64,000 nt of DNA from Lachnospiraceae bacterium (GTDB lineage: Bacteria; Bacillota; Clostridia; Lachnospirales; Lachnospiraceae): positions 6,262,001 through 6,326,000 of the forward strand of contig AP025576.1 of the NCBI GenBank assembly GCA_022845955.1. The letters are read 5' to 3'. This document shows, one piece after another, positions 1 through 64,000 of the stretch. The notes beneath the pieces were generated by a model, which was given only the letters and a program-made list of their open reading frames with translations, did not search any database and was not told where the DNA came from. Each line of letters begins with the position of its first letter. The first letter of the stretch is position 1. The position numbers and the translations under genes were made by a program.

Positions 1-255
1 ATAACCGATCTCAACCTCCCCGTCCAGCTCCGGTTTGCTGTGGATATATACACGGCCGATACACTGGTCGGTATTCGCCAGCCAAATGTAAAAATTGACA
101 ATCAGTCTGCCTTCCTCATTTTTATCTTTTACCCACCGCATCCACGCAAGCGCATCTTCATCGGTCGCAAATTCATCCTTGCCGAAATTTCTGACTACTG
201 CCACGTCAGCTTCCGTAACCGTGCGCAGGAACAACCTCTTTGTTTGTAACTCCAC
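1..255 (-). CDS. GNAT-family N-acetyltransferase, 5' part only
   Basis: The 85 visible codons start at a GTG four bases after a perfect AAGGAGGT ribosome site and stay open to base 1. The product begins VELQTKRLFLRTVTEADV, the usual first strand of Gcn5-related acetyltransferases ('T-x-R-L-x-L-R'). It continues through a strand ending in ANTDQCIGRVYIH, which fits the central sheet of the fold before the acetyl-CoA binding motif. That motif would lie beyond the window edge. Such enzymes move an acetyl group from acetyl-CoA to an amine; the substrate cannot be told from this part. No ORF starting at ATG covers it, because the start is GTG and the gene is cut by the window. Confidence 0.75.
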   Translation of the reverse strand, partial: MELQTKRLFLRTVTEADVAVVRNFGKDEFATDEDALAWMRWVKDKNEEGRLIVNFYIWLANTDQCIGRVYIHSKPELDGEVEIGY

Positions 256-325
256 AGATACCTCCTTAAGAAACAAAAATCACCATTTGTCTTAGCCGTC
301 AAACACGTCTCAATGGTTACGATTT

Positions 326-916
326 CTATACCATTTCCTCCCGGATTCTCCGTACCAGCGCTTCCCTGTCCACACGGCTGTAATCCGTTGTATCCACAAT
401 GATCTGCGGCCCGTTCGCCGTAAAGGTATCCATCCCTCTCTGCACAATCCCGTCGGCAAAGCTTTCGTAGGATAACCGTACCGGGCAACCCGTCTCCCGG
501 CTGCCGGGGTAGCAGTCATTCACCACGTGCCCCGGATGCCTGTCCGGGCTGCTGTTGCGCTCCAGAAACCGTTGATATATTATCTTTGTATCCCCTGTCA
601 AAATAACAGTGATGGGTTTATATGCATATTTATCAAGAATGGCATCCAGACCTGCTTTGGATGCGTTTTCGAAATTATTTTCCAGGAGAAAGGGCTGTCC
701 GCTTTTCATAAGCTGTTCTGCCGTGTCATACATGATTTCCATGGCGGCTGTCCCCAGCTTCACTTTTTCTTCCCTTGACCGGAATCCAATGGTATCATAC
801 ATCAGTTCTTTGATCCGATCCTTGGATATCACCGGCAGCCCGAAAGCCTCCGCCAGGAAACCGGCCATCGTGCTTTTTCCGGAAGCGGGAATCCCGGTAA
901 CAAGAATGCAATACAT
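326..916 (-). CDS. P-loop ATPase/kinase (AAA_33 or zeta-toxin-like)
   Basis: About 196 residues. A Walker A motif GIPASGKST lies close to the N-terminus after a short hydrophobic strand, typical of small P-loop kinases. Further on are a Walker-B-like LLENNF segment and an arginine-rich lid around FLERNSSPDRHPGH, a pattern seen in a broad group of uncharacterised small-molecule or nucleoside kinase-like ATPases. The in-frame ATG at 925 sits only one base from its AGGAGG, whereas the ATG at 916 has about ten bases of spacing, so 916 is chosen. The substrate is unknown. A tiny ORF (922-990) ends just before the start and could couple translation. Zeta-type toxin function is possible, but no antitoxin partner is recognised. 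Confidence 0.6.
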   Translation of the reverse strand: MYCILVTGIPASGKSTMAGFLAEAFGLPVISKDRIKELMYDTIGFRSREEKVKLGTAAMEIMYDTAEQLMKSGQPFLLENNFENASKAGLDAILDKYAYKPITVILTGDTKIIYQRFLERNSSPDRHPGHVVNDCYPGSRETGCPVRLSYESFADGIVQRGMDTFTANGPQIIVDTTDYSRVDREALVRRIREEMV

Positions 917-921
917 AAACT

Positions 922-990
922 TCATCCCTCCTTTTTCTCCGCTCTTACGAATTCCGCGCCGGCGCTGTCATGGATTGAGGCCATGAACAT
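922..990 (-). CDS. possible 22-codon leader ORF before the P-loop ATPase
   Basis: An AAGGAGGT lies about seven bases before an ATG at 990. It opens 22 codons (MFMASIHDSAGAEFVRAEKK and two more) ending in TGA at 922-924. The end of this ORF contains the AGGAGG that serves the next gene, so its translation could expose or mask that site. It may equally be the remnant of a longer gene. No similarity is recognised. Confidence 0.3.
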   Translation of the reverse strand: MFMASIHDSAGAEFVRAEKKEG

Positions 991-1045
991 CGGGCGGTAC
1001 CTCCTTGTTAAGCTGTCGTCTTTTATCACCTCAGCCGGGAAATGA

Positions 1046-1984
1046 TCAGGCAGGCGGATAACCATGAAATCCTTTCTTCAAAAATAAAATGCGTTTTTTA
1101 ATATTATGAATTGCTATTTTGGTATGTAAGGCAGAGTCATATCCATGGAAAGTTCCTTTTGTTTCATTTATTGTTACGTCCGCCCCTGCTTCCCGCAATC
1201 TCTTTCCATATAAAATGCCTTCATCATGCAAGCAATCATATTCCGCCGTTTCGATATAGGTATTGGGAATTATGGGAGGGAAACAACAATGCATCGGAGA
1301 GGCGTCATATATATCTTCAGCTTTCAAATCCTTACAATAATATAACCACATCCGTTTGTTGTTTTTTGTGTTCCATAACGGAGTATCTGTAAACTTTTTC
1401 ATGGAATCCGTCCGCATGTCTGCATCTGTTACCGGATATACAAGCATTTGAATACATGGCTGTTTCAAATCTTCCTGTTCATAGTTATTACAAATTAATG
1501 CCGCAATAGATGCGCCGGCGCTGTCTCCGGCCACTCCAATCTTTTCCTTGTCGATCCCGAATTCTTCTGCATTTTCTATGATGCATTTATATAACGCCAA
1601 GACATCATCATATGCAGCCGGGTACGGATACTTTGGTATCAGATGGTAATCCGGAAAATACACCCTGCATTTTGCTTTCCCTGCATATATACACGCAAGT
1701 TTTTTATGATAGGCGGAAGCTTTATAACTGAAAGCACCTCCATGAACATAAATCAAACAGGGAAGCTTTTCTTTTTCCTTTGTTGGCTCAAATATTTTCA
1801 CCTTATATTTTAACCCTTTATATCCTTCAACAGTAATATGTCTGTGAATAACTTCCCTGGGAATCTTGGTTAAATGAAAAGATAGTACCTGAAAGATATT
1901 GGCACACCTTATAAGCACCTTGTTATATGGAACTTTTCTGGCGATTTGCTTTAACTCAGAATGAATCTGTTTTTTGTATTTCAT
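1046..1984 (-). CDS. alpha/beta-hydrolase, acetyl-esterase/lipase (HSL-like)
   Basis: A 312-residue hydrolase of the hormone-sensitive-lipase group. The oxyanion-hole motif HGGAF (about residue 80) follows a strand CLIYVHGG. The nucleophile elbow is GDSAGAS near residue 153. An acid and histidine fit near the C-terminus (around ETAEYDCLHDEG and FHGYDSA). These enzymes cleave short acyl or acetyl esters. There is no signal peptide, so it is cytoplasmic. It is the last gene of the minus-strand run of sugar genes, 77 bases below the dehydrogenase, and could remove acetyl groups from imported sugars; that role is inferred from position only. The ribosome site GAAGGG is about eleven bases from the ATG, which is weaker than for its neighbours. 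Confidence 0.75.
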   Translation of the reverse strand: MKYKKQIHSELKQIARKVPYNKVLIRCANIFQVLSFHLTKIPREVIHRHITVEGYKGLKYKVKIFEPTKEKEKLPCLIYVHGGAFSYKASAYHKKLACIYAGKAKCRVYFPDYHLIPKYPYPAAYDDVLALYKCIIENAEEFGIDKEKIGVAGDSAGASIAALICNNYEQEDLKQPCIQMLVYPVTDADMRTDSMKKFTDTPLWNTKNNKRMWLYYCKDLKAEDIYDASPMHCCFPPIIPNTYIETAEYDCLHDEGILYGKRLREAGADVTINETKGTFHGYDSALHTKIAIHNIKKRILFLKKGFHGYPPA

Positions 1985-2061
1985 TTATAGGCACGCCCTT
2001 CTTTTATTAGTTCACAAAATTCCTATTATGCTTTGTTTCCGGTTCAAAGGCTATCCCTACT

Positions 2062-3024
2062 CTATGCTTCCCGATTCACTTGGTTTACCGTTTTTCCATC
2101 CATAAAAGCCCTTAAATTATCAACCGCAATGTCCATCAGCTTTTGCCTGCTCTCCTTCGGTGCCCAGGCAATATGAGGTGTAAGGATACTGTTATAACAG
2201 CCCAGCAGCGGATTATCCGGCCGGATTGGCTCCGTAGATACCACATCACATGCCGCGGCATACACCTTTTTGCTTCTGAGAGCCTCCGCAAGATCCTCCT
2301 CCCTGATCAGCTGGCCTCTGCTGGTATTAATCAGAATCACCCCATCTTTCATTTTTGCGATAGTTTCCCTGTTGATAATTCCTTCTGTCTCAGGGAACAG
2401 CGGGCAATGCAGGGAAATCACATCTGCTTGTGCAAGCAGCTCCTCCCAGGTTACATACTCCGCAATATCTTTCCCCTTCTCACTGCGGGAGAAATTAAAA
2501 GCCAGCACATTCATACCAAATGCCTTTGCCAGTCTGCCCACCGCCTGTCCGATACGTCCAAAACCTATAATGCCCATGGTTTTGCCCGCAAGCTCCATGA
2601 GAGGATATTTCCAGAAGCACCAGTCCTCATTATCGGACCACTCCCCTCTTTTAACTGCATCAGAATGCTCCGCCACATGATGACAGACCTCCAGAAGCAG
2701 GGCAAAGGTCATCTGCGCTACCGCCGTTGTTCCGTAGGCGGGAATATTGCATACGGGAATCTTCCTTTCTGCCGCCGCCTTTACATCCACCACATTATAT
2801 CCGGTTGCCAGGACCCCCACATACGTAATCGAAGGACAGGCAGCAAACACGTCCGCACTTAACGGTGTCTTGTTCACAATCACTGCATCCGCATCACCGA
2901 TCCTGGCGATCACATCCTCCTTTGGTGTCCTGTCATATACAACAAGCTCACCGAGATTCTCAAACCCTTCCCAGCTTAAATCACCCGGATTCTCTGTATA
3001 ACCATCCAATACCACTATTTTCAT
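2062..3024 (-). CDS. D-2-hydroxyacid dehydrogenase (NAD-dependent)
   Basis: 320 residues with the full family layout. The Rossmann motif GIIGFGRIGQAVG lies near residue 153. The catalytic arginine is in INTSRGQLI, the glutamate in STEPIRPDNPL and the histidine in LTPHIAWAP. The family interconverts 2-keto and D-2-hydroxy acids, as hydroxypyruvate/glyoxylate reductases or glycerate dehydrogenases do. Start: ATG six bases after AAGGAG. It is 37 bases after the isomerase gene on the same strand, in the run with GH29 and the glucuronidase-like enzyme. A role in reducing a keto acid made from the imported sugar is reasonable but not shown. The exact substrate cannot be read from the sequence. Confidence 0.85.
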   Translation of the reverse strand: MKIVVLDGYTENPGDLSWEGFENLGELVVYDRTPKEDVIARIGDADAVIVNKTPLSADVFAACPSITYVGVLATGYNVVDVKAAAERKIPVCNIPAYGTTAVAQMTFALLLEVCHHVAEHSDAVKRGEWSDNEDWCFWKYPLMELAGKTMGIIGFGRIGQAVGRLAKAFGMNVLAFNFSRSEKGKDIAEYVTWEELLAQADVISLHCPLFPETEGIINRETIAKMKDGVILINTSRGQLIREEDLAEALRSKKVYAAACDVVSTEPIRPDNPLLGCYNSILTPHIAWAPKESRQKLMDIAVDNLRAFMDGKTVNQVNREA

Positions 3025-3061
3025 ATCCTGCTCCTTGTATGTTTTTACAATCGCCCTATTA

Positions 3062-3958
3062 CTACAGCATTGCCCAGGCGCGGTTGATTACCCGCTTTGT
3101 CCCTGCCAGAATCAGATCCCCATCCTCCCCCTTCCACGGCTTCACTTCAAAAGAAAGCACATAAGGATCCTGTGCATGGAAGAATCCCTCTTCCTTTAAT
3201 ACACGGAAGAAATCCAAAAGTTCCGGTATATCATTTGCGCTTTCCGGGAAGCCGAATCTCGGATGCTGATCCCCATATGCCTCACACCCTTTTTTCACCA
3301 CTGCATTTCCGATATGGAAATGTGTGATATAAGGCCGAAGCGTCTGAACCACAAATTTAGAAGTTTCATAGGTCGTGGGGAAATGGGACAGATCCACCAG
3401 CAGGCCAAAGTTATGGAAGGAACTTCTCATATCTGCCGCAAACTTTGCCGCGAAAGGAGCGGGGCCAATAAGGGCTGCCTTATCCATATCAAAATCAAAG
3501 ACCTCAAGTTCCACCATCATTCCTTTTTGGGCGGCATAGGCACACACATTCCCGGTTGTCTTAAGAAGCTGGCTGTATGCCAGATCCTTTGTTTTCGGCT
3601 CCCATTTACCTGCCAGAAAAGCAATTCCTCCTGCCCCCAGATACGCCGCCTCATCCACCGCTTCAAGTAAAGTTTTCTCAGCCTTCTGTCTGCCTGCCTC
3701 ATCCACATCATTGGGATTCAGGCCAGGGCCGAGCAGCCTCGGCTGCGCTCCGTAGCAAACCTTCATATGCGCCTGATCCAGCATGTTCCTTGCTTTTAAA
3801 CGGGTTTCATCATCCATAAACCGGCATACCTCAACCGCATCAAAGAAATCATCGCAGCAAATCGTCTTAAGGGAATCCAGCACATCCATATCCGCCGGGG
3901 GATGGCTCATCCACTGAATCGTACCAATCTGAAAATATTTGTGTATAGAATCCTTCAT
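3062..3958 (-). CDS. sugar phosphate isomerase/epimerase (AP-endonuclease-2 TIM barrel)
   Basis: 298 residues with the spacing of a xylose-isomerase-like TIM barrel. Likely metal ligands are the glutamate of VELEVFDFD, the aspartate of LLVDLSHFP, the histidine of ITHFHIGN and the late glutamate of LSFEVKPW. These proteins isomerise or epimerise sugars or cyclitols using a divalent metal. There is no signal peptide. Start: ATG after GGAGGAGG. It sits between the alpha-glucuronidase-like enzyme and the dehydrogenase, so it probably handles the monosaccharide released by the two glycosidases of this run. The specific sugar is not deducible. Confidence 0.75.
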   Translation of the reverse strand: MKDSIHKYFQIGTIQWMSHPPADMDVLDSLKTICCDDFFDAVEVCRFMDDETRLKARNMLDQAHMKVCYGAQPRLLGPGLNPNDVDEAGRQKAEKTLLEAVDEAAYLGAGGIAFLAGKWEPKTKDLAYSQLLKTTGNVCAYAAQKGMMVELEVFDFDMDKAALIGPAPFAAKFAADMRSSFHNFGLLVDLSHFPTTYETSKFVVQTLRPYITHFHIGNAVVKKGCEAYGDQHPRFGFPESANDIPELLDFFRVLKEEGFFHAQDPYVLSFEVKPWKGEDGDLILAGTKRVINRAWAML

Positions 3959-3990
3959 CTTTTTCCTCCTCCGCGCCCGCCGTGCGCCCT

Positions 3991-6042
3991 TTATTTTACA
4001 AACTGCATTTCCTTTGCCAGATAAATATCACGGGCCGCTTCACCGGTATAAAGCCCCCAGCCAAATGTCTTACGGACTCTTGGCATTGTATACGGCAAGT
4101 AATGCCGGTTTCCCATTTCAGCCAGCTCTTTCCAATGAGACAGGCCTTCTTCCAATAATGCAACAGCCTGCCGCTTATACTCCTCCTCTGCCGTCTGCCG
4201 GTAAAAGAGCAGATCTGAGGCGGCACGGAATTTACACAGATAATACCTGCCCAAAGCTTTCCATGCCATCAGATCAAAAAGAATACATTCCAGTTCTCCG
4301 GCATGTGCTTCCGGATCGGATTCCACGGAACGGATACTGTCCTCCAGGACGGCGATCTGCTTTTCCATGAGGGAAAAAATATCTTCCGGCGTTTCCCCTT
4401 GCGGTGTCTTTCCTGCCAGTTTTGCCGTTACATATTCCTGCAGGCCAATCACGCCCACTCCCGGCATAGGTTCCCCTTCCATGAAATCGGCCACTGTCTT
4501 AAATCCTGTGGTGGATAAAAGGGATTCCGGATGCCACTGAAAATCGTAATTTATCCAGAAAAGCCTGTTTACGCCGCACAGTATCCGTACCCCCGCTGTC
4601 AGCCCGTTATAGACAGACTGCCCGTTTTCTCCGTAGCACCAGGTAAACATATCCGTCCAGACCGTCTCCGGCAATTCCGGATCATATCCCAGCCGCCCCA
4701 GCATTACAAACTGCATCCAATGCTTCTGATAGGCATGTTCCCATTGCAGATGGCTGTTGGGTGCATGCTGGAACTCTCCCGCCCAGATATAGCAATCGGC
4801 CCCCCAGTAGAACCCTTTCACCCATGGTTTCTTCATTCCCTTAAAATATTCTGCCAAAAAGACCGGATCACAGCCGCGCAGATTATGAAAATCATCATTG
4901 CGCACCGTATAGAGTACCTGCACATCGTTCATATCCTGACCATCCCATGCATGCATCAATTTTTCAAACTGCGGCTTTGGATGGGAATACATATGGGCAT
5001 TGGAATATTTCCAGCTGATATAAGTATCGGCATCTTTACACTGGCTCAGAAACATTTCCTGCGCAACCGGGCCGTTGCTCATGTTCGTTCGATGAATGAA
5101 AGGAATGGGATATCCAACTTCTTTAAGAGCCGCAAGATAGGTATCAACCACCCATTGCTCCCTTTCCTCCGCCGTCCCCACCATTTCTTCGCTGTTGGAG
5201 GTGCCAAGCCCCGTCAGATCAGGGAATGTATAAATCATTGTTTTAATTGCTTCGCGGAAATAATCTTTGATAACCTCCGCATGTTGGCGCAAACCTATAC
5301 TGCGCGGATCCCAATCACGTGCTCCCAGCTCCCCGGGAAGGCCGAGTCCCTTTGCAATCCCCGGAGAAATGCGCACATTCCAGGTAATCATATATGTCTG
5401 GATGCCGCGTGCCCTGGCATGCGCCAAAATCTTTGTGAATAATTCCCTGTTCCGCCGCCGTTCTTCGGCAGGCACACCGGATGCCTCAGGATACTTTGAC
5501 AGCTCAAGCATCATTTCAAACGGATTCTCCGACCAGAGACTTAAACAGTTATAACGGTTCCTGGCAAGAAAATCGATATAGTCCCTCCAAAACGCAACCT
5601 TTTTTACCGTTTCCCTGTTCTTTATGAAGGGATCGCCCTCCGCATATGTCTGAAAAGGTAAATTAAACTTCACTCCCCTCTTTTCCAAAAAAGGCGACCA
5701 GTTTCCCTCCGGTATCTGTTCCACTCCATGATAACGGACTGCCTCAGCCAGTTCAAACAGGCCGTACATCGTACCCACATCCCCGCCACCATCCAGGCAG
5801 ATCCTGTTATTTTCCCTGCGGATTGCAAAGCTTTCCGCAGATACCCCTTTCTGCGGCCTGGTCCGGACACAGATACAAAGTGTTTCGGGGCTAAACGGGC
5901 AGTGATCCACCCAATCCAGATACACCGGTATCTGCCGTTCCCTTAGTGCCTGTTCCAAAATCTGTACTCCGTATTCCACCGTGGCCGGTGTGTCATACTC
6001 TTTGACCGGAGAATAGTCATGGACACGATAATAGATAATCAT
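3991..6042 (-). CDS. alpha-glucuronidase-like glycoside hydrolase (GH67/GH20-type barrel)
   Basis: About 683 residues. The N-terminal 120 residues resemble the small domain that precedes the barrel in GH67, GH84 and GH20 enzymes, including a stretch GGGDVGTMYGLFELAEAV. A TIM barrel follows, with NRYNCLSLWSENPF, a long helix pair, MITWNVRISPG, and GLGTSNSEEMVGT, where the E-E pair could be catalytic. The C-terminus is helical. There is no signal peptide, so it acts on imported oligosaccharides. The reading frame is open to 6105, but an ATG at 6042 follows AAGGGGGATGTTCT and lies just after the GH29 stop, so 6042 is chosen. I cannot assign it firmly to one CAZy family. The call as glucuronidase-like rests on domain order and on the fucosidase next door. 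Confidence 0.55.
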   Translation of the reverse strand: MIIYYRVHDYSPVKEYDTPATVEYGVQILEQALRERQIPVYLDWVDHCPFSPETLCICVRTRPQKGVSAESFAIRRENNRICLDGGGDVGTMYGLFELAEAVRYHGVEQIPEGNWSPFLEKRGVKFNLPFQTYAEGDPFIKNRETVKKVAFWRDYIDFLARNRYNCLSLWSENPFEMMLELSKYPEASGVPAEERRRNRELFTKILAHARARGIQTYMITWNVRISPGIAKGLGLPGELGARDWDPRSIGLRQHAEVIKDYFREAIKTMIYTFPDLTGLGTSNSEEMVGTAEEREQWVVDTYLAALKEVGYPIPFIHRTNMSNGPVAQEMFLSQCKDADTYISWKYSNAHMYSHPKPQFEKLMHAWDGQDMNDVQVLYTVRNDDFHNLRGCDPVFLAEYFKGMKKPWVKGFYWGADCYIWAGEFQHAPNSHLQWEHAYQKHWMQFVMLGRLGYDPELPETVWTDMFTWCYGENGQSVYNGLTAGVRILCGVNRLFWINYDFQWHPESLLSTTGFKTVADFMEGEPMPGVGVIGLQEYVTAKLAGKTPQGETPEDIFSLMEKQIAVLEDSIRSVESDPEAHAGELECILFDLMAWKALGRYYLCKFRAASDLLFYRQTAEEEYKRQAVALLEEGLSHWKELAEMGNRHYLPYTMPRVRKTFGWGLYTGEAARDIYLAKEMQFVK

Positions 6043-6055
6043 AGAACATCCCCCT

Positions 6056-7309
6056 TTATTCACATAACGATTGATCAAATTCCAGCTTGATAACCATCGT
6101 TTCATCTGTAATTTCGTTCACCGGCAATTCCCTGATTCTGAGATATCTGCGCCCCTCCCGATGCAAAGAAGCAGGCATATCCACCGATGTCTCAAGCGGC
6201 ATCCCATTATTCAGAAGAGTGGCGCGTACCGGCAGCACGTCGAAGGGCTTGACCACAATCCCATCCGTTTCCGGATCGTCCGGCAGATGAACATAAATCG
6301 TATTCCCGCGGCGGGTCAGAAGCATGGGATCACGCATATTGGATGTATAATCCGTTATCATCGTGGTCGCAGGAACTGCATCTGAAAACGCCTCTTTCAC
6401 ACGCCTGTACCAGTCTCCGATCCGTTTCAGCGAAGCTACATCCCTGGGATCAAGAGAACCGTCTGCACGCGGGCCGATGTTGAGCTGATAATTCCCTCCC
6501 ATGGCCATGACACGGTCAATGCTGCGGATCAAGTGCTTATAGCTGTAATAATCTTCATCCGTTTTGTATCCCCAGCTTTCCCTGCCGAGGGACTGCACCG
6601 CTTCTGTCCGGCGCGGAAATTCCATCCCCTCAGGGATACCCCGCTCCGGGGTCTGGAAATCCCAGTTTTCCGGCCCGCGGTTGTTTATCACCATGCCCGG
6701 CTGGAGTCTTCGCAGATGATCGTTAAATGCGGTATTATTGTACCCGCACACATTAATATCCCAGAAAAGCTGTCCAATCTCCCCGTACTTTGTGCACAGC
6801 TCCTCCACCTGGTTTTCCATATATGTAAAATAGGTACGCAGATCCGGCTCATCCCCCGCGCGCGGCCCGAACATCTCATGATGCCGTCCCTGATTCGGAT
6901 AGTTTTTGTGATGCCAGTCGGGGATGGAATAATATACCCCCATCACCATGTTATGCCGGTGACAGGAATCGACAAGCATCCGCAGGACATCCTTCCCATA
7001 CGGTGTATTCATAATATTATAATCCGTGTACCGGGTATCCCACATACAGAAACCATCATGGTGTTTTGTGGTAAAACAAATATACTCCATTCCCACGCTT
7101 TCAGCAAGATCCAGCCATTCATCCGGGTCAAATTTAACCGGATTGAATTCATGCATCAACGGCTCATATTCTTTTCTCGGCATCCTTCCCCGCCACAGGA
7201 TCTGTTCATGCCAGGCCGGAATGCTGTAAAGCCCCCAATGGATAAACAGACCGAAGCGTTTCTGCAAAAACCAGTCTCTTTCATCATAAAAACGAAAACG
7301 TTCAATCAT
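6056..7309 (-). CDS. GH29 alpha-L-fucosidase-like enzyme
   Basis: 417 residues, single catalytic domain. GH29 signatures in order: KRFGLFIHWGLYSIPAW near residue 18, YICFTTKHHDGFCMWD near 95, GVYYSIPDWHH near 145, and LFWDINVCGYN near 182, where the aspartate is the probable nucleophile. A small beta domain follows. There is no signal peptide or carbohydrate-binding module. GH29 enzymes release alpha-L-fucose (some act on related sugars). The ATG overlaps the stop of the upstream dithiol protein (TAATG), so the two are translationally coupled. It feeds the same run as the isomerase and dehydrogenase. Another deoxy-sugar is possible instead of fucose. Confidence 0.85.
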   Translation of the reverse strand: MIERFRFYDERDWFLQKRFGLFIHWGLYSIPAWHEQILWRGRMPRKEYEPLMHEFNPVKFDPDEWLDLAESVGMEYICFTTKHHDGFCMWDTRYTDYNIMNTPYGKDVLRMLVDSCHRHNMVMGVYYSIPDWHHKNYPNQGRHHEMFGPRAGDEPDLRTYFTYMENQVEELCTKYGEIGQLFWDINVCGYNNTAFNDHLRRLQPGMVINNRGPENWDFQTPERGIPEGMEFPRRTEAVQSLGRESWGYKTDEDYYSYKHLIRSIDRVMAMGGNYQLNIGPRADGSLDPRDVASLKRIGDWYRRVKEAFSDAVPATTMITDYTSNMRDPMLLTRRGNTIYVHLPDDPETDGIVVKPFDVLPVRATLLNNGMPLETSVDMPASLHREGRRYLRIRELPVNEITDETMVIKLEFDQSLCE

Positions 7310-8013
7310 TACTTAATTTCCACCTTTCCCAATCCATAACCCTGTTCCAGATATTCCATAAAATATCTCTTTATTTTTTCACCTCCTGCAAGATAACGAT
7401 CCCGCAGGAAAACAACAGGAACTATCTGCTCTTCTTCCGGAACCCCGTATTTTTCAAACATAATCCAGATCCGTTTTCCATTATCCCCTTCTCGTGAGTT
7501 GAGGCGTGTCAGATGAAACGGCATTTCCACACCGTCCACCACCACTGTCCTGGGCATGCCATCCAGAAAGCTTTTGAGGGCAATACATTCTTGGCAATCC
7601 TCCCGGTAAAAATAAACCGCACCGGATCCCACGCTTGAGAGATATTCCCTTTTCAGGTTTGCCTCTATTTCCCCCACCCCCTCATATACCTTTCCGTCAA
7701 TTAACAGCATTGGGAAAGATGCCTCCTCCATACTCAGGCCATACTCTGCCAGAATGCCCTGGGCCGAATCCCGTTCCTCACTCTTAAACACATTATACAT
7801 CACTAGCCGGTATGGGAACACCTCTTTATATCCGCTTATCTGTTCTGAAACAACAGCAAGGAAATCTTCTGTCCCATCACATGACCCACAGGCTGTATCA
7901 TGGAAAAAATAAATGGAAGTCTCATCCAAAGAAGCTGAGGCCTCTTCTTTACCTCCCATCAATACATACAAAAGCAAAAGCAGAATGCAAACTATGTATA
8001 TCCCTCTCTTCAT
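7309..8013 (-). CDS. membrane-anchored thioredoxin-like protein with two CxxC motifs
   Basis: About 234 residues. One N-terminal hydrophobic segment (GIYIVCILLLLLYVLMGG) is followed by an exported part with two thioredoxin-like halves. The first carries HDTACGSCDGTEDF and the second YREDCQECIALKSF; both have a CxxC pair at the start of a helix. Each half then has a cis-Pro-like position (SFPMLLIDG, IVPVVFLRD). This suggests an extracytoplasmic dithiol oxidoreductase or a redox-active folding factor. It is the first gene after the terminator at 8067 and overlaps the GH29 start by TAATG, so it is co-translated with sugar genes, which is unexpected. The frame is open from a TTG at 8031; the ATG at 8013 is preferred. 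Partner unknown. Confidence 0.6.
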   Translation of the reverse strand: MKRGIYIVCILLLLLYVLMGGKEEASASLDETSIYFFHDTACGSCDGTEDFLAVVSEQISGYKEVFPYRLVMYNVFKSEERDSAQGILAEYGLSMEEASFPMLLIDGKVYEGVGEIEANLKREYLSSVGSGAVYFYREDCQECIALKSFLDGMPRTVVVDGVEMPFHLTRLNSREGDNGKRIWIMFEKYGVPEEEQIVPVVFLRDRYLAGGEKIKRYFMEYLEQGYGLGKVEIK

Positions 8014-8066
8014 ATCTTTTCTCTCAATCAAAGCCCCGCTGCAAGTAATGTGGTATCAAGCTTTTT

Positions 8067-8103
8067 AAAAACATCCGGCTGAAAAATCAACCGGATGTTT
8101 TTT
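8067..8103 (-). terminator. bidirectional intrinsic terminator after the binding-protein gene
   Basis: A stem of AACATCCGG with CCGGATGTT and a 12-base loop is flanked by T runs on both strands. It lies 37 bases after the stop of the solute-binding protein and separates the transporter from the enzyme run below. Confidence 0.8.
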
Positions 8104-8139
8104 ACCAGCTATTACCATTCCCCAACGGGAAGAAAGCTG

Positions 8140-9861
8140 TTATTTATACTTCGCATCATAAGCCGCCTGATAAATGGACTTCATATTTCCTGCGCCCTTC
8201 ACTTCCAGTTCCTTCAGATAAGCATCCCACTGCGCATCAACATCCAGCGCGCCTGTGATAAAGCTGGCTGCCATTTCTCTCACATAAGACAGCACAACGC
8301 TCTCTGAATTTGCCAGCTCTGTCGCCTGTGCCTCGTCATATACCAGAGGGGGCAGGCAAACGCTCATATCAGGATGATACGCCTGCATATAATCTCTTGT
8401 ATCAAAGCCGAGCCGATACTCCATATTCGTATCATAATCGCCGGTCTGATACTGACCATAACGGTATTCCGGTGCATCCGGTGTGTCACATCTTAAGCCA
8501 ATAGCCCTCCAGCAGTAATTCTGTTCATCATTCCAGTTAACTCCGTCAATGAATACGGAAACCTCGGAAGCGGTGCCGGAATTGAGATCCACAGCATCCG
8601 CAGGAATATCCCCTTCACCGGGAACGATTTTTTCCCAGCTCACACCCTCTTCCCCAAAGCTCTTCCTAAAGCAAAGATCTCTGTTATACAGCTCAACTCC
8701 CCAACGGAAAGCTGCTTCAGGATTTTCGCAGGCTGCAGTAATCACAAATGCAGTGGGGTTTATCTGGTTATAGGGCATCCAGGTAGACACTCTGCCCCCT
8801 TCTCCTTCGATCGGAGACAGCGCCACATAATCGCTCCATAAAGAGGCATCGTCGCCAGGCACTGTATTAGGCGTACCGCAGGGGAAACATCCTACCAGAG
8901 AACCGCTGTCCCCCGAGGCGGCAACCTGCCTTGCCTGATCCATGTTGATAATCAGACTTTGGTCATAATACAAACCCTGCTCATAAAGGGAATTCAGCCA
9001 CTTCATTGCATTTTTCCAACCATCCTGCATGTATGAAAACTCTACGGTCCCATCTTCTAAATAAACAAAATTATTATCAGGCGCCGTATAAACAAAAGGA
9101 TTCGTCAGCCAGCCTGAAAGAGGATCCGAATGCCATCCTCCGTCAAAGGTAAGCATGGGAATCTCATCGGCAATACCATTACCGTTTGGATCCTTCTCCT
9201 TAAAAGCTACCAGCATGGCTTCAAATTCTTCCACTGTCGCGGGGACTTCCAATCCAAGGTTATCCAGCCATTTCTTGTTCACCCACATTTTGCTGGAATC
9301 TTCACAGTGCACACATTTCTCAATAAAAGGGAGCGCATAGATATTGCCGTCGCTCATCGTCATAACATCATTCAGGCCCGGAACCTTGGAGGCAATATCC
9401 TGATATACCGCGCCGTACTGCGCAATATAATTATTCAGGGGAAGAAATGCCCCCTGCGTCCCGTATACCTGCTGCTGTGTCTGGGTAATATTGCAGTTTA
9501 AATAAATATCAGGCATATCTCCGCTTGAGAGGGAAATATTTACCTTATCGGCCAGACTCTCAAGAGGTGCAACCACCCAGTTGATCTTAACATTTGTCTG
9601 TTCTTCCCACCATTTGGTAAAATCATTCGTAGTGATATCCATCACGTTCGGATTGCCCGGAACCATAACGGTTAATTCGACAGATTCCTCTACAATGGGA
9701 AATGTCCCTTCAGGACTCACAGGCCCATCCGTTTTTACGGATACCTCTGCGGTGTCCTGACTTGTAGCTGCCGCCTCATTTACCGCTTTGTTCCCGCATC
9801 CGGAGAGGACAACAATAGATGCACATATGATACACAGAACAGAACATAACTTCTTTTTCAT
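8140..9861 (-). CDS. extracellular solute-binding lipoprotein (LipO/family 1) of cluster A
   Basis: 573 residues. It has a lipoprotein signal peptide (MKKKLCSVLCIICASIVVLSGCG) with lipobox LSGC. The mature protein has features of the large family-1 binding proteins linked to LplB/YtcP permeases, such as ELTVMVPGNPNV, FTKWWEEQTNVKINW and SSGDMPDIYLN near the N-terminus, and an EF-hand-like DPNGNGIADEIP segment. It should capture an oligosaccharide outside the membrane and deliver it to the two permeases encoded just upstream (62-base gap). It is followed by a strong terminator. The ligand is unknown; a uronic-acid or fucose-bearing oligosaccharide would fit the enzymes below. Confidence 0.88.
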   Translation of the reverse strand: MKKKLCSVLCIICASIVVLSGCGNKAVNEAAATSQDTAEVSVKTDGPVSPEGTFPIVEESVELTVMVPGNPNVMDITTNDFTKWWEEQTNVKINWVVAPLESLADKVNISLSSGDMPDIYLNCNITQTQQQVYGTQGAFLPLNNYIAQYGAVYQDIASKVPGLNDVMTMSDGNIYALPFIEKCVHCEDSSKMWVNKKWLDNLGLEVPATVEEFEAMLVAFKEKDPNGNGIADEIPMLTFDGGWHSDPLSGWLTNPFVYTAPDNNFVYLEDGTVEFSYMQDGWKNAMKWLNSLYEQGLYYDQSLIINMDQARQVAASGDSGSLVGCFPCGTPNTVPGDDASLWSDYVALSPIEGEGGRVSTWMPYNQINPTAFVITAACENPEAAFRWGVELYNRDLCFRKSFGEEGVSWEKIVPGEGDIPADAVDLNSGTASEVSVFIDGVNWNDEQNYCWRAIGLRCDTPDAPEYRYGQYQTGDYDTNMEYRLGFDTRDYMQAYHPDMSVCLPPLVYDEAQATELANSESVVLSYVREMAASFITGALDVDAQWDAYLKELEVKGAGNMKSIYQAAYDAKYK

Positions 9862-9923
9862 ATATTCTTTTCCTTCCTATAATTATCTTATAACGGTAAA
9901 GTCCCTTTGCAGTTACCTTATCT

Positions 9924-10853
9924 TTATCCTTTGACAGAACCGATCATGACACCCTTTACCAGGTATTTCTGGACAAAAGGGTACATAATAAATACCGGAA
10001 CGGAAGAAACCACTATCAGTGCATATTTCATAAGAATCTGCATTTCCAGACGCTTCATCATTTCCTGCACTCCGGTACCCGACAATGACGTCATATCAAT
10101 CTGAGAGGAAATCAGGATATCTCTCAGAAAAATCTGCAAGGGGTATTTCTTCTCCTCATTCAGATAAAGCATAGCGCTGAAATAGTTATTCCAATGGCCG
10201 ATTGCATACAGCAAAATCATGACGGCCAGGATTGTTTTCGACAGCGGCAGGACTACCGACCACAGGAATCTGCGGTTGGTACACCCGTCAATCTGGGCAG
10301 CTTCCAGCAATTCGTCAGGTATCGTGGACTGAAAAAATGTCTTCATTACAATTACGTTATATACGCTGATTAATCCGGGAAGCCATAACGACCAGGCCGT
10401 ATTAATTAAGTGAAGGTTCTTTACCAGCATATAATTGGGAATCAGGCCTCCGGAAAACATCATCGTGAATACCAGAAGCTTCATTACCGCCCCTCTGCCT
10501 TTTAAATCCTTTCTGGAAAGCGGATATGCCATCAATATGGTAAAGACAACGTTCAAAAACGTCCCCACAAAGGTATAATATATGGTATTCCGGTAACCTA
10601 CCCAGATATCGCTGTAACCATATACCATCTCATATGCCTCCAGGTTGAACTCCTTAGGGAAAATACCTACCTGGCCGGTTTGAACCATTTTCCCCGAACT
10701 GAAAGAACAGGAAATTACATTCATAAGCGGGAAGGCTACAATAATCAATGCCAGTAAGGCAATCACATATACCAGAATATCAAATACAAGATCGATTCCT
10801 TTGCTTTTGATCCGGCTGTTCTTCGCCGGCCTGCCCGTCCTTACTTTTACCAT
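9924..10853 (-). CDS. carbohydrate ABC permease, YtcP/MalG type
   Basis: 309 residues with six predicted membrane segments. The permease EAA loop ELLEAAQIDGCTNRRFLWSVVLPLSK lies near residue 200, and the end is VKGVMIGSVKG, typical of the YtcP group. It overlaps the upstream permease by seven bases, so the pair is translated together and should form the heterodimeric channel. No ATP-binding subunit gene is in the window. A shared ATPase (MsmK/UgpC type) is the known solution in this family. Confidence 0.9.
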   Translation of the reverse strand: MVKVRTGRPAKNSRIKSKGIDLVFDILVYVIALLALIIVAFPLMNVISCSFSSGKMVQTGQVGIFPKEFNLEAYEMVYGYSDIWVGYRNTIYYTFVGTFLNVVFTILMAYPLSRKDLKGRGAVMKLLVFTMMFSGGLIPNYMLVKNLHLINTAWSLWLPGLISVYNVIVMKTFFQSTIPDELLEAAQIDGCTNRRFLWSVVLPLSKTILAVMILLYAIGHWNNYFSAMLYLNEEKKYPLQIFLRDILISSQIDMTSLSGTGVQEMMKRLEMQILMKYALIVVSSVPVFIMYPFVQKYLVKGVMIGSVKG

Positions 10854-11755
10854 AGAGATTCTTCACCCACCTTCCTTGCAAGCACATTTGCGCTGATGAT
10901 GAGAATCATCCCCACCAATGACTGGAACAGTCCGATCGCTGTCGGATAAGAATAATTGGCAATGGGAGAGGCGAGTCCAATCTTATACACATAAGTATCA
11001 ATAACCTCTGACGCCCTGATATTCAAATCATTCTGCATCAGGTAGATCTTTTCAAATCCTGTTGTCAGGACAGATCCCATATTCATTATCATTAAAATAA
11101 TGATAGTTGACTTGATACTTGGCAGATCAATATGCCATACTCTCCTGAACTTATTGGCCCCGTCCACGACAGCTGCTTCATGCAAAGTAGGATCCACTCC
11201 TGACAAGGTTGCAATATAAATAATTGCATTATATCCGGTGTACTGCCAGATCCCGGACCACACATATACATGTGCGAACTTATTCGGATCTGCCAGAAAA
11301 TCCACCTGCGCAAAGCCCATGGAACGAAGCACACTGTTTACCGGCCCGAAATCTATGGCAAGGAAATTAAGCAGGATACTGACCATAACCGTTGTGGAAA
11401 TAAAATATGGTGCATAGGTAATGGTCTGTACCACCTTTTTAAATTTTAGATGCCTTAAATAGTTCAGGACCAGAGCCAGAACGATCGGAAAAATCATTCC
11501 TGCAAATAAACTGTAAATGCTGATGGATAAGGTATTTCCAAGAAGCTTCGGAAGCTCACTGGAGTTAAAAAATTGATTGAAATATTTCAGTCCAACCCAT
11601 GGACTGTCATACATTCCCTTAAATACATTGTAATCACGGAATGCCATCTGCGCTCCGTACATAGGAATATACTTAAAAATAATAACGTAGGCCACAGGGA
11701 ATATCAGCATTACATATAAATCCCAGTTTTTAGAAAGCTTCTGTTTTCTCCCCAG
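10847..11755 (-). CDS. carbohydrate ABC permease, LplB/YteP type; probable CTG start
   Basis: About 302 residues from the proposed start. Six membrane segments are predicted. The EAA loop is LHEAAVVDGANKFRRVWHIDLP and the C-terminus is ARKVGEESLW, the hallmark of LplB-type permeases. An ATG at 11791 is in frame, but the only good ribosome site (AAGGAGG) lies downstream of it, eight bases before an in-frame CTG at 11755. The following residues (GRKQKLSKNWDLYVM) match where homologues begin, so a CTG start is proposed. It is first in the transporter operon, below a 260-base divergent regulatory region. Confidence 0.85.
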   Translation of the reverse strand: MGRKQKLSKNWDLYVMLIFPVAYVIIFKYIPMYGAQMAFRDYNVFKGMYDSPWVGLKYFNQFFNSSELPKLLGNTLSISIYSLFAGMIFPIVLALVLNYLRHLKFKKVVQTITYAPYFISTTVMVSILLNFLAIDFGPVNSVLRSMGFAQVDFLADPNKFAHVYVWSGIWQYTGYNAIIYIATLSGVDPTLHEAAVVDGANKFRRVWHIDLPSIKSTIIILMIMNMGSVLTTGFEKIYLMQNDLNIRASEVIDTYVYKIGLASPIANYSYPTAIGLFQSLVGMILIISANVLARKVGEESLW

Positions 11756-11860
11756 TTGGAATCCCTCCTTCCTTAAGACAAGTTGAAGCAAGCGGCCGCT
11801 TGACTAAGGCAATCATAATCCATATACCAGATAAATTAAACAAACAATATTCGTTATACG

Positions 11861-11895
11861 CAAACTTTATATGCTTTTTGCCCAAACTTTGAAGC
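11861..11895. promoter_or_regulatory. candidate AraC operator: two CAAACTTT direct repeats
   Basis: CAAACTTTATATGC (11861-11874) and CAAACTTTGAAGC (11883-11895) are direct repeats with a 22-base period, two helical turns. That is the usual layout of the tandem half-sites bound by AraC-type regulators. They lie between the divergent permease gene and the AraC gene at 12016. No clear consensus promoter faces the permease, as expected for a gene that needs an activator. Confidence 0.4.
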
Positions 11896-11935
11896 ATACA
11901 CTTTCCCGCAAAAGCAAACATTAACCATACATTAT

Positions 11936-11964
11936 TTGTACAAGGCCATACCTTGTGATAAAAT
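11936..11964 (+). promoter_or_regulatory. probable promoter of the cluster A regulator
   Basis: TTGTAC, 17 bases, TAAAAT, ending 51 bases before the ATG at 12016. Confidence 0.55.
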
Positions 11965-12015
11965 TCATAAAGAAAGCGGAATTAACAGGTAAATAAGTAA
12001 TCAAAGGCGGACAAA

Positions 12016-14292
12016 ATGAAAACATGGAAAAGAAAGAATGCAACCGATAAAAAAATCAGTTTTTTCCTGAAGTATTTCCTGTCCTATCTTCTTATCTTTT
12101 TTATCCCTCTGTTTCTGGCTTTTTTTACCTATTCCACTGCCAGCCGCATTATCTATGCCCAATGCAGTGAACATATCAAAAACAATCTGAAACAGGCCTG
12201 CAATATATCCGACATCCGCCTTCAGGAATTAAAATCTATCCCGCTCACCCTGAAAACCAACGAAAATATAATCAGGTTCCATCAGGAATGGGCACAGGCT
12301 GATTCACAGGGAAGCATTATTACAGCCTATAAGGTCAGCCGAAGCATACCCAAATATGAAGTCATTAATTCCACGCTGGATACGATCCGAATATATTTTG
12401 GAAAACCTTCCTGCTGTTTTCTGTTAGGATCCAATAATGCAATGCGTTATACGGACAAGAAAGAATTCTGGGAGGAAATGGACATGAACTACTCCGACTT
12501 CCACCAATATCTTCAAGGCCGCCATTTTTATGAGGAATTTCTCTTCCTGCCTTCCTCAACGCCTTATATTCAGAACGTATATTATCTTCTGAATCTGAAC
12601 AATTTTTATCAGGAATATTATTCCTCCGTCATCCTGATAAAACTGTCCAACCAGTTCCTTACAAATTTGCTGAAGGATATTACGGTAAATGGTTATGGGA
12701 CTTCCTTTATCCTTACTGAAGATAACCAACTGATTTCATACTTCCAGGGAACGGATTCCTATCAGCTTACCAATGAAAACCTCTCCTTCATCATACAGGC
12801 AGGACAGACGGCGAAGGACGGCAGTTTTTCCTTTGAAGGCCACCAGGTAAATCGTATCCGTTCCGACTTGAACGGCTGGACTTACTATTCCATGATCCCC
12901 CAGTCAATTATACTTGAAGACCTGACTTCCATGCGTCACACAATCATGATCGCAACTGTTGCCGTCATGATCGTCGGGCTTCTGACCTGTTATCTGCTTA
13001 CCCGACACCAGTCCAGGCCTTTGAAAAAAATAGCAGAGGCACTGACTTCCCTCTATGAATATGGATATTTTGATTCCACCGACCAGTTTATGTTTCTGGA
13101 AAATGCCGTTTCCACTCTTATCGACCGCAGCAGCTCTTTTCAGGAATCCTACGATAATGAAATACTGCGTATGCTCTTTCTCGGCGAAAATACGCTTTCC
13201 GCATCCTTCCAAGAAAAGCTGCTGCACAGTTCCATCCAGTTGGAAGACAATCTTTATGTTACCGGATATCTTCACATACATAATCTGAAAAGTACGCTTA
13301 CCCTTTCCGGGCAGGTGATGGCCGGCCATCTGAAGGAAGCCTGGTATGGGGAGATATATCCTCTTTCGATTGATGAAAGCAATATGATTTTTCTTGCGGT
13401 GCACAAAAAGAAGCTGGCAGACAGCACCTTCCTTATCTACACAAAAGAAATCCTGACAAGTCTGAGTACCAGGCTTCTTGAAGAAACCAACTGTCATATT
13501 GATTTCTTCCTCAGCGAACCCATGCGCTGCTATCAAAATGTCCATCAAAGCTATGAGCAGTGTAAAAAGCTGGCACAGAATGTGATTAAAAAAAGCGATG
13601 TCCACGTATATACTCCGGAAGACCTTCCTCCTTATCAGCAAATCTACTGCTATACCATCGATCATGAAATCCGGCTGATACAGCTAATCAAGCACGGAAC
13701 GGCTGAAAAACTTGGTGAATTTTTACAGGAACTCTATACGGAAAATTTTGATCGTTTACTTTTATCGGAAGGAATGAAGCAAGATTTGATTAATGCAATA
13801 CAAAAAAGTATACAACGTGATCTTACTCTCTACCAGAGTGATAAACTCATCAGCAGAATTTTTTCTGAAATCAACCGGGTAAATTCCTTTGATTCCCTGC
13901 GCACTCTTCTTCTGCAGTTAAGGGAAGCCATTCAGACACATAACAATAACACTGCAAAATCCGATTCTGAAAAAATCAGGTATTCCATCCTGGAATATAT
14001 GCAGCTTAATTATGCTAACAGCAATCTTAATCTGCAATATATGTGCGCAGACCTGGGAATCAATGAAACCACCGCAGCCAAATTTTTTCAGGAATTGGGA
14101 AGCTCCTTTTCGTCTTATCTTGAAAAAGTAAGAATTGAGGCTGCCTGTGCTATGCTTTCCCAAAAGGAGCTGACGATAAAATCCATTTCAGAAAAAACCG
14201 GGTATTGTAGTGATGTATCTTTCCGCCGTGCATTTAAAAGAGTATTGGGGATATCTCCCAGCGAATTCATCCGCAGATCCGTTCTTCCATAA
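12016..14292 (+). CDS. membrane-sensor AraC-family regulator (YesN-like) of cluster A
   Basis: 758 residues. A transmembrane segment near residues 20-42 is followed by an extracellular Cache-like sensor of about 260 residues and a second membrane segment near 310 (IMIATVAVMIVGLLTCYLL). A cytoplasmic linker leads to a C-terminal AraC double helix-turn-helix (residues about 655-755) with LQYMCADLGINETTAAKFF and SISEKTGYCSDVSFRRAFKRVLGISPSEF. The known family senses extracellular sugar or sugar-loaded binding protein and activates the adjacent ABC operon. It is divergent from the transporter, has its own promoter, and converges on the GH38 gene. Ribosome site AAAGGCGG. Confidence 0.85.
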   Translation: MKTWKRKNATDKKISFFLKYFLSYLLIFFIPLFLAFFTYSTASRIIYAQCSEHIKNNLKQACNISDIRLQELKSIPLTLKTNENIIRFHQEWAQADSQGSIITAYKVSRSIPKYEVINSTLDTIRIYFGKPSCCFLLGSNNAMRYTDKKEFWEEMDMNYSDFHQYLQGRHFYEEFLFLPSSTPYIQNVYYLLNLNNFYQEYYSSVILIKLSNQFLTNLLKDITVNGYGTSFILTEDNQLISYFQGTDSYQLTNENLSFIIQAGQTAKDGSFSFEGHQVNRIRSDLNGWTYYSMIPQSIILEDLTSMRHTIMIATVAVMIVGLLTCYLLTRHQSRPLKKIAEALTSLYEYGYFDSTDQFMFLENAVSTLIDRSSSFQESYDNEILRMLFLGENTLSASFQEKLLHSSIQLEDNLYVTGYLHIHNLKSTLTLSGQVMAGHLKEAWYGEIYPLSIDESNMIFLAVHKKKLADSTFLIYTKEILTSLSTRLLEETNCHIDFFLSEPMRCYQNVHQSYEQCKKLAQNVIKKSDVHVYTPEDLPPYQQIYCYTIDHEIRLIQLIKHGTAEKLGEFLQELYTENFDRLLLSEGMKQDLINAIQKSIQRDLTLYQSDKLISRIFSEINRVNSFDSLRTLLLQLREAIQTHNNNTAKSDSEKIRYSILEYMQLNYANSNLNLQYMCADLGINETTAAKFFQELGSSFSSYLEKVRIEAACAMLSQKELTIKSISEKTGYCSDVSFRRAFKRVLGISPSEFIRRSVLP

Positions 14293-14302
14293 TCCTTACA
14301 GG

Positions 14303-14350
14303 AAAAAGACAGGACACCACCGCCGCTTTTCCGGCCGTTCTGTCCTGTCT
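14303..14350 (-). terminator. terminator of cluster B
   Basis: AGACAGGACA (14307-14316) pairs perfectly with TGTCCTGTCT (14341-14350). On the minus strand the stem is followed by TTTTT. It lies 24 bases after the GH38 stop and also separates it from the convergent AraC gene. Confidence 0.8.
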
Positions 14351-14374
14351 CACAAACCGGGCTATTCGGCCCGA

Positions 14375-17300
14375 TTACATCCAAATACGATAGCACTTGA
14401 TTTCGAAAGGCCCGAAATCGGCACGAATGGTATCCGCTTCCGTCTTTCCGTCATATTCCTCCAGCAGGTTACAGGGGGCATATGCCCGGATGGCATAATC
14501 GGATGTAAGCACAGCCGAAGCCCTTCCACCGGTGCACTCATGCATATGTACCACAAATCCGTCCCCATCCTCCGCCAGCTTGACCGCATCGATTTTTACG
14601 GCATCACAGTCCTTCTTCAGGAACCGGCCCACCTGCTCTTTTACGGCGCCGGGGATACACAATGCCGGCTGGTTCAGGAGGATGCCCTGGGTAAAGGTTT
14701 CCTCTCCCAGACCGCCTTCATGAGGCAGAAGGGCATAGGTAAAGAAATGTTCGCCCATATCCGCCTCCGTATCCGGGGATTTTGCGCTCTTTAACAGGGA
14801 AAGCCCCATCACATTATCTTTGATTCCATAGCCGTATTTGCAGTCATTGAGAAGGCTTACGCCGTAATTGCTCTCGGACAGGTCCGCCCACTTATGCCCG
14901 CAGACCTCAAACCGTGCCCAGTCCCAGCTGGTATTCCAATGAACAGGCCGTTCCACAAAACCGAACTGGATATCATAGGATGCCTTTGTGGCGCGGATAT
15001 CCACTTCAAAAAGCGTCTTTAACAGGCGGTGATCCTCGTGCCAGTCAACCTTTGTGGAAAAATCAATCCGGCGGTTATCGGCATACACGAGGAGATCCTG
15101 TGTGATTTCGGACGCACGGTAGCGGTAAACAAAACGCAGTGTCATACGCAGCGGCCCGTCCTCCAGGCAGCGGATATCACAGGCGGGGATATCCTCCGAT
15201 TTCTGCCCATAGAAAATATCAATGTCCCAAGCGTCATAATTCATGGGCTTATCTTCATAAATACGCAGCACATTTCCTTTGCCTTTTAATACCTGCCTGC
15301 TGTTTTCCTTATCCCACAGACTGGTGAAGGCGCCGCCTTCTTCCCATTCGATCCGGTAATAGGGCGTGTCCAGACAACGTTTTCCCAAATCCAGGGCAAA
15401 CGGGCTTTCCGCAGCCTGGGGAGTTCCCTGGGTAAACCGGAGCACGCAGGCGGATAAAGGCTCGATCTCCTTTTCCACCAGCCAGCCGCCGGAAACCTTC
15501 TGGGCCGGAAGGACATTTGCGTCCCCGTCGGTAAAGATACCATCCCTGTTTTCCGTCACCAGAACCGCTTCCCTGCAGCCGATATCCGCAAACCGCATCA
15601 GGCTCCAGCTGTCTTTGGCCGTATCACATAATACCCCAACGGCTTCGTTCTGCATATCTCCCACTTCGCTCCACAGCGTTTCGTATTCCCTGGCGGTATC
15701 CTCATACACCTCATGGATGGAGGAACCGGGAATGATGTCATGGAACTGATCCCGCAGAATGGTTTCCCAGCAGTCATGCATCCGCTTGGCCCGGTATGCC
15801 CCGCCGGCAAGGCTGGAAAGCACGGAAAGCCATTCCAGCTGGCCCATGGCATTTTCCAGCTTCCGGTTATTGCGCTTGTTGCGGGCCTGGGAGGTATAGG
15901 TCCCGCGGTGATATTCCAGATACAGTTCTCCGTCCCAAAGAGGCACATAACGATCCGTCTGTTCCACATTTTGATGGATTTTTTCAAAAAATTCCTGTGC
16001 ATTCGCCGTCTTGATATGGGGCATGCCGGGAACACGGTTAATCGCCCGGATATTCTCAATCATACTTCTGGTGGTGCCGCCGCCTCCGTCCCCATGCCCG
16101 TAAGAAATGAGGACCTCATGGCTCAAATCCTTATTTTTAAATTTCCGCCAGGTACCGATAATGGTTTCCGGCGTAATTTCCCCGTTATACGTGGAGCCTC
16201 TTCCCGTAACCGACATGCCGGGGGCCGGTACATCCACAAAATAAGTCAGCATTTCGGTACCGTCTATCCCGCGCCACCGGAACAAGTCGTTGGGAACCGT
16301 GTTATACTGGTTCCAGCTGATTTTGGTGGTCATAAAGGTATCCAGGCCGCACAGCTTCATGATCTGAGGCAGCGCCCAGCTGTAGCCGAACACATCGGGC
16401 AGCCACAGGAAATGGGATTTTGTGCCGAACTCCTCTTCTATAAAACGGATACCATATAAAAACTGGCGGGCGAGGCTCTCGCCGGAGGTCACGTTGCAGT
16501 CCGCTTCCAGCCACATACCGCCGTCCGCTTCCCAGCGTCCTTCCTTCACACGCTGCTTAATCCCTTCGTACAGCACAGGGCTGTCTTTTTTCAGGAACTT
16601 GTATAACTGAGGCTGTGTCTGCAGGAAATGATATTCCGGGTATTCCTCCATCAGCCGCAGGACGGTGGAAAAAGAGCGCTGCGCCTTCTCCCGGGTATGC
16701 TTTAACCGCCACAGCCATGACACATCAATGTGGGTATGTCCCGTGGCATAAACGGTAACCCCGCTGTTATTTGGCATATCGTCAAGGGCTGCCTGCAGGA
16801 AGTCAAGCGCCTGCGCCCCGGTTTCCGGAAGCCTGTCCGCATCCCAGTCCAGATAGGAAAGGGTCCGATCTAACACGCTTACCAGTTCTGTCCGTTCCAG
16901 ACTGTCGGATGCAAGATAAGCCAGACTCCCCGCAACAGCGGATACCAGATAATAGAGGGCATCCAGTTTTTCGTCCAGGTATCCGATTCCCGCCTCCGCA
17001 ATGCGGTGGTACTGCGGACGGATGGGGCCGCCGCCTTCCAGGCCCGACCAGAGCAGGAAGGTCATCCGGATCGTCTGTCCCGCAAAAGGGGTCAAAACCA
17101 CCTCCCTGTGGTTGGTATCCACGCCCTGGTAAGGCTGCCCGTTTATGTACAAAAGGGCTTCAAAACCGCTGTTTCCGCCGCCGCCCGTTTTTCCGAAGTT
17201 AAAATATCCCATGACTTTGCAGCCGTCTTTTTCTTCCGGGACGTGTATTTCCCTTTCCAGCCACAGATAGCGGTCACGGCCCACGAACTCCTCCCCCAGG

Positions 17301-17464
17301 CAGATTTTGTCACCGGCAAAGGGATCCGGGCAATTCGTGTATACCTCCCCGCAGGAAAGATCTCCCTCCCTGGTATAAAACCAGTCAATAGATTGCATCC
17401 CGGCCCACCGCCGGCTTTCCAGCTCCCGGGCACGCTGCCCGAATTTCTCCTCTTCAAAAAACAT
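14375..17464 (-). CDS. GH38 alpha-mannosidase
   Basis: 1029 residues, full length for the bacterial family. The metal-site motif GHTHIDVSWLW is near residue 243 and the catalytic segment FLWLPDVFGYSWALPQI near 355 carries the nucleophile aspartate. The central three-helix domain and C-terminal beta domains follow (VDWHEDHRLLKTLFEVDI, HKWADLSESNYGVSLLNDCKYGYGI). These zinc enzymes remove alpha-mannose from oligosaccharides. There is no signal peptide, so it acts on imported material. It is the last gene of the cluster B operon, 51 bases after the beta-lactamase-fold gene. The ATG follows GAGGAGAGG. Confidence 0.9.
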   Translation of the reverse strand: MFFEEEKFGQRARELESRRWAGMQSIDWFYTREGDLSCGEVYTNCPDPFAGDKICLGEEFVGRDRYLWLEREIHVPEEKDGCKVMGYFNFGKTGGGGNSGFEALLYINGQPYQGVDTNHREVVLTPFAGQTIRMTFLLWSGLEGGGPIRPQYHRIAEAGIGYLDEKLDALYYLVSAVAGSLAYLASDSLERTELVSVLDRTLSYLDWDADRLPETGAQALDFLQAALDDMPNNSGVTVYATGHTHIDVSWLWRLKHTREKAQRSFSTVLRLMEEYPEYHFLQTQPQLYKFLKKDSPVLYEGIKQRVKEGRWEADGGMWLEADCNVTSGESLARQFLYGIRFIEEEFGTKSHFLWLPDVFGYSWALPQIMKLCGLDTFMTTKISWNQYNTVPNDLFRWRGIDGTEMLTYFVDVPAPGMSVTGRGSTYNGEITPETIIGTWRKFKNKDLSHEVLISYGHGDGGGGTTRSMIENIRAINRVPGMPHIKTANAQEFFEKIHQNVEQTDRYVPLWDGELYLEYHRGTYTSQARNKRNNRKLENAMGQLEWLSVLSSLAGGAYRAKRMHDCWETILRDQFHDIIPGSSIHEVYEDTAREYETLWSEVGDMQNEAVGVLCDTAKDSWSLMRFADIGCREAVLVTENRDGIFTDGDANVLPAQKVSGGWLVEKEIEPLSACVLRFTQGTPQAAESPFALDLGKRCLDTPYYRIEWEEGGAFTSLWDKENSRQVLKGKGNVLRIYEDKPMNYDAWDIDIFYGQKSEDIPACDIRCLEDGPLRMTLRFVYRYRASEITQDLLVYADNRRIDFSTKVDWHEDHRLLKTLFEVDIRATKASYDIQFGFVERPVHWNTSWDWARFEVCGHKWADLSESNYGVSLLNDCKYGYGIKDNVMGLSLLKSAKSPDTEADMGEHFFTYALLPHEGGLGEETFTQGILLNQPALCIPGAVKEQVGRFLKKDCDAVKIDAVKLAEDGDGFVVHMHECTGGRASAVLTSDYAIRAYAPCNLLEEYDGKTEADTIRADFGPFEIKCYRIWM

Positions 17465-17515
17465 AATTCCTCTCCTCTTCTTTTTACGTGTAACGGCCCT
17501 GACAAGTCGGAACCG

Positions 17516-18730
17516 TTATTTTCCCAGGTAACGGTTCCATACCTTCCCCGTTCCTGCGGCACCGGTCTGATGCCGTACGAGCGCCTCTTTGATCCGGCTT
17601 ACCGCATCCCCTCCGTTTTTCTGCTGCTGCATGATCAGCAGCGTCATCTTTTCCCTGGGATAATTCAGGAAACAGCAGCCCAGCCAGCCGTCCCAGCAGT
17701 ATTCTCCTTTAAGGCCGGGCGTAACGGCCATAGACGGTTCCCGCAGGACCCGCATGAGCCAGCCGTAGTCATATCCCCTCTGCCCGAACCATTTCTCAAA
17801 AGCGGCCCTCTGCTGCGGGGTTAATCCCACCTTCCCCATCTGTTCCACGGATTCCGGCTTCAGGATCCTTGTTTCCCCCAAGCTCCCCCGGTCCAGAAGC
17901 ATCCGGGCGAACTTCGCATAATCTTCCGCTGTGGATACCAGCCCCGCACCCCCGGATTCATAGGCGGCGGGTCTGTCCATATGGTTGCGTATTCCCAGAA
18001 AACTGCCTTCATAGGGAAACAGGATCTTGTCCTGCGTCCTGTCATAGGCCTTTGCCAGCCGGGAACGCTTCTCTTGTGGGACAAAGAATCCCGTATCCTT
18101 CATTCCCAGAGGCGCAAATAATCTCTCTTCCAAGAACTCCCCAAAGGTCCTGCCGGAGGCTTTTTCAATGACTGCCCCCAATATATCCGCGGAAATCCCA
18201 TATTTCCAGGACGTACCCGGATGAAAAAGCAAAGGGATTTCTCCCGCCCGCTCCGCAAATTCCAGGGTGGTCATGGGATTTTCCAGCTCCAGGCTGTCCT
18301 CCGCCTCCGCCAGCAGCTTCCTGGTTGCCAGCTCGGTCACCGTATCATCATCCCCATAGGACAATCCGGAGGTCATGGTCAGAAGATCGGAAATCAGGAT
18401 CGGCCTGGCAGCCGGCTCTGTAATGTTCCCGCACCATACCCCGGAATTGCGGAAGGATGGCAGATACTCCCCCACAGGTGCGTCAAGCTCCAGTTCGCCG
18501 TCCTCCGCAAGGATCATGGCGGCTGCGGCAGTCACCGGCTTCGTCATTGAGTATAAACGGAATATCGTGCCCCAGTCAACTTTAATCTTCTTTTCCCTGT
18601 CGGCATAGCCCTCGCCGATAAAGCAGACCTCTTTCCCCTCTTTCAGAAAAAGCAGGCTGATTCCCGCGGTCTCTTCCTTTTCAACGGCTTCCTTTAAAAT
18701 AAGTCTCCACTCTTCTTCTAACGTTTTCAT
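17516..18730 (-). CDS. beta-lactamase-fold serine hydrolase (class C-like)
   Basis: 404 residues. The catalytic S-x-x-K is SMTK in FRLYSMTKPVTAAA near residue 61, and the second motif Y-G-x-S is WKYGISADILG near residue 185. A conserved APLGMKDTGFFVP stretch is typical of esterase/peptidase-like members rather than antibiotic-degrading enzymes. There is no signal peptide, so beta-lactam resistance is unlikely. An ester-cleaving role on imported glycans is possible. Its ATG overlaps the stop of the AraC regulator (ATGA), so the two are translationally coupled inside the cluster B operon. Confidence 0.8.
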   Translation of the reverse strand: MKTLEEEWRLILKEAVEKEETAGISLLFLKEGKEVCFIGEGYADREKKIKVDWGTIFRLYSMTKPVTAAAAMILAEDGELELDAPVGEYLPSFRNSGVWCGNITEPAARPILISDLLTMTSGLSYGDDDTVTELATRKLLAEAEDSLELENPMTTLEFAERAGEIPLLFHPGTSWKYGISADILGAVIEKASGRTFGEFLEERLFAPLGMKDTGFFVPQEKRSRLAKAYDRTQDKILFPYEGSFLGIRNHMDRPAAYESGGAGLVSTAEDYAKFARMLLDRGSLGETRILKPESVEQMGKVGLTPQQRAAFEKWFGQRGYDYGWLMRVLREPSMAVTPGLKGEYCWDGWLGCCFLNYPREKMTLLIMQQQKNGGDAVSRIKEALVRHQTGAAGTGKVWNRYLGK

Positions 18731-20958
18731 GTCCGGCCTTTCTCTTTTTCCGGGACAGCCCCGTTTCTGTACTGGGAAGGTGTCACCCCCAGTTCTTTTT
18801 TAAATTTTCTGCGGAAACTGGAGACATTTTCATATCCCACATCCAGACAGATCTCTTCAATGGGCTTGGAAGTGCTGCGCAGCAGCTCCTTTGCTTTTGC
18901 CATACGCAGATTCCAGAGGTATTCCGAAAAATTTTCATTAAAATATTTTTTACACAGATAGCTCATGTATGCTATGCTGACATGGAACTTCTCTGCCATC
19001 ATAGCGATGGATAATTCCGACGAGGTATAGGATTGGTTAATAAAATCCAGCAATTCATTGCTTTTGATCGTCAGGTTTGCTAATTCGTCCTCAAAAAGGG
19101 TCAGCAGCAATATAAAATGACTCTGGATATCCCCGCTTTTCTCCGCATAGGAAAAGCTTCTGATATAATAAAGCACCTCGAAATAGATGTTGTTATAGGC
19201 GGAAAACCTGATATTCTGCTGGTTCATGGAGGTTATGATCGTGGTCAGCACCTCCGTCAGCACACTTCTGGAATAAAACGCGGGAAAATCCGACTGATCC
19301 AGCGTCCGGAAAAAGTTCGTAACGCTGTCCCTGGCTTCCCCGAATTTCAGCTGGCTCAGCAGGGACGCGAAGCTGCCTAATTCCTCATAGGGGTATTTAT
19401 AGGCGCTGTCGTTATGTGTATCCATTTCATCATAAAAAGCCATACCGCAGGAATCCCTGCCGTTTCCGGCCTGCATGGCATTAGCGTACAGATCCGGGAT
19501 ATCCAGAGGAGAGGAAGAACCGTTGCTCAACGCGATTCTGCAGCCGGTATCCTTATAATAATCATTCAAAAGGAATTTCAGGACATTTATTTTATCCTGA
19601 TCCTGTCCCCCATAATAAATCAGATACGAACAGTATTCCGCGGTTATCTCCAGCCGGATACAGAAGGAATCGTTATTCGGAAAAGCGCGGAGGAAAAAGT
19701 TCTGGAAGCTTCTGGTTACGGATGCCATCCCTTCCCCCTCCTCCGGGGCGGATATTTTGATCACAAACATAAGACTGCCGGGTTCCCCGTTAAAAAGCCT
19801 GTCCATATTTTCCGATGTTATCTCTTCTCCATTTTCATTTACAATGGTGTCAAGAACGGATTCCTTCATAATACTATGATACTTATCGATCTTTTCCTGC
19901 AGCTTCTTTTGTTCTTCCAAAGCCGATGAAAAAGCGGAATCCAGCTGTGACACCAATCCCCTGTTATCCTTTTTGGTCCCGATAAATTTCTTGCTTAACC
20001 GGTGCAGGGGAGAATAGGTGAGCTTCATCCCGAACAGAATCAGCACCAGGCCCACACATCCGGCGGCGGCAAATACCAGATACATCGTAAGAAATGCCTT
20101 ACTCGCATACTGCAGCAGGATATCCTTGGAAAAATATACGGTCAGATACAAATTGGAATGCAGCGGAAGCGTATAGATGATTTCATCCCCTTCATCATTT
20201 TTCTGCAGCCCGAACGAATTGATCTGCCCCGCAGCCGGTACGGCACGCGGTTCACCTGGGAATCTGCCTGTCCCATTGCCTGCGGAAATAATGTTGTTTT
20301 CCCCGTCCGAAAGATATACCCCGGAAATCTCTTCCGATAGCATATTATTAAACCTCGTAAGAATTTCATCCGAATCCATCACATAAAACAGCTCATATTT
20401 TTTACTCGCAACATTCGGGAACAGCAGCAGCAGGGAAAGATCCTGGTTTTTTACATAAATGATGGAATTCCTGTTATCATGCCCATATTTTCCCACCGGG
20501 ATTTTCAGTGTTTTCTGATTGATGGAAAGATAATACTCCCCCTTGGACTGGTAAACATAATTTTTGCAGGCAAGTATATTGCCGCCGTTATTCTGTATGT
20601 ATATAATATCTGAAACAAGCGGGTTTGCGCTGACAAATTCACGCATATCACTGATACTCAGGGAGCTGTACCAGGAGGAATCCGGGGAATAGCGCAGCAT
20701 TTTCAGGTTGGGATTATTGCTCAGATTATAATGGATATTGAATACATGATCCAAATCGTTATTAAAGCTTTGCTGAAACAGGAGGAGTTTCTCCTGGATA
20801 CTGTTATCCCGCGTGGTGGAATAGGCCGTCCGCAGCTGCTTTCTGAATGCGATGAAAAAACACAGCAAAAGAAAGCTGAGAAGGAAAAAATAGGACAAAA
20901 AGTATTTCAGTAAAGTATGGTAATTGATTTTTTCAAAGTATTTCCTGATTTTCCCCAT
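18727..20958 (-). CDS. membrane-sensor AraC-family regulator of cluster B
   Basis: About 743 residues from the ATG at 20958, which follows GAGAGGGGCGGG; the longer frame to 21045 overlaps the upstream gene and is rejected. A membrane segment near residues 15-40 (YFLSYFFLLSFLLLCFF) precedes an extracellular sensor and a second membrane segment near 275 (AFLTMYLVFAAAGCVGLVLIL). The C-terminal AraC domain carries IAMMAEKFHVSIAYMSYLCKKYF and PIEEICLDVGYENVSSFRRKFKKELGVTPSQY. Unlike the cluster A regulator it lies inside the operon it probably controls, between GH78 and the serine hydrolase, which gives a feedback loop. The direct repeats at 29.2 kb are candidate targets. Confidence 0.85.
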   Translation of the reverse strand: MGKIRKYFEKINYHTLLKYFLSYFFLLSFLLLCFFIAFRKQLRTAYSTTRDNSIQEKLLLFQQSFNNDLDHVFNIHYNLSNNPNLKMLRYSPDSSWYSSLSISDMREFVSANPLVSDIIYIQNNGGNILACKNYVYQSKGEYYLSINQKTLKIPVGKYGHDNRNSIIYVKNQDLSLLLLFPNVASKKYELFYVMDSDEILTRFNNMLSEEISGVYLSDGENNIISAGNGTGRFPGEPRAVPAAGQINSFGLQKNDEGDEIIYTLPLHSNLYLTVYFSKDILLQYASKAFLTMYLVFAAAGCVGLVLILFGMKLTYSPLHRLSKKFIGTKKDNRGLVSQLDSAFSSALEEQKKLQEKIDKYHSIMKESVLDTIVNENGEEITSENMDRLFNGEPGSLMFVIKISAPEEGEGMASVTRSFQNFFLRAFPNNDSFCIRLEITAEYCSYLIYYGGQDQDKINVLKFLLNDYYKDTGCRIALSNGSSSPLDIPDLYANAMQAGNGRDSCGMAFYDEMDTHNDSAYKYPYEELGSFASLLSQLKFGEARDSVTNFFRTLDQSDFPAFYSRSVLTEVLTTIITSMNQQNIRFSAYNNIYFEVLYYIRSFSYAEKSGDIQSHFILLLTLFEDELANLTIKSNELLDFINQSYTSSELSIAMMAEKFHVSIAYMSYLCKKYFNENFSEYLWNLRMAKAKELLRSTSKPIEEICLDVGYENVSSFRRKFKKELGVTPSQYRNGAVPEKEKGRT

Positions 20959-21032
20959 GTGCCCGCCCCTCTCAGATAAGTATAGCATACTGTGATTATA
21001 TGTCAGTATTTCCGTGTTTGTAAAGCCGGACA

Positions 21033-23315
21033 TCAGGCATTGCATTTGCAGGTATAGATCCCCGGATGCAATTGTTTCTCACAGAATCCATCCGTAAATT
21101 CCCAGCCGCCGGGTAAACATATGGAACCGGTCAGAGAACCGGTGGTTTGTATGGTTAATGTAATCATTTTACCGAGGGCGTTGTCGGTAATTCCGTCCGT
21201 TCTCTCCCATCTTACGGTAATGCTTCCGGAAGGCGCCTTATAAAATGCTTCGGCATAGGTGAGGGTCTGGATAAAATGGGGGGCCACCACGATGTAATCT
21301 GCATCCTCCAGGTAAGGATTAGGTCTGATTCCTGCCACAGCCTGGATGAACCAGCTGCTGATATCACCGAAAAAATGGTGATTCTGGGAATGTACCTCCG
21401 CCTCGGGCGGCAGAAAATCCTCCCATAAGGAGGTGGCCCCCCTGGCGATCCAGTTCCCGTAGGACGGGTAGTCCTTTCTGGTAATCATATGAAAAGCAAG
21501 GTCGGCCTGACCGTAATCGGAAAGGACATGGAAAAGGATCCGCAGCCCCAGTGCCCCAGCATTCATATGATCGCCGTTTTGATGAATCATCTCCAGAAGG
21601 CGAGAAAAAGCCAGGGGGCGTTCCGCTTTTTGAAACAGGCCGTAGTGGATGGCCATGGCCTGGGAGGTCTGGCAGCTGCCGGCAACCGTCATGGTGTTAA
21701 AATCTATGAGGTATTTCCGGAACGCTTTTTTCAGTTCATGCCTGAGAGCAGCCGCATAGCGGTACTCCGGCTCCCTATGTAAGCGGCGGAACAGGATTTT
21801 GGCCTCTTCCAGGAGATGGACACAGACGGCGGTATCGGTAACCTCAATGGGGGCTTTCTGTCCTCCGCCGCTTTTGCCGGTCTCACACCAATCGCCAAGG
21901 CCGGTATCCACCAGCCCTCTTTCATTCCGGATTCCGGAGAGGAAGAACAGATACCGGAAAAGGAACGGCGCCGCCTCTTTTGCGGTGTCCAAATCCCCCC
22001 GGAGCTTCAGCAGGCAAAACGGGATTTCCGCAATAATTTGATCCCACGCCGGGCCGGTTCCAAACCCCCAGCCTCCTGTGGGTACAATACCGGGAAATTC
22101 GCCCGCCGGCGACTGGGCTTCTTCTATACTGTGCAGCCATTCCCGCAGGGAATCCTCCACAGTGAGATTCATCAGCAAATGCTCCGCAGACAGGGCCGCG
22201 TCTCCCGTCCAGCCGTTTTTTTCCCGGTGGGGGCAGTCCGTGGGGAACCAGAAAAAATTGGAAATGCTCGCCCGTCTCGTCATTATCTGCAGTTCGTTGG
22301 CAATTCCGTCGGAGCAGGTAAAATTCCCGTTTTCCCGGAAATCCCCTCCGCAGACATGAAAAACAAGAAGCTCCGGCACGGCCTGTTCCTTTTCAATACC
22401 GGTTACATAGGCATACCGGAAGCCATAATAGGTAAAGAACGGCATATAGCTCTCTTCTTTGTCTCCCCGGCATATGTAGCAGCTGTTCTGGACATTGGCC
22501 GTATAGGGGGACGGATACTCCGGAAACATCAGGTTTTTCTTTTCCAGCACTCCGTCATGATACCATTCGGCATAGGATATCTGCACCTTCTGGCCCCGCC
22601 TGCCGCTTATTTTCAGCTCACATACCCCGGCAGCATCTATCCCGAAATCATAGAGATAACCTTCTTCATAAGGGAGGATGGAGACAGCCCTGCGTTTTTC
22701 ATAGATTCGTATCGGCGATGCCTTACACAGGCGCATGCTTCCCCGGGGCGGCGTTGCTTTCACCACAGGTTTCCACCCGTCCTCCGGTGAGGAGGGGGAG
22801 CACCAGTCATCGATACGTAGCCTTGCGTCATAACACTCCCCGCTTCGCAGTTCCTCTTCTAAAAGCGGCGAAGGATGGGTCAGAAAGGAAGTGTCGCTTT
22901 CTATGGAAACGCGCCCGCCGTCCGCAAGCTCCATATCCATACGCAGGGCGGTCATGGGGGCGCTTCTCCATCTGGCTTTATCGAAATCCCATACAAAACC
23001 GCCGTAGGCATTCTGCATGCCGTTACCCAGGATGACGCCTATACAATTCTCCCCCTTCGCTAAATAAGGGAGGGCATCATAGCGGTCATAATAGATAATA
23101 TCATCGGGATTGCTGATATACGGCGCAAGTATGGATTTGGTCAGTTCCGTCCCGTTCAGGAACACCCGGTAAAAACCCAGGCCGGTAATGAGCAGTTCCG
23201 CCGACTGCGGCTCCGCCAGCAGCGTAAATTTCTTCCTGATGTACGGGGCCGGCACCGGATGCCCGTAATCGGCATACTCCTGTGAGGCGCTGATAAACTG
23301 TTGTGGAAAATCCAT
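21033..23315 (-). CDS. GH78 alpha-L-rhamnosidase (first of two in operon order second)
   Basis: About 760 residues. An N-terminal beta domain includes GLGFYRVFLNGTEL and YIRKKFTL, and the rhamnosidase N-terminal module has ITGLG. The alpha/alpha barrel includes FWFPTDCPHREKNGWTGDAALSAEHLLMN, where the D-C-P-x-R-E and W-T-G-D motifs are the GH78 active-site signature. A C-terminal beta domain follows. No signal peptide. The frame extends to 23339, but the ATG at 23315 follows AGGAAGGGG and overlaps the end of the upstream GH78 by a few bases, so 23315 is used. It should hydrolyse terminal rhamnose from imported oligosaccharides. The two GH78 enzymes differ clearly, so they are unlikely to be a recent duplication. 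Confidence 0.87.
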   Translation of the reverse strand: MDFPQQFISASQEYADYGHPVPAPYIRKKFTLLAEPQSAELLITGLGFYRVFLNGTELTKSILAPYISNPDDIIYYDRYDALPYLAKGENCIGVILGNGMQNAYGGFVWDFDKARWRSAPMTALRMDMELADGGRVSIESDTSFLTHPSPLLEEELRSGECYDARLRIDDWCSPSSPEDGWKPVVKATPPRGSMRLCKASPIRIYEKRRAVSILPYEEGYLYDFGIDAAGVCELKISGRRGQKVQISYAEWYHDGVLEKKNLMFPEYPSPYTANVQNSCYICRGDKEESYMPFFTYYGFRYAYVTGIEKEQAVPELLVFHVCGGDFRENGNFTCSDGIANELQIMTRRASISNFFWFPTDCPHREKNGWTGDAALSAEHLLMNLTVEDSLREWLHSIEEAQSPAGEFPGIVPTGGWGFGTGPAWDQIIAEIPFCLLKLRGDLDTAKEAAPFLFRYLFFLSGIRNERGLVDTGLGDWCETGKSGGGQKAPIEVTDTAVCVHLLEEAKILFRRLHREPEYRYAAALRHELKKAFRKYLIDFNTMTVAGSCQTSQAMAIHYGLFQKAERPLAFSRLLEMIHQNGDHMNAGALGLRILFHVLSDYGQADLAFHMITRKDYPSYGNWIARGATSLWEDFLPPEAEVHSQNHHFFGDISSWFIQAVAGIRPNPYLEDADYIVVAPHFIQTLTYAEAFYKAPSGSITVRWERTDGITDNALGKMITLTIQTTGSLTGSICLPGGWEFTDGFCEKQLHPGIYTCKCNA

Positions 23316-23316
23316 T

Positions 23317-25449
23317 TTACTTCCCCTTCCTTTTCTCATTCTGCGTTATCTGCAGCGTTCCCTTTTCGTCCCGTTTCCACGCAACATGAATCGTTCCCTC
23401 TTTTGTCCGGACAGACCCTTCTGCCCAGGAAAGAGCACCGATATCCGCCGGCTCCACCGAATATTCCGCATACCCGCAGCCGCCTTCCATCTGCCGGATT
23501 CCAAGGATTTCCGTGAATAGCAGCTTCACCACACTCCCGAACATCGGATGGTTATGGGACTGGGTCCCCTCCCATGTTTCCCATAAGGTAGTGGCCCCGT
23601 TTTCCATCATCCGGGCAAAAGAAACCTCTCCCCGGTTCGTGAGCAGCTGAAATGCCAGCCCGGCCTCTCCTTCCTTAAAAAGCCGTTCCAGTAAAACAGG
23701 CGTTCCGAATATACCGGTATCCAGCCTTCCGAGATTCTGATACCTCTCCACGAGATGCTCTTTTGTCCTGGCATTTCCCAGCCCCAGATTCAGGGCGAAT
23801 GCATCCGCCGCCCCGATCCCTTCGCAGAAAGCCCCGGTTTCCGGGTGAAACCAGGTACGTTCCATGGCGTCCTTCGCCAGCCGGATCCGCTCCTGTACCC
23901 ATTCCGGTTCCGGGCGGTGCAGCAGCTGTGCGATTTTCCCCGCTTCCTCCAGCCCCCGGATATAATAATACGTATTTACAAACGCCGCCGGAAGCATTTC
24001 CGGCTCCGCCGCCGGTGCGCACCATTCCCCCAGGCACCAGCCGCCCTCTTCTTCCCGGGTAACCAGACCGTTTTCGCACCGGGAGTCCATATAATCCAGC
24101 CAACGGAGTATGGCTGGATAGCCCTTCTCCAGCAAACGGGTGTCCCCATAGATCCGATAATAATTCCAGGGGAGCACATAAACCGAACAGCCCCAGCCGC
24201 CCGGCCCTCCGCCGCCTCCCAGGAAAGGCGCCGTATGGGGGATATGCCCGGTGTCGGCTCCCTGGCTGTCCAGGATATCCTGGTACCATTTCTCATACAG
24301 CGCTTTCGTATCCAGCAGCAGCATAGCCGTTTCCGATGTCAGCTGCCCGTCCCCCGTATAACCCAGCCTTTCCCGGTGCGGACAGTCCGACGGAATCCCG
24401 TTATGGAAATTATTGATCTGCGTCCTGATATAGGCCTCATAAAGCCAGTTTAAAACAGGATCCGAACACCGGAAGGAGGAGGTCACCGCAATATCGGAGC
24501 ATACCAGAGATGCGGATACCACCTCTGCCGGGCCCTCTACCGTAAAATACCGGAACCCATGCCAGCAGAACTTAGGATGCACCACCACAGGGGAACCGTT
24601 ACCAATATAACAGTCCTCCTGAATCTGCCCCTCTCCCCCTGCCGACAGGAAATCCAGACCGTGCCCGTCCCGGTCAAGCTCCTCACTGTACCTTACCAAA
24701 ACTGTCTCTCCGCTTTCTCCCATACAGCGGATCGACACCCAACCGGCAATATTTTCCCCGCAGTCATACAGGCTTCTGCCGCCGTCCGTTTCCAGCAGCA
24801 CAGGCGTAATGCTGCGCAGAACCCTGTCGGCAGGACAGTTCTGCTGCGTGAGCAGCGCCTCCGGCGCATGCACCGGACGTGCCGGCTTCCATCCCTTCAA
24901 ATCAGCCGTTCCGGTACACCAATCCTCCTGCAGCAGCCTCAGATCCAGTTTTTCCCCGCAGAACAAATTATGTTCCGTCACTTCCCCCGGCTTCCACAAG
25001 GTTTCCGGCCCGCTCTCCAGAAAAACCGTTTCCCCGTTCCCATACGCCATGGTAAATTCATAACGCAGCTTCGGAAAACCGAAGATGAACTTCCCCTCGT
25101 CCACCCGCTTCGTCTGATGGTACCAGCCGTTGCCAAGCTGGATCCCGATGACATTCTCCCCTGTTTTTAAAAAGGGAAGCAAATCAAAGACCACATACAG
25201 GCAGCGGTAGCCGGAACGCTCCTCCCATACCGGATAAGTCGTATCACATCCGAGCACCGAAGAATAATTGGTCACAGCCGGGATAAACTCCTGATCCCCC
25301 ACCCGTTCCCCGTTCACAAACAACAGAAAATACCCCAGGCCGCATACCGCAAGCCTCGCCGAAGCCGGTACCTCCTCCAGATAAAAACTTCTCCTGAAAA
25401 GCGGGGATTCACACACATTATCCCCTTGTATCCAATGCTTATTTTCCAT
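23317..25449 (-). CDS. GH78 alpha-L-rhamnosidase
   Basis: 710 residues. The N-terminal beta domain has VCGLGYFLLFVNGERVGDQEF. The catalytic barrel has NGIPSDCPHRERLGYTGDGQL, the GH78 signature, and a glycine-rich loop FLGGGGGPGGWGCSVYVLPW. The C-terminal part includes NGATTLWETWEGTQSHNHPMFGSV. No signal peptide. The stop (TAA) lies just upstream of the next GH78 start. It follows the second permease by 64 bases. The pair probably works on different rhamnosyl linkages or one clears a side chain for the other. Confidence 0.87.
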   Translation of the reverse strand: MENKHWIQGDNVCESPLFRRSFYLEEVPASARLAVCGLGYFLLFVNGERVGDQEFIPAVTNYSSVLGCDTTYPVWEERSGYRCLYVVFDLLPFLKTGENVIGIQLGNGWYHQTKRVDEGKFIFGFPKLRYEFTMAYGNGETVFLESGPETLWKPGEVTEHNLFCGEKLDLRLLQEDWCTGTADLKGWKPARPVHAPEALLTQQNCPADRVLRSITPVLLETDGGRSLYDCGENIAGWVSIRCMGESGETVLVRYSEELDRDGHGLDFLSAGGEGQIQEDCYIGNGSPVVVHPKFCWHGFRYFTVEGPAEVVSASLVCSDIAVTSSFRCSDPVLNWLYEAYIRTQINNFHNGIPSDCPHRERLGYTGDGQLTSETAMLLLDTKALYEKWYQDILDSQGADTGHIPHTAPFLGGGGGPGGWGCSVYVLPWNYYRIYGDTRLLEKGYPAILRWLDYMDSRCENGLVTREEEGGWCLGEWCAPAAEPEMLPAAFVNTYYYIRGLEEAGKIAQLLHRPEPEWVQERIRLAKDAMERTWFHPETGAFCEGIGAADAFALNLGLGNARTKEHLVERYQNLGRLDTGIFGTPVLLERLFKEGEAGLAFQLLTNRGEVSFARMMENGATTLWETWEGTQSHNHPMFGSVVKLLFTEILGIRQMEGGCGYAEYSVEPADIGALSWAEGSVRTKEGTIHVAWKRDEKGTLQITQNEKRKGK

Positions 25450-25513
25450 ACCTTCTTTATACTCCTTTTCCCGTAATCGGGCAATGCCGGACTTTCCTCT
25501 TTTTTCTTTCCTC

Positions 25514-26425
25514 TCACCCTTTCACGGAACCGATCATGATTCCTTTGACAAAATGCTTCTGCACCAGCGGATAGAGGCATAACACCGGAACCGTGGATAC
25601 AATGATGGAACTGTATTTCAGCGTCTGCGCCAGCTGTGTTTTCCGCATGATTTCGTCCGGGCTCATGGAGCTGGTGATCTGCAGCGTCATCTGCGTGGAC
25701 AGCAGCAGCTTCCGCAAAATGGACTGCAGCGGGAGAAGCTGCTGGGAGTTGATATAAATCAGCGCGGAATAAAAATCATTCCAGTGCCCCACCGCATAGA
25801 AAAGAGTGATAACCGCCAGTATGGGTTTGGAAAGCGGCAAAACCACCTTCATCAGATATTGGGCCGTATTTGCGCCGTCCAGCTGGGCCGCTTCCAACAG
25901 TTCATCCGGAATGCTGTTGATAAAATAAGTGCGTGTGATAATAATATTAAATACGGAAACCGCATTGGGAATCACCATCGCCCAGACGGTATCTATCAGA
26001 TTCAGCTTATTTACTACCAGATAAGTGGGAATCAGTCCGCCGCTGAAATACATAGTTATCATGAACAGAATCATGAAAAATTTCTTCGGCACAAAATCCT
26101 TCCTCGACAGAGGATACGCGCCGCATACGGTCAGCACCATGTTGATGGCTGTCCCCAATACCGTATAAAGAATGGTATTGGCATATCCTGTCCAGATGGT
26201 CTTATACTTGATTACCTCTTCATAAGCATCCAACGTGATACCGCGGGGGAACAGGATTACATGCCCCTGCCATACCTCGGAAGGATCGCTGATAGAAGCA
26301 ATCAGCACAAACCAGAGCGGCCACACAAAAATCACCAGCAGGACAAGCATTATAAGTAAATTCACTATATCAAATATTTTATCAGGATCAACCCTTCTTT
26401 TTTTAGCTGTTCTTCTTTTATCCAT
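25514..26425 (-). CDS. carbohydrate ABC permease, YtcP/MalG type (cluster B)
   Basis: About 303 residues. Six membrane segments; EAA loop ELLEAAQLDGANTAQYLMKVVLPLSK; C-terminus VKGIMIGSVKG. The ATG at 26425 (MDKRRTAKKRR) sits seven bases after GGAG and just after the stop of the other permease, so the frame upstream to 26491 is not used. It pairs with the LplB-like permease. Again, no ATPase gene is nearby. Confidence 0.9.
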   Translation of the reverse strand: MDKRRTAKKRRVDPDKIFDIVNLLIMLVLLVIFVWPLWFVLIASISDPSEVWQGHVILFPRGITLDAYEEVIKYKTIWTGYANTILYTVLGTAINMVLTVCGAYPLSRKDFVPKKFFMILFMITMYFSGGLIPTYLVVNKLNLIDTVWAMVIPNAVSVFNIIITRTYFINSIPDELLEAAQLDGANTAQYLMKVVLPLSKPILAVITLFYAVGHWNDFYSALIYINSQQLLPLQSILRKLLLSTQMTLQITSSMSPDEIMRKTQLAQTLKYSSIIVSTVPVLCLYPLVQKHFVKGIMIGSVKG

Positions 26426-26435
26426 ACCCGCTCCT

Positions 26436-27413
26436 TTACCACAGACTTTCATTGGCAAGCTTTTTTGATACCTGGTTAGCCACAATAACAAGCGCCATGT
26501 TAATCACCGAATTAAACAGCCCGACCGCTGTGGAATAGCTGTAATTGTTCTGAACCAGACCAACCCGGTATACATACGTATTGATTACATCGGAGGCGCT
26601 CATATTCAAATCGTTCTGCAGTAAAAACACTTTTTCAAATCCCACGTTCATTAAAGAGCCCATCTGCAGGATAAAGAGCATGATAATGGTGGATTTAATC
26701 CCCGGAAGATCAATATGCAGAATCCGCTGCACCTTTGTTGCGCCGTCCATAATAGCGGCCTCATGCAAAGCAGGATCCACACCGGACAAGGCGGATATAT
26801 AGATGATGGAACTGTAGCCCATGCTCTGCCAGACGCCGCTCCATACATAAATACTCTTAAAATATTCCGGCTTGCTCAAAAAGTCCTGGGACTCGCCTCC
26901 CAATGCCACAATGATCTGGTTCAGGATTCCGGTATTCTTATCCATAAAAATAGCGATCATACCGCAGATTACCACCGTAGAAATGAAATAAGGGGCGTAG
27001 GAAACCATCTGAAGCGTTTTCTTCAGATGCTTCAGCCTTAAATAGTTCAATAGCAAGGCAAACACAATAGGAATCGGAAACCCAATGAGCAGGGAGTAAA
27101 GGCTGATTCCAATTGTATTTTTCAATAACATTCCAAAATTAAAGCTTCCAAAAAAACGTTCGAAATATTTAAGCCCCACCCATGGGCTTCCGAAAATACC
27201 GAGTTTCACTTTAAAGTCTTTAAATGCCAATATCACTCCGCTCATGGGGGTGTATGCAAAAACGATAAAGTATATAAGAACCGGAAGAATCATCAGATAC
27301 AGAATCCAGTTCTTTTTAAAATCATCAATGAGCCTGAGACGTAAGGGCCTCACCAGCTCCGGGTGGAGGTTTTTATTTTTAGTAATCGCGCCTGCGGCAG
27401 GTAATTTTTTCAC
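26436..27413 (-). CDS. carbohydrate ABC permease, LplB type (cluster B), GTG start
   Basis: About 325 residues from a GTG at 27413 preceded by GGAAGGGG; an open frame to 27539 would overlap the binding-protein gene and is rejected. EAA loop LHEAAIMDGATKVQRILHIDLP; C-terminus KKLANESLW as in LplB. The basic N-terminal tail (KKLPAAGAITKNKN) precedes the first membrane segment. It is separated from the binding-protein gene by 88 bases holding a hairpin. Confidence 0.88.
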   Translation of the reverse strand: MKKLPAAGAITKNKNLHPELVRPLRLRLIDDFKKNWILYLMILPVLIYFIVFAYTPMSGVILAFKDFKVKLGIFGSPWVGLKYFERFFGSFNFGMLLKNTIGISLYSLLIGFPIPIVFALLLNYLRLKHLKKTLQMVSYAPYFISTVVICGMIAIFMDKNTGILNQIIVALGGESQDFLSKPEYFKSIYVWSGVWQSMGYSSIIYISALSGVDPALHEAAIMDGATKVQRILHIDLPGIKSTIIMLFILQMGSLMNVGFEKVFLLQNDLNMSASDVINTYVYRVGLVQNNYSYSTAVGLFNSVINMALVIVANQVSKKLANESLW

Positions 27414-27457
27414 GCTTGTGCATCCCCTTCCATGTATTAAAACCTTTTTGAACATAA

Positions 27458-27486
27458 GAGGAAGCCGCGGTGAAACGGCTGTCCTC
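27458..27486 (-). other. intercistronic hairpin between binding protein and permease
   Basis: GAGGA-AGCCG (27458-27467) pairs with CGGCT-g-TCCTC (27476-27486) around an 8-base loop. There is no T run, so it is unlikely to be a full terminator. Such hairpins are known to stabilise the upstream message and give more binding protein than permease; that use here is inferred. Confidence 0.45.
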
Positions 27487-27501
27487 CCAGTTCTCAGATT
27501 C

Positions 27502-29130
27502 TTATTCAGCGGCGTTAAAAGCATTCTGGTAAATTTCAAACAACTCAGATGCTCCCATCGTATTCATTGTGGATACATAGTTCTCCCAGCTGTCGTCCAG
27601 ATCCAGCGCTCCGGTAATGACCTGTGCGCCGTACTGATTGATATAGCTGTCGAGATCCGCTTTCAAAGAGGCTATGGTTTCTGTTTCTTCCGCCGTATAA
27701 GACATGGCAGGGAGGGTGACTTTACCATAATCCAGCATTTTGGAACGCTGGGAAATCAGATACGATTCATCGGGATCCGTGATTCCGGTAAACCAGAAAT
27801 CAGGCTGGATGCCGGGGAATGCGGTTTGGTATTTCAATGTCCCTTTTTCCCGTACGGTTGCAATATCTTCGCCGATAGGCCCGCCAATATTCCAGGACCA
27901 GGTTCCGTCGCCGTTATCAACATAGGAATTTCCTTCCACGCCGAGCCAATACAGTTCCCCGCCTTCCTGTGTATAGAGCTGATCCGCCCAGGCAACCAGT
28001 GTCGCCGGATCCTCACAGGCGTCGGTAATTAACATACAGCCATGGAAAATACCTGTGGACTGGGGATACGCCTGCCCTTCAAAAGGGGTAAGGGTCTGGT
28101 ATTCTTCATCCTGGTCACGGCCTGCAAACTGGAAGGAGGCAAGGGCGCTGAAGCAGCCCAATACATCGCCGGAGCTTCCCATGGCAGCGATTTGATCATA
28201 ATTCTGTGTAAAGCTTGCCGGATCAAGGAGTCCTTCCTTATAAAGATTCGTAAAATATCTTAAAAATTCCTTGTAGCCTTCATCTGTAGGGATGTATACC
28301 AGACTGCCATCCTGATTGGCAAGCCAGGTATCGTTATCCAGGCAATATCCAAAGTAAGGAAGGTATTGCTTCAGATAATTCATGCCGTCCGGTACGGAAA
28401 GAGGGATTTCATCATCGGGATCCCCGTTTCCATTGGCATCCTGCTCCTTAAACGCGGTCAGGACTTCATGAAACTCATCCAGATTCTTAGGCTCCGACAA
28501 TCCCAGATTATCCAGCCACTGGTAATTCAGCCATACATGGAAGCCGGATTCAAGCTCCGCTCCTGTGTTCAGGGCAGGCATTTCATAAACATGTCCATCC
28601 GGCGCCGTTATGTAAGCCCACAGATCTCTTTCATCCAACAATTTTGTGAGATTGGGGGCATAGGTTCTGATATAATTCTCCAACGGAACAAATACGCCTT
28701 CGGCTCCGTACTTGTCAATATCATTTTTCTTAAGGCTTGAATAAATGAAAACATCCGGGTAATCCCCTGCGGAAAGAATAAGTCCTTCTTTTTCCGAAGC
28801 ATCCTCTTCCGGAATACTGTTTACTTCAAAAGTAATGTTGCTCTGTTCATTCAGATATTGGAATGCATCAACCTCATCCATGGGGGTATCGCCGTTAATG
28901 ATACATAACATGGAAAAATTCTTTGTTTCCGCAAGCGGGAAGGTAATTCCTTCTGTTTCCCCTGCTGCCTCTTCGGATACCTCCGCCGCAGAGGTTGTAT
29001 CTGCCGTCCCGGCCGATTCCGTGGTACCCCCGGTTGTACCTGCTGTTTCCGATGCGCTCTTTCCGCAGCCGGCCGTCATCGACGCCATCATTGCGGCAGC
29101 AAGCAATACTGCTACTACTTTTTTCTTCAT
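27502..29130 (-). CDS. extracellular solute-binding lipoprotein of cluster B
   Basis: 542 residues. Lipoprotein signal peptide MKKKVVAVLLAAAMMASMTAGCG with lipobox TAGC, followed by a low-complexity Thr/Ala/Glu-rich linker of about 35 residues. The mature part has FSMLCIINGDTP, SAGDYPDVFIYSS and an EF-hand-like DANGNGDPDDEIP segment shared with the cluster A protein. It captures the glycan for the two permeases that follow. It is the first gene of the cluster B operon, 55 bases downstream of a good promoter. Confidence 0.88.
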   Translation of the reverse strand: MKKKVVAVLLAAAMMASMTAGCGKSASETAGTTGGTTESAGTADTTSAAEVSEEAAGETEGITFPLAETKNFSMLCIINGDTPMDEVDAFQYLNEQSNITFEVNSIPEEDASEKEGLILSAGDYPDVFIYSSLKKNDIDKYGAEGVFVPLENYIRTYAPNLTKLLDERDLWAYITAPDGHVYEMPALNTGAELESGFHVWLNYQWLDNLGLSEPKNLDEFHEVLTAFKEQDANGNGDPDDEIPLSVPDGMNYLKQYLPYFGYCLDNDTWLANQDGSLVYIPTDEGYKEFLRYFTNLYKEGLLDPASFTQNYDQIAAMGSSGDVLGCFSALASFQFAGRDQDEEYQTLTPFEGQAYPQSTGIFHGCMLITDACEDPATLVAWADQLYTQEGGELYWLGVEGNSYVDNGDGTWSWNIGGPIGEDIATVREKGTLKYQTAFPGIQPDFWFTGITDPDESYLISQRSKMLDYGKVTLPAMSYTAEETETIASLKADLDSYINQYGAQVITGALDLDDSWENYVSTMNTMGASELFEIYQNAFNAAE

Positions 29131-29184
29131 AAACCCATTTCCTCCTATACACTTGAATATCGTGCAACTTTTGTTTGCAGATTC

Positions 29185-29214
29185 ATTATAGGAAAGATAA
29201 TATGTTTAAAACAA
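29185..29214 (-). promoter_or_regulatory. promoter of the cluster B operon
   Basis: On the minus strand: TTGTTT, 18 bases, TATAAT. The -10 ends 54 bases before the ATG of the binding-protein gene. Confidence 0.65.
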
Positions 29215-29231
29215 GGACATTACTCTTTTCT

Positions 29232-29338
29232 TTTATTGGAAATATGCATGGTGCAAAATGCCCGGAAATGGAGGGTCTTATCCATTTATTGGAAATCCAC
29301 GGTGCAATTTTTCTATCCTTTCACTGAAATATTGCACC
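29232..29338. repeat. direct and inverted repeats upstream of the cluster B promoter
   Basis: TTTATTGGAAAT followed by GGTGCAA occurs at 29232-29256 (6-base gap) and 29285-29307 (4-base gap), offset by about 52 bases, close to five helical turns. GGTGCAAT (29301-29308) is also mirrored by ATTGCACC (29331-29338). All lie just upstream of the -35 box, where an activator would bind. Confidence 0.45.
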
Positions 29339-29502
29339 CCAAAGACCGGTGGGCCAGAGTGGGCCAAAAGGCCATGAAGCCTGCCAATACCGAACGGGGT
29401 TCAAGTCAGATACTCCGCAGCAAACTGCGAGATCGCTGACCCTCGCGGCAGTCACTAAGCGGATGTACGAGTGCATCCGTTTGGACCGTTGCCCGCGGGA
29501 AT

Positions 29503-29535
29503 AAAAAAAGCCCGGCCCGTCATAAGGCCTGGCTT
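29503..29535 (-). terminator. terminator of the AraC-GyrI gene
   Basis: On the minus strand AAGCCAGGCC pairs with GGCCGGGCTT (one G-A bulge position) and is followed by seven T. It lies about 50 bases after the stop at 29584. Confidence 0.8.
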
Positions 29536-29583
29536 GATCCCCGGTAACTATTCCGTACCTTCACCGCTACGTTCATTGTACCG

Positions 29584-30459
29584 TTATTTTTTCTCTACTG
29601 CAATCCATATTTCACAGGTATAGCCCGGATCGTCGATATCGGGCGACGGGTACGCTTCAAAGTCCGTCCCGCCGCAGGGCCGGTATTCGCTTGCCGGAAA
29701 AAATTCGCTGCTCACCCGGTGGTATAACCGTTGAAACGCCTCCGGCATTTTTCCCGCACATGGAAATACCGCATACGTATGAGCAGGTATTTCCACAATA
29801 GTAAAATCCTTTTCAGAAACGGGTTCCCCGTTATAGCAGACGCCAATGGCATAGGGATACTTATCGTCGCCGGCATCCTTTCCGAAGCTGGCGCCTACGA
29901 TGCATTGACCAAATATGTTTTCCTCCGGAAGGTATCTGCACAGCGCAGGAATCGTCCCATCCTTCCCGCACTGCTGCCAGAAACCGGCGATATCCGCGTT
30001 GGTCAGCTCCTTCCGGGACGGTTTTTTTATCCTTTTACATACGATTGGGAATGCCTCCTGCGTTACGATCCGGTAGTCCGTCATATGGCCGCCGTCCAAT
30101 GTCAGCTTCACATAGAGACGGGAAAACGCTTTGATACCGGCTCCGCTGCGTGCCTGGGAAGGCGAAACGCCATGAAAACGAGTGAAAGCCCGGCTGAAGC
30201 TTTCCTGGGTATCATAGCCATATTTCACCGCGATATCCAGTATTTTGGCATTTGTGGCAGCCAGTTCGCTTCCCGCAAGAGTGAGCCGCCGCATACGGAT
30301 ATAATCCCCCAGCGTATAACCGCAGAGAATACTGAAAATCCGCTGAAAATGAAAACCGGAAGAATACGCCTGCCCGGCTATTTCACTATAATCCAGTTCT
30401 TCCGTGATGTGATCCTCCACATAATCCACGGCTTTCTGTATCCCGCTGATCCAATCCAA
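29584..30459 (-). CDS. AraC-family regulator with GyrI-like ligand-binding domain, TTG start
   Basis: About 291 residues. The start is a TTG at 30459, six bases after AGGAGG, giving the typical beginning (M)DWISGIQKAVDYVEDHI; a longer frame to 30495 would overlap the upstream gene. Residues about 1-105 form the AraC double helix-turn-helix (YSEIAGQAYSSGFHFQRIFS, ILDIAVKYGYDTQESFSRAFTRFHGVSPSQAR). Residues 120-290 form a GyrI/SOUL-like small-molecule-binding domain ending ICEIWIAVEKK-like (YTCEIWIAVEKK). Members bind hydrophobic or cationic compounds and often control efflux. It follows the serine hydrolase gene by 28 bases and is closed by a terminator. Confidence 0.85.
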   Translation of the reverse strand: MDWISGIQKAVDYVEDHITEELDYSEIAGQAYSSGFHFQRIFSILCGYTLGDYIRMRRLTLAGSELAATNAKILDIAVKYGYDTQESFSRAFTRFHGVSPSQARSGAGIKAFSRLYVKLTLDGGHMTDYRIVTQEAFPIVCKRIKKPSRKELTNADIAGFWQQCGKDGTIPALCRYLPEENIFGQCIVGASFGKDAGDDKYPYAIGVCYNGEPVSEKDFTIVEIPAHTYAVFPCAGKMPEAFQRLYHRVSSEFFPASEYRPCGGTDFEAYPSPDIDDPGYTCEIWIAVEKK

Positions 30460-30487
30460 TTTCCGCCTCCTCTTATTTTTACAGATT

Positions 30488-31462
30488 TTATACAAACATG
30501 GGAACTATCCGCCCGGTCAGCAGTTCCAGGATCGGGATTTCGGCCCTTTGTACGAAGCAGGAGGCAACAGCCGCCACCAGTTCCTTTTCCGGACAGACAA
30601 AAACAGCATTCCCTCCGTCGCCGATGGCCGCATAGCAATGACTTCCCCTGTAATCGATGATCCACCACAGATAACCGTAAGGCAGTTCCCCCCACCGGCT
30701 TTTTTCCCCGGTGCTTTCCCGGATCCAGGAAGAAGATAAAATGCGTTTGCCATGGAACAGGCCTTCCTTTGCATATAACTCCCCGAATTTTACCATATCA
30801 CAAAGCGTCAGGCAAAGTCCCCAGCCGGCTGTGTTCACTCCTTTGGGATCCACCACCCAGCCGGAAGGATGCCGTTCTTTCAAAAATGCAAAATGCTCTT
30901 TTTTATTATGCAGAATCGTATTATCCGGCGTTTTTATTCCAAGAGGGGTAAAAAGATACTCCGCGGCAAAATCCCTCACAGGCATTCCCGTGGCGTTAGC
31001 TAAAATTCCCGACAAAATCTGGATCCCTACGGTGGAATATTGAAACGCACCGGTAATCCCGGCTCTGCCTCCCAGCAAATCCAGAGCCGCCCGGGTCCAG
31101 TCGGCACTTGTATACACTTTTGTGTAAGGCTCTGATCGGTACTTATAGGGAGCGGTCATTGTCAGCAGGTTCTTTAACGTAACCTTTTGTATGGTTTTTT
31201 CCCCGCGCTTGGGCGTGTAATCCGGGAAAAAATCCAGGACTTTCTGGTCGGCGCTCTGTATATCTCCCCTGTCTATGGCAATGCCGGTGAGCGCCGAAAG
31301 GATACTTTTTGTTACCGACATAACATGGATGGTATCTTCAGGGCCAAACCCGTTAAAATAGGTTTCGTACATGCACTGCCCCTTCTTAACCACCTTGATG
31401 CCGGCAATGTTCCTATATTTTGTTTCCGCCAAATTTTCAAGCTCTGACATTCGGTTTTCCAT
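30488..31462 (-). CDS. beta-lactamase-fold serine hydrolase
   Basis: About 324 residues from the ATG at 31462 (MENRMSELENLAETK), which follows AGGGGAGCGG; the frame is open much further upstream but lacks a ribosome site and does not look like protein. S-x-x-K is SVTK in IHVMSVTKSILSAL near residue 50; the tyrosine motif is YSTVGIQILSG near 150; a C-terminal AAIGDGGNAVFV replaces the usual KTG. No signal peptide. This group includes 6-aminohexanoate-hydrolase-like esterases. It is likely co-transcribed with the AraC-GyrI gene that follows. Confidence 0.8.
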   Translation of the reverse strand: MENRMSELENLAETKYRNIAGIKVVKKGQCMYETYFNGFGPEDTIHVMSVTKSILSALTGIAIDRGDIQSADQKVLDFFPDYTPKRGEKTIQKVTLKNLLTMTAPYKYRSEPYTKVYTSADWTRAALDLLGGRAGITGAFQYSTVGIQILSGILANATGMPVRDFAAEYLFTPLGIKTPDNTILHNKKEHFAFLKERHPSGWVVDPKGVNTAGWGLCLTLCDMVKFGELYAKEGLFHGKRILSSSWIRESTGEKSRWGELPYGYLWWIIDYRGSHCYAAIGDGGNAVFVCPEKELVAAVASCFVQRAEIPILELLTGRIVPMFV

Positions 31463-31661
31463 TTCCGCTCCCCTCTGCGTGCTTCGGCACGCCCGCAGAC
31501 CAGGGCAGGTAAAGGCGTATTGCATGTGTCCCCATCTCCCCGGTATTATCCGCTTTGGCTGTGTATACAGTAACATACAGCGTTCATTATACAGGGAAAC
31601 TATCGACAGGGCCTGACTTTTTGTGCGCAGTGGTGTTATGGAGTTTATCCCGTATTCAGGG

Positions 31662-32033
31662 TCAGAAAATGTCTGCCAGGCCGTCCAGGCCATATCTTGC
31701 GGCAACATCCTGCAAACCTGTTTTGATTTCTTCTCTGGTGTAGTTGTTTTCTTCCAGATAGGCATCCTCTTTTTCGTTCACATAGGAATAAAACAGGAGG
31801 GCGGTTTTTAATGCCTCTTTATCACCTGCATCGATAAAGGAATATAATGCGTTCTCGGCCTCATTGATGTTTCCGTCATCGATACTTTTTTTTAACTCTT
31901 CCCAGACAGCCCTGCTTTGCTTCTCCTCCAGAAGGGCCTCCGTTGGTACGTCTGTGTCCGCGCCGAAAAGGAATTTCAGCAGCGCTCGGACCATTTCTTT
32001 TATGGTTCGCATAATGTAATCTTCTTCAAACAT
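31662..32033 (-). CDS. DUF6483-like small protein
   Basis: About 123 residues, starting MFEEDYIMRTIKEMVRALLKFLFG from an ATG that follows AGAAAGGGG. The rest is helical and acidic, with two helix pairs like a small TPR unit. The N-terminal pattern is one I associate with DUF6483 proteins of Clostridia; the function is not known. It stands alone between a serine hydrolase and the deoxyribosyltransferase-like gene. Confidence 0.6.
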   Translation of the reverse strand: MFEEDYIMRTIKEMVRALLKFLFGADTDVPTEALLEEKQSRAVWEELKKSIDDGNINEAENALYSFIDAGDKEALKTALLFYSYVNEKEDAYLEENNYTREEIKTGLQDVAARYGLDGLADIF

Positions 32034-32185
32034 TTGGGGGCCCCTTTCTAACGGATGCAATGTTTATTTTATTGTGCTCTGAATTGTATTATCATATCAC
32101 AGATATGACTCGAAGAAAGCTTAAAAATTTGCTAAATTTCTGCATCATTTTAGAAGGGCGTTTTCTCAGGTACCATTCCTAACCG

Positions 32186-32581
32186 TCAGCATAGCTTAAG
32201 AAGTTCGGAAGCTATATACCTGGTATTTCCAATGAGATGATTTACTTCCGGAAGCCAATAAAAAGAGGATGTATTATCATCGCATTTGAAATATGTATCG
32301 TTCTCATGGCACAGATATATCTTTTTATTCAGGGCAACGGCCATTCCAAATTCGGTATGAGTTCCTCTTCCTTGTGGAGTTAATATTATAACAATATCAG
32401 CCTGCATCACTCCATTATATTCTTTTTGACCGATTTGCCTGAGGGTTTCTGTCGTTATTTCTTTAGTCAAAGCATTGCTTGTCCAGTCATACGTTTGTAT
32501 CCAACCACCTTTTTTTAGAAATTCTGCAAGTATACGGACCTGCTCGTAATTTTCCAGTTTTGAAGCGATATAAAATTTCAT
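32186..32581 (-). CDS. nucleoside 2-deoxyribosyltransferase-like protein
   Basis: 131 residues. The pattern FYIASKLENYEQV at the N-terminus, a D-W-T motif, ADIVIILTPQGRGTHTEFGMAVAL with the conserved glutamate, and a final ASELL helix are typical of the nucleoside 2-deoxyribosyltransferase fold. The classical enzymes swap nucleobases. Many short relatives are of unknown function, and the fold is related to TIR and SIR2-associated domains used in phage defence. The ATG follows GGAGG by six bases. A MITE lies directly upstream, between this gene and the CRISPR operon, so its expression may depend on readthrough or on that element. Confidence 0.65.
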   Translation of the reverse strand: MKFYIASKLENYEQVRILAEFLKKGGWIQTYDWTSNALTKEITTETLRQIGQKEYNGVMQADIVIILTPQGRGTHTEFGMAVALNKKIYLCHENDTYFKCDDNTSSFYWLPEVNHLIGNTRYIASELLKLC

Positions 32582-32641
32582 TTATAACCTCCGGGTATTA
32601 TCTGATCTGCTATCAAATAGCATATGGATGCGGGCTCCTAG

Positions 32642-32799
32642 AGCGTGTCTGAAAATTGCTTTCCGACAGCTGTGCGTCACAATTTGTGGGAGATTTACCC
32701 CAAATGAGGGAATCGTAGTGGGCTACGTTGACTGAATTTGGGGCAAATATACCGCAAAGTGGGACGTGCAGATGGCGGGAATGAATTTTCAGACACGCT
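32642..32799. mobile_element. 158-bp MITE with CTAG target duplication (IS5-like)
   Basis: Perfect 16-bp terminal inverted repeats AGCGTGTCTGAAAATT (32642-32657) and AATTTTCAGACACGCT (32784-32799) are flanked by CTAG on both sides (32638-32641 and 32800-32803). The interior is itself an imperfect palindrome around CCCCAAAT/ATTTGGGG, so the whole element could fold into one long hairpin. It has no coding capacity. Both the size and the CTAG duplication fit a MITE mobilised by an IS5-group transposase. The right CTAG contains the TAG stop of the upstream cas gene. Confidence 0.88.
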
Positions 32800-34716
32800 C
32801 TAGCCTTTAGGAGCTTTGCCATGATTGTTTCGGCGGCAGCAGTCCTGTAAACTCACTTCCAGAGAAGGCAGAGTCAAATCATCAGACATAGCTTCCGGCA
32901 GCGTATATTGTACTCTATCTGCTCCTAACTTGTAATTTTTACCGAACCATTTATGGGATGCAAGGTCATTCTTACCGGTGTCGTTCTGCCCCTGTCTTGG
33001 CAGTTTTTCTTTCATCTCCTTATCCGGCACTACTCTCGGATATTCCACCTTTTTACCAACTGTTGTATTCGTATCCACTATTTTCAGCAGTTCTCTATAT
33101 GGTACAGGAGCCTCTTCCTCATTATCAAATAACCTGCCGACCTGGGTTACGGGTGTTTTTTCCACAGAATAACCATCATCATAAATGCGCTCTTCCTTTT
33201 CTGTTACAAGAATCTTTACACTTCCCAGTCCCAGAGGTTTCCCATGGCCCAGCTTATAACAGCGGCTGCTGTCCTCCTGATTTTCGCCTAAAGTCAGTGT
33301 CCAAATCAGCTCTTTTAGTTGTTCGCCAGATATCTGATCATAGTAAACCGAAAAACAAAAGACGGTATCCGGTTTCACCAAATCCATAGTGGCATTTCTT
33401 TCGCCGGCCGCTACTTTTCCCTTCCTTCCATTCTCTTCCACTGTTTTATAATAGTCCGACTCCGTATGCAAATAGTACTTTCTGCCGCGGATTTGTGTTC
33501 CCTGGTCATAAGACCACTGGCTTATGTTTGAGGGCAGTTTAGTATAGAACGGAAAATAAGAGCTTTTGGGAGAAGCCAACTCGCGGAGAGTCACCTTTTT
33601 TTCCAGCTTTTCCTCGGTCCAGTCTTTCACCCTGGCATCCGTTACCCTTATCCTGCTCCCTGCTTTTTCCTCCGAAGCCATACCGAACAGGGCACAGGCT
33701 TTGCACAGCTGCTTCCTGGATGTACACGGCGATTTATCCCCTAATATCTGCCCCATATTCTTTTCATAAGCACGCCTTCCTATACATGCCAGAGAAAGAT
33801 AAACGGTATTCCCCCTGTCCGTTTTTTGATTTTTATACCACACCGGCACAGCGCCATTCTTCAATGCCTGTTCGTACCCCGGATATCCTTTATGATCTCT
33901 ATCACCGCTCCCCAGATTCCGATTCACTTTACTGTCTTTGTAAATAGCATAGGTTTCTTCCAGCCCTTCCATAGCCCGCTCCATATCCGCCACATCTACT
34001 GTACGGTCCGGTCTGATACAAAATACACTCTCAAAATGCTTACTTGGAAAAGGCTCACCCAGATAAAGATAGCCTTCTTTCCAGTGCTCTTCTCTTTTCT
34101 GCACATCCAACTTTTTAATGTATCTGCCCACCGAATATTTATTTTGTTTTACATATTCCGCTTCTTCTTCACCTGCGAAAGCGGGTTCAAAATATACTTT
34201 TTTTCCAAACCCTATTTGCTCAAGCATACTTTTTTCAAGGACACAACACATCCCCTTATCTAAGTCAAAATTTTTATATTCCTTTACCTTTATGAGATAA
34301 CGCTGCGCCTCGTACAACTCCCATTTTCCTTCCGCGTCCCTTATAAGCACTCCCGGTTTGAACGCCTTATTGCTCTTGCTCCTGCTGGTAATTCTGGATT
34401 CTGTTCTCGCCGTAGAGAAACAGGAGTCCGTCACTGTTTCATACACGCTTCTTATTGCTCCGCGCAAAGTGCTGGCAGGGATAGCGGGCAGCCCATCCTG
34501 ATAATGGAAAAAAGGATAAACTTTATGTTTGTTCTTCAACTCTTCATATTTTGTATCAGGCACCGCCAGCGGGGTTTTCACGATAAGTTTACAGTGCAGC
34601 ACACCTGTTAATAAAGGTTCCCCCTCTTTTACCGGCTCTCCCCTTTTTGTGTCATTCAGAGGGACTGACACAAAATTATACGGGTTAATAAAGCGGTCAT
34701 TTTTTAAAAACCTCAT
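32800..34716 (-). CDS. type III-D Cas7 with insertion (TIGR03986-type RAMP)
   Basis: 638 residues. The N-terminus has the RAMP entry pattern: LIVKTPLAV, then GLPAIPASTLRGAIRSVYE, which matches the I-P-x-S-x-L-[RK]-G element of Cas7 proteins. A long insertion occupies roughly residues 130-380, including a cysteine pair in CTSRKQLCKACALFGM that could bind zinc. The second half returns to a Cas7-like fold and carries the glycine-rich loop YKLGHGKPLGLGSVKI. This composition matches the Cas7-with-insertion subunit of the III-Dv complex and the TIGR03986 family. It should bind the crRNA-target duplex. Its start overlaps the Csx19 stop by ATGA, and its TAG stop is part of the CTAG duplicated by the MITE, so it is the last cas gene. 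Confidence 0.78.
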   Translation of the reverse strand: MRFLKNDRFINPYNFVSVPLNDTKRGEPVKEGEPLLTGVLHCKLIVKTPLAVPDTKYEELKNKHKVYPFFHYQDGLPAIPASTLRGAIRSVYETVTDSCFSTARTESRITSRSKSNKAFKPGVLIRDAEGKWELYEAQRYLIKVKEYKNFDLDKGMCCVLEKSMLEQIGFGKKVYFEPAFAGEEEAEYVKQNKYSVGRYIKKLDVQKREEHWKEGYLYLGEPFPSKHFESVFCIRPDRTVDVADMERAMEGLEETYAIYKDSKVNRNLGSGDRDHKGYPGYEQALKNGAVPVWYKNQKTDRGNTVYLSLACIGRRAYEKNMGQILGDKSPCTSRKQLCKACALFGMASEEKAGSRIRVTDARVKDWTEEKLEKKVTLRELASPKSSYFPFYTKLPSNISQWSYDQGTQIRGRKYYLHTESDYYKTVEENGRKGKVAAGERNATMDLVKPDTVFCFSVYYDQISGEQLKELIWTLTLGENQEDSSRCYKLGHGKPLGLGSVKILVTEKEERIYDDGYSVEKTPVTQVGRLFDNEEEAPVPYRELLKIVDTNTTVGKKVEYPRVVPDKEMKEKLPRQGQNDTGKNDLASHKWFGKNYKLGADRVQYTLPEAMSDDLTLPSLEVSLQDCCRRNNHGKAPKG

Positions 34717-35207
34717 ATCTTACCCCCTTTATTTTCCTGATAAAATCCCAGCAGACGCCAGTCTTTTATATATGCCTGGCCGCTTCCCTCCCTGTATCCC
34801 AGATAATTTCTGATTATAAGCTTAATACCCTTACAGGAATCAAAGGGCAAAGCATAGTATCCTCCGCCGGTAGCTCTCACCTGTTTTCCCTTCTGAAAGC
34901 CTGGGGCAGACCGTGACTCATCAATATCTAAATACTGTTCATCATCGTAGTAATCTTCTCCCTCTGTATCCTGCTTAAACCTCATCATAAAACTTCTGCC
35001 GATATCCCCTCTAAAAACTCTGTACTCCGCATGTTCGTTAAAAATACGCATATCCAACAGTTTTTCTATGTTGCTTTTCAGATATTCCTTGTTTTGCGTT
35101 GACAGAGGGTACTCATCTGCTACAAATCTGTCCGTAGTCATGATTATCGCATATCCTCTTTGTATCTGCACTTTATACTCTAAATCTTCCCATGTATCCT
35201 TTTGCAT
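34713..35207 (-). CDS. csx19: type III-D protein Csx19 (TIGR03984-like)
   Basis: 164 residues. The C-terminal signature IRNYLGYREGSGQAYIKDWRLLGF closely matches the R-N-Y-L-x-Y-D-x-x-G-Q-A-Y-I-x-D-x-R-L-x-G pattern I associate with Csx19/TIGR03984. The N-terminus has aromatic strands and an acidic middle (EGEDYYDDEQYLDIDESR). In III-Dv complexes Csx19 is a small subunit of the effector; its exact job is less clear than that of Cas7. It is separated by six bases from the double-Cas7 gene and overlaps the next gene by four. Confidence 0.75.
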   Translation of the reverse strand: MQKDTWEDLEYKVQIQRGYAIIMTTDRFVADEYPLSTQNKEYLKSNIEKLLDMRIFNEHAEYRVFRGDIGRSFMMRFKQDTEGEDYYDDEQYLDIDESRSAPGFQKGKQVRATGGGYYALPFDSCKGIKLIIRNYLGYREGSGQAYIKDWRLLGFYQENKGGKI

Positions 35208-35213
35208 TTTTTA

Positions 35214-36530
35214 TCAGCCCCCCTCATTTAGCCCACGAATCATACATTCCACAAGACCTTGGTACAGCTTTCCGCCTTCTTCCCAATTAATATTCCCCTC
35301 TTTCCCCTGTACCTTAACACCCGTCAGGCGGAAGAGCCCTCTTCCCACAGCCGTCTCACCGCCAACAGATAAAAATCCAAGATGCAGATCCGTAACAGCA
35401 GCTGCCAGGCATCTGATAAAGTCGTTATCTATCTCTTTTCCTTCCACTATAATATCCAGGCTGGTTCTCCCTCCATAAAATACTTTCTCTTTAAATAATG
35501 CCCTCTCTGCCGCACCGCCTGTAAACCGGTCTATAGCATTCCTGGTAAATACTTTACTGTAAGCCTGTGTGATTTCACTTTCTCCGAAGATAATGCGTGA
35601 CTTTTTCTCAGACTTAATTCCAAAGTAGTCTCTGATACAGGATTTATTCAATTTCTCCATCTGATGCCTGAAAGCACCCGCCCAGGAGGTACCCGGTATT
35701 ACTGGTGTCTCCTGTTCTCCGTTATCTTTTCTTTGTATGTAAACAAGCTGCTGATAATCCGGCTGATCCTCCCCTGCTTCCGTTGTATAAGTCCGTATTG
35801 CTATAGGTCCGGCCTGTTCCATCTGCAGATTAAGACGAAGCCCTCTTGTTTCCTCATATCCTTTTAGCTCTTCTGTCCGGGTCGCATATTTGACAGCAGC
35901 TTTCTTCCAGGAAGCATCGTCATACATACAAAAGTCCAGCCAATCTTCTACAACGTTTTCCTTATCCTTTCCTCCGCCTCCCATGGGAAATTCCAGAACA
36001 TCAACAATGGCATTACAGGTTTTTCCCAACCCTCTTGAGGTTTTGCCGCCAATTACAACACGTTCCCCCTTCCAGGCATTTGCTATGTAATCCCCTGCAT
36101 TTTCATCACCTTCCCACTTATTTTGTTCGATATATGTTACAAATGTGGCGCCCGGCTCCAGAATTTCAAAATCAAACTTAGCTCTTTTTTTGGCAGTCTT
36201 CCATTCATCCAGGGCCACACAATCCCTGCCCGATATCTGAAAGTCTCCGCCTGCAAGATTCGCATCATATATAAGGAATCGGCTGTCCTTCCCTTCCTGA
36301 TTTTCTGTACCCATTTTATCAATATAACCAAAATATTTTTTTATGTCCCCGGGCGGCAAAAAGGAACGGTAAATCCCGGCAAGGGCCGTCGCAGGAATAT
36401 AGGGCATGTTCCGACTGTCCCGTACGATGTCCCTGTCTGTATTTTCGTTGACGGTCCCTCCCACAGAAAGTGCCGATGCCAGTTGGAATGTGATTCGATA
36501 GTACCTTTTTCCAATAACTTTTTCTTTCAT
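35214..36530 (-). CDS. type III-D double Cas7 (Cas7-2x-like) RAMP fusion
   Basis: 438 residues with two Cas7/Csm3-like halves. Half one starts RYYRITFQLASALSVGG, has NTDRDIVRDSRNMPYIPATALAG and the loop GGKTSRGLGKTCN near residue 155. Half two has QPDYQQLVYIQ, then TPVIPGTSWAGAFRHQM, RIIFGESEIT, and the loop VGGETAVGRGLFRL near 410. The aspartates in the N-T-D-R-D and Q-P-D-Y elements are at the position of the target-cleaving aspartate of Csm3. The order fits the Cas7-2x subunit of III-Dv. It lies 13 bases after the 719-residue fusion gene. Confidence 0.8.
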   Translation of the reverse strand: MKEKVIGKRYYRITFQLASALSVGGTVNENTDRDIVRDSRNMPYIPATALAGIYRSFLPPGDIKKYFGYIDKMGTENQEGKDSRFLIYDANLAGGDFQISGRDCVALDEWKTAKKRAKFDFEILEPGATFVTYIEQNKWEGDENAGDYIANAWKGERVVIGGKTSRGLGKTCNAIVDVLEFPMGGGGKDKENVVEDWLDFCMYDDASWKKAAVKYATRTEELKGYEETRGLRLNLQMEQAGPIAIRTYTTEAGEDQPDYQQLVYIQRKDNGEQETPVIPGTSWAGAFRHQMEKLNKSCIRDYFGIKSEKKSRIIFGESEITQAYSKVFTRNAIDRFTGGAAERALFKEKVFYGGRTSLDIIVEGKEIDNDFIRCLAAAVTDLHLGFLSVGGETAVGRGLFRLTGVKVQGKEGNINWEEGGKLYQGLVECMIRGLNEGG

Positions 36531-36543
36531 CGTACAATCCCCT

Positions 36544-38703
36544 TTATTCCTTCAAAAGATATTTTTGATATACCAGAAAGTGCATCAGATAACTTCCCCA
36601 ATTTTCTTTCAGTTTCTCATCCAGTTCTTCAGGCATACATTGCTGCATATCTCTATATATCTTGGATTCTTTCCCAATAACGATCGATTGATCCTTGGTA
36701 GAACAAACATATCTATCTATAAAATCCATAATTCTGTTCCGTTCTTTTTCTTCCTTTATGGACCCTACCCTTTTCATAAAATCTTGAAAGGAAGCTTCAT
36801 AGCCCTCCTTTTTCTCAAGGCTCTCCGACAGCATTAAGGTAACTCTTCCTAAGGCGGACGCGTTGATTCCCATCCGTTCCGCTTCCAGCGCCCTGCCCCT
36901 TACGAAGTCCATATACGAATCCATAAAAATGCGCTTCAGCATATCCCGGGTTTTATCAGGTTCTGCCGTTTCCGCCGTTTCCTTATATACTTCCATGGCA
37001 TAACTCATATCTTTTTCGCGGTAAATGTGAATCCTGCCGGATCCCTCCAGATTTCTTTCCCCCGCAAACTCTGTGTGGATAACGCAGTCACTTTCCACGG
37101 TATATTCGAATACACTGCCTGCTTTTATCCCGGGAACAGAGGGCTTTTTCAGATTCCAAACCGTATGATATCCGGAAATAATTCTTGTCTGCATATAAAC
37201 GGTCTCATCAACAGTATCTGCCCGATAGGTTAGTCCGAGGGATTTCGCCAAAAGATCTCTGACCTGTTCATAATCCACTGTATAACCTGTCTCATTTATA
37301 AAAATCCCATCACTGACAAAAGCCACAAGAATCTTTTCTCCTGCCTTAAGACTCATGGAATAGGTATAAGCGTCCTCCTTTATCCGGACAATCCGGCATC
37401 TTCCATACTGCGCACTTTTGGATTTTCCAAAACGGAGCGTTTTCTCTTCCAAAAGCCGGCATATAATATCCGCATACCTCGCCTCGGTCATAATGCTTCC
37501 TGAAAAATACTGATCCTCCCGAAGCACCTCCTGCGTATAGAGAACTCCGTTTTTACCATCCCGTGATTTCTGTTTTCTGCTGTGATGATAAACCAGACTC
37601 GTATCCGGCTCCGAGACCGCCACTTTCTTATCCGATAGAAAAGTAATAAATTTACCGTTTAATTTCTGCGGCTGATTTCCCCGTTCCGGATTATAATCGT
37701 CCCCTTCCGTCCCATCTCTTTTTCCTGCCAGATTCACAATTTTCTTTGTCTTCTTCAAACGGTTTATAAAGAGAGGAACTGGTTCATAATGCCGGTATAT
37801 GAGTTCACCCGATACCATTTCCGCCTTACACATGGTAAGATTGGCAAATATCGTTTTCCCATTTAAAAACAAATCATAAAATGTGTCATCTTCACTCCCG
37901 GTGCCTTCTCTTTCCAGATAAGCGGATGCCAGCGCCCCCAGAATACTTTTGCCACTGATGAAGCTTTCTGTCTGCTCATTGTATTCGGAACTGAGCATAA
38001 GAGGCTGCACATTCCTGATGACGTAATTAATACAGACTCTTTGCGTATCTTTGCATTCCACACGTTTCTCCACCATGCTTTTTCCATTCTCAGATACACA
38101 GATATCTTCCAGCCGGCATTCTACGCTGCCAAGTCCGCGGTTTCTTTCCATACCGATATGGCGCAGCGCTTTTACCGCCTTTTCCATCGGCTCCCTATCA
38201 CAATCAAACTCCACATCAGCCAGAAAACACATAGGCTTCGGCCCGCAGCTTCCTTCTGTATATTGATTCACAACCCGGATATATCTCAGGGAATTCCTGC
38301 TTGCCGTTTTTCCTTCCCTTTCGATCTCCGTCTGTGCCTTAATCCTTGTATACTGTTCCAGAACCTTCTGCTGTGTGAGATATTCCGCATAGGGGCTTTT
38401 ACAGGATTTCAGCTGCGTCAACTCCCTGTTTTGTTCCCCATATCCTTCCGGATAGGCATTTCCCACAAGAATTCCCTGATTTCTTCCATAACCGGCTTCC
38501 CCAAAAAGCTGATCCAATTGGGGAAGTCCAATCATTTCTCCTGCTTCCTTTAGACACCCTTTTATTCGGCGTCCCGGAATGTAAGGGATCCCATTTTCGT
38601 TATAGCATATATCACTGTCGATAATCCCCGCATAGGAATAGCCTGAACCCACACAAAGATCGGAGCGTAAAGTTATCCTTAAAACTCCCTTTTTTCTGCT
38701 CAT
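36544..38703 (-). CDS. type III-D Cas7-Cas5(Csx10)-Cas11-like fusion
   Basis: 719 residues in three parts. Residues about 1-215 are Cas7/Csm3-like: LRITLRSDLCVGSGYSYAGIIDSD, then GIPYIPGRRIKGCLKEA, and the loop GMERNRGLGSVECRL; D29 lines up with the cleaving aspartate. Residues about 220-580 resemble Csx10 (Cas5-like): SFISGKSILGALASAYL, YRHYEPVPLF, and RFGKSKSAQYGRCRIV. The last 130 residues are wholly helical (MDSYMDFVRGRALEAERMG onward), like a Cas11 small subunit. This is the fused backbone subunit of III-Dv. It overlaps cas10 by ATGA. The fused order is known from cyanobacterial III-Dv; assigning Cas11 here is by shape and position. Confidence 0.8.
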   Translation of the reverse strand: MSRKKGVLRITLRSDLCVGSGYSYAGIIDSDICYNENGIPYIPGRRIKGCLKEAGEMIGLPQLDQLFGEAGYGRNQGILVGNAYPEGYGEQNRELTQLKSCKSPYAEYLTQQKVLEQYTRIKAQTEIEREGKTASRNSLRYIRVVNQYTEGSCGPKPMCFLADVEFDCDREPMEKAVKALRHIGMERNRGLGSVECRLEDICVSENGKSMVEKRVECKDTQRVCINYVIRNVQPLMLSSEYNEQTESFISGKSILGALASAYLEREGTGSEDDTFYDLFLNGKTIFANLTMCKAEMVSGELIYRHYEPVPLFINRLKKTKKIVNLAGKRDGTEGDDYNPERGNQPQKLNGKFITFLSDKKVAVSEPDTSLVYHHSRKQKSRDGKNGVLYTQEVLREDQYFSGSIMTEARYADIICRLLEEKTLRFGKSKSAQYGRCRIVRIKEDAYTYSMSLKAGEKILVAFVSDGIFINETGYTVDYEQVRDLLAKSLGLTYRADTVDETVYMQTRIISGYHTVWNLKKPSVPGIKAGSVFEYTVESDCVIHTEFAGERNLEGSGRIHIYREKDMSYAMEVYKETAETAEPDKTRDMLKRIFMDSYMDFVRGRALEAERMGINASALGRVTLMLSESLEKKEGYEASFQDFMKRVGSIKEEKERNRIMDFIDRYVCSTKDQSIVIGKESKIYRDMQQCMPEELDEKLKENWGSYLMHFLVYQKYLLKE

Positions 38704-40247
38704 TGCTTCCCGCCTCCCCCGTTATCAGCATCCGCAAACCATAAATCATATAATATAACAATATCATAAATCATACAGCGCATCCGATTGTCATCTATCT
38801 TCCCGCCCAGTGTAAAGTCCAGTTTCTGCTCGCTGTGTGCCTGTATCCTTTTTAGATCCATCTGCAAAGCAGTAAGCCCCTTTTTCGCATAATCAGCAAG
38901 CGACTTTATATTGGAGCGTCCTGTTTTCCGTAATTCCCCAGCCAGTTCTTCTATCATCTCCACGGTAACGTAACCGGACACCTTCTCTTTAGGCGGTTCT
39001 AAAAACCAAGGTTTACTGATAAGCGTTCCTGCTTCCTTTTCCCGGATAGACTCCAAATCAATTCCTATCCCACTTTGACAATAATGGACATCCAGTAAAT
39101 TCGCATCCTCTATACGCTCCTCTTTCATCTTACATTTTCCCGACTCACAGCACTGCTGCGCAATCCTGTACACCTCCGAATAGGGAGCGTGGCTGTGGAA
39201 AATAGCGATACCCGCGCAGGCGCTGTTATTGGGCGGCAGGTTGGTAAGATACGTCTTTGCAATATCAAATGCATCCCTCGCATTACAAATAAGAGTTATC
39301 TCATCTCCTGCATATATTACAAATCGCCTTTTCCGCTTTTCCTGCACACCTGAATACTTTTCCTCAAGCTTCTTATCTATGTCCGCCATACGGTCTGTGA
39401 TATAATTTTTCTGAATATCCTTTGAGAATCTGCGAAGGGCCCGGATACAGCTCTCATATGATTTATCCGTATCATCCAGGCAGCTCTGTACCTTTGCACC
39501 CATGTTATTCCCATCTATGTATACGATAGCCAGAAGGCTTTCCTCTCCCTTCTGGGTGATCAGCTTGTCCATCTGACGTTCCCCAAAGCAATCCCGTTCT
39601 TCTCTCTCGATTTCCCAGTACTTCTCGAATTTAAAAAATTCTTCCCTGTTTACCTTTTCTTCTACCAAAGGGCTGCGCGACACCGCCTGTGTCTTATAAA
39701 GCGGCATGGAAAACTGGTAATCGACCTGTGTAAAAGGCAGCACCTGAGCCGGAATGGAAGGTGCTTCTTTGGCTTCATGAAACCGATGTTTCTCGTAGAG
39801 CCGTTTCTGATCCTTCTGGTACTGTTGAAAATTCACATTTTCAATATACGTACATATCACTTTTAATGTACAGGTATCTGTCAGCAGTTTTTTTGTAAAG
39901 AGTTTATTTACCTCTATGCAAACCTTTTTATCCTTATATAATACAAAAAAATTTCCGCCCCCCGAATAGATTATCTCGCCGATATACCTGTCCGCAGCCA
40001 TTCTCTTTCTGAATTCGTCTACAGAAAAATTGGTATCCTCTTTACAGTAATCATAGATAGCGCTTTCCCTGCTGTCACATGCATACAGATTATTTCTGAA
40101 TTCCACCGCTGACGGATACAGATAGTCTTCAAAGCAATCTCTGATAATGGCGGAGGCCCCAACTATGGCCTTAATGCGGTTGCTCCTGTAAATATATTCC
40201 TGTTTCCCCCGGATGTCATACATTGCCAATACATATTCATTATCCAT
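38700..40247 (-). CDS. cas10: Cas10 (type III large subunit), no HD domain, AGDE palm
   Basis: 515 residues, shorter than usual Cas10 because it starts at the first palm domain (VLAMYDIRGKQEYIYRSNRIKAIVGASAI) without an HD nuclease domain. Palm 2 has VYIDGNNMGAKVQ near residue 246 and the cyclase loop FVIYAGDEITLIC near 312. The canonical loop is GGDD, here AGDE, which keeps two acidic residues. The C-terminus is helical. A small cysteine cluster (QQCCESGKCKM) may bind zinc. Expected role: make cyclic oligoadenylate when the complex binds target RNA, activating the CARF-HEPN protein of the gene before it. ATG after AAGGGG; 15 bases from the CARF gene. Confidence 0.82.
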   Translation of the reverse strand: MDNEYVLAMYDIRGKQEYIYRSNRIKAIVGASAIIRDCFEDYLYPSAVEFRNNLYACDSRESAIYDYCKEDTNFSVDEFRKRMAADRYIGEIIYSGGGNFFVLYKDKKVCIEVNKLFTKKLLTDTCTLKVICTYIENVNFQQYQKDQKRLYEKHRFHEAKEAPSIPAQVLPFTQVDYQFSMPLYKTQAVSRSPLVEEKVNREEFFKFEKYWEIEREERDCFGERQMDKLITQKGEESLLAIVYIDGNNMGAKVQSCLDDTDKSYESCIRALRRFSKDIQKNYITDRMADIDKKLEEKYSGVQEKRKRRFVIYAGDEITLICNARDAFDIAKTYLTNLPPNNSACAGIAIFHSHAPYSEVYRIAQQCCESGKCKMKEERIEDANLLDVHYCQSGIGIDLESIREKEAGTLISKPWFLEPPKEKVSGYVTVEMIEELAGELRKTGRSNIKSLADYAKKGLTALQMDLKRIQAHSEQKLDFTLGGKIDDNRMRCMIYDIVILYDLWFADADNGGGGKQ

Positions 40248-40262
40248 GTTTTACTTTCCCCT

Positions 40263-41834
40263 TTACTTCAAGACCTTCTGTATTCTGTCCGCCGCCTGGT
40301 ACAGCAGGCGGCACGTCTCCTTGTAACCCAGGCCATTTCCCCGCCCTGTCTGGTCATCACTGGCGTGGTTGGCGTTATTTCTCTGCGGTTTAATTAAATT
40401 GTACTCTATTAATATCTTCTTTAACTCTGGTTTGCTTACTACCGAATCCACGCGCCCGGCTTTCATATATTCCATAAAGGTCTCGGCTAGTCTTTCTGCT
40501 TTCATTAGTTCTCCCGAAGAAACCATATCGAATTCGTTCTTAAAGATATCTTTTATGCTCATGTTTCTTCCAGTCCCTTTACTCATCTTCCCCTCTGGAA
40601 ATTCGTTTATTCCGACATTAATAATATATTTAGCCATCCAGCAATAATGTTTATTATAATTCCCATATTCTTTATTGAATTGCTTTCTACAGCTTTGTTT
40701 ATACTCTTTTAAAAAAGCATTATATCGCTCATCCTCTTCCTTGGAAGGATGGAATATACCGCTGTCCCAGAAGTAGATAGGCATCCTATCGGTATAGAAA
40801 GTAAGGGCCTGTTGTATAAAGTCCTTTTCCACACACCATTTTATAACCTCGGGCATATCCCCATCCAGCAAATCCCGGTATCCCGCAAGGATATCCTTAA
40901 CCACATAAGAAAACAGGACATCCCGTGTATCCGTCCCCGGATTTGTCTGGGTATTGTCAAGATATTCCTGTAATTTCTCTTTCAAATTTTGTTTGTAATT
41001 TAACACGTCTCTTGTACGGCATAGCTGCAGATAATTGGAGAACTCCTCCATAGCACTTAGGATTTCATGTATCCTCTCATCTTCACTGTCTTTAAAATAG
41101 TTCTTTAAAACTTTCACCCGTCCATAATTGACATATTCATTAATACCGGCAACTAAATCCACACATTCAAATATAGAAGCCATTCTCTGTATGGGAATTC
41201 CGTTTTTACCGGGGTTATCAAAATTCATAGACATGATTTCTTTCGTATTGACTTCTCTGATTTTCATCAGATTGGATATGCTTAAAACCATAAAAGCTAC
41301 GTTACGCGGCCCACCATTATAGTCAATATATAAATCTACGTCATTCCCCTGCATCATAACATAATCAGCCGCCTCTACAGCTGCCCTTGCCACCTCGTTT
41401 GGTTCTGCCTTATCAGGAATAGGAACTATATTATAGCTTATGGGCTTCTCCCTATAACCTTCATCGATATTCACCGCAAATGCATTTACCACTTCTTCAT
41501 AATATTCCAGATGAGTTATCTGCTCCAGATCCTTGCCGAGAGAAACTATTTTATCTTTTATGGAACCGGATTCCTGTTCCGAAGGATCTTTATTTTTTTT
41601 GTAGTCTATTATTTTTCCTCTCGTAGTCTGTGAACTTATCAGCACAATTTTGTCCAAACGCTTCCCACCATCACGGTGCAGCCGCTCAATCACACTTTTG
41701 GCCGGCGCCTCGTTGGTCATAAATCCCCTGACCTGATACACGTTTCCCCCATCCAGGTAGAAATAAGTATACTCCTCTCCGTTTATGCTTACAGGACTTA
41801 AGCATAATAACAGTACATTCTTTTTCTTCTGCAT
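40263..41834 (-). CDS. CARF-HEPN ribonuclease (Csm6/Csx1-like)
   Basis: About 523 residues from the ATG at 41834 (MQKKKNVLLLCLSPV). The N-terminal 210 residues form a CARF-type Rossmann domain: KNVLLLCLSPVSI, KIVLISSQTTRGK, and VDLYIDYNGGPRNVAFM, the ligand-binding D-x-N-G-G-x-R element. The C-terminal part is helical and carries QRNNANHASDD, a HEPN R-x4-H active site, about 30 residues from the end. Such proteins bind cyclic oligoadenylate and degrade RNA. It is the first gene of the CRISPR operon, below a consensus-like promoter. It may define the signalling arm of this III-D system. Confidence 0.8.
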   Translation of the reverse strand: MQKKKNVLLLCLSPVSINGEEYTYFYLDGGNVYQVRGFMTNEAPAKSVIERLHRDGGKRLDKIVLISSQTTRGKIIDYKKNKDPSEQESGSIKDKIVSLGKDLEQITHLEYYEEVVNAFAVNIDEGYREKPISYNIVPIPDKAEPNEVARAAVEAADYVMMQGNDVDLYIDYNGGPRNVAFMVLSISNLMKIREVNTKEIMSMNFDNPGKNGIPIQRMASIFECVDLVAGINEYVNYGRVKVLKNYFKDSEDERIHEILSAMEEFSNYLQLCRTRDVLNYKQNLKEKLQEYLDNTQTNPGTDTRDVLFSYVVKDILAGYRDLLDGDMPEVIKWCVEKDFIQQALTFYTDRMPIYFWDSGIFHPSKEEDERYNAFLKEYKQSCRKQFNKEYGNYNKHYCWMAKYIINVGINEFPEGKMSKGTGRNMSIKDIFKNEFDMVSSGELMKAERLAETFMEYMKAGRVDSVVSKPELKKILIEYNLIKPQRNNANHASDDQTGRGNGLGYKETCRLLYQAADRIQKVLK

Positions 41835-41930
41835 GTTCTCCCCATATCCCCTTCCCATTTATGAATGTAGTTTAGCTGCTGTATTATTTAAGTGCAGTAA
41901 AACAATAGGTCTTAAAGAATCCTTTTCTTC

Positions 41931-41958
41931 ATTATACTATCTCTATACTCATTTTCAA
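41931..41958 (-). promoter_or_regulatory. promoter of the CRISPR type III operon
   Basis: On the minus strand: TTGAAA, 16 bases, TATAAT. The -10 is about 97 bases before the ATG at 41834, giving a leader of about 90 bases. Confidence 0.65.
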
Positions 41959-42031
41959 CCTTTTATATTCAAAGATTCGGTCAGAGGGATAAACTGTAAC
42001 GTCAGGGCTAAACAGGAATAATATAAGGAAT

Positions 42032-42058
42032 GGCAGATACTCTAATGAAATATCTGCC
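42032..42058. other. 9-bp palindromic hairpin after the Fic gene
   Basis: TGGCAGATA pairs with TATCTGCCA around an 11-base loop (42031-42059 with the outer base pair). It lies in the 385 bases between the Fic stop and the CARF start. It could end Fic transcription, but a T run is lacking. The rest of 41959-42218 is AT-rich with no gene or CRISPR repeat visible. Confidence 0.35.
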
Positions 42059-42218
42059 ATACAATATAATCTGTTTCATCCTGTACTATTCAAACCCGGC
42101 AAGACCAATCGTGTTTCTATATATTCCTGTTTTGTTTACATGCGTTTAACGCCAGGTTTTATTTCAATTATCCATGTTATTTGGGGTTACTGATTTTTTG
42201 TTGCTATAGTTTTACCAA

Positions 42219-43121
42219 TTATTTTTCTTCACAATAAGGAATCCTAAAATAATCTAAATATGCTTTAAACTGATCCTGTGCCGTCAAACAAGTATCTCTA
42301 AGATAACCTTTCTCTATGTTCCATTCATGAAGCCCCCGATAATAAAACATTTTTAGACTCTCGTCAATAATAAAAGGAACAACATTATTTTTCAGGCATT
42401 CTTTTAGTAATAGCAGTCTTCCAACACGCCCATTTCCATCTTGAAAAGGATGGATACGTTCAAATTTTACATGAAAATCCAAAATTTCATCCATCGATTT
42501 TATCTTCGATTCATTGTAGCTCTTTAACAGTTTTTGTATCTCTTCCTGTACTCGTTCAGGAGCTGTTGTTTCCAATCCTCCAACCTCGTTTGGCAATTTT
42601 TTATAGCCGCCTACAACAAACCAATCTTTACGACTGTCACTTGTTCCATTTTTTAGCACGGCATGAAGATCCTTTATAAACTTTTCCGTCAACCGATACG
42701 CTGCCTGATCGATTACCATATCAATACATCTAAAATGATTTGCAGTTTCCACAATATCATCCACATTAAATGTTTCGTTCGTTACACCTATTGTATTAGT
42801 TTCATAAATATAGCGTGTTTGATCATGCGTCAGTCTGCTCCCTTCTATGTGATTAGAATTGTAGGTAAATTCAATTTGTATTTTATGATAAATTCCTCCT
42901 GATACCTTTCCTGCTTTTTCCTGTTTTAAAATATCCAGTAATGTGTCTGGTACCCTCTGTTTTTTATTTATACGATTAGGACGTACAGCAGTTTCTGGAA
43001 TGTTCCATGTTTTTCCCGTTAAAAAGGCATCTGGTATCCGTCCCTGCAAACAATAGTTGCGCACTGTACGTTCCGCTATATTCCATCTCTTTGCCATTTC
43101 CGCCACTGATATATATTTCAT
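42219..43121 (-). CDS. Fic-domain protein with N-terminal helix-turn-helix
   Basis: About 300 residues. The first 50 form a MerR/excisionase-like DNA-binding domain (ISVAEMAKRWNIAERTVRNYCLQGRIP). The Fic motif is HPFQDGNGRVGR near residue 200, complete. An inhibitory-type segment S-N-H-I-E-G near residue 85 places the protein in the self-inhibited Fic class. Fic enzymes transfer AMP to protein side chains. The start at 43121 follows GGAGGAAAG; the frame to 43163 is longer but has no site. Base composition is clearly more AT-rich than the sugar genes, and it lies beside a mobile-element scar, both signs of transfer. A toxin-like or defence role is possible. Confidence 0.82.
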   Translation of the reverse strand: MKYISVAEMAKRWNIAERTVRNYCLQGRIPDAFLTGKTWNIPETAVRPNRINKKQRVPDTLLDILKQEKAGKVSGGIYHKIQIEFTYNSNHIEGSRLTHDQTRYIYETNTIGVTNETFNVDDIVETANHFRCIDMVIDQAAYRLTEKFIKDLHAVLKNGTSDSRKDWFVVGGYKKLPNEVGGLETTAPERVQEEIQKLLKSYNESKIKSMDEILDFHVKFERIHPFQDGNGRVGRLLLLKECLKNNVVPFIIDESLKMFYYRGLHEWNIEKGYLRDTCLTAQDQFKAYLDYFRIPYCEEK

Positions 43122-43485
43122 ATGCTTTCCTCCATATAAGTTATTATACACTATTATCGGCAATATTCCAAATTTTTATATTATAATTTATTTTTTTTGC
43201 CGATATAGGCATAAAATGTCTCATTAAAATATGTACTTCTATTAAGCATATTTTCTTGTTTACTATTTTAAACCAAATAGGTATTATGAATTTTCTCATG
43301 AAACATTATTATATTTGGAATATCATACCATCTAATAAACACATTCTATAATACAAATAGTTATCCCTCAAATATATCAAACGTTCCTTTAAAACCGTAA
43401 TTGCGCAATTTGACTTTCTTTATCCTCAATGTTTCGAATTTTTTCTTTAAATTCCGTAAAATACCACACTGTATCCGGTAAAATG

Positions 43486-43551
43486 CTATTTATTATTCGT
43501 TTGAAATGATACATACCACGAACCACGTTGTTCATCTTCGTATACTGCCAT
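43486..43551 (-). pseudogene. truncated phage/Tn-type integrase (N-terminal stub)
   Basis: An ATG at 43551 opens MAVYEDEQRGSWYVSFQTNN followed by K and an in-frame TAG. The pattern M-A-V-Y-x-D-E-x-R-G-x-W-Y-V-S-F is the start of the arm-binding domain of Tn916-like tyrosine integrases. Only 21 codons remain; the next 100 bases do not continue the family in any frame. It marks a decayed or deleted integrated element. Confidence 0.6.
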
Positions 43552-43664
43552 AATATTGCACCCTCTGCCTAATACAACGTTGCATTAATTTACAAGTAAC
43601 ATTCCTTATAGAAAGTTTTCTCAATATATGACATAATTGAAAGAAAACATAAGGAGAAAATTAT

Positions 43665-43838
43665 ATGCCATTTGTTGCCGCTACTGTTAAGATACCAGGA
43701 CATCCGCCCAATTATTTCTAAATTTGCAAAAAGCAGGACAGTGCTGATACATGGGAAATCAGGGATTTGAACTTGCATGGTTTGATTAACGCAGAAAAAT
43801 ATATGGTACTTGCTTTTGAATGTGGACTTGCTAAATAA
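43665..43838 (+). pseudogene. small ORF interrupted by an in-frame TAA
   Basis: An ATG after AAGGAGAAAATT opens MPFVAATVKIPGHPPNYF, then TAA, then the same frame continues for 38 protein-like codons (ICKKQDSADTWEIRDLNLHG onward) to a second TAA. A single nonsense change in a roughly 57-residue gene is the simplest reading. Family unknown. Confidence 0.4.
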
Positions 43839-43915
43839 AACAAATAAGGCAGGTATCATGATACCCGCCCCAAATCCAGTATTCACCAAATAAATAGAGC
43901 CAAATGACATAAAAC

Positions 43916-43954
43916 AACCCCGGAAATGCCCGTTCTATCAGCATTTCCGGGGTT
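43916..43954 (-). terminator. guaA terminator
   Basis: AACCCCGGAAATGC (43916-43929) pairs with GCATTTCCGGGGTT (43941-43954), 14 bp perfect, ending 7 bases after the guaA stop on the minus strand and followed by GTTTTA. Confidence 0.85.
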
Positions 43955-43961
43955 CTGTCCG

Positions 43962-45503
43962 TTATTCAAATTCAATCGTAGCCGGCGGCTTCCCCGTACA
44001 GTCATAAAGCACCCGGTTCACATTCTTCACTTCATTCACGATCCTGCTGCTAACCTTCCCAATCAACGCCCACGGCAGTTCCGCGAATTCCGCCGTCATA
44101 AAATCAGTCGTCGTCACCGCGCGCAAGGCAACCGCATAATCATAGGTTCTCTCATCCCCCATAACACCCACCGACCGCATATTCGTAAGCGCTGCGAAAT
44201 ACTGATCCGGCTTATTGGGAATATCCGCACCGGCTATCTCTTCCCGGTAAATCGCATCCGCATCCTGCAGCATCCGGACCTTGTCCTGCGTCACCTCTCC
44301 GATAATGCGGATAGCCAGTCCCGGTCCCGGGAACGGCTGACGGCTGATCAGCTTCTCCGGTATTCCCAGCTCTCTCCCTGCCGCACGCACTTCATCTTTG
44401 AAAAGCAGCCGCAGAGGCTCCACGATTTCTTTGAAATCCACATAATCCGGAAGGCCTCCCACATTATGATGGCTCTTGATAACCGCAGATTTACCAAGCC
44501 CGCTTTCAATCACATCCGGGTAAATCGTGCCCTGTACCAGAAAATCCACTTTCCCGATTTTTTTCGCTTCTTCTTCAAACACCCGGATAAATTCTTCTCC
44601 GATTATTTTTCTCTTCTCTTCCGGTTCCACCGCACCGGCCAGCTTTTCATAAAAGCGCTGCTGCGCATTGACCCGGATAAAATTCAAATCATAAGATCCG
44701 TTCGGCCCGAATACCTCTTCCACCTCGTCCCCTTCGTCTTTACGAAGCAGGCCGTGATCCACAAATACACAGGTAAGCTGTTTTCCCACCGCCTTTGACA
44801 GCAGGACGGCCGCCACGGAAGAATCCACGCCGCCGGAAAGGGCACACAGGACTTTTCCGTTTCCGATCCGTTCCCGCAGCGCACGGATGCTTGCCTCCAC
44901 AAAGGAATCCATCTTCCAGTCGCCCGCGCAGCGGCAGACGGTAAACAGGAAGTTAGACAGCATCTTCTTTCCTTCCCGGGTGTGTACCACCTCCGGATGG
45001 AACTGGACACAGTACAGGCCTTTTTCCACATTTTCCGCAGCCGCAACCGGACATACCGGAGTGGCAGCTTTTATTTCAAATCCCGGAGCAGGCCGGGAAA
45101 TATAATCCGTATGGCTCATCCAGCAGACGGAGGTTTCCGATACATCGGAAAACAGCTTTCCCGTTGTGTCAAAATGCACTTCTGTTTTTCCGTATTCACG
45201 AACCGGAGCAGTGGATACCGTTCCTCCTAAAAGATGGTTCATCAGCTGGGCGCCGTAGCAGATGCCCAGTACCGGAATCCCCAGTTCAAATATGCCTTTA
45301 TCACAGGAAGGAGAATCATCACCGTATACGCTGTTCGGGCCGCCTGTAAAAATAATGCCCTTGGGATTCTTCTCACGGATCTCCTCCAGGCTCATGGTAT
45401 AGGGGTGGACTTCACAGTAAACGTTGCATTCCCTGACTCTTCTGGCGATCAGCTGGTTATACTGCCCGCCGAAGTCCAGGACAATCACTAATTCTCTCTC
45501 CAT
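43962..45503 (-). CDS. guaA: GMP synthase (glutamine-hydrolysing)
   Basis: About 513 residues, normal length. The glutamine amidotransferase half has [19 protein letters not shown] and the nucleophile GICYGAQ, with CVQFHPEV later. The ATP-pyrophosphatase half has the P-loop [12 protein letters not shown]. The dimerisation domain ends [17 protein letters not shown]. It converts XMP to GMP. The ATG at 45503 follows GGAGG by four bases; the frame to 45542 adds residues not found in the family. It has a consensus promoter about 100 bases upstream and its own terminator, so it is a single-gene unit. Confidence 0.96.
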
Positions 45504-45601
45504 TTTTCCTCCATTCTGCCGCCTTGCGGCGTGTTCGTACATTCGGGTAAATCTCAGGTGACTTTTTTCAGTAAAATAAGTATCACATAAAAATACATTT
45601 C

Positions 45602-45630
45602 ATTATAAAATACTCACTGTCGTTTGTCAA
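45602..45630 (-). promoter_or_regulatory. consensus sigma-A promoter of guaA
   Basis: TTGACA, 17 bases, TATAAT on the minus strand, both boxes perfect. The leader of about 90 bases has one short GCCGC/GCGGC hairpin just before the ribosome site and no purine-riboswitch core. Confidence 0.85.
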
Positions 45631-45721
45631 AACCTTTTCTTACCCGTTTTTTCCTTATTTTACACACCATTTTGTATTTTATGCCACAGCCTTTAATGCC
45701 ATGGATAATATCCCAGCCTCA

Positions 45722-47062
45722 CTATTGTTCCCGCTGCCGGTGCATAGCCGTTTCCCATTTATGGCCCCGGTACCTAAAGACATAACAGATTCCCCGGAAC
45801 ACCCAGTCGATAACCATAGCGCCCCATACGCCCAGCAGTCCCAGGCTGAACTGGTAGGTAAACAAATAAGAAGCCCCCACGCGGAAAAGCCACATGGAAA
45901 GAATAGCTATCACCATGGTCCAGATAACATCACCTGCACTGCGGAGGGTATTCGGCAGGGTAAAGGAGGGTACCCAGAAAAGAACTACCATAACATTATG
46001 GAAGCGCATGACTTCCGTTGCCATCTTTGCCGCTTCCGGGCCCAGGCTGTACATCCTGACCAGCACAGGCATGCTGAAAAACATGATAACGGATATCACC
46101 GCAGTAACCATAATGGTAATCGTCATCAGCTTTTTGGTAAAATACCTCGCCTGTTTATATTCTCCGGCTCCCACACATACCGCGGAAACGGATACCAGCG
46201 CCAGATTTATGGCCTGTCCGGCAAGGATATTCCAGGAAGCGAGGGTATTGGCAACCGCATTGGCGGCGATAGCCGACGTCCCCATAGTAGCCACCACGCT
46301 TAAAACCAGGATTTTCCCCAGCTGGAACATGCTGTTTTCCATACCGTTCGGCACGGCGATAAACAGGATTTTCTTAATTAAATCCCCATTGAACTTAAGC
46401 CGGACCTGCCCGCAGAAATTAATGGGCTTTTTGGGATTAAACATCATGCAGAAAATGACAATAGCCCCCACAAAGCGGGATACCGTCGTGGGAATCGCCG
46501 CTCCCGCCACGCCCCATTTCAGGCCGAAAATACAGATCGCATTTCCCGTAATATTAATGACATTAATGAGCAGGGAAATCCACATGGTGACCTTGGCATT
46601 ATTCATGGACCGGAATATGGCGGCACAGGAATTATAGATAGCCAGTCCCGAAAATGAGACGGCGGTAATGATCAGATAGGTTTTGGCGGACTGCATGACA
46701 TCCGTATCGATTTTTCCAAATATCAGATGGAGCAGCTGGTCGTGGAAGCCGATAAATATTACGGAAATCCCCAACGCCAGGGTGGTGGCAAACATGATGA
46801 TCTGCCAGGCGGCCTTGCTGGCCTCTTCCGGATGCTTCTGTCCCAGGAAATGCCCGGCTACCACAGCGCCGCCCGTTGCCAGCGCTGAAAAAATATTGAT
46901 CAGCAGGATATTTACGGTATCTACCAGGGACACCCCCGATACGGCGGCCTCCCCTACAACGGAAATCATAATCGTGTCCGCCATACCAACGGCTATCGCC
47001 AGTGTCTGTTCAATGACCAGAGGAACTATCAGTTTTTTCAGGTCCTTGTTTGAATAAAGCAT
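45722..47062 (-). CDS. MATE-family efflux transporter
   Basis: About 446 residues with twelve predicted membrane helices. The N-terminus LYSNKDLKKLIVPLVIEQTLAIAVGMADTIMISVVGEAAVSGVSLVD is the MATE family entry, and the repeat in the second half starts with FIAVPNGMENSMFQLGKI. It exports cationic or hydrophobic compounds using a Na+ or H+ gradient. Start ATG after AAGGGCGG; the frame to 47107 is longer but weaker. The spoIIID gene precedes it by 77 bases; no strong promoter is seen between, so some transcription may come from there. Confidence 0.88.
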   Translation of the reverse strand: MLYSNKDLKKLIVPLVIEQTLAIAVGMADTIMISVVGEAAVSGVSLVDTVNILLINIFSALATGGAVVAGHFLGQKHPEEASKAAWQIIMFATTLALGISVIFIGFHDQLLHLIFGKIDTDVMQSAKTYLIITAVSFSGLAIYNSCAAIFRSMNNAKVTMWISLLINVINITGNAICIFGLKWGVAGAAIPTTVSRFVGAIVIFCMMFNPKKPINFCGQVRLKFNGDLIKKILFIAVPNGMENSMFQLGKILVLSVVATMGTSAIAANAVANTLASWNILAGQAINLALVSVSAVCVGAGEYKQARYFTKKLMTITIMVTAVISVIMFFSMPVLVRMYSLGPEAAKMATEVMRFHNVMVVLFWVPSFTLPNTLRSAGDVIWTMVIAILSMWLFRVGASYLFTYQFSLGLLGVWGAMVIDWVFRGICYVFRYRGHKWETAMHRQREQ

Positions 47063-47138
47063 TTGTAATTGTCCGCCCTTATTTTTTCTTTTGTACCTTA
47101 AATACATTTTTCTTATTCTTAACCGAAATTTTACGTAT

Positions 47139-47405
47139 TTATTGTATTCCGTTTTGAGACTGGTGTAAATACTTTTCTCGTGTTGCCAGTCCGCCTCTGA
47201 TATGGCGCTCCGATTTATTGACGTCCAGTACTTTCCTGGCTTCCCTGGCTAATGCAGGATTAATCTGAGACAGGCGTTCCGTAACATCCTTATGTACGGT
47301 AGACTTACTGATGCCGAACTGCTTCGCGGTCTGGCGTACAGTGGCATTGCAGTCAATAATATAGTTGGCAATATCGATTGCTCGCTCCTCGATATAATCT
47401 TTCAC
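47139..47405 (-). CDS. spoIIID: sporulation transcription regulator SpoIIID, GTG start
   Basis: 88 residues, the usual size. The sequence is very close to the family: IEERAIDIANYIID, helix-turn-helix TVRQTAKQFGISKSTVHKDVTERL, and LARE(A)RKVLDVNKSERHIRGG. SpoIIID controls mother-cell genes between sigma-E and sigma-K. The start is GTG after GGGGGAAATCC. A sigma-E-like promoter lies just upstream. It shows that the host can form spores. Confidence 0.95.
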   Translation of the reverse strand: MKDYIEERAIDIANYIIDCNATVRQTAKQFGISKSTVHKDVTERLSQINPALAREARKVLDVNKSERHIRGGLATREKYLHQSQNGIQ

Positions 47406-47433
47406 GGATTTCCCCCGGAAAACTTGTTTTTAC

Positions 47434-47463
47434 AATGTATGCGGGGATGAAATCCAGTATGTC
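47434..47463 (-). promoter_or_regulatory. sigma-E-like promoter of spoIIID
   Basis: On the minus strand: GACATACT, 14 bases, CATACATT. The -10 matches the sigma-E pattern CATACA-T well and the -35 is close to the G-N-C-A-T-A-T-T pattern. In Bacillus subtilis spoIIID is transcribed by sigma-E. About 29 bases separate the -10 from the GTG. Confidence 0.6.
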
Positions 47464-47499
47464 AACTTTTCCGGGCGTAAAATAAAAACTGATTTCCGT

Positions 47500-48435
47500 T
47501 TATATTTCCGCCCATTCCTCATAAGCGCCTTCCCATGTTTTCCGTGTAAAAGGACGTATGGGATCTCCGGTACGCTGCGCGTATCTTTCTGCATATTCCA
47601 GGAAATAATACAGGTGCTCCCTTCTGGTGCGCAGCTCCCGGATACGGATGCCGCTCCAGACAGGAACCCTTTTGTACTGGTCGCTCCTACTGAATTTCTT
47701 AATGAAACCTTCGATATCATAAGGAACTCTCCGCTCTTCCACCGAAATTCCTCCCTTTCCGGTACTGATCAGAGTATAGGGTGCTCCCGGTTCACAGCTA
47801 TCCATAGGCAGGCCGCAGGAACCGGGATTTATAAATACCTTTTTCCCGCTCTCAATAAACCATTGTATGTGAGAATGCCCGAAAAGATATACGCCGTCCT
47901 CCAGCTTCCCACACTGTTCCTGAAATTCTTGGTTTTCATTCAGATGGCCCCGGATATCTTTCAGAAGCCGCCTATGCTTCAACTCCCCTTCTCTATACAT
48001 AAGAGGAATAGTCGGGCAGCTGAATTTACCCAGTTCCGCTTTTCCAATAAAATTCCCGGAGGAATGAGCCATATGGAAACCAATCCCGCTCTCTGCATCC
48101 CGGAAACTCATTTTTTCAGGAAGTCCCTGTAAAAATATTCTGCTTTCCGCGCTGAGGGCATGGGCACACCAGCAGGAAATATGCATCTGGCCACCTTCCC
48201 AGCGCGCCTCATCTTCTCCCTGCATTTTTTCGATATACTGTTCCTCATTCCCCCGGATGACACAGGCATGTTCCAGACCGGCTATCCGTCGTACCACCTG
48301 TTCCGGGAATGGCAGGCTCAGGCAGTAATCCCCGGTAAATAGGTACGCATCTGCCGGCTGCCGGGCGGCATCCGCCAAAACACCCTCCAAAGCATCCAGA
48401 TTCCCATGGACATCGGATATCACCGCATATTTCAT
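47500..48435 (-). CDS. calcineurin-like metallophosphoesterase
   Basis: About 311 residues. Metal-binding motifs in order: ISDVHGN (residue 7), FTGDYC (33), IRGNEEQ (60, where GNHD/E is usual), HMAHSS, LFGHSHIQW (about 186) and NPGSCG. The last 80 residues form a helical C-terminal extension. Substrates in this family range from phosphodiesters to protein phosphates. The ATG overlaps the stop of the helical protein (ATGA), so it belongs to the operon of the Mrr-STAND gene. It may be a housekeeping enzyme or part of a defence unit. Confidence 0.82.
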   Translation of the reverse strand: MKYAVISDVHGNLDALEGVLADAARQPADAYLFTGDYCLSLPFPEQVVRRIAGLEHACVIRGNEEQYIEKMQGEDEARWEGGQMHISCWCAHALSAESRIFLQGLPEKMSFRDAESGIGFHMAHSSGNFIGKAELGKFSCPTIPLMYREGELKHRRLLKDIRGHLNENQEFQEQCGKLEDGVYLFGHSHIQWFIESGKKVFINPGSCGLPMDSCEPGAPYTLISTGKGGISVEERRVPYDIEGFIKKFSRSDQYKRVPVWSGIRIRELRTRREHLYYFLEYAERYAQRTGDPIRPFTRKTWEGAYEEWAEI

Positions 48436-48833
48436 ATATCCTCCTCCGCCCCTTCCCCTGTCAGACACCTATAGAAATCCTCCGCTTCCATCTCATCCAG
48501 CCGTCCGCTTCCAACCTGCATCTTGAGGATTTTCTCAACCGCCCCGTCACCCAGGGCGTTGATTTGGGCCACCACCTCCATCATCTCCCTGCCGGACTCC
48601 TCCGTCATTTTTTCAAACAGTTCTTCCGTAACCCGCAGCATCTCGGATGCCTTTTCCGTTATTTTCCCATCCGAAAACCCGTTCCAGGCTCCCGGATCCA
48701 GTTCCTCCAGCGTTTCGCCGTAGTCTTCTTCCATATTTCCCAGGGAAATCCAAAAATTTCTAAGATAAGAATATTTCCCAAATGCCAGTCTCAGCTGTTC
48801 TTCCAGTTGCTGTAACTCTTTATCTCCTCCCAT
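48432..48833 (-). CDS. small helical protein between STAND and phosphoesterase genes
   Basis: About 133 residues from ATG at 48833 (MGGDKELQQLEEQLRLAFGKYSYLRNFW). It is acidic and almost all helix, with heptad-like spacing in TEKASEMLRVTEELFEKMTEES. It overlaps the upstream STAND gene by 43 bases and the downstream gene by four, so all three are coupled. The open frame to 48911 has no better start. No family recognised. A partner or regulator of one of the two enzymes is the simplest guess. Confidence 0.55.
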   Translation of the reverse strand: MGGDKELQQLEEQLRLAFGKYSYLRNFWISLGNMEEDYGETLEELDPGAWNGFSDGKITEKASEMLRVTEELFEKMTEESGREMMEVVAQINALGDGAVEKILKMQVGSGRLDEMEAEDFYRCLTGEGAEEDI

Positions 48834-51511
48834 AACTCTCTTACCCTTTCCGCGATTCCTGATTCCTTGAGAACCTCTTCCTTCATCCGTGCCGTGTCCA
48901 GAAGCCAGCACGTTTCATTCCAATGCTCCGTTTCTTCCAGGCCGCCCTCTGTCCGAAGCATGCTCATTTGCTCCGCAGAAAAACAATCCGGCAGGATGTC
49001 CCATACCGCCACGTCTGCGACCGCATACAGCAGCTCCCACAGGATGTCTTTTCCGCCGGATCCTCCCAATACCTCTCCCCGGCGGCTCACATAGCATTCC
49101 AGGCTTATGCAGTTAAGAATCTGTCTGCACAAATCCATTCCCTCCGCATTCCCCCTATCTTCGCAGAATTTCCGTGCCAGCGGCTGCAGGGCATACCGTA
49201 TCACGGCATCCCTGTCCAGTTCCACCAGACCCTCCAGCATCTCCGTCTCCCGGGGTGCAAACTGCCGGGCAAAGGAATCCCAATCCGTATCTATAAACCA
49301 TAACAGGCACAGGTACTCTTTTCCCCGCTGGGAGCTGCCTGCAAAAAAATGCAGTTCGGAGATAAAAAACAGGCCCGGATTCACCTGGCAGTACCATTGA
49401 TTCCATCTGCGCAGGAATCCGCAGGCGCATAAAGCCCGGATAATTTCCTCTCCCTGACCGGCAAAATACCGTTCCGCCTTCTCCTCCAGTTCCTTCCCGG
49501 ACAGCATAACAGCATCTCTTTTTTCATATAGCTGCCGGCTTAATGCCTGAAGATCATAGGGCTGCAGATGTAAGGGCCGAAGGCTCCGGATAAAACATTC
49601 CAGCTCCGTTTCCCCGCCTCCTGTCATCTCCGTCAGATAAGAAAAAATAGCCGCCGCCGCTTCTTCCTTATTCCGATAGAACCCGTATTCAATAGCTCTG
49701 CCCGCAGCTACGGGAAATTCTTTTAAATCTTCCGTACTGACATCTGCCGAATCCCTTTTTATCCTGCTTAACAGCTCCCGGAATTTGTCAGTAAACCATT
49801 TCCGGAAGGGCTCTCCTGCCGGATTGCGGTATACCTGCAGCAGTTCATAATAGGAATAATAGTCCCGGTTATATTCAAAAAAGCACCGGTACTCCAGGTC
49901 AATGGCCCGTTCCATCACCCGCCGGCAGAACGCCCCGTCCGTCTGGGTAAGGGCACATAACGAAAGCAGCTTCCGGCAGCATTCAAAATAGCAGCAGCTC
50001 CTCAGCAGCAATTCCCTGTATTGGACAAAGTTCCGGCTTATGTACTGATGGATAAAGTCATTCGCAGAAGGATTCTGAAAACGCACCCGCAGGGCATTTC
50101 CCGCTTCCGGTACCGTCTCCGTATAAATCGCTGTCTTTTCCAGTTCCGCAATAACCCGTTCCGATTCCCGGAACAGGCTTCCCTCCTTTTCACCGGCCAT
50201 GGCGGCCTGATAACATTGGTGGGCACGCTCCAGGTTCACGGGCAGGGGCATCAAATCCAGGATGATGAAGAATACCCGGGCCTCTTCGGAAAGGTTCTGG
50301 AATATCTGTTCCCAAAAATCCTTCGGCTCCTGCAGGTATTGCAGCATTCTCTGCGCACATTGCTCCGGCCTGTCCCCGGGCTGTACAGATCCCAGGTACA
50401 TCTGGATAATGCGGGGATTATAATAAGGAGATAATACGACCTGATCATGAATCCGGTACAGCGCTTTCATCTGTTCCCAGGTGAGGGAAGATCTCCGCAG
50501 ATGTCCCAGATAGATCCGCACCATATCCGTAAGGGAGTAGGAATGCAGCCTGCATTCCAGCTTATACCTTTCCAGGAGGGCACGCAGCTCTTCATTCTGT
50601 CTCATCCCCTGCTCCAGCACATATTCCCTGGTAGTCAGGATAAGGACATAATCATTACGCAGCCGCACCGATTCGATCAGCCGCGCCAGCCTCCGCTCCT
50701 CCTTCCCCGCTCCATAGGCATTAAGAAAATTACTTCCCCAGAAATCGTCATAGATCACGACCTTTTTCCCGGGCATTTCCTGCGCCTTGTACAGATCACC
50801 CACGGACTCCGCCCACAAATAGGTGTCAAAACCTCTGCGGGACAGCCAGTATATGGCAAGCTGGTTGGCTAATGTCGTCTTTCCGATACCCGGCTCCCCG
50901 GACAGGATGATCGCTCGGCCGGCTGCAAGAAGCTTCCTGGCTTCCTCATATACGGCTGTTTCCACAAAAAACTCCGCATTCTGTCTGGCTTTCTCCCATT
51001 CCAGCCTGGATTCCGCCAGCAATTCCCCGTTTACCACATCCCTTACGGTATTCTTCAGCACCTCCGTATTCCGGATCCACAGCTTATAATACTTCTCCTC
51101 CACCCTGGCATAGCCAGGCTCCCCGCTCCCCAGATAATTATTCAGATCCTTTCCCGTTACGATATCGTTGTCGGCAAGGATAAACGGATGGAACAATTCC
51201 CTGATTTTCTTTTTCTGCTCCGGGCTTACATCCCGGGCCAGCACGAGGATATACCGGTCCGGCTTTATCCGATCCGCCTTTTTCTTTTCTTCCCTTAGCT
51301 CCTTCCAGCGGATACCGCCGTCATTGGCCCAGCGCTTTGCCTGCAGGATAATACACTTCCCTTCCGGCGTGATACAGCGGGCGTCTATTCCCTGATCCGG
51401 CCCTTCCCGGAAGGCTTCCATATCTATCTTCTCCCGCACCTGTATCATATCCCTGGCAAACTCCTGGAACTCCAGAGGCTCCAGCAGCTGGTGGAAATCA
51501 TAGTTCTTCAT
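48791..51511 (-). CDS. Mrr-like nuclease fused to STAND NTPase; defence candidate
   Basis: 906 residues. Residues about 1-115 resemble an Mrr/PD-(D/E)xK nuclease: FQEFARDMIQ, GPDQGIDARC, and CIILQAKRW with the Q-A-K motif. A P-loop NTPase follows: Walker A LSGEPGIGKTTLANQ near residue 205, Walker B KKVVIYDDFWG near 250, and a sensor strand YVLILTTREYVLEQG near 300, typical of nSTAND ATPases. Residues 400-906 are helical repeats, probably sensing a partner. Proteins of this build (for example Avs-type) recognise phage proteins and then cut DNA. That role is inferred. No sensor family is identified. Confidence 0.75.
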   Translation of the reverse strand: MKNYDFHQLLEPLEFQEFARDMIQVREKIDMEAFREGPDQGIDARCITPEGKCIILQAKRWANDGGIRWKELREEKKKADRIKPDRYILVLARDVSPEQKKKIRELFHPFILADNDIVTGKDLNNYLGSGEPGYARVEEKYYKLWIRNTEVLKNTVRDVVNGELLAESRLEWEKARQNAEFFVETAVYEEARKLLAAGRAIILSGEPGIGKTTLANQLAIYWLSRRGFDTYLWAESVGDLYKAQEMPGKKVVIYDDFWGSNFLNAYGAGKEERRLARLIESVRLRNDYVLILTTREYVLEQGMRQNEELRALLERYKLECRLHSYSLTDMVRIYLGHLRRSSLTWEQMKALYRIHDQVVLSPYYNPRIIQMYLGSVQPGDRPEQCAQRMLQYLQEPKDFWEQIFQNLSEEARVFFIILDLMPLPVNLERAHQCYQAAMAGEKEGSLFRESERVIAELEKTAIYTETVPEAGNALRVRFQNPSANDFIHQYISRNFVQYRELLLRSCCYFECCRKLLSLCALTQTDGAFCRRVMERAIDLEYRCFFEYNRDYYSYYELLQVYRNPAGEPFRKWFTDKFRELLSRIKRDSADVSTEDLKEFPVAAGRAIEYGFYRNKEEAAAAIFSYLTEMTGGGETELECFIRSLRPLHLQPYDLQALSRQLYEKRDAVMLSGKELEEKAERYFAGQGEEIIRALCACGFLRRWNQWYCQVNPGLFFISELHFFAGSSQRGKEYLCLLWFIDTDWDSFARQFAPRETEMLEGLVELDRDAVIRYALQPLARKFCEDRGNAEGMDLCRQILNCISLECYVSRRGEVLGGSGGKDILWELLYAVADVAVWDILPDCFSAEQMSMLRTEGGLEETEHWNETCWLLDTARMKEEVLKESGIAERVRELWEEIKSYSNWKNS

Positions 51512-51611
51512 GCCGCGCCCATCCTTCCCGCATCTTCTCCGGCCTTTCTCTGCTGTTAATCAGACATGTTACCATCTACTGTTTTCTTTTCCCCTATCCA
51601 GAGAAAGCACC

Positions 51612-52331
51612 TCACCGGAAAGGTAGATCCTCCTCATCACTATCATAATCCACAGCAAATTCCAGTTCTTCCTCATCCATCCCCATGAAATATTCTTCTA
51701 TCTCTCTTTCATATGTTTCTAAGGCCTTATTTATTTTTTTCTCCGCCTTTTTATTTTTACAAGCCTTATACAATGCGGAAGCGGCTACAAAAATAATCTC
51801 ATTTTCATCCGTACATACCATATCGTCCGCTATATATCTTTTAACCATATCTTCCGCCCCTGCCCAGTCTCTCACACCGATTCGGACATAGATAAGAGCT
51901 GCGGCAGCGGCCATATTCCCGCTGTCCTGTTTATACCACTCCTCACAGTATGCAAGGGCTTCTTCCTTTTTCCCCTGTGATCCCAGTGCAGCTGAAATAC
52001 GAAAATATAAATCGGAGGGATCCTCTTCCTTCCATGCAAACAAAGTAAGCAATTTCCGGCAGACGGATTCCAGATCCGCATATCTGTCCGCCATATCCAG
52101 TTCATCCAGATAATCCTCCAGCCAATTTTCCACGTCGTACTCATAGTCGGTATCCTCATCCAAACAATACAGCTCCGGTGCAAAAGCAGCATCTGTTTCA
52201 CGGCCCTGGCTGATAATCGTAAGCAGGAGATTATAACACGCATCCCATACTTCCATACCGGAATTCACCCGAACCATGTCCATGTAACATTCTGCTGTAA
52301 GGGTATTAAATTTTTCCCATAATTTTTTCAT
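51612..52331 (-). CDS. acidic TPR-like protein
   Basis: 239 residues. Helix pairs of TPR type are visible: SDLYFRISAALGSQGKKEEALAYCEEWYKQ, then GNMAAAAALIYVRIGVRDWAGAEDMVKRYI, then EIIFVAASALYKACKNKKAEKKINKALE. The ends are very acidic (AVDYDSDEEDLPF). It may hold protein partners. It is 100 bases above the Mrr-STAND gene on the same strand. A -10 box TATAAT lies about 33 bases before the ATG. Whether it belongs with the STAND operon is unclear. Confidence 0.6.
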   Translation of the reverse strand: MKKLWEKFNTLTAECYMDMVRVNSGMEVWDACYNLLLTIISQGRETDAAFAPELYCLDEDTDYEYDVENWLEDYLDELDMADRYADLESVCRKLLTLFAWKEEDPSDLYFRISAALGSQGKKEEALAYCEEWYKQDSGNMAAAAALIYVRIGVRDWAGAEDMVKRYIADDMVCTDENEIIFVAASALYKACKNKKAEKKINKALETYEREIEEYFMGMDEEELEFAVDYDSDEEDLPFR

Positions 52332-52363
52332 TGTTTATTTATCTCCTGTCATCTATTGTACTT

Positions 52364-52369
52364 ATTATA
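52364..52369 (-). promoter_or_regulatory. -10 box before the TPR-like gene
   Basis: TATAAT on the minus strand, 33 bases before the ATG at 52331. No good -35 is visible at 16-18 bases, so support is partial. Confidence 0.4.
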
Positions 52370-52454
52370 TCATTTATTTTAGCTCATATTGCCTATATTC
52401 TCCACCATAAATACAAAAAAACGGAAGACTATATCCAGAATTCAAATTTCTTTC

Positions 52455-52543
52455 GCCCAAGCTACCTTTTTCCAGGTAACCCAAAAGCACGAAAAGTAAG
52501 GTCGTAGGATAGCCGGGCAGGGTACTTTTCCCTGCCCGTTTTT
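52455..52543 (+). ncRNA. candidate structured RNA ending in an intrinsic terminator
   Basis: CGGGCAGGG (52514-52522) pairs with CCCTGCCCG (52530-52538) around a 7-base loop and is followed by TTTTT: a good plus-strand terminator with no plus-strand gene before it. GCCC (52455-52458) and GCTA (52461-52464) can instead pair with GGGC (52515-52518) and TAGC (52510-52513), which would compete with the terminator. The middle has a loop-closing CCTTTTTCCAGG. I do not recognise a family, and no strong promoter is visible. Confidence 0.35.
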
Positions 52544-52583
52544 ATACTGCGGCCCGCTTTTATGGATATAAAAATGGGCATTT

Positions 52584-52612
52584 AAAAAGGAGCCTCCTTA
52601 AGAAGCCCCTTT
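52584..52612 (-). terminator. terminator of the SBP-histidine kinase operon
   Basis: On the minus strand AAAGGGGC pairs with GCTCCTTT (one G-U) around an 11-base loop and is followed by TT, five T in all. It starts nine bases after the kinase stop. Confidence 0.65.
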
Positions 52613-52620
52613 CTTTCCCG

Positions 52621-55600
52621 CTATCTGGATCCCGCTATGATCCGGTTCAGTGTATCCACCAGCTCTTCCACCTGGAATGGCTTTGCCAGATGGGCATTCA
52701 TCCCGCTTTCCATAGATTTCTTCATATCTTCTTCAAATGCGTTGGCGCTCATAGCCACAATGGGCACGCTTCTCGCATCCGGACGCTCCAGCGCCCGGAT
52801 CAGCCGGGAGGCCTCCAGGCCATCCATCACCGGCATGCGGATATCCATCAGAATCAAATCATAGAAGCGGTCCCCGCTTTCCCGGAACATATCCAGTGCC
52901 TCACTGCCGTTTACCGCACAATCCACCACACACTTCTGCATCTCCAAAACCGTTTTGGCGATTTCCAGATTCAGTTCATTATCCTCAACCAGAAGCACCC
53001 GCTTCCCTTCCAGTCCGGTTCCTTCGTTCTCCGCCGTACCTTTGCTGCTTTCCGGCTCTATCCCCATTTCCTGGGTCAGGGTAAAGTAAAATTCACTTCC
53101 CTTGCCTTCTTCGCTTTCCAATTCTATCATACCGCCCATCATACGTACCAGACGGTCACTGATGGCAAGGCCCAGCCCTGTACCGCCGTATTGGCGGGAG
53201 GTATTGTCATCGGCCTGCTCAAAAGAGCGGAAAATGCGCTGCTTATTTTCCCCGCTCACGCCGATCCCGGTGTCTTTAACAGAGAAGAACGTACGAATAC
53301 TGCCGTCCCCGTCCGGTTCCTGGCGCATCTTCAGAGTGACACAGCCTCCTTCCGGAGTGAATTTTACCGCATTTCCCAAAAGATTGATCAGCACCTGGTT
53401 CAGGCGGAGGCTGTCTCCTGTCACCCACTCCTGCGGGATATGGGTTTCCTGCACAAAGGAGATCCCCTTGGCCTGCGCCTGGGGTTCTATCAGGTTACGG
53501 ACCCCTTCAGCCAGCTCCTTCAAACTGAAGCAGCCGGTTTCCAGCTTCATTTTTCCGCTTTCTATTTTGGACATATCCAGGATATCATTGATCAGACTCA
53601 GCAGATACTGGGAAGAACGATCGATTTTCCTCAGACAGTCCTCCACCCTGTCAGGCTCCTGTTTCTCCTGCATGGCTATCCCGGTCATACCGATTATAGC
53701 GTTCATAGGCGTACGGATTTCATGGGACATGCGGGAAAGGAAATCACTTTTGGCGCGGCTTGCCAAATCGTATTTTTCCCGGTTGATATTGCTTTCTATT
53801 ATTTTCGATATTTCCAGAAGCTCCCTGCATTCCTCTTCCCGGAAGCTTCGCTCCTTTTCATCTGTCCCATAGACAATACAGCCCGCATATTTACCATTAT
53901 CATACATAGGCGCCACAAAACAGCCGGCACCCGGAGGCAGCAGAAAGAAATCGGTTTCCTTTTCCGCCCGTTCCTCTCCGGGGAGGATCCGGTATCCCTC
54001 ATTCAGACTGCCTGCATAATGCTCATACTCCTCCGCGGTAAAATAGCCTACCCTTCCGTCCATCCGCCGGTCCGGCCCGTTATGCCACTGGTATTCCAGA
54101 TGTACCGTGTGATATTCCGGCTCCGCCCGGGAAATCACGATGTCCGTGAGACCATAATGGGTTCCCAGCTTCACCAGAAGGACAGCCAGGATTCCCGCCA
54201 CGTCATTGCTCTTATCAAAGAAATTAAATACCAGGGTTACCATAGGGATTCCCCTCTGATAGGTAACGCTGACGATGTCATCAATTTCAGGCCTGCGGCG
54301 GACACGTTCCAGCTGTTCCCGTGACAAATCCTCATAGAAAGCCGATTCCCCGTTCCGGGCAAGCTTCGCAAAGGCCAGCGCCCATTCCGCCCTGTCGAGA
54401 AGCCCTGCAAACCCTTCCCCCGCCGTCTGCTCCGCCGCGCCGGATGAAATCCGGATACCCAATTCCGAATCCCGGAAAAGCCCTGCCACATTATCCCGCA
54501 GCTCCCGAAGCAGCTCCTCCGCATCGGACCGGACCGCGTTCTCCAGCCAGATCAGGATTTCATCTCCGCCCTCCCGCACAGCCAGCGGGATCAGACGTCC
54601 TTCCCTGACCAGCCTCTGCTTCATTTCCAGAATCGTATCGCCTATCTGCTCCAGAATGGCGTCTCCGAATACAATGCCGTACTTTTCATCCAGTTCCCGG
54701 AATTTATCCATATCCAGAAGCAGGAGGCAGCCCGCCTTTCCCGCATCCACCTGTGCACTGATCAGTTTTTCCCCGATATTGCGCTTGTACAGCCCGGTAA
54801 CGGGATCCCTCCTCACCGTATCCAGCTCCATCAGTTCCCGGATTTTCTTCTCATGGATATTTTTGATGCTTCCGATGATCTTCGAACGCTCCTTATTGGT
54901 GTCATAGATTACCTTACCGGTCATTTCCACCCAGGAATAGCCCTTATCCAGTTCATCCATCCTGGTTTCAAACACCAGATTGATTTCCCCTTCGCTCCCC
55001 CGCAGTGTCTCCCTCACCAGTTCCCTGTCATCCTCATGGACATAATGCGATTCCATCCGGAGCAGATCTTCCCTGGTATAATGACACTCCGCCCGGCTGC
55101 CCATTCCTTCTTTCCCATCCACATTAAATACATCCAGGGAATCCTGGCGCACATCATAGGAATAGAGAATATCCGTACTGCTCTGCAGCGCGATCCGGTA
55201 TCGTTCTTTTTCCTCCATCAGGCTGTATTCCGCTTCCTGCTGCCTGTTTGTCAGCTCGCGGACCACCTCATAGAGCTCATCCACTTCCGTGATATTACTC
55301 ATCTGGTAACCGGACAGCTTGTTCTCCCGGCTTCCCCGGATACATTCCACAAGCCTTCGCACCGGCTTTATCAGATGGGAAACGATCACATAGATACTGA
55401 TCACCCCAAAGAAAAGCCCTACTAATATTGCCGCCAGCAGGTTCCAGATGATTTTATCCCCTATGCCGAACAGGGTATCCTCCCCTTCGATACCGGCCAC
55501 CACCCACGTTTCTCCCGCAAAGGGCGTATTGGTATTGTACAGATGCAGCGGGCTGATGCTGGCATACGCATCCTTCCCCCGGATCTCTATACGGTACAGG

Positions 55601-56550
55601 GATTCATACCGGGTTTTCTCCGCCGCCAGGGCTTCCTCCTCCATAGCCGCGGTTCCCGTTACCACCAGAGGGCGCAGGCTCCCGTCCTCCGCACACTTAG
55701 CTAACATATAGCTTCCCTGGTTCTTGCTGCTCAGTTCCCTCACCGGCAGCAGCTCCGCCAGATATTTTGCAGAGATTTCCACGCCCATCACTCCGTAAAC
55801 CGTGCCCTGATAGAGCAACGGGACGGAATAAGTGATCATGCGGTAGCTGTCGCTGCTGGTGTTTCCTTCCATGGCAAAGGGTTCACTCCAATAGGCCAGA
55901 TTGGTAAACTCCGTATCCGGATAGAGCTTTGCCGCCTCATAAGGTTTATAAAAAAAATTATCCCACTGGTTGGCGCCGCTTTCCCCGAAGTGGAAATCCG
56001 TGGTCCAGAGAGTGTCAAAGGGAATCCCTTTCTCATGGGAAAAGCTGCTGTTTCCCCTTTCCAGGAGCACATCGGAATAATCCGGAGGGGTACCCTCCGG
56101 ATCCGAATCCCGGAAATAAACACCCTGGCAGGTATTTTCCCCCTCCCCTATCTGATCGTTGGCAAGAATCAGAAACGATCCGGTCACGGTATTTTTCCGC
56201 ATGACAGACAAACAGGTATCCAGCATGGCCTGCAGAAATTCCTTCTGCATTTTCTCATTGCGCAGAAGCTCTTCCGCCGGCCACCCTCTGTTGATGACAA
56301 GTTTTTCCATCGTATCCTGGGCCGTGCCCACTTCTTCCTCCAGATCCGACCAGCGCTGAATCATACTGTTTTCCAGAAGGATCCTTCTGTTTTCCACCGT
56401 CTGGTTCAGGATTCCCACCGAATATTCCTTCAGGAGAAAAGGCGTGCCGCTGAAAAAAAACGTACCATAGGAAATCATGGACTGCACGACCATAACAAGA
56501 ATCAGCGGCACAATAAACAATTTAAAAATCGTTTTTTTCTTGGTTGTCAT
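52621..56550 (-). CDS. hybrid sensor histidine kinase with PAS, GGDEF and receiver
   Basis: 1309 residues. Membrane segment near 12-33, extracellular dCache-like sensor to about 370, second membrane segment IIWNLLAAILVGLFFGVISIYVI near 380. Then a PAS region (about 450-570), a GGDEF domain with LLDMDKFRELDEKYG and the loop REGGDEILI near 662, a GAF-like region (about 780-920), HisKA with SRMSHEIRTPMNAI (His near 943), HATPase with YGGTGLGLAI, and a receiver with VLLVEDNELN and acceptor aspartate in LILMDIRMP near 1234. GGDEF fused between sensor and kinase is unusual. The loop GGDEI may still make cyclic di-GMP. It overlaps the binding-protein stop by ATGA. Confidence 0.85.
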   Translation of the reverse strand: MTTKKKTIFKLFIVPLILVMVVQSMISYGTFFFSGTPFLLKEYSVGILNQTVENRRILLENSMIQRWSDLEEEVGTAQDTMEKLVINRGWPAEELLRNEKMQKEFLQAMLDTCLSVMRKNTVTGSFLILANDQIGEGENTCQGVYFRDSDPEGTPPDYSDVLLERGNSSFSHEKGIPFDTLWTTDFHFGESGANQWDNFFYKPYEAAKLYPDTEFTNLAYWSEPFAMEGNTSSDSYRMITYSVPLLYQGTVYGVMGVEISAKYLAELLPVRELSSKNQGSYMLAKCAEDGSLRPLVVTGTAAMEEEALAAEKTRYESLYRIEIRGKDAYASISPLHLYNTNTPFAGETWVVAGIEGEDTLFGIGDKIIWNLLAAILVGLFFGVISIYVIVSHLIKPVRRLVECIRGSRENKLSGYQMSNITEVDELYEVVRELTNRQQEAEYSLMEEKERYRIALQSSTDILYSYDVRQDSLDVFNVDGKEGMGSRAECHYTREDLLRMESHYVHEDDRELVRETLRGSEGEINLVFETRMDELDKGYSWVEMTGKVIYDTNKERSKIIGSIKNIHEKKIRELMELDTVRRDPVTGLYKRNIGEKLISAQVDAGKAGCLLLLDMDKFRELDEKYGIVFGDAILEQIGDTILEMKQRLVREGRLIPLAVREGGDEILIWLENAVRSDAEELLRELRDNVAGLFRDSELGIRISSGAAEQTAGEGFAGLLDRAEWALAFAKLARNGESAFYEDLSREQLERVRRRPEIDDIVSVTYQRGIPMVTLVFNFFDKSNDVAGILAVLLVKLGTHYGLTDIVISRAEPEYHTVHLEYQWHNGPDRRMDGRVGYFTAEEYEHYAGSLNEGYRILPGEERAEKETDFFLLPPGAGCFVAPMYDNGKYAGCIVYGTDEKERSFREEECRELLEISKIIESNINREKYDLASRAKSDFLSRMSHEIRTPMNAIIGMTGIAMQEKQEPDRVEDCLRKIDRSSQYLLSLINDILDMSKIESGKMKLETGCFSLKELAEGVRNLIEPQAQAKGISFVQETHIPQEWVTGDSLRLNQVLINLLGNAVKFTPEGGCVTLKMRQEPDGDGSIRTFFSVKDTGIGVSGENKQRIFRSFEQADDNTSRQYGGTGLGLAISDRLVRMMGGMIELESEEGKGSEFYFTLTQEMGIEPESSKGTAENEGTGLEGKRVLLVEDNELNLEIAKTVLEMQKCVVDCAVNGSEALDMFRESGDRFYDLILMDIRMPVMDGLEASRLIRALERPDARSVPIVAMSANAFEEDMKKSMESGMNAHLAKPFQVEELVDTLNRIIAGSR

Positions 56551-58025
56551 TTACTCTCTACCGCTTCCTGCAGCTTACTTTCCAAGCTGGTAAACCATTC
56601 GTCAAAAGCTGCATCCGAAATAAATTCCGCAGTGGCTTCCTCCAGGCTTTTTCCTGCATTCAGGCTCTCTTCCACCACCGCCCTGTCGGCAGCCGCCTTG
56701 TCGGAAAGGTCGTACTCCAGAACCTTTCTTGCCGCGGTTCCTCCCTGGAAGGCTTTGTTCGTATACATCTTGCTGCTCTTCACCGTATCAAAGGCGGCCA
56801 CCAGCGTGTCAAAGGTCTTGGGCGCAACCTCCAGCCCCTTTTCCTCTATCACCTTATCCAGCATGCCTTTGTCGTTGGCATCCTTTTTCACCGGCAGATA
56901 ACCGGAAGCACAGCCGAACACGATATTATTTTCGGACTGCGTAAACCACTTGAGGAATTCGGTACAGGCATATTCCCTCTGCGCGTCTGAGCCGGTAACC
57001 ACCATTCCCGCGCCCTGCTGCACCGCATAAGGGCTTCCGCCTTCAAATACCGGGGCGGGCAGGATTATATATTCAATGGGATAGGTTTCGTCCTCCAGCT
57101 CCACCGCATCCGGGAAATACATGGCGGAGGTGGTAGAGCCCGTATATGATATAATTTCCCCGATTTTCACATCATCGGAACGGAATCTGCCGTAAGAGCT
57201 GAAATAACCGTTTACATAAGGCACGTACCAGGTATCCCAGATATGCTTCATCACATCCCGGTCCACCTGCAGGGTTACCTGCTGATCCTCCACCTTGAAA
57301 ATTTCCGTTCCCAGCTGCATGGAACCGATAATAAATAAATTAGCCATGGCATCCCTGCCGTAAAAGGCCTTACCGTCGTTTTCCGCATCGGGCGTCAGGC
57401 TGTCCGTCCACTCATAGTATTCCTTTGCCGTCTCCGCCAGCCCCTCCATAGTGCCAAGCGCATCCAGGCTGGCTCCCGTGGCGTTGGCAAACGTCTCCCA
57501 ATCCGTCTTATCCAGCATGAAAATCTCACTGGATTTGGCCGTGGGGAAAATAAAAAGCTGGTTCCCTTTCCCAATCCGTCCTTCTTCCACATAAGAATCC
57601 ACATACTCGCCGATTTCTTCATCGGTCAGGTAAGGGGACAGATCCGCCAGATATCCCATCTGCTGAATCTCATAAGCCGTATCCGCATAGCTGGAAAAAA
57701 TATCCGGCGCTTCATCGCTGCCCACTTCCTTTTTCAGGGCGGACATCACCGATTCCTCCAGCTGGTTCACATCCCCTTTTCCCGTGCTTTTTACGAATAT
57801 CCCTTTTTCCATCCCCACCGTATCATTAAATTCCTTCACCAGGGAATCGAATGCGGTCTGCTGGGCCCCGTTATAATAATGCCAGACCGTAACGGTAACC
57901 GGGTTATCCGGATCCAGCTTCCCCTTCTTCTCCGATCCGCAGCCTCCGAGCAGCATCGCCCCTGCGGCGGCCGCCGCGCAAAACAGAACCAAGATACGCT
58001 TCTTTTTTCCTGAAAGTATTTTCAT
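56547..58025 (-). CDS. family-1 solute-binding lipoprotein paired with the kinase
   Basis: About 492 residues. Lipoprotein signal peptide with lipobox LLGGC (AAAAGAMLLGGCGS). The mature start VTVTVWHYYNGAQQTAFDSLVKEFNDTVG is the classic family-1 binding-protein pattern, with EAPDIFSSYADTAYEIQQMG after it. There is no permease beside it. It overlaps the hybrid kinase gene by four bases. That suggests it delivers ligand to the kinase sensor, as LuxP does for LuxQ, rather than to a transporter. The ATG at 58025 follows GGAGGAAAAGGCGGAT; the GTG frame to 58043 is an extension. Confidence 0.85.
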   Translation of the reverse strand: MKILSGKKKRILVLFCAAAAAGAMLLGGCGSEKKGKLDPDNPVTVTVWHYYNGAQQTAFDSLVKEFNDTVGMEKGIFVKSTGKGDVNQLEESVMSALKKEVGSDEAPDIFSSYADTAYEIQQMGYLADLSPYLTDEEIGEYVDSYVEEGRIGKGNQLFIFPTAKSSEIFMLDKTDWETFANATGASLDALGTMEGLAETAKEYYEWTDSLTPDAENDGKAFYGRDAMANLFIIGSMQLGTEIFKVEDQQVTLQVDRDVMKHIWDTWYVPYVNGYFSSYGRFRSDDVKIGEIISYTGSTTSAMYFPDAVELEDETYPIEYIILPAPVFEGGSPYAVQQGAGMVVTGSDAQREYACTEFLKWFTQSENNIVFGCASGYLPVKKDANDKGMLDKVIEEKGLEVAPKTFDTLVAAFDTVKSSKMYTNKAFQGGTAARKVLEYDLSDKAAADRAVVEESLNAGKSLEEATAEFISDAAFDEWFTSLESKLQEAVESK

Positions 58026-58071
58026 ATCCGCCTTTTCCTCCACACCCTGGTATATATTACCTTATTCCAGC

Positions 58072-58077
58072 ATTATA
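58072..58077 (-). promoter_or_regulatory. -10 box before the binding protein-kinase operon
   Basis: TATAAT on the minus strand, about 46 bases before the ATG at 58025. The -35 is weak, so regulation by an activator is likely. Confidence 0.4.
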
Positions 58078-58229
58078 CATGATTCCGGGACAGTTTGCAT
58101 CCTTTTCACGGCTATTTTTCCTTTTAAAAAAATGATATACTGTAATCGTTGAGAAAAGCCTGTGTATTTACTGCGCAGACCGCAATAATCCCCGCATACG
58201 GCCGCCCTCCCGGGCAGAAAGGAACTCCT

Positions 58230-60092
58230 ATGAAAAACAGGAAAAAACCAGCTTTACCGGCTCTGGAAAAGACCCCATGGACCGCCGGTTTGCATACAGA
58301 AACTATATGGCAGGAATATCCGCGCCCGGCGATGGTGAGAAGCTCTTACCTGAATCTGAACGGACTTTGGGACTTCTGCATCACTTCCTCTCCCGCTGTC
58401 CCTTCCGCCTATGACGGCTCCATTCTCGTCCCTTTTTCCCCGGAAAGCCCCCTGTCGGGTGTAAAACGCCAGCTCCTTCCGGGAGAATATCTCTGGTACC
58501 GCCGCAGTCTGACCCTCCCCGGCAGCCGGGAGGGAAAACGGGTCCTTCTCCATTTTGGGGCTGTGGATCAGAAATGTGTCGTTTACCTGAACGGCAGGCA
58601 GGCGGGGGAACACACAGGAGGATATCTTCCCTTTTCCCTGGATATCACAGATGATATGGGCGATCCCTGCGAACTGATCGTCCGGGTGCAGGATTTCAGC
58701 GACAGCTCCTATTACAGCCGGGGGAAGCAAAAGCTGGAAAAGGGCGGCATGTTTTACACCGCCCAGAGCGGTATCTGGCAGACCGTATGGCTGGAACTGG
58801 TTCCCCAAAACCACATCCGCTGCGTACGTTTTACCCCGGATTACGATAATGCCTGCTGCCGTATCCTGGTGAGCACCTCCGGCGGCTTCCCGGACGGTGC
58901 GCGGATCCGCTGCGGCATACGCCCGGAAACCGGGGACGATGCACGCCGCAGGGACGATCCCTCTCTTCCCCCCGCCCCTTATGCCCCCGTCCTCACGTGT
59001 TTTCTGACACCGGAAAAAGAGGTGGCAATAGCCCTCCCGGATTTTACCGCCTGGACTCCTGAGAACCCTTTTCTGTACCATGTGGATCTGGAATGGGGGG
59101 ATGACCGTGTGGAATGCTATTTTGCCATGCGCAAATGTGATATCCAGACAGACACCTGCGGCCTGCGCCGCATTTTTCTGAACAATGCACCCTATATGCA
59201 GACAGGTGTGCTGGATCAGGGCTACTGGCCCGACGGCCTGTATACCGCCCCCTGTGACGAGGCGTTCCTGTTTGATATCCGTTCCATGAAGGAGCTGGGC
59301 TTCAACATGATCCGGAAACACATAAAAATAGAGCCGCAGCGCTGGTATTACCACTGCGACAGGCTGGGCATGCTGGTATGGCAGGATATGGTGTGCGGAG
59401 GCACCTCCTACCGCCACTGGTTCGTCACCTATATGGCAACTCTTTTTAATGCGCTGCATTGGTCTGTAAAAGACGGGAAACGGAGCCGCTTCCTGTTATC
59501 AAGAAGAGAAGAAGAGGGACAGAAGCTGTTCTACCGGGAGATGCGCGAGACAATAGAAACGCTCTATAATCACCCCTCCATCGTCTGCTGGGTGCCCTTT
59601 AACGAAGGCTGGGGCCAGTTTGACGCCCTGCAGGCGGCTGCTTTTGTACGCACCCTGGATCCCGGACGGCTGATCGATCACGCCAGCGGCTGGTTCGATC
59701 AAAAAGGCGGCGATCTGTGCAGCCTGCATTATTATTTCTTTTCCCTGAAATTCACCCCGGAGCCGGTCCGGGCGCTGGCGCTGACCGAATTCGGAGGCTA
59801 TTCCTGGCAGATCCCCGGCCACAGCTACAGCGACAAGCTCTATGGCTACGGAAAATACAACAGCAGGCAGGCACTCACGGAAGGCTACCGCAAGCTCCTT
59901 GCATCCACGATCCTGCCCGCCGTGGAAAAGGGGATTTCCGCCACAATCTACACCCAGCTCTCGGACGTGGAGGAGGAGGTAAACGGTATCTACACCTATG
60001 ATCGCGAAATCCTCAAGCCGGACAAAGAAACGGTGCGCCGGCTCAATGAAGCCATGAAAGCCCTTGTCTGCCGGACGGAGGACAATCCGTAA
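58230..60092 (+). CDS. GH2-family glycosidase (beta-galactosidase/glucuronidase-like)
   Basis: About 620 residues from ATG at 58230 after AAAGGAACTCC; the frame from 58149 lacks a ribosome site. Sugar-binding jelly-roll: SSYLNLNGLWDFCI, WYRRSLTLPG, GAVDQKCVVYLNGRQAGEHTGGYLPFSLDIT. Ig-like domain, then the barrel with GFNMIRKHIKIEPQRWYYHCDRLGMLVWQDM, the acid/base glutamate in WVPFNEGWGQ, and the nucleophile in ALTEFGGYSW. No signal peptide. The substrate could be a beta-galactoside, glucuronide or mannoside. It is divergent from the binding protein-kinase operon, which may control it. Confidence 0.88.
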   Translation: MKNRKKPALPALEKTPWTAGLHTETIWQEYPRPAMVRSSYLNLNGLWDFCITSSPAVPSAYDGSILVPFSPESPLSGVKRQLLPGEYLWYRRSLTLPGSREGKRVLLHFGAVDQKCVVYLNGRQAGEHTGGYLPFSLDITDDMGDPCELIVRVQDFSDSSYYSRGKQKLEKGGMFYTAQSGIWQTVWLELVPQNHIRCVRFTPDYDNACCRILVSTSGGFPDGARIRCGIRPETGDDARRRDDPSLPPAPYAPVLTCFLTPEKEVAIALPDFTAWTPENPFLYHVDLEWGDDRVECYFAMRKCDIQTDTCGLRRIFLNNAPYMQTGVLDQGYWPDGLYTAPCDEAFLFDIRSMKELGFNMIRKHIKIEPQRWYYHCDRLGMLVWQDMVCGGTSYRHWFVTYMATLFNALHWSVKDGKRSRFLLSRREEEGQKLFYREMRETIETLYNHPSIVCWVPFNEGWGQFDALQAAAFVRTLDPGRLIDHASGWFDQKGGDLCSLHYYFFSLKFTPEPVRALALTEFGGYSWQIPGHSYSDKLYGYGKYNSRQALTEGYRKLLASTILPAVEKGISATIYTQLSDVEEEVNGIYTYDREILKPDKETVRRLNEAMKALVCRTEDNP

Positions 60093-60106
60093 CACAGGCC
60101 CTTCTT

Positions 60107-60700
60107 TCACGGTGCATCCGGCTTACAGGAAGTCCCGCTCTCCTTCCACATGTTACGGAATACGGGAATATACATAACCAGGCTGAACAGCATGAACGCA
60201 GCGCAGACAAGAATGAGGGCGTCCGCCGCCGCGGAACCGATTCCCGGGAACAGCAGAAGCACAAAGAGCAGGACATACAATACCGCCGTACATACCTTGC
60301 CGAACCATTTGGCTCCGTCCAGTTTTTTCCCCCGCGGAAGGAGGAGAAGGCCCATTATCCCCATAAAGCCTTCTTTTATGATGAAAAGGACAAGAACAGC
60401 CCGCATCAGGGGATACCGGATGGCAAAACAGACGACAAGCGCCCCCTGGGTGAGCTTGTCCGCCAGCGGATCAATGAACTTGCCTAACTCCGTTATCATA
60501 TGGAACTTTCTTGCTATTTTGCCGTCGAACATGTCGGTAAGCCCGGATATCCCCACGAGGACGGCCGCCGTATAATAGTCCGTTACACTGTCGGCCTGCA
60601 CATAGATCCAACTGAATACCGGTATCAGAAGAATCCGGAAGTATCCCATGAGATTAGGAATGCTGAATATTTCTTTTGCGGTGATTTTTGATTTAGCCAT
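60107..60700 (-). CDS. CDP-alcohol phosphatidyltransferase (PgsA-like)
   Basis: 197 residues with five or six membrane helices. The family motif D-G-x2-A-R-x8-G-x3-D-x3-D is present as DMFDGKIARKFHMITELGKFIDPLADK near residue 58. The N-terminus IFSIPNLMGYFRILLIPVF is as in phosphatidylglycerophosphate synthases. It joins CDP-diacylglycerol to glycerol-3-phosphate or another alcohol in the membrane. ATG after AAGGGGG. Convergent with the GH2 gene 14 bases away. The exact alcohol is not certain. Confidence 0.85.
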   Translation of the reverse strand: MAKSKITAKEIFSIPNLMGYFRILLIPVFSWIYVQADSVTDYYTAAVLVGISGLTDMFDGKIARKFHMITELGKFIDPLADKLTQGALVVCFAIRYPLMRAVLVLFIIKEGFMGIMGLLLLPRGKKLDGAKWFGKVCTAVLYVLLFVLLLFPGIGSAAADALILVCAAFMLFSLVMYIPVFRNMWKESGTSCKPDAP

Positions 60701-60827
60701 GCTGCCCCCTTTTACAAATCGTCCACAGGAATCCTATTTATTATACCTTTATCCGTTTTCCTATGCAATTGGTTCGGGCATTTTTTATCTGCCCCCTGGT
60801 AACCGTTCAGCCGGCCCTTTTCTATCC

Positions 60828-60856
60828 TTGACTTGCCCGCCCGCCTGTGCTATCCT
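60828..60856 (+). promoter_or_regulatory. promoter of the proS T-box leader
   Basis: TTGACT, 17 bases, TATCCT, about seven bases before the proposed transcript start at 60863. Confidence 0.6.
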
Positions 60857-60862
60857 ATACAA

Positions 60863-61155
60863 AATTTCATATCCTTGAAAGGCTGTGATAAGAAACAGTA
60901 AGCATTTTGGATTTTACAGAGAGAAGGCGGCAGGTGCAAGCCTTTATTGAAAAAATGCCCAACCCCTCTTTGAGCCGTGTGCCGAACCGTTTTTACGCAG
61001 TAAGCATCACCGGGTTCTCCCGTAACAGAGAAAGGTATCGGGCCTGCGCCCTGTACCAGGAGTGCGGAATTCTTCCGAATTTAGGTGGTACCACGGACCT
61101 GAAAGGTTCGCCCTAAGCCAATCCCTTTTTACCCGGGACGGCTCAGGGCTTTTTT
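60863..61155 (+). ncRNA. T-box leader of proS
   Basis: The T-box sequence TAGGTGGTACCACGG (61083-61097) is near-canonical; its TGGT would pair with the ACCA end of tRNA, and the T fits the A discriminator of tRNA-Pro. An AGAGAG motif (about 60938) and an apical GGTGCAAGCC (about 60959) match stem I. The terminator is GCCCTAAGCC (61110-61119) with GGCTCAGGGC (61140-61149), then six T. Uncharged tRNA-Pro should allow readthrough into proS. I could not choose the specifier codon. Confidence 0.85.
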
Positions 61156-61241
61156 ATTTCCGGGAAAGCGGCGCCGGTGCGCAAGGCTTTTCCCGGCCCC
61201 GGAAAGCTGTCCTGCCATGAATCCAAAGGAGGTCATTTATC

Positions 61242-62975
61242 ATGAAACTTACCAACCTGATTGGGGAGCGCTTTAAAGAAACTCCCTCCGACTGTGTCAT
61301 CGAAAGCCACGCCCTCATGCTGCGGGGCGGCTATATGAAGTATGTGGCAAACGGGATCTATTCTTCGCTTCCTCCCCTCCGCCGTATCACGAAAAAGCTG
61401 GAACAGATCATACGGGAGGAAATGGATGCCCTGGACGGGCAGGAGGTGCAGTTCCCGGTGGTGCTTCCCGCCTCTCTCTGGCAGGAATCGGGACGCTATG
61501 AATCCGTGGGCAGCGAACTTATGCGCCTTAACGATCGGAACGGTTCCCCGCTGGTGCTGGGAATGACCCATGAAGAAGCGGCGGTGCACCTTGTACGGGA
61601 TTATGGCTCCACCTACAGCCGTTATCCCTTTATGTTTTACCAGATCCAGACCAAATTCCGGGACGAGGCACGTCCCCGGGCAGGACTTATCCGGGTCCGG
61701 GAATTTACCATGAAGGACGCTTATTCCTTCCATACCTCCATGGAGGATCTGAACGCTTATTATCTTAGATGCCACCAGGCTTATGAACGCATCTTTGCCC
61801 GGGCAGGCATTCCCGAGGTGCTGTCCGTGGCTTCGGACTCCGGGATGATGGGCGGCAGTCTTTCCCACGAATTTATGCTCCTTACCCCGGCGGGGGAGGA
61901 CTCCCTTGTCCTCTGCCCTTCCTGCGGCTACCGGGCCAATAGGGAAGCCGCGGAATCCATCCCCCTTCCCTGCCCCCAGGAAGAAGAAGCCCCTCTTACC
62001 CTGGTGGAAACACCGGCTGTCCATACCATTGAAGAACTCTGTTCCTTTTTGGGGACATCCGCCAGGCAGATCTGCAAAGCGGTCGTCTATCAGAAAAACA
62101 GGGATGATTCTTATGTCGTGCTCTTTCTACGCGGGGATTTGGACGTAAATGAAACCAAACTCACCAATTACCTGGGAGAGGAAATCCACCCGGCCCGGAT
62201 CACCCCGGACTGCGGACTGCATGCCGGTTATATCGGACCCTGCGGCCTGGATTCCAGCATTACCGTTCTGTATGACAACTCCCTGGAGGGCGCGGTCAAT
62301 CTTTCCTGCGGCGCCAACCGGGAGGCGTTCCATTATACCGGCCTGTGCATGGAACGGGACTGCCCAGGCGCCCGGTACCACGATTTTGCCAAGGCGGTGG
62401 AGGGAGGGATCTGCCCTTCCTGTAAAAAACACACCCTGACCCTGTCCCGCGGCATTGAGGTGGGAAATATATTCCAGCTGGGAGATAAGTATACCCGGGC
62501 TATGCATATGCAGTATACGGATGCCGAAGGGGTATCCCATTATCCGGTCATGGGCTGCTACGGTATCGGTGTGGGACGTCTGGCCGCCTCCGTCTGCGAG
62601 GCCCGTCATGATGACTGCGGTCCCATTTGGCCTGTGTCCATCGCCCCCTGGCAGGTTCATCTGTGCTGTATGCGCAGCGATAACCAGGAAGTACATGCTG
62701 CGGCCGACAGACTGTATGAGGAGCTCACGAAGGCCGGAGTCGAGGTTTTATATGATGACCGCAACGTGAGCGCAGGTATCCTGTTTTCCGATGCGGATTT
62801 GCTGGGGCTTCCCATCCGCCTAATCATGAGTCCGCGGAACCTGAAGGATAACTGCGTGGAAATGGTCCTGCGCCGGGATAAATCCGATGCATCAAAACCA
62901 TCCCTGGATGAAGCCATCCCCCGCGTAAAAGCAAAAATAAAAGAACTGATGGCGGAGCTTTCGCCCGAAAGCTGA
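61242..62975 (+). CDS. proS: prolyl-tRNA synthetase (bacterial type)
   Basis: 577 residues, the usual size for the bacterial type with the insertion/editing domain. Class II motifs: VLPASLWQESGRYE and TKFRDEARPRAGLIRVREFTMKDAYSFH (motif 2), and late GIGVGRLAASVCE (motif 3). The editing insertion lies between about residues 225 and 400. ATG after AAAGGAGG. It is controlled by the T-box in the leader above. A strong hairpin covers the last codons and the region before the convergent hydratase gene. Confidence 0.95.
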   Translation: MKLTNLIGERFKETPSDCVIESHALMLRGGYMKYVANGIYSSLPPLRRITKKLEQIIREEMDALDGQEVQFPVVLPASLWQESGRYESVGSELMRLNDRNGSPLVLGMTHEEAAVHLVRDYGSTYSRYPFMFYQIQTKFRDEARPRAGLIRVREFTMKDAYSFHTSMEDLNAYYLRCHQAYERIFARAGIPEVLSVASDSGMMGGSLSHEFMLLTPAGEDSLVLCPSCGYRANREAAESIPLPCPQEEEAPLTLVETPAVHTIEELCSFLGTSARQICKAVVYQKNRDDSYVVLFLRGDLDVNETKLTNYLGEEIHPARITPDCGLHAGYIGPCGLDSSITVLYDNSLEGAVNLSCGANREAFHYTGLCMERDCPGARYHDFAKAVEGGICPSCKKHTLTLSRGIEVGNIFQLGDKYTRAMHMQYTDAEGVSHYPVMGCYGIGVGRLAASVCEARHDDCGPIWPVSIAPWQVHLCCMRSDNQEVHAAADRLYEELTKAGVEVLYDDRNVSAGILFSDADLLGLPIRLIMSPRNLKDNCVEMVLRRDKSDASKPSLDEAIPRVKAKIKELMAELSPES

Positions 62976-62986
62976 TGTCCGCCATC
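62950..62986. terminator. hairpin between convergent proS and hydratase genes
   Basis: ATGGCGG pairs with CCGCCAT and, inside, AGCTTTC pairs with GAAAGCT. It overlaps the last codons of proS. There is no T run, so terminator function is only likely. Confidence 0.45.
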
Positions 62987-62994
62987 TGACCCGC

Positions 62995-64000
62995 CTATCG
63001 ATAGGAGGTCTTTAATGCCTGCCCCAGTATTCTGGGATCCTTATTATAAGGAGTGACCGGGCATATCCGTTTATTGGTGATTCCCAACAGAGAATATACG
63101 GCGATTCTGGCGGCCCGGACGGAATACTCCTCGGTAAATACCATGTCTTCCGGAATTTCCACGAACTGGCTTATCATGGCGAAGTTTGTGGAACCCTCCG
63201 GAACCACGGCGGGCCTGTCGCTCATCTTCCTGGGCTGGAACTGGGAATCGATATAAGGCATCATACAGGGGATCACATTTACCACGCTTTCCATGATTTC
63301 CTCCATTTCATCCTCAAAATGAAGGTGATGCAGCAGCTCCGTAAGCATTTCCCTGCCGGTGCACTCCCGCATCGGCTTCTTTATATAATCCCCCACATTT
63401 CTGGTATAAAGCCCATAGCCCCAGAAAATAGTCTCATCCTCCTCCTGGGCCTTGAAATGAGGCTGGGCCGCCACTACGATACTCATCCTCCAGCTGGAGT
63501 CCTTAAACGTCATAAGCGCTCCGCTTCCGGGTATGTTTCCGGAGAACTTTTCTATCTTCTTGAGAAGCCGGCTTCCCTTCATGGTAACCGTGAAGCTTTC
63601 CCAATTTGTCTCCTCCGGCTTTTCAAAGAAGGGGGCCGGATTTCCCAGGCCGGGCTTTTTAGCGGATACTTTTTTCCACAGCTCCCCTGACATGGGCTTT
63701 TCAGGCCGGAAAACGGCGGGCGTATCCATATCACCCAAAGCGGCGTTATCTGTCATACAGCCATTGGTCATAATACACAGATCCCCTTCCTTCAGGCGAA
63801 TCACTTCTTCCTCTTCGTTTCTCTCCAGATGGATTGCCGTCGCCGTAATTCCCTCTCCCTCTTTAAAATCAATATCCGTAACCGCAGCCCGGATGCTGAA
63901 ATCCACGCCACGGGCCTCCAGCCATTTCTGTATGGGAAGAATCACTGATTCATACTGGTTATAAGGGGTTCTGGTCACACCCTCCAGCGTTTCAATCCTG
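62995..64000 (-). CDS. oleate hydratase family protein (MCRA-like), C-terminal part
   Basis: The frame is open past base 64000, so the start is outside the window; the GTG at 63978 is internal. The visible 335 residues match the second half of FAD-dependent oleate hydratases: PYNQYESVILPIQKWLEARGVDF, GDLCIMTNGCMTDNAALGDMDTP, FTVTMKGSRLLKKIEKFSGNIPGSGALMTF, YGLYTRNVGDY, and ending VTPYNKDPRILGQALKTSYR. These enzymes add water to the double bond of oleic or linoleic acid, which detoxifies them. The NAD/FAD-binding start is missing from the view. No link with proS beyond convergent position. Confidence 0.88.
   Translation of the reverse strand, partial: RIETLEGVTRTPYNQYESVILPIQKWLEARGVDFSIRAAVTDIDFKEGEGITATAIHLERNEEEEVIRLKEGDLCIMTNGCMTDNAALGDMDTPAVFRPEKPMSGELWKKVSAKKPGLGNPAPFFEKPEETNWESFTVTMKGSRLLKKIEKFSGNIPGSGALMTFKDSSWRMSIVVAAQPHFKAQEEDETIFWGYGLYTRNVGDYIKKPMRECTGREMLTELLHHLHFEDEMEEIMESVVNVIPCMMPYIDSQFQPRKMSDRPAVVPEGSTNFAMISQFVEIPEDMVFTEEYSVRAARIAVYSLLGITNKRICPVTPYNKDPRILGQALKTSYR

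What the first reader, a model, noticed from the sequence alone, without database searches (positions are those of the whole stretch)
47500..51511. Coupled Mrr-STAND, small helical protein and phosphoesterase operon
Three genes overlap (43 and 4 bases). The first is built like phage-sensing STAND nucleases (PD-D/ExK, NTPase, helical sensor). The second is an unknown helical protein and the third a metallophosphoesterase with GNEE in place of GNHD/E. As a set this could be an undescribed defence unit.
Basis: partly seen in the sequence, partly recalled or inferred. Interest (0 to 1): 0.6.

Follow-up and report, generated by a model that had tools for sequence, protein, structure and literature searches.

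The report
Avs-like Mrr-nSTAND3 operon with accessories
A gut bacterium carries a probable virus-sensing, DNA-cutting defence protein of an already catalogued candidate family, encoded together with a small helical protein that accompanies it in one other genus and a phosphatase-like enzyme found beside it only in this genus.

Summary
The three overlapping genes are real (overlaps 43 and 4 bp), and the order recurs in Eisenbergiella tayi with coding frames under purifying selection. Gene 1 (906 aa) is an Mrr-type nuclease plus nSTAND3 NTPase plus fast-evolving, mostly helical C-terminus. It matches the PADLOC candidate PDC-S73 (E 9.9e-93); its model's top PDB matches include Avs4 and Avs5, at low TM-scores. 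Gene 2 (133 aa, helical) follows long-form relatives of gene 1 in E. tayi and Hungatella hathewayi, but not in Paenibacillus; in E. tayi it has an in-frame stop. Of 16 gene 1 loci readable downstream, gene 2 is in 3 and gene 3 in 2. Gene 3 is a YfcE/SapH-like metallophosphoesterase; in 26 other loci its relatives have neither partner within the stretch held. GNEE is a trait of its subfamily. A third Eisenbergiella keeps only a 3' scrap of gene 3 at the site. Most likely: a ligand-triggered abortive-infection nuclease of Avs type, with gene 2 a dispensable partner and gene 3 a late accessory. Defence by gene 1 is inferred; a new three-gene unit is not shown. No activity was tested.

The parts
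48791..51511 (-). gene 1: Mrr-type PD-(D/E)xK nuclease domain (about residues 1-165), nSTAND3 NTPase (182-339), then a mostly helical C-terminal region read as the sensor; 906 aa
   Evidence: motifs GxDxGID (D43), QAK (57-59), GEPGIGKTT (205-213), DDF (255-257) present; motif roles recalled
48432..48833 (-). gene 2: small helical protein, 133 aa, overlaps gene 1 by 43 bp
   Evidence: relatives in E. tayi (in-frame TGA) and H. hathewayi
47500..48435 (-). gene 3: YfcE/SapH-like calcineurin-superfamily metallophosphoesterase with a C-terminal extension, 311 aa; ATGA overlap with gene 2
   Evidence: motifs DVHGN, GD, GN, H124, GHSH present; motif roles recalled
47139..47405 (-). SpoIIID gene, downstream boundary of the slot (not part of the unit)
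   Evidence: Pfam SpoIIID 1.9e-42; 97% and 99% identical in G004 and E. tayi
51612..52331 (-). TPR-like gene upstream; not found in the E. tayi locus, so not counted as part of the unit

Best explanation
Gene 1 is a single-chain, Avs-like STAND nuclease. Inferred mechanism: the resting protein is held inactive by its NTPase core; an invader-made ligand (or another infection cue) is bound by the fast-evolving C-terminus; the nSTAND3 core then binds nucleotide and oligomerises; the clustered Mrr-type domains cut DNA and the infected cell stops or dies before phage release. Gene 2 is a co-translated helical partner of the long C-terminus, a sensor adaptor or modulator rather than a required antitoxin. 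Gene 3 is a metal-dependent phosphoesterase, probably on a nucleotide or small phosphodiester, recruited downstream in the Eisenbergiella lineage, tuning the response or only sharing the transcript. Shown: gene structure, motifs, homology, distribution, selection, loss at one site. Inferred: every biochemical and cellular step, and co-transcription.
For: nSTAND3 5.6e-36 and Mrr_cat 7.9e-5. PDC-S73 9.9e-93. Catalytic and Walker motifs kept in 9 of 9 aligned relatives. Foldseek ranks Avs4 first (8dgf_B, E 8e-9) and EfAvs5 fourth (9jap_A, 3.1e-6); nSTAND3 is reported in Avs5 (PMC12931631, passages). Nuclease and NTPase parts are 82-83% identical between the two Eisenbergiella species, the C-terminus 53%, as expected of a sensor. 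Relatives sit beside genes that match defence models: SpbK, SspB, Ppl, BrxP/DndC-like, Old, NERD-helicase and McrBC (Pfam). Gene 2 lies next to long-form gene 1 in two genera. E. tayi gene 1 keeps its motifs although gene 2 has a stop, against an essential antitoxin.
Against: No activity or phage data. The Foldseek matches to Avs4/Avs5 have low TM-scores (0.18-0.22 of the query) and large rmsd; VIA-align's 50 listed rows are AAA+ proteins with no Avs among them; a profile search of PDB sequences showed no Avs chain in the 60 listed of 89 and matched mostly the P-loop region. Model residues 541-669 are below pLDDT 50. The gene 1-gene 2 link rests on two genera; in Paenibacillus the long form has no gene 2. 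Of ten window neighbours scanned only one, a Fic-like gene 4.3 kb from gene 3, matches a defence model, so the window is not a dense defence island.
Confidence: 0.55

Rival explanations
1. Gene 1 alone is the defence system; genes 2 and 3 are passengers on the same transcript.
For: In 13 of the 16 gene 1 loci readable downstream (six plasmid loci, taken from 38 matching records, among them) neither gene 2 nor gene 3 was found. Gene 2 is broken in E. tayi. Gene 3 relatives have no gene 1 or gene 2 relative nearby in 26 of 26 other loci.
Against: Gene 2 recurs in H. hathewayi at 32-34% identity, still overlapping gene 1. Genes 2 and 3 are under purifying selection. The ATGA coupling of genes 2 and 3 is kept in E. 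tayi.
Confidence: 0.3
2. The three genes are one dedicated, undescribed defence unit in which gene 3 makes, removes or reads a nucleotide signal that controls gene 1 and gene 2 links the two.
For: Same order and tight overlaps in two species; block absent except for a gene 3 scrap in a third; calcineurin-superfamily phosphoesterases are described in NTP-dependent conflict systems (PMC7159879, passages).
Against: No triad outside Eisenbergiella in what was searched. H. hathewayi has genes 1 and 2 without gene 3. The gene 3 scrap fits equally well with gene 3 having been at the site before genes 1 and 2.
Confidence: 0.12
3. A toxin-antitoxin-like set: gene 1 toxic, gene 2 (or 3) its neutraliser.
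For: Overlapping small gene next to a predicted nuclease.
Against: E. tayi keeps an apparently intact gene 1 with gene 2 stopped at codon 53, unless the stop is a sequencing error or the downstream part is restarted; most relatives examined have no partner.
Confidence: 0.03

Closest known systems
PDC-S73 (PADLOC phage-defence candidate)
   Same: Residues 1-552 align to 1-548 of 752 model positions, E 9.9e-93; the Paenibacillus relative covers model positions 1-744.
   Different: The model match stops at residue 552 of 906; two overlapping extra genes follow. No paper naming PDC-S73 was found.
Avs4 (AVAST type 4; Mrr-STAND domain order recalled)
   Same: Mrr-type nuclease, STAND core, C-terminal sensor; best Foldseek match 8dgf_B. 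A paper states that Avs4 recognises the phage portal (PMC12724215, passages).
   Different: No Avs4 chain among the sequence matches shown (28; 60 of 89); 906 residues against 1,534-1,541 in the 8dgf chains; accessory genes.
Avs5 (SIR2-nSTAND3)
   Same: Same NTPase family nSTAND3/PF20720 (PMC12931631, passages); Foldseek 9jap_A and 9nc9.
   Different: Mrr-type nuclease instead of SIR2.
Spr1479/SapH-type phosphoesterase (3qfm; this identity and its activity are recalled) and YfcE
   Same: Gene 3 aligns to 3qfm (2.9e-9), 3rqz (4.8e-7) and YfcE (0.0025).
   Different: C-terminal extension of about 60 residues beyond the aligned part; Glu in the GNxE position; overlaps a STAND-nuclease operon.

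Membership tests
PDC-S73 (PADLOC) | Match to the family HMM across nuclease and NTPase | tested here: met
   E 9.9e-93, residues 1-552
PDC-S73 (PADLOC) | Single-gene candidate (my reading of the S label, recalled) | tested here: inconclusive
   13 of 16 readable loci have neither gene 2 nor gene 3; here two overlapping genes follow
PDC-S73 (PADLOC) | Protects against phage | not testable with these tools
   Candidate family; no paper naming it
STAND NTPases, nSTAND3 | nSTAND3 domain with Walker A, Walker B and TTRE motifs | tested here: met
   5.6e-36; GEPGIGKTT, DDF, TTRE
Avs4 | Mrr-type nuclease, STAND core and C-terminal helical region in this order | tested here: met
   this is likeness of build, not descent
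Avs4 | Sequence similarity to Avs4 | tested here: inconclusive
   No Avs model among the six PADLOC families listed at E<=1 (that the library holds Avs models is recalled); no Avs chain among 28 or the 60 shown of 89; Foldseek 8e-9 with TM 0.21; VIA rows uninformative
Avs4 | Activation by phage portal protein | not testable with these tools
   needs bench work
Avs5 | SIR2 effector | tested here: not met
   N-terminus is Mrr_cat; no SIR2 family among those listed
YfcE/SapH-like metallophosphoesterases | DxH, GD, GN, H, GHxH metal-ligand motifs (recalled) | tested here: met
   all five in gene 3
YfcE family proper (NCBIfam TIGR00040) | Score over the curated cut-off | tested here: not met
   48.3 bits against 56.25; so YfcE-like, not filed as YfcE

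The most novel reading that the evidence does not exclude
Genes 1-3 form an undescribed multi-protein branch of Avs-type immunity: the small helical protein is an obligate partner of the long sensor (a ligand adaptor), and the phosphoesterase hydrolyses a nucleotide that sets the activation threshold of the nSTAND3 core, so that infection is read through both a phage protein and a nucleotide cue.
Probability: 0.12. Interest if true: 0.65.

Novelty: new variant of a known kind. Interest (0 to 1): 0.33.

Why it matters
It gives a concrete gut-bacterial test case for a catalogued Mrr-nSTAND3 family that no paper found here names, and for how single-chain STAND immune proteins pick up accessory genes. 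It combines the build of Avs4 with the NTPase type of Avs5.

Tried and rejected
Single-sequence scan of genome contigs with gene 1 found nothing; the alignment scan found 8 loci. Viral contigs: none with A1 or with gene 2, one gene 1 relative with A6 (cut at the contig end), nine distant phosphoesterases, not followed. Gene 1 in phage records: 2 of 50,697, first half only, not followed. Gene 2 relative P0005 in plasmids: no match. The nSTAND3 HMM alone is unspecific: it rang in 200 of 200 genomes and in 14 of 14 controls (over its cut-off in 184 and 7), so only the six places above 100 bits were followed. Promoter and terminator counts are like those of shuffled sequence, so no promoter is claimed. 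GC of the three genes (0.50-0.53) is like that of GuaA, MATE and the kinase: no sign of recent import by composition. Gene 2 fold search: best E 0.59, so no fold is named. Rejected: that the upstream TPR gene belongs to the unit (not found in the E. tayi locus). Rejected: GNEE as a special feature. Two weak gene 2 relatives (G344 1.2e-5, G543 3.1e-5) have no gene 1 relative in the 10 and 18 kb held. In one search the queries P0001, P0002 and P0003 failed on a file error; one search repeated the comparison with all eight queries, and the counts in this report come. A translation was in the wrong frame and is not used. G063 carries both a gene 1 relative and a gene 3 relative, on separate short contigs (L040, L053); upstream of gene 3 there a divergent gene follows, so they are not in the order seen here.
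Full report
What is there. On the - strand lie gene 1 (48791-51511, 906 aa), gene 2 (48432-48833, 133 aa) and gene 3 (47500-48435, 311 aa), overlapping by 43 bp and by an ATGA of 4 bp. The window is at 6.26-6.33 Mb of a 7.29-Mb single-contig genome. The genus is Eisenbergiella: the same-genus genome G012 is E. tayi DSM 26961, because its contig C19 and NZ_MPDJ01000005.1 have the same length (898,530) and the same match.

Gene 1. Pfam gives Mrr_cat at residues 10-115 and nSTAND3 at 182-339; PADLOC gives PDC-S73 at 9.9e-93. In an alignment of nine relatives GxDxGxD, QxK, GxxGxGKT, DDF and TTRE are kept in 9 of 9. The structure model is best for about residues 1-540 (mean pLDDT 66.7 over all, under 50 at 541-669). 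Foldseek's first hit is Avs4 bound to a portal, then SAMD9, Avs4 again and EfAvs5, all with low TM-scores; VIA-align's 50 rows are AAA+ proteins without an Avs. I take this as 'built like Avs4/Avs5', not as membership.

Distribution of gene 1. Same genus: 3 of 13 genomes match, but one match is a weak 85-residue piece, so 2 of 13. Order: 3 of 392 genomes at E<=1e-30 with profile A6, the window's own genome included; the other two match only over the N-terminal half. Genome contigs: 8 loci; E. tayi (78% in the best segment), Hungatella hathewayi WAL-18680 (41%) and Paenibacillus monticola (43%) match over nearly the whole length, five proteobacterial ones over the first half only. Plasmids: 38 records, none over 80% of the query. 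The window's protein lacks an internal stretch of about 180 residues present in E. tayi and Hungatella.

Neighbours of gene 1. I compared 20 gene 1 loci by phmmer with the gene 2 and gene 3 proteins: the window, E. tayi (L007), H. hathewayi (L062), L039-L042, L063-L068, L130 and six of the 38 plasmid records (L140-L145). Four are cut near the 3' end of gene 1 (L040, L041, L067, L130). Of the other 16, gene 2 is in 3 (window, E. tayi, H. hathewayi) and gene 3 in 2 (window, E. tayi). A very diverged gene 2 could be missed by this comparison.

Gene 2. In H. hathewayi it is 32-34% identical and overlaps gene 1 by 8 bp; in E. tayi by 31 bp. Single-sequence search: 2 of 299 family genomes, own included. 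With a two-row profile: 3 of 392 order genomes, namely the own genome plus two weak orphans without a gene 1 relative nearby. E. tayi gene 2 has an in-frame TGA at codon 53, with conserved coding on both sides; that may be a recent loss or a sequencing error.

Gene 3. Related to 3qfm, 3rqz and YfcE, metal-ligand motifs present. Matches: 8 of 200 family genomes at 1e-10 and 18 of 295 order genomes (19 places) at 1e-30, own genome included in both. In 26 loci other than the window and E. tayi (18, 8) no gene 1 or gene 2 relative was found at E<=0.01 within the stretch held, often only 1.5 kb per side and sometimes cut by a contig end. More distant relatives occur elsewhere in the genus, in G000, G012, G004, G007, G002, G010 and G006. 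So gene 3 comes from a family usually found apart from gene 1.

The site. E. tayi has GuaA, MATE, SpoIIID, the three genes, then PTS genes and the histidine kinase; the window has the same without the PTS genes but with a TPR gene (family names from Pfam). The next relative, G004 (MATE 89% identical), has GuaA, MATE, SpoIIID and the PTS genes, and between SpoIIID and PTS only a scrap of gene 3, codons about 251-311. The simplest reading is that at least gene 3, and probably the whole set, was at this site in their common ancestor and was deleted in G004; exchange between species at the site is not excluded. The data do not tell whether genes 1-2 arrived before, with or after gene 3; H. hathewayi, with genes 1 and 2 only, suggests that 1-2 is the older pair.

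Selection. Window against E. tayi (NG86, dS near or above 1, so rough): dN/dS gene 1 0.14, gene 2 0.32, gene 3 0.15, against 0.046 for GuaA and MATE; dS is also higher (1.1-1.3 against 0.5-0.7), which I do not explain. Within gene 1: nuclease 83%, NTPase 82%, C-terminus 53% identity.

Defence context. Of nine neighbours of gene 1 relatives scanned with PADLOC (chosen by eye, so not a census), SpbK (2.4e-117), SspB (4e-59), Ppl (1.1e-72), BrxP/DndC-like (2.2e-81), Old (2e-200) and NERD-helicase (1.8e-126) models matched; two had no match, and an AAA gene had only weak restriction-enzyme matches. In Paenibacillus the pair directly upstream is an AAA_5 protein and an McrBC-family protein (2.8e-84). 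In the window itself, of ten neighbouring genes scanned, nine had no PADLOC match and one, 42219-43163, matched PDC-S04 (2.6e-110) and SoFic; it is 4.3 kb from gene 3, beyond SpoIIID, MATE and GuaA.

Literature. nSTAND3 in Avs5: PMC12931631 (passages). Avs4 and portal: PMC12724215 (passages). Calcineurin-type phosphoesterases in NTP-dependent conflict systems: PMC7159879 (passages). No paper naming PDC-S73. None held all of STAND, Mrr, phage, 'defence system' and phosphoesterase (British spelling only); three held metallophosphoesterase, 'anti-phage defense' and STAND (listing; outline with abstract of PMC12287305), none about such an operon by its title. The library lacks most subscription journals. 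The Avs4 domain order and the SapH activity are recalled.

Verdict. Gene 1 is very probably an Avs-like defence nuclease of an already catalogued candidate family; gene 2 is a plausible but dispensable partner of the long-sensor form; gene 3 is a lineage-specific addition. A dedicated three-gene system is possible but not shown.

Noticed in passing
window 42219-43163: A Fic-like gene matches the candidate defence family PDC-S04 (2.6e-110) and SoFic (1.3e-20), 4.3 kb from gene 3.
   Followed up: no
L007:7994-8413: E. tayi gene 2 carries an in-frame TGA at codon 53 with conserved coding on both sides.
   Followed up: partly
L082 (G012:C22:157070-158398): A MATE paralogue in the same E. tayi genome also has one in-frame TGA; two such cases may mean pseudogenes or assembly errors.
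   Followed up: no
L085:10130-10305 (G004): 3' scrap of gene 3 left at the otherwise empty site.
   Followed up: yes
L008:5127-5708 and 9782-12031: In H. hathewayi an HNH gene ends 22 bp before gene 1 and a UvrD-helicase gene follows gene 2 (Pfam).
   Followed up: partly
L063:3651-6931: Paenibacillus monticola: an AAA_5 gene and an McrBC-family gene directly upstream of the gene 1 relative.
   Followed up: partly
L007:3-1046: E. tayi, beyond GuaA: a SIR2_2-domain gene (5e-29) beside what read as transposase fragments.
   Followed up: partly
L140:2556-3928: Prosthecochloris plasmid: a diversity-generating retroelement (Avd and reverse transcriptase) 2 kb upstream of the gene 1 relative.
   Followed up: no
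window 51612-52331: TPR-like gene of lower GC (0.43) than its neighbours, not found in the E. tayi locus.
   Followed up: partly
L130:5977-8319: An IMG/VR contig carries a 780-aa gene 1 relative at its end.
   Followed up: partly
L142:5998-8335: Priestia plasmid: the nuclease and NTPase parts of the gene 1 relative are annotated as two adjacent genes.
   Followed up: no
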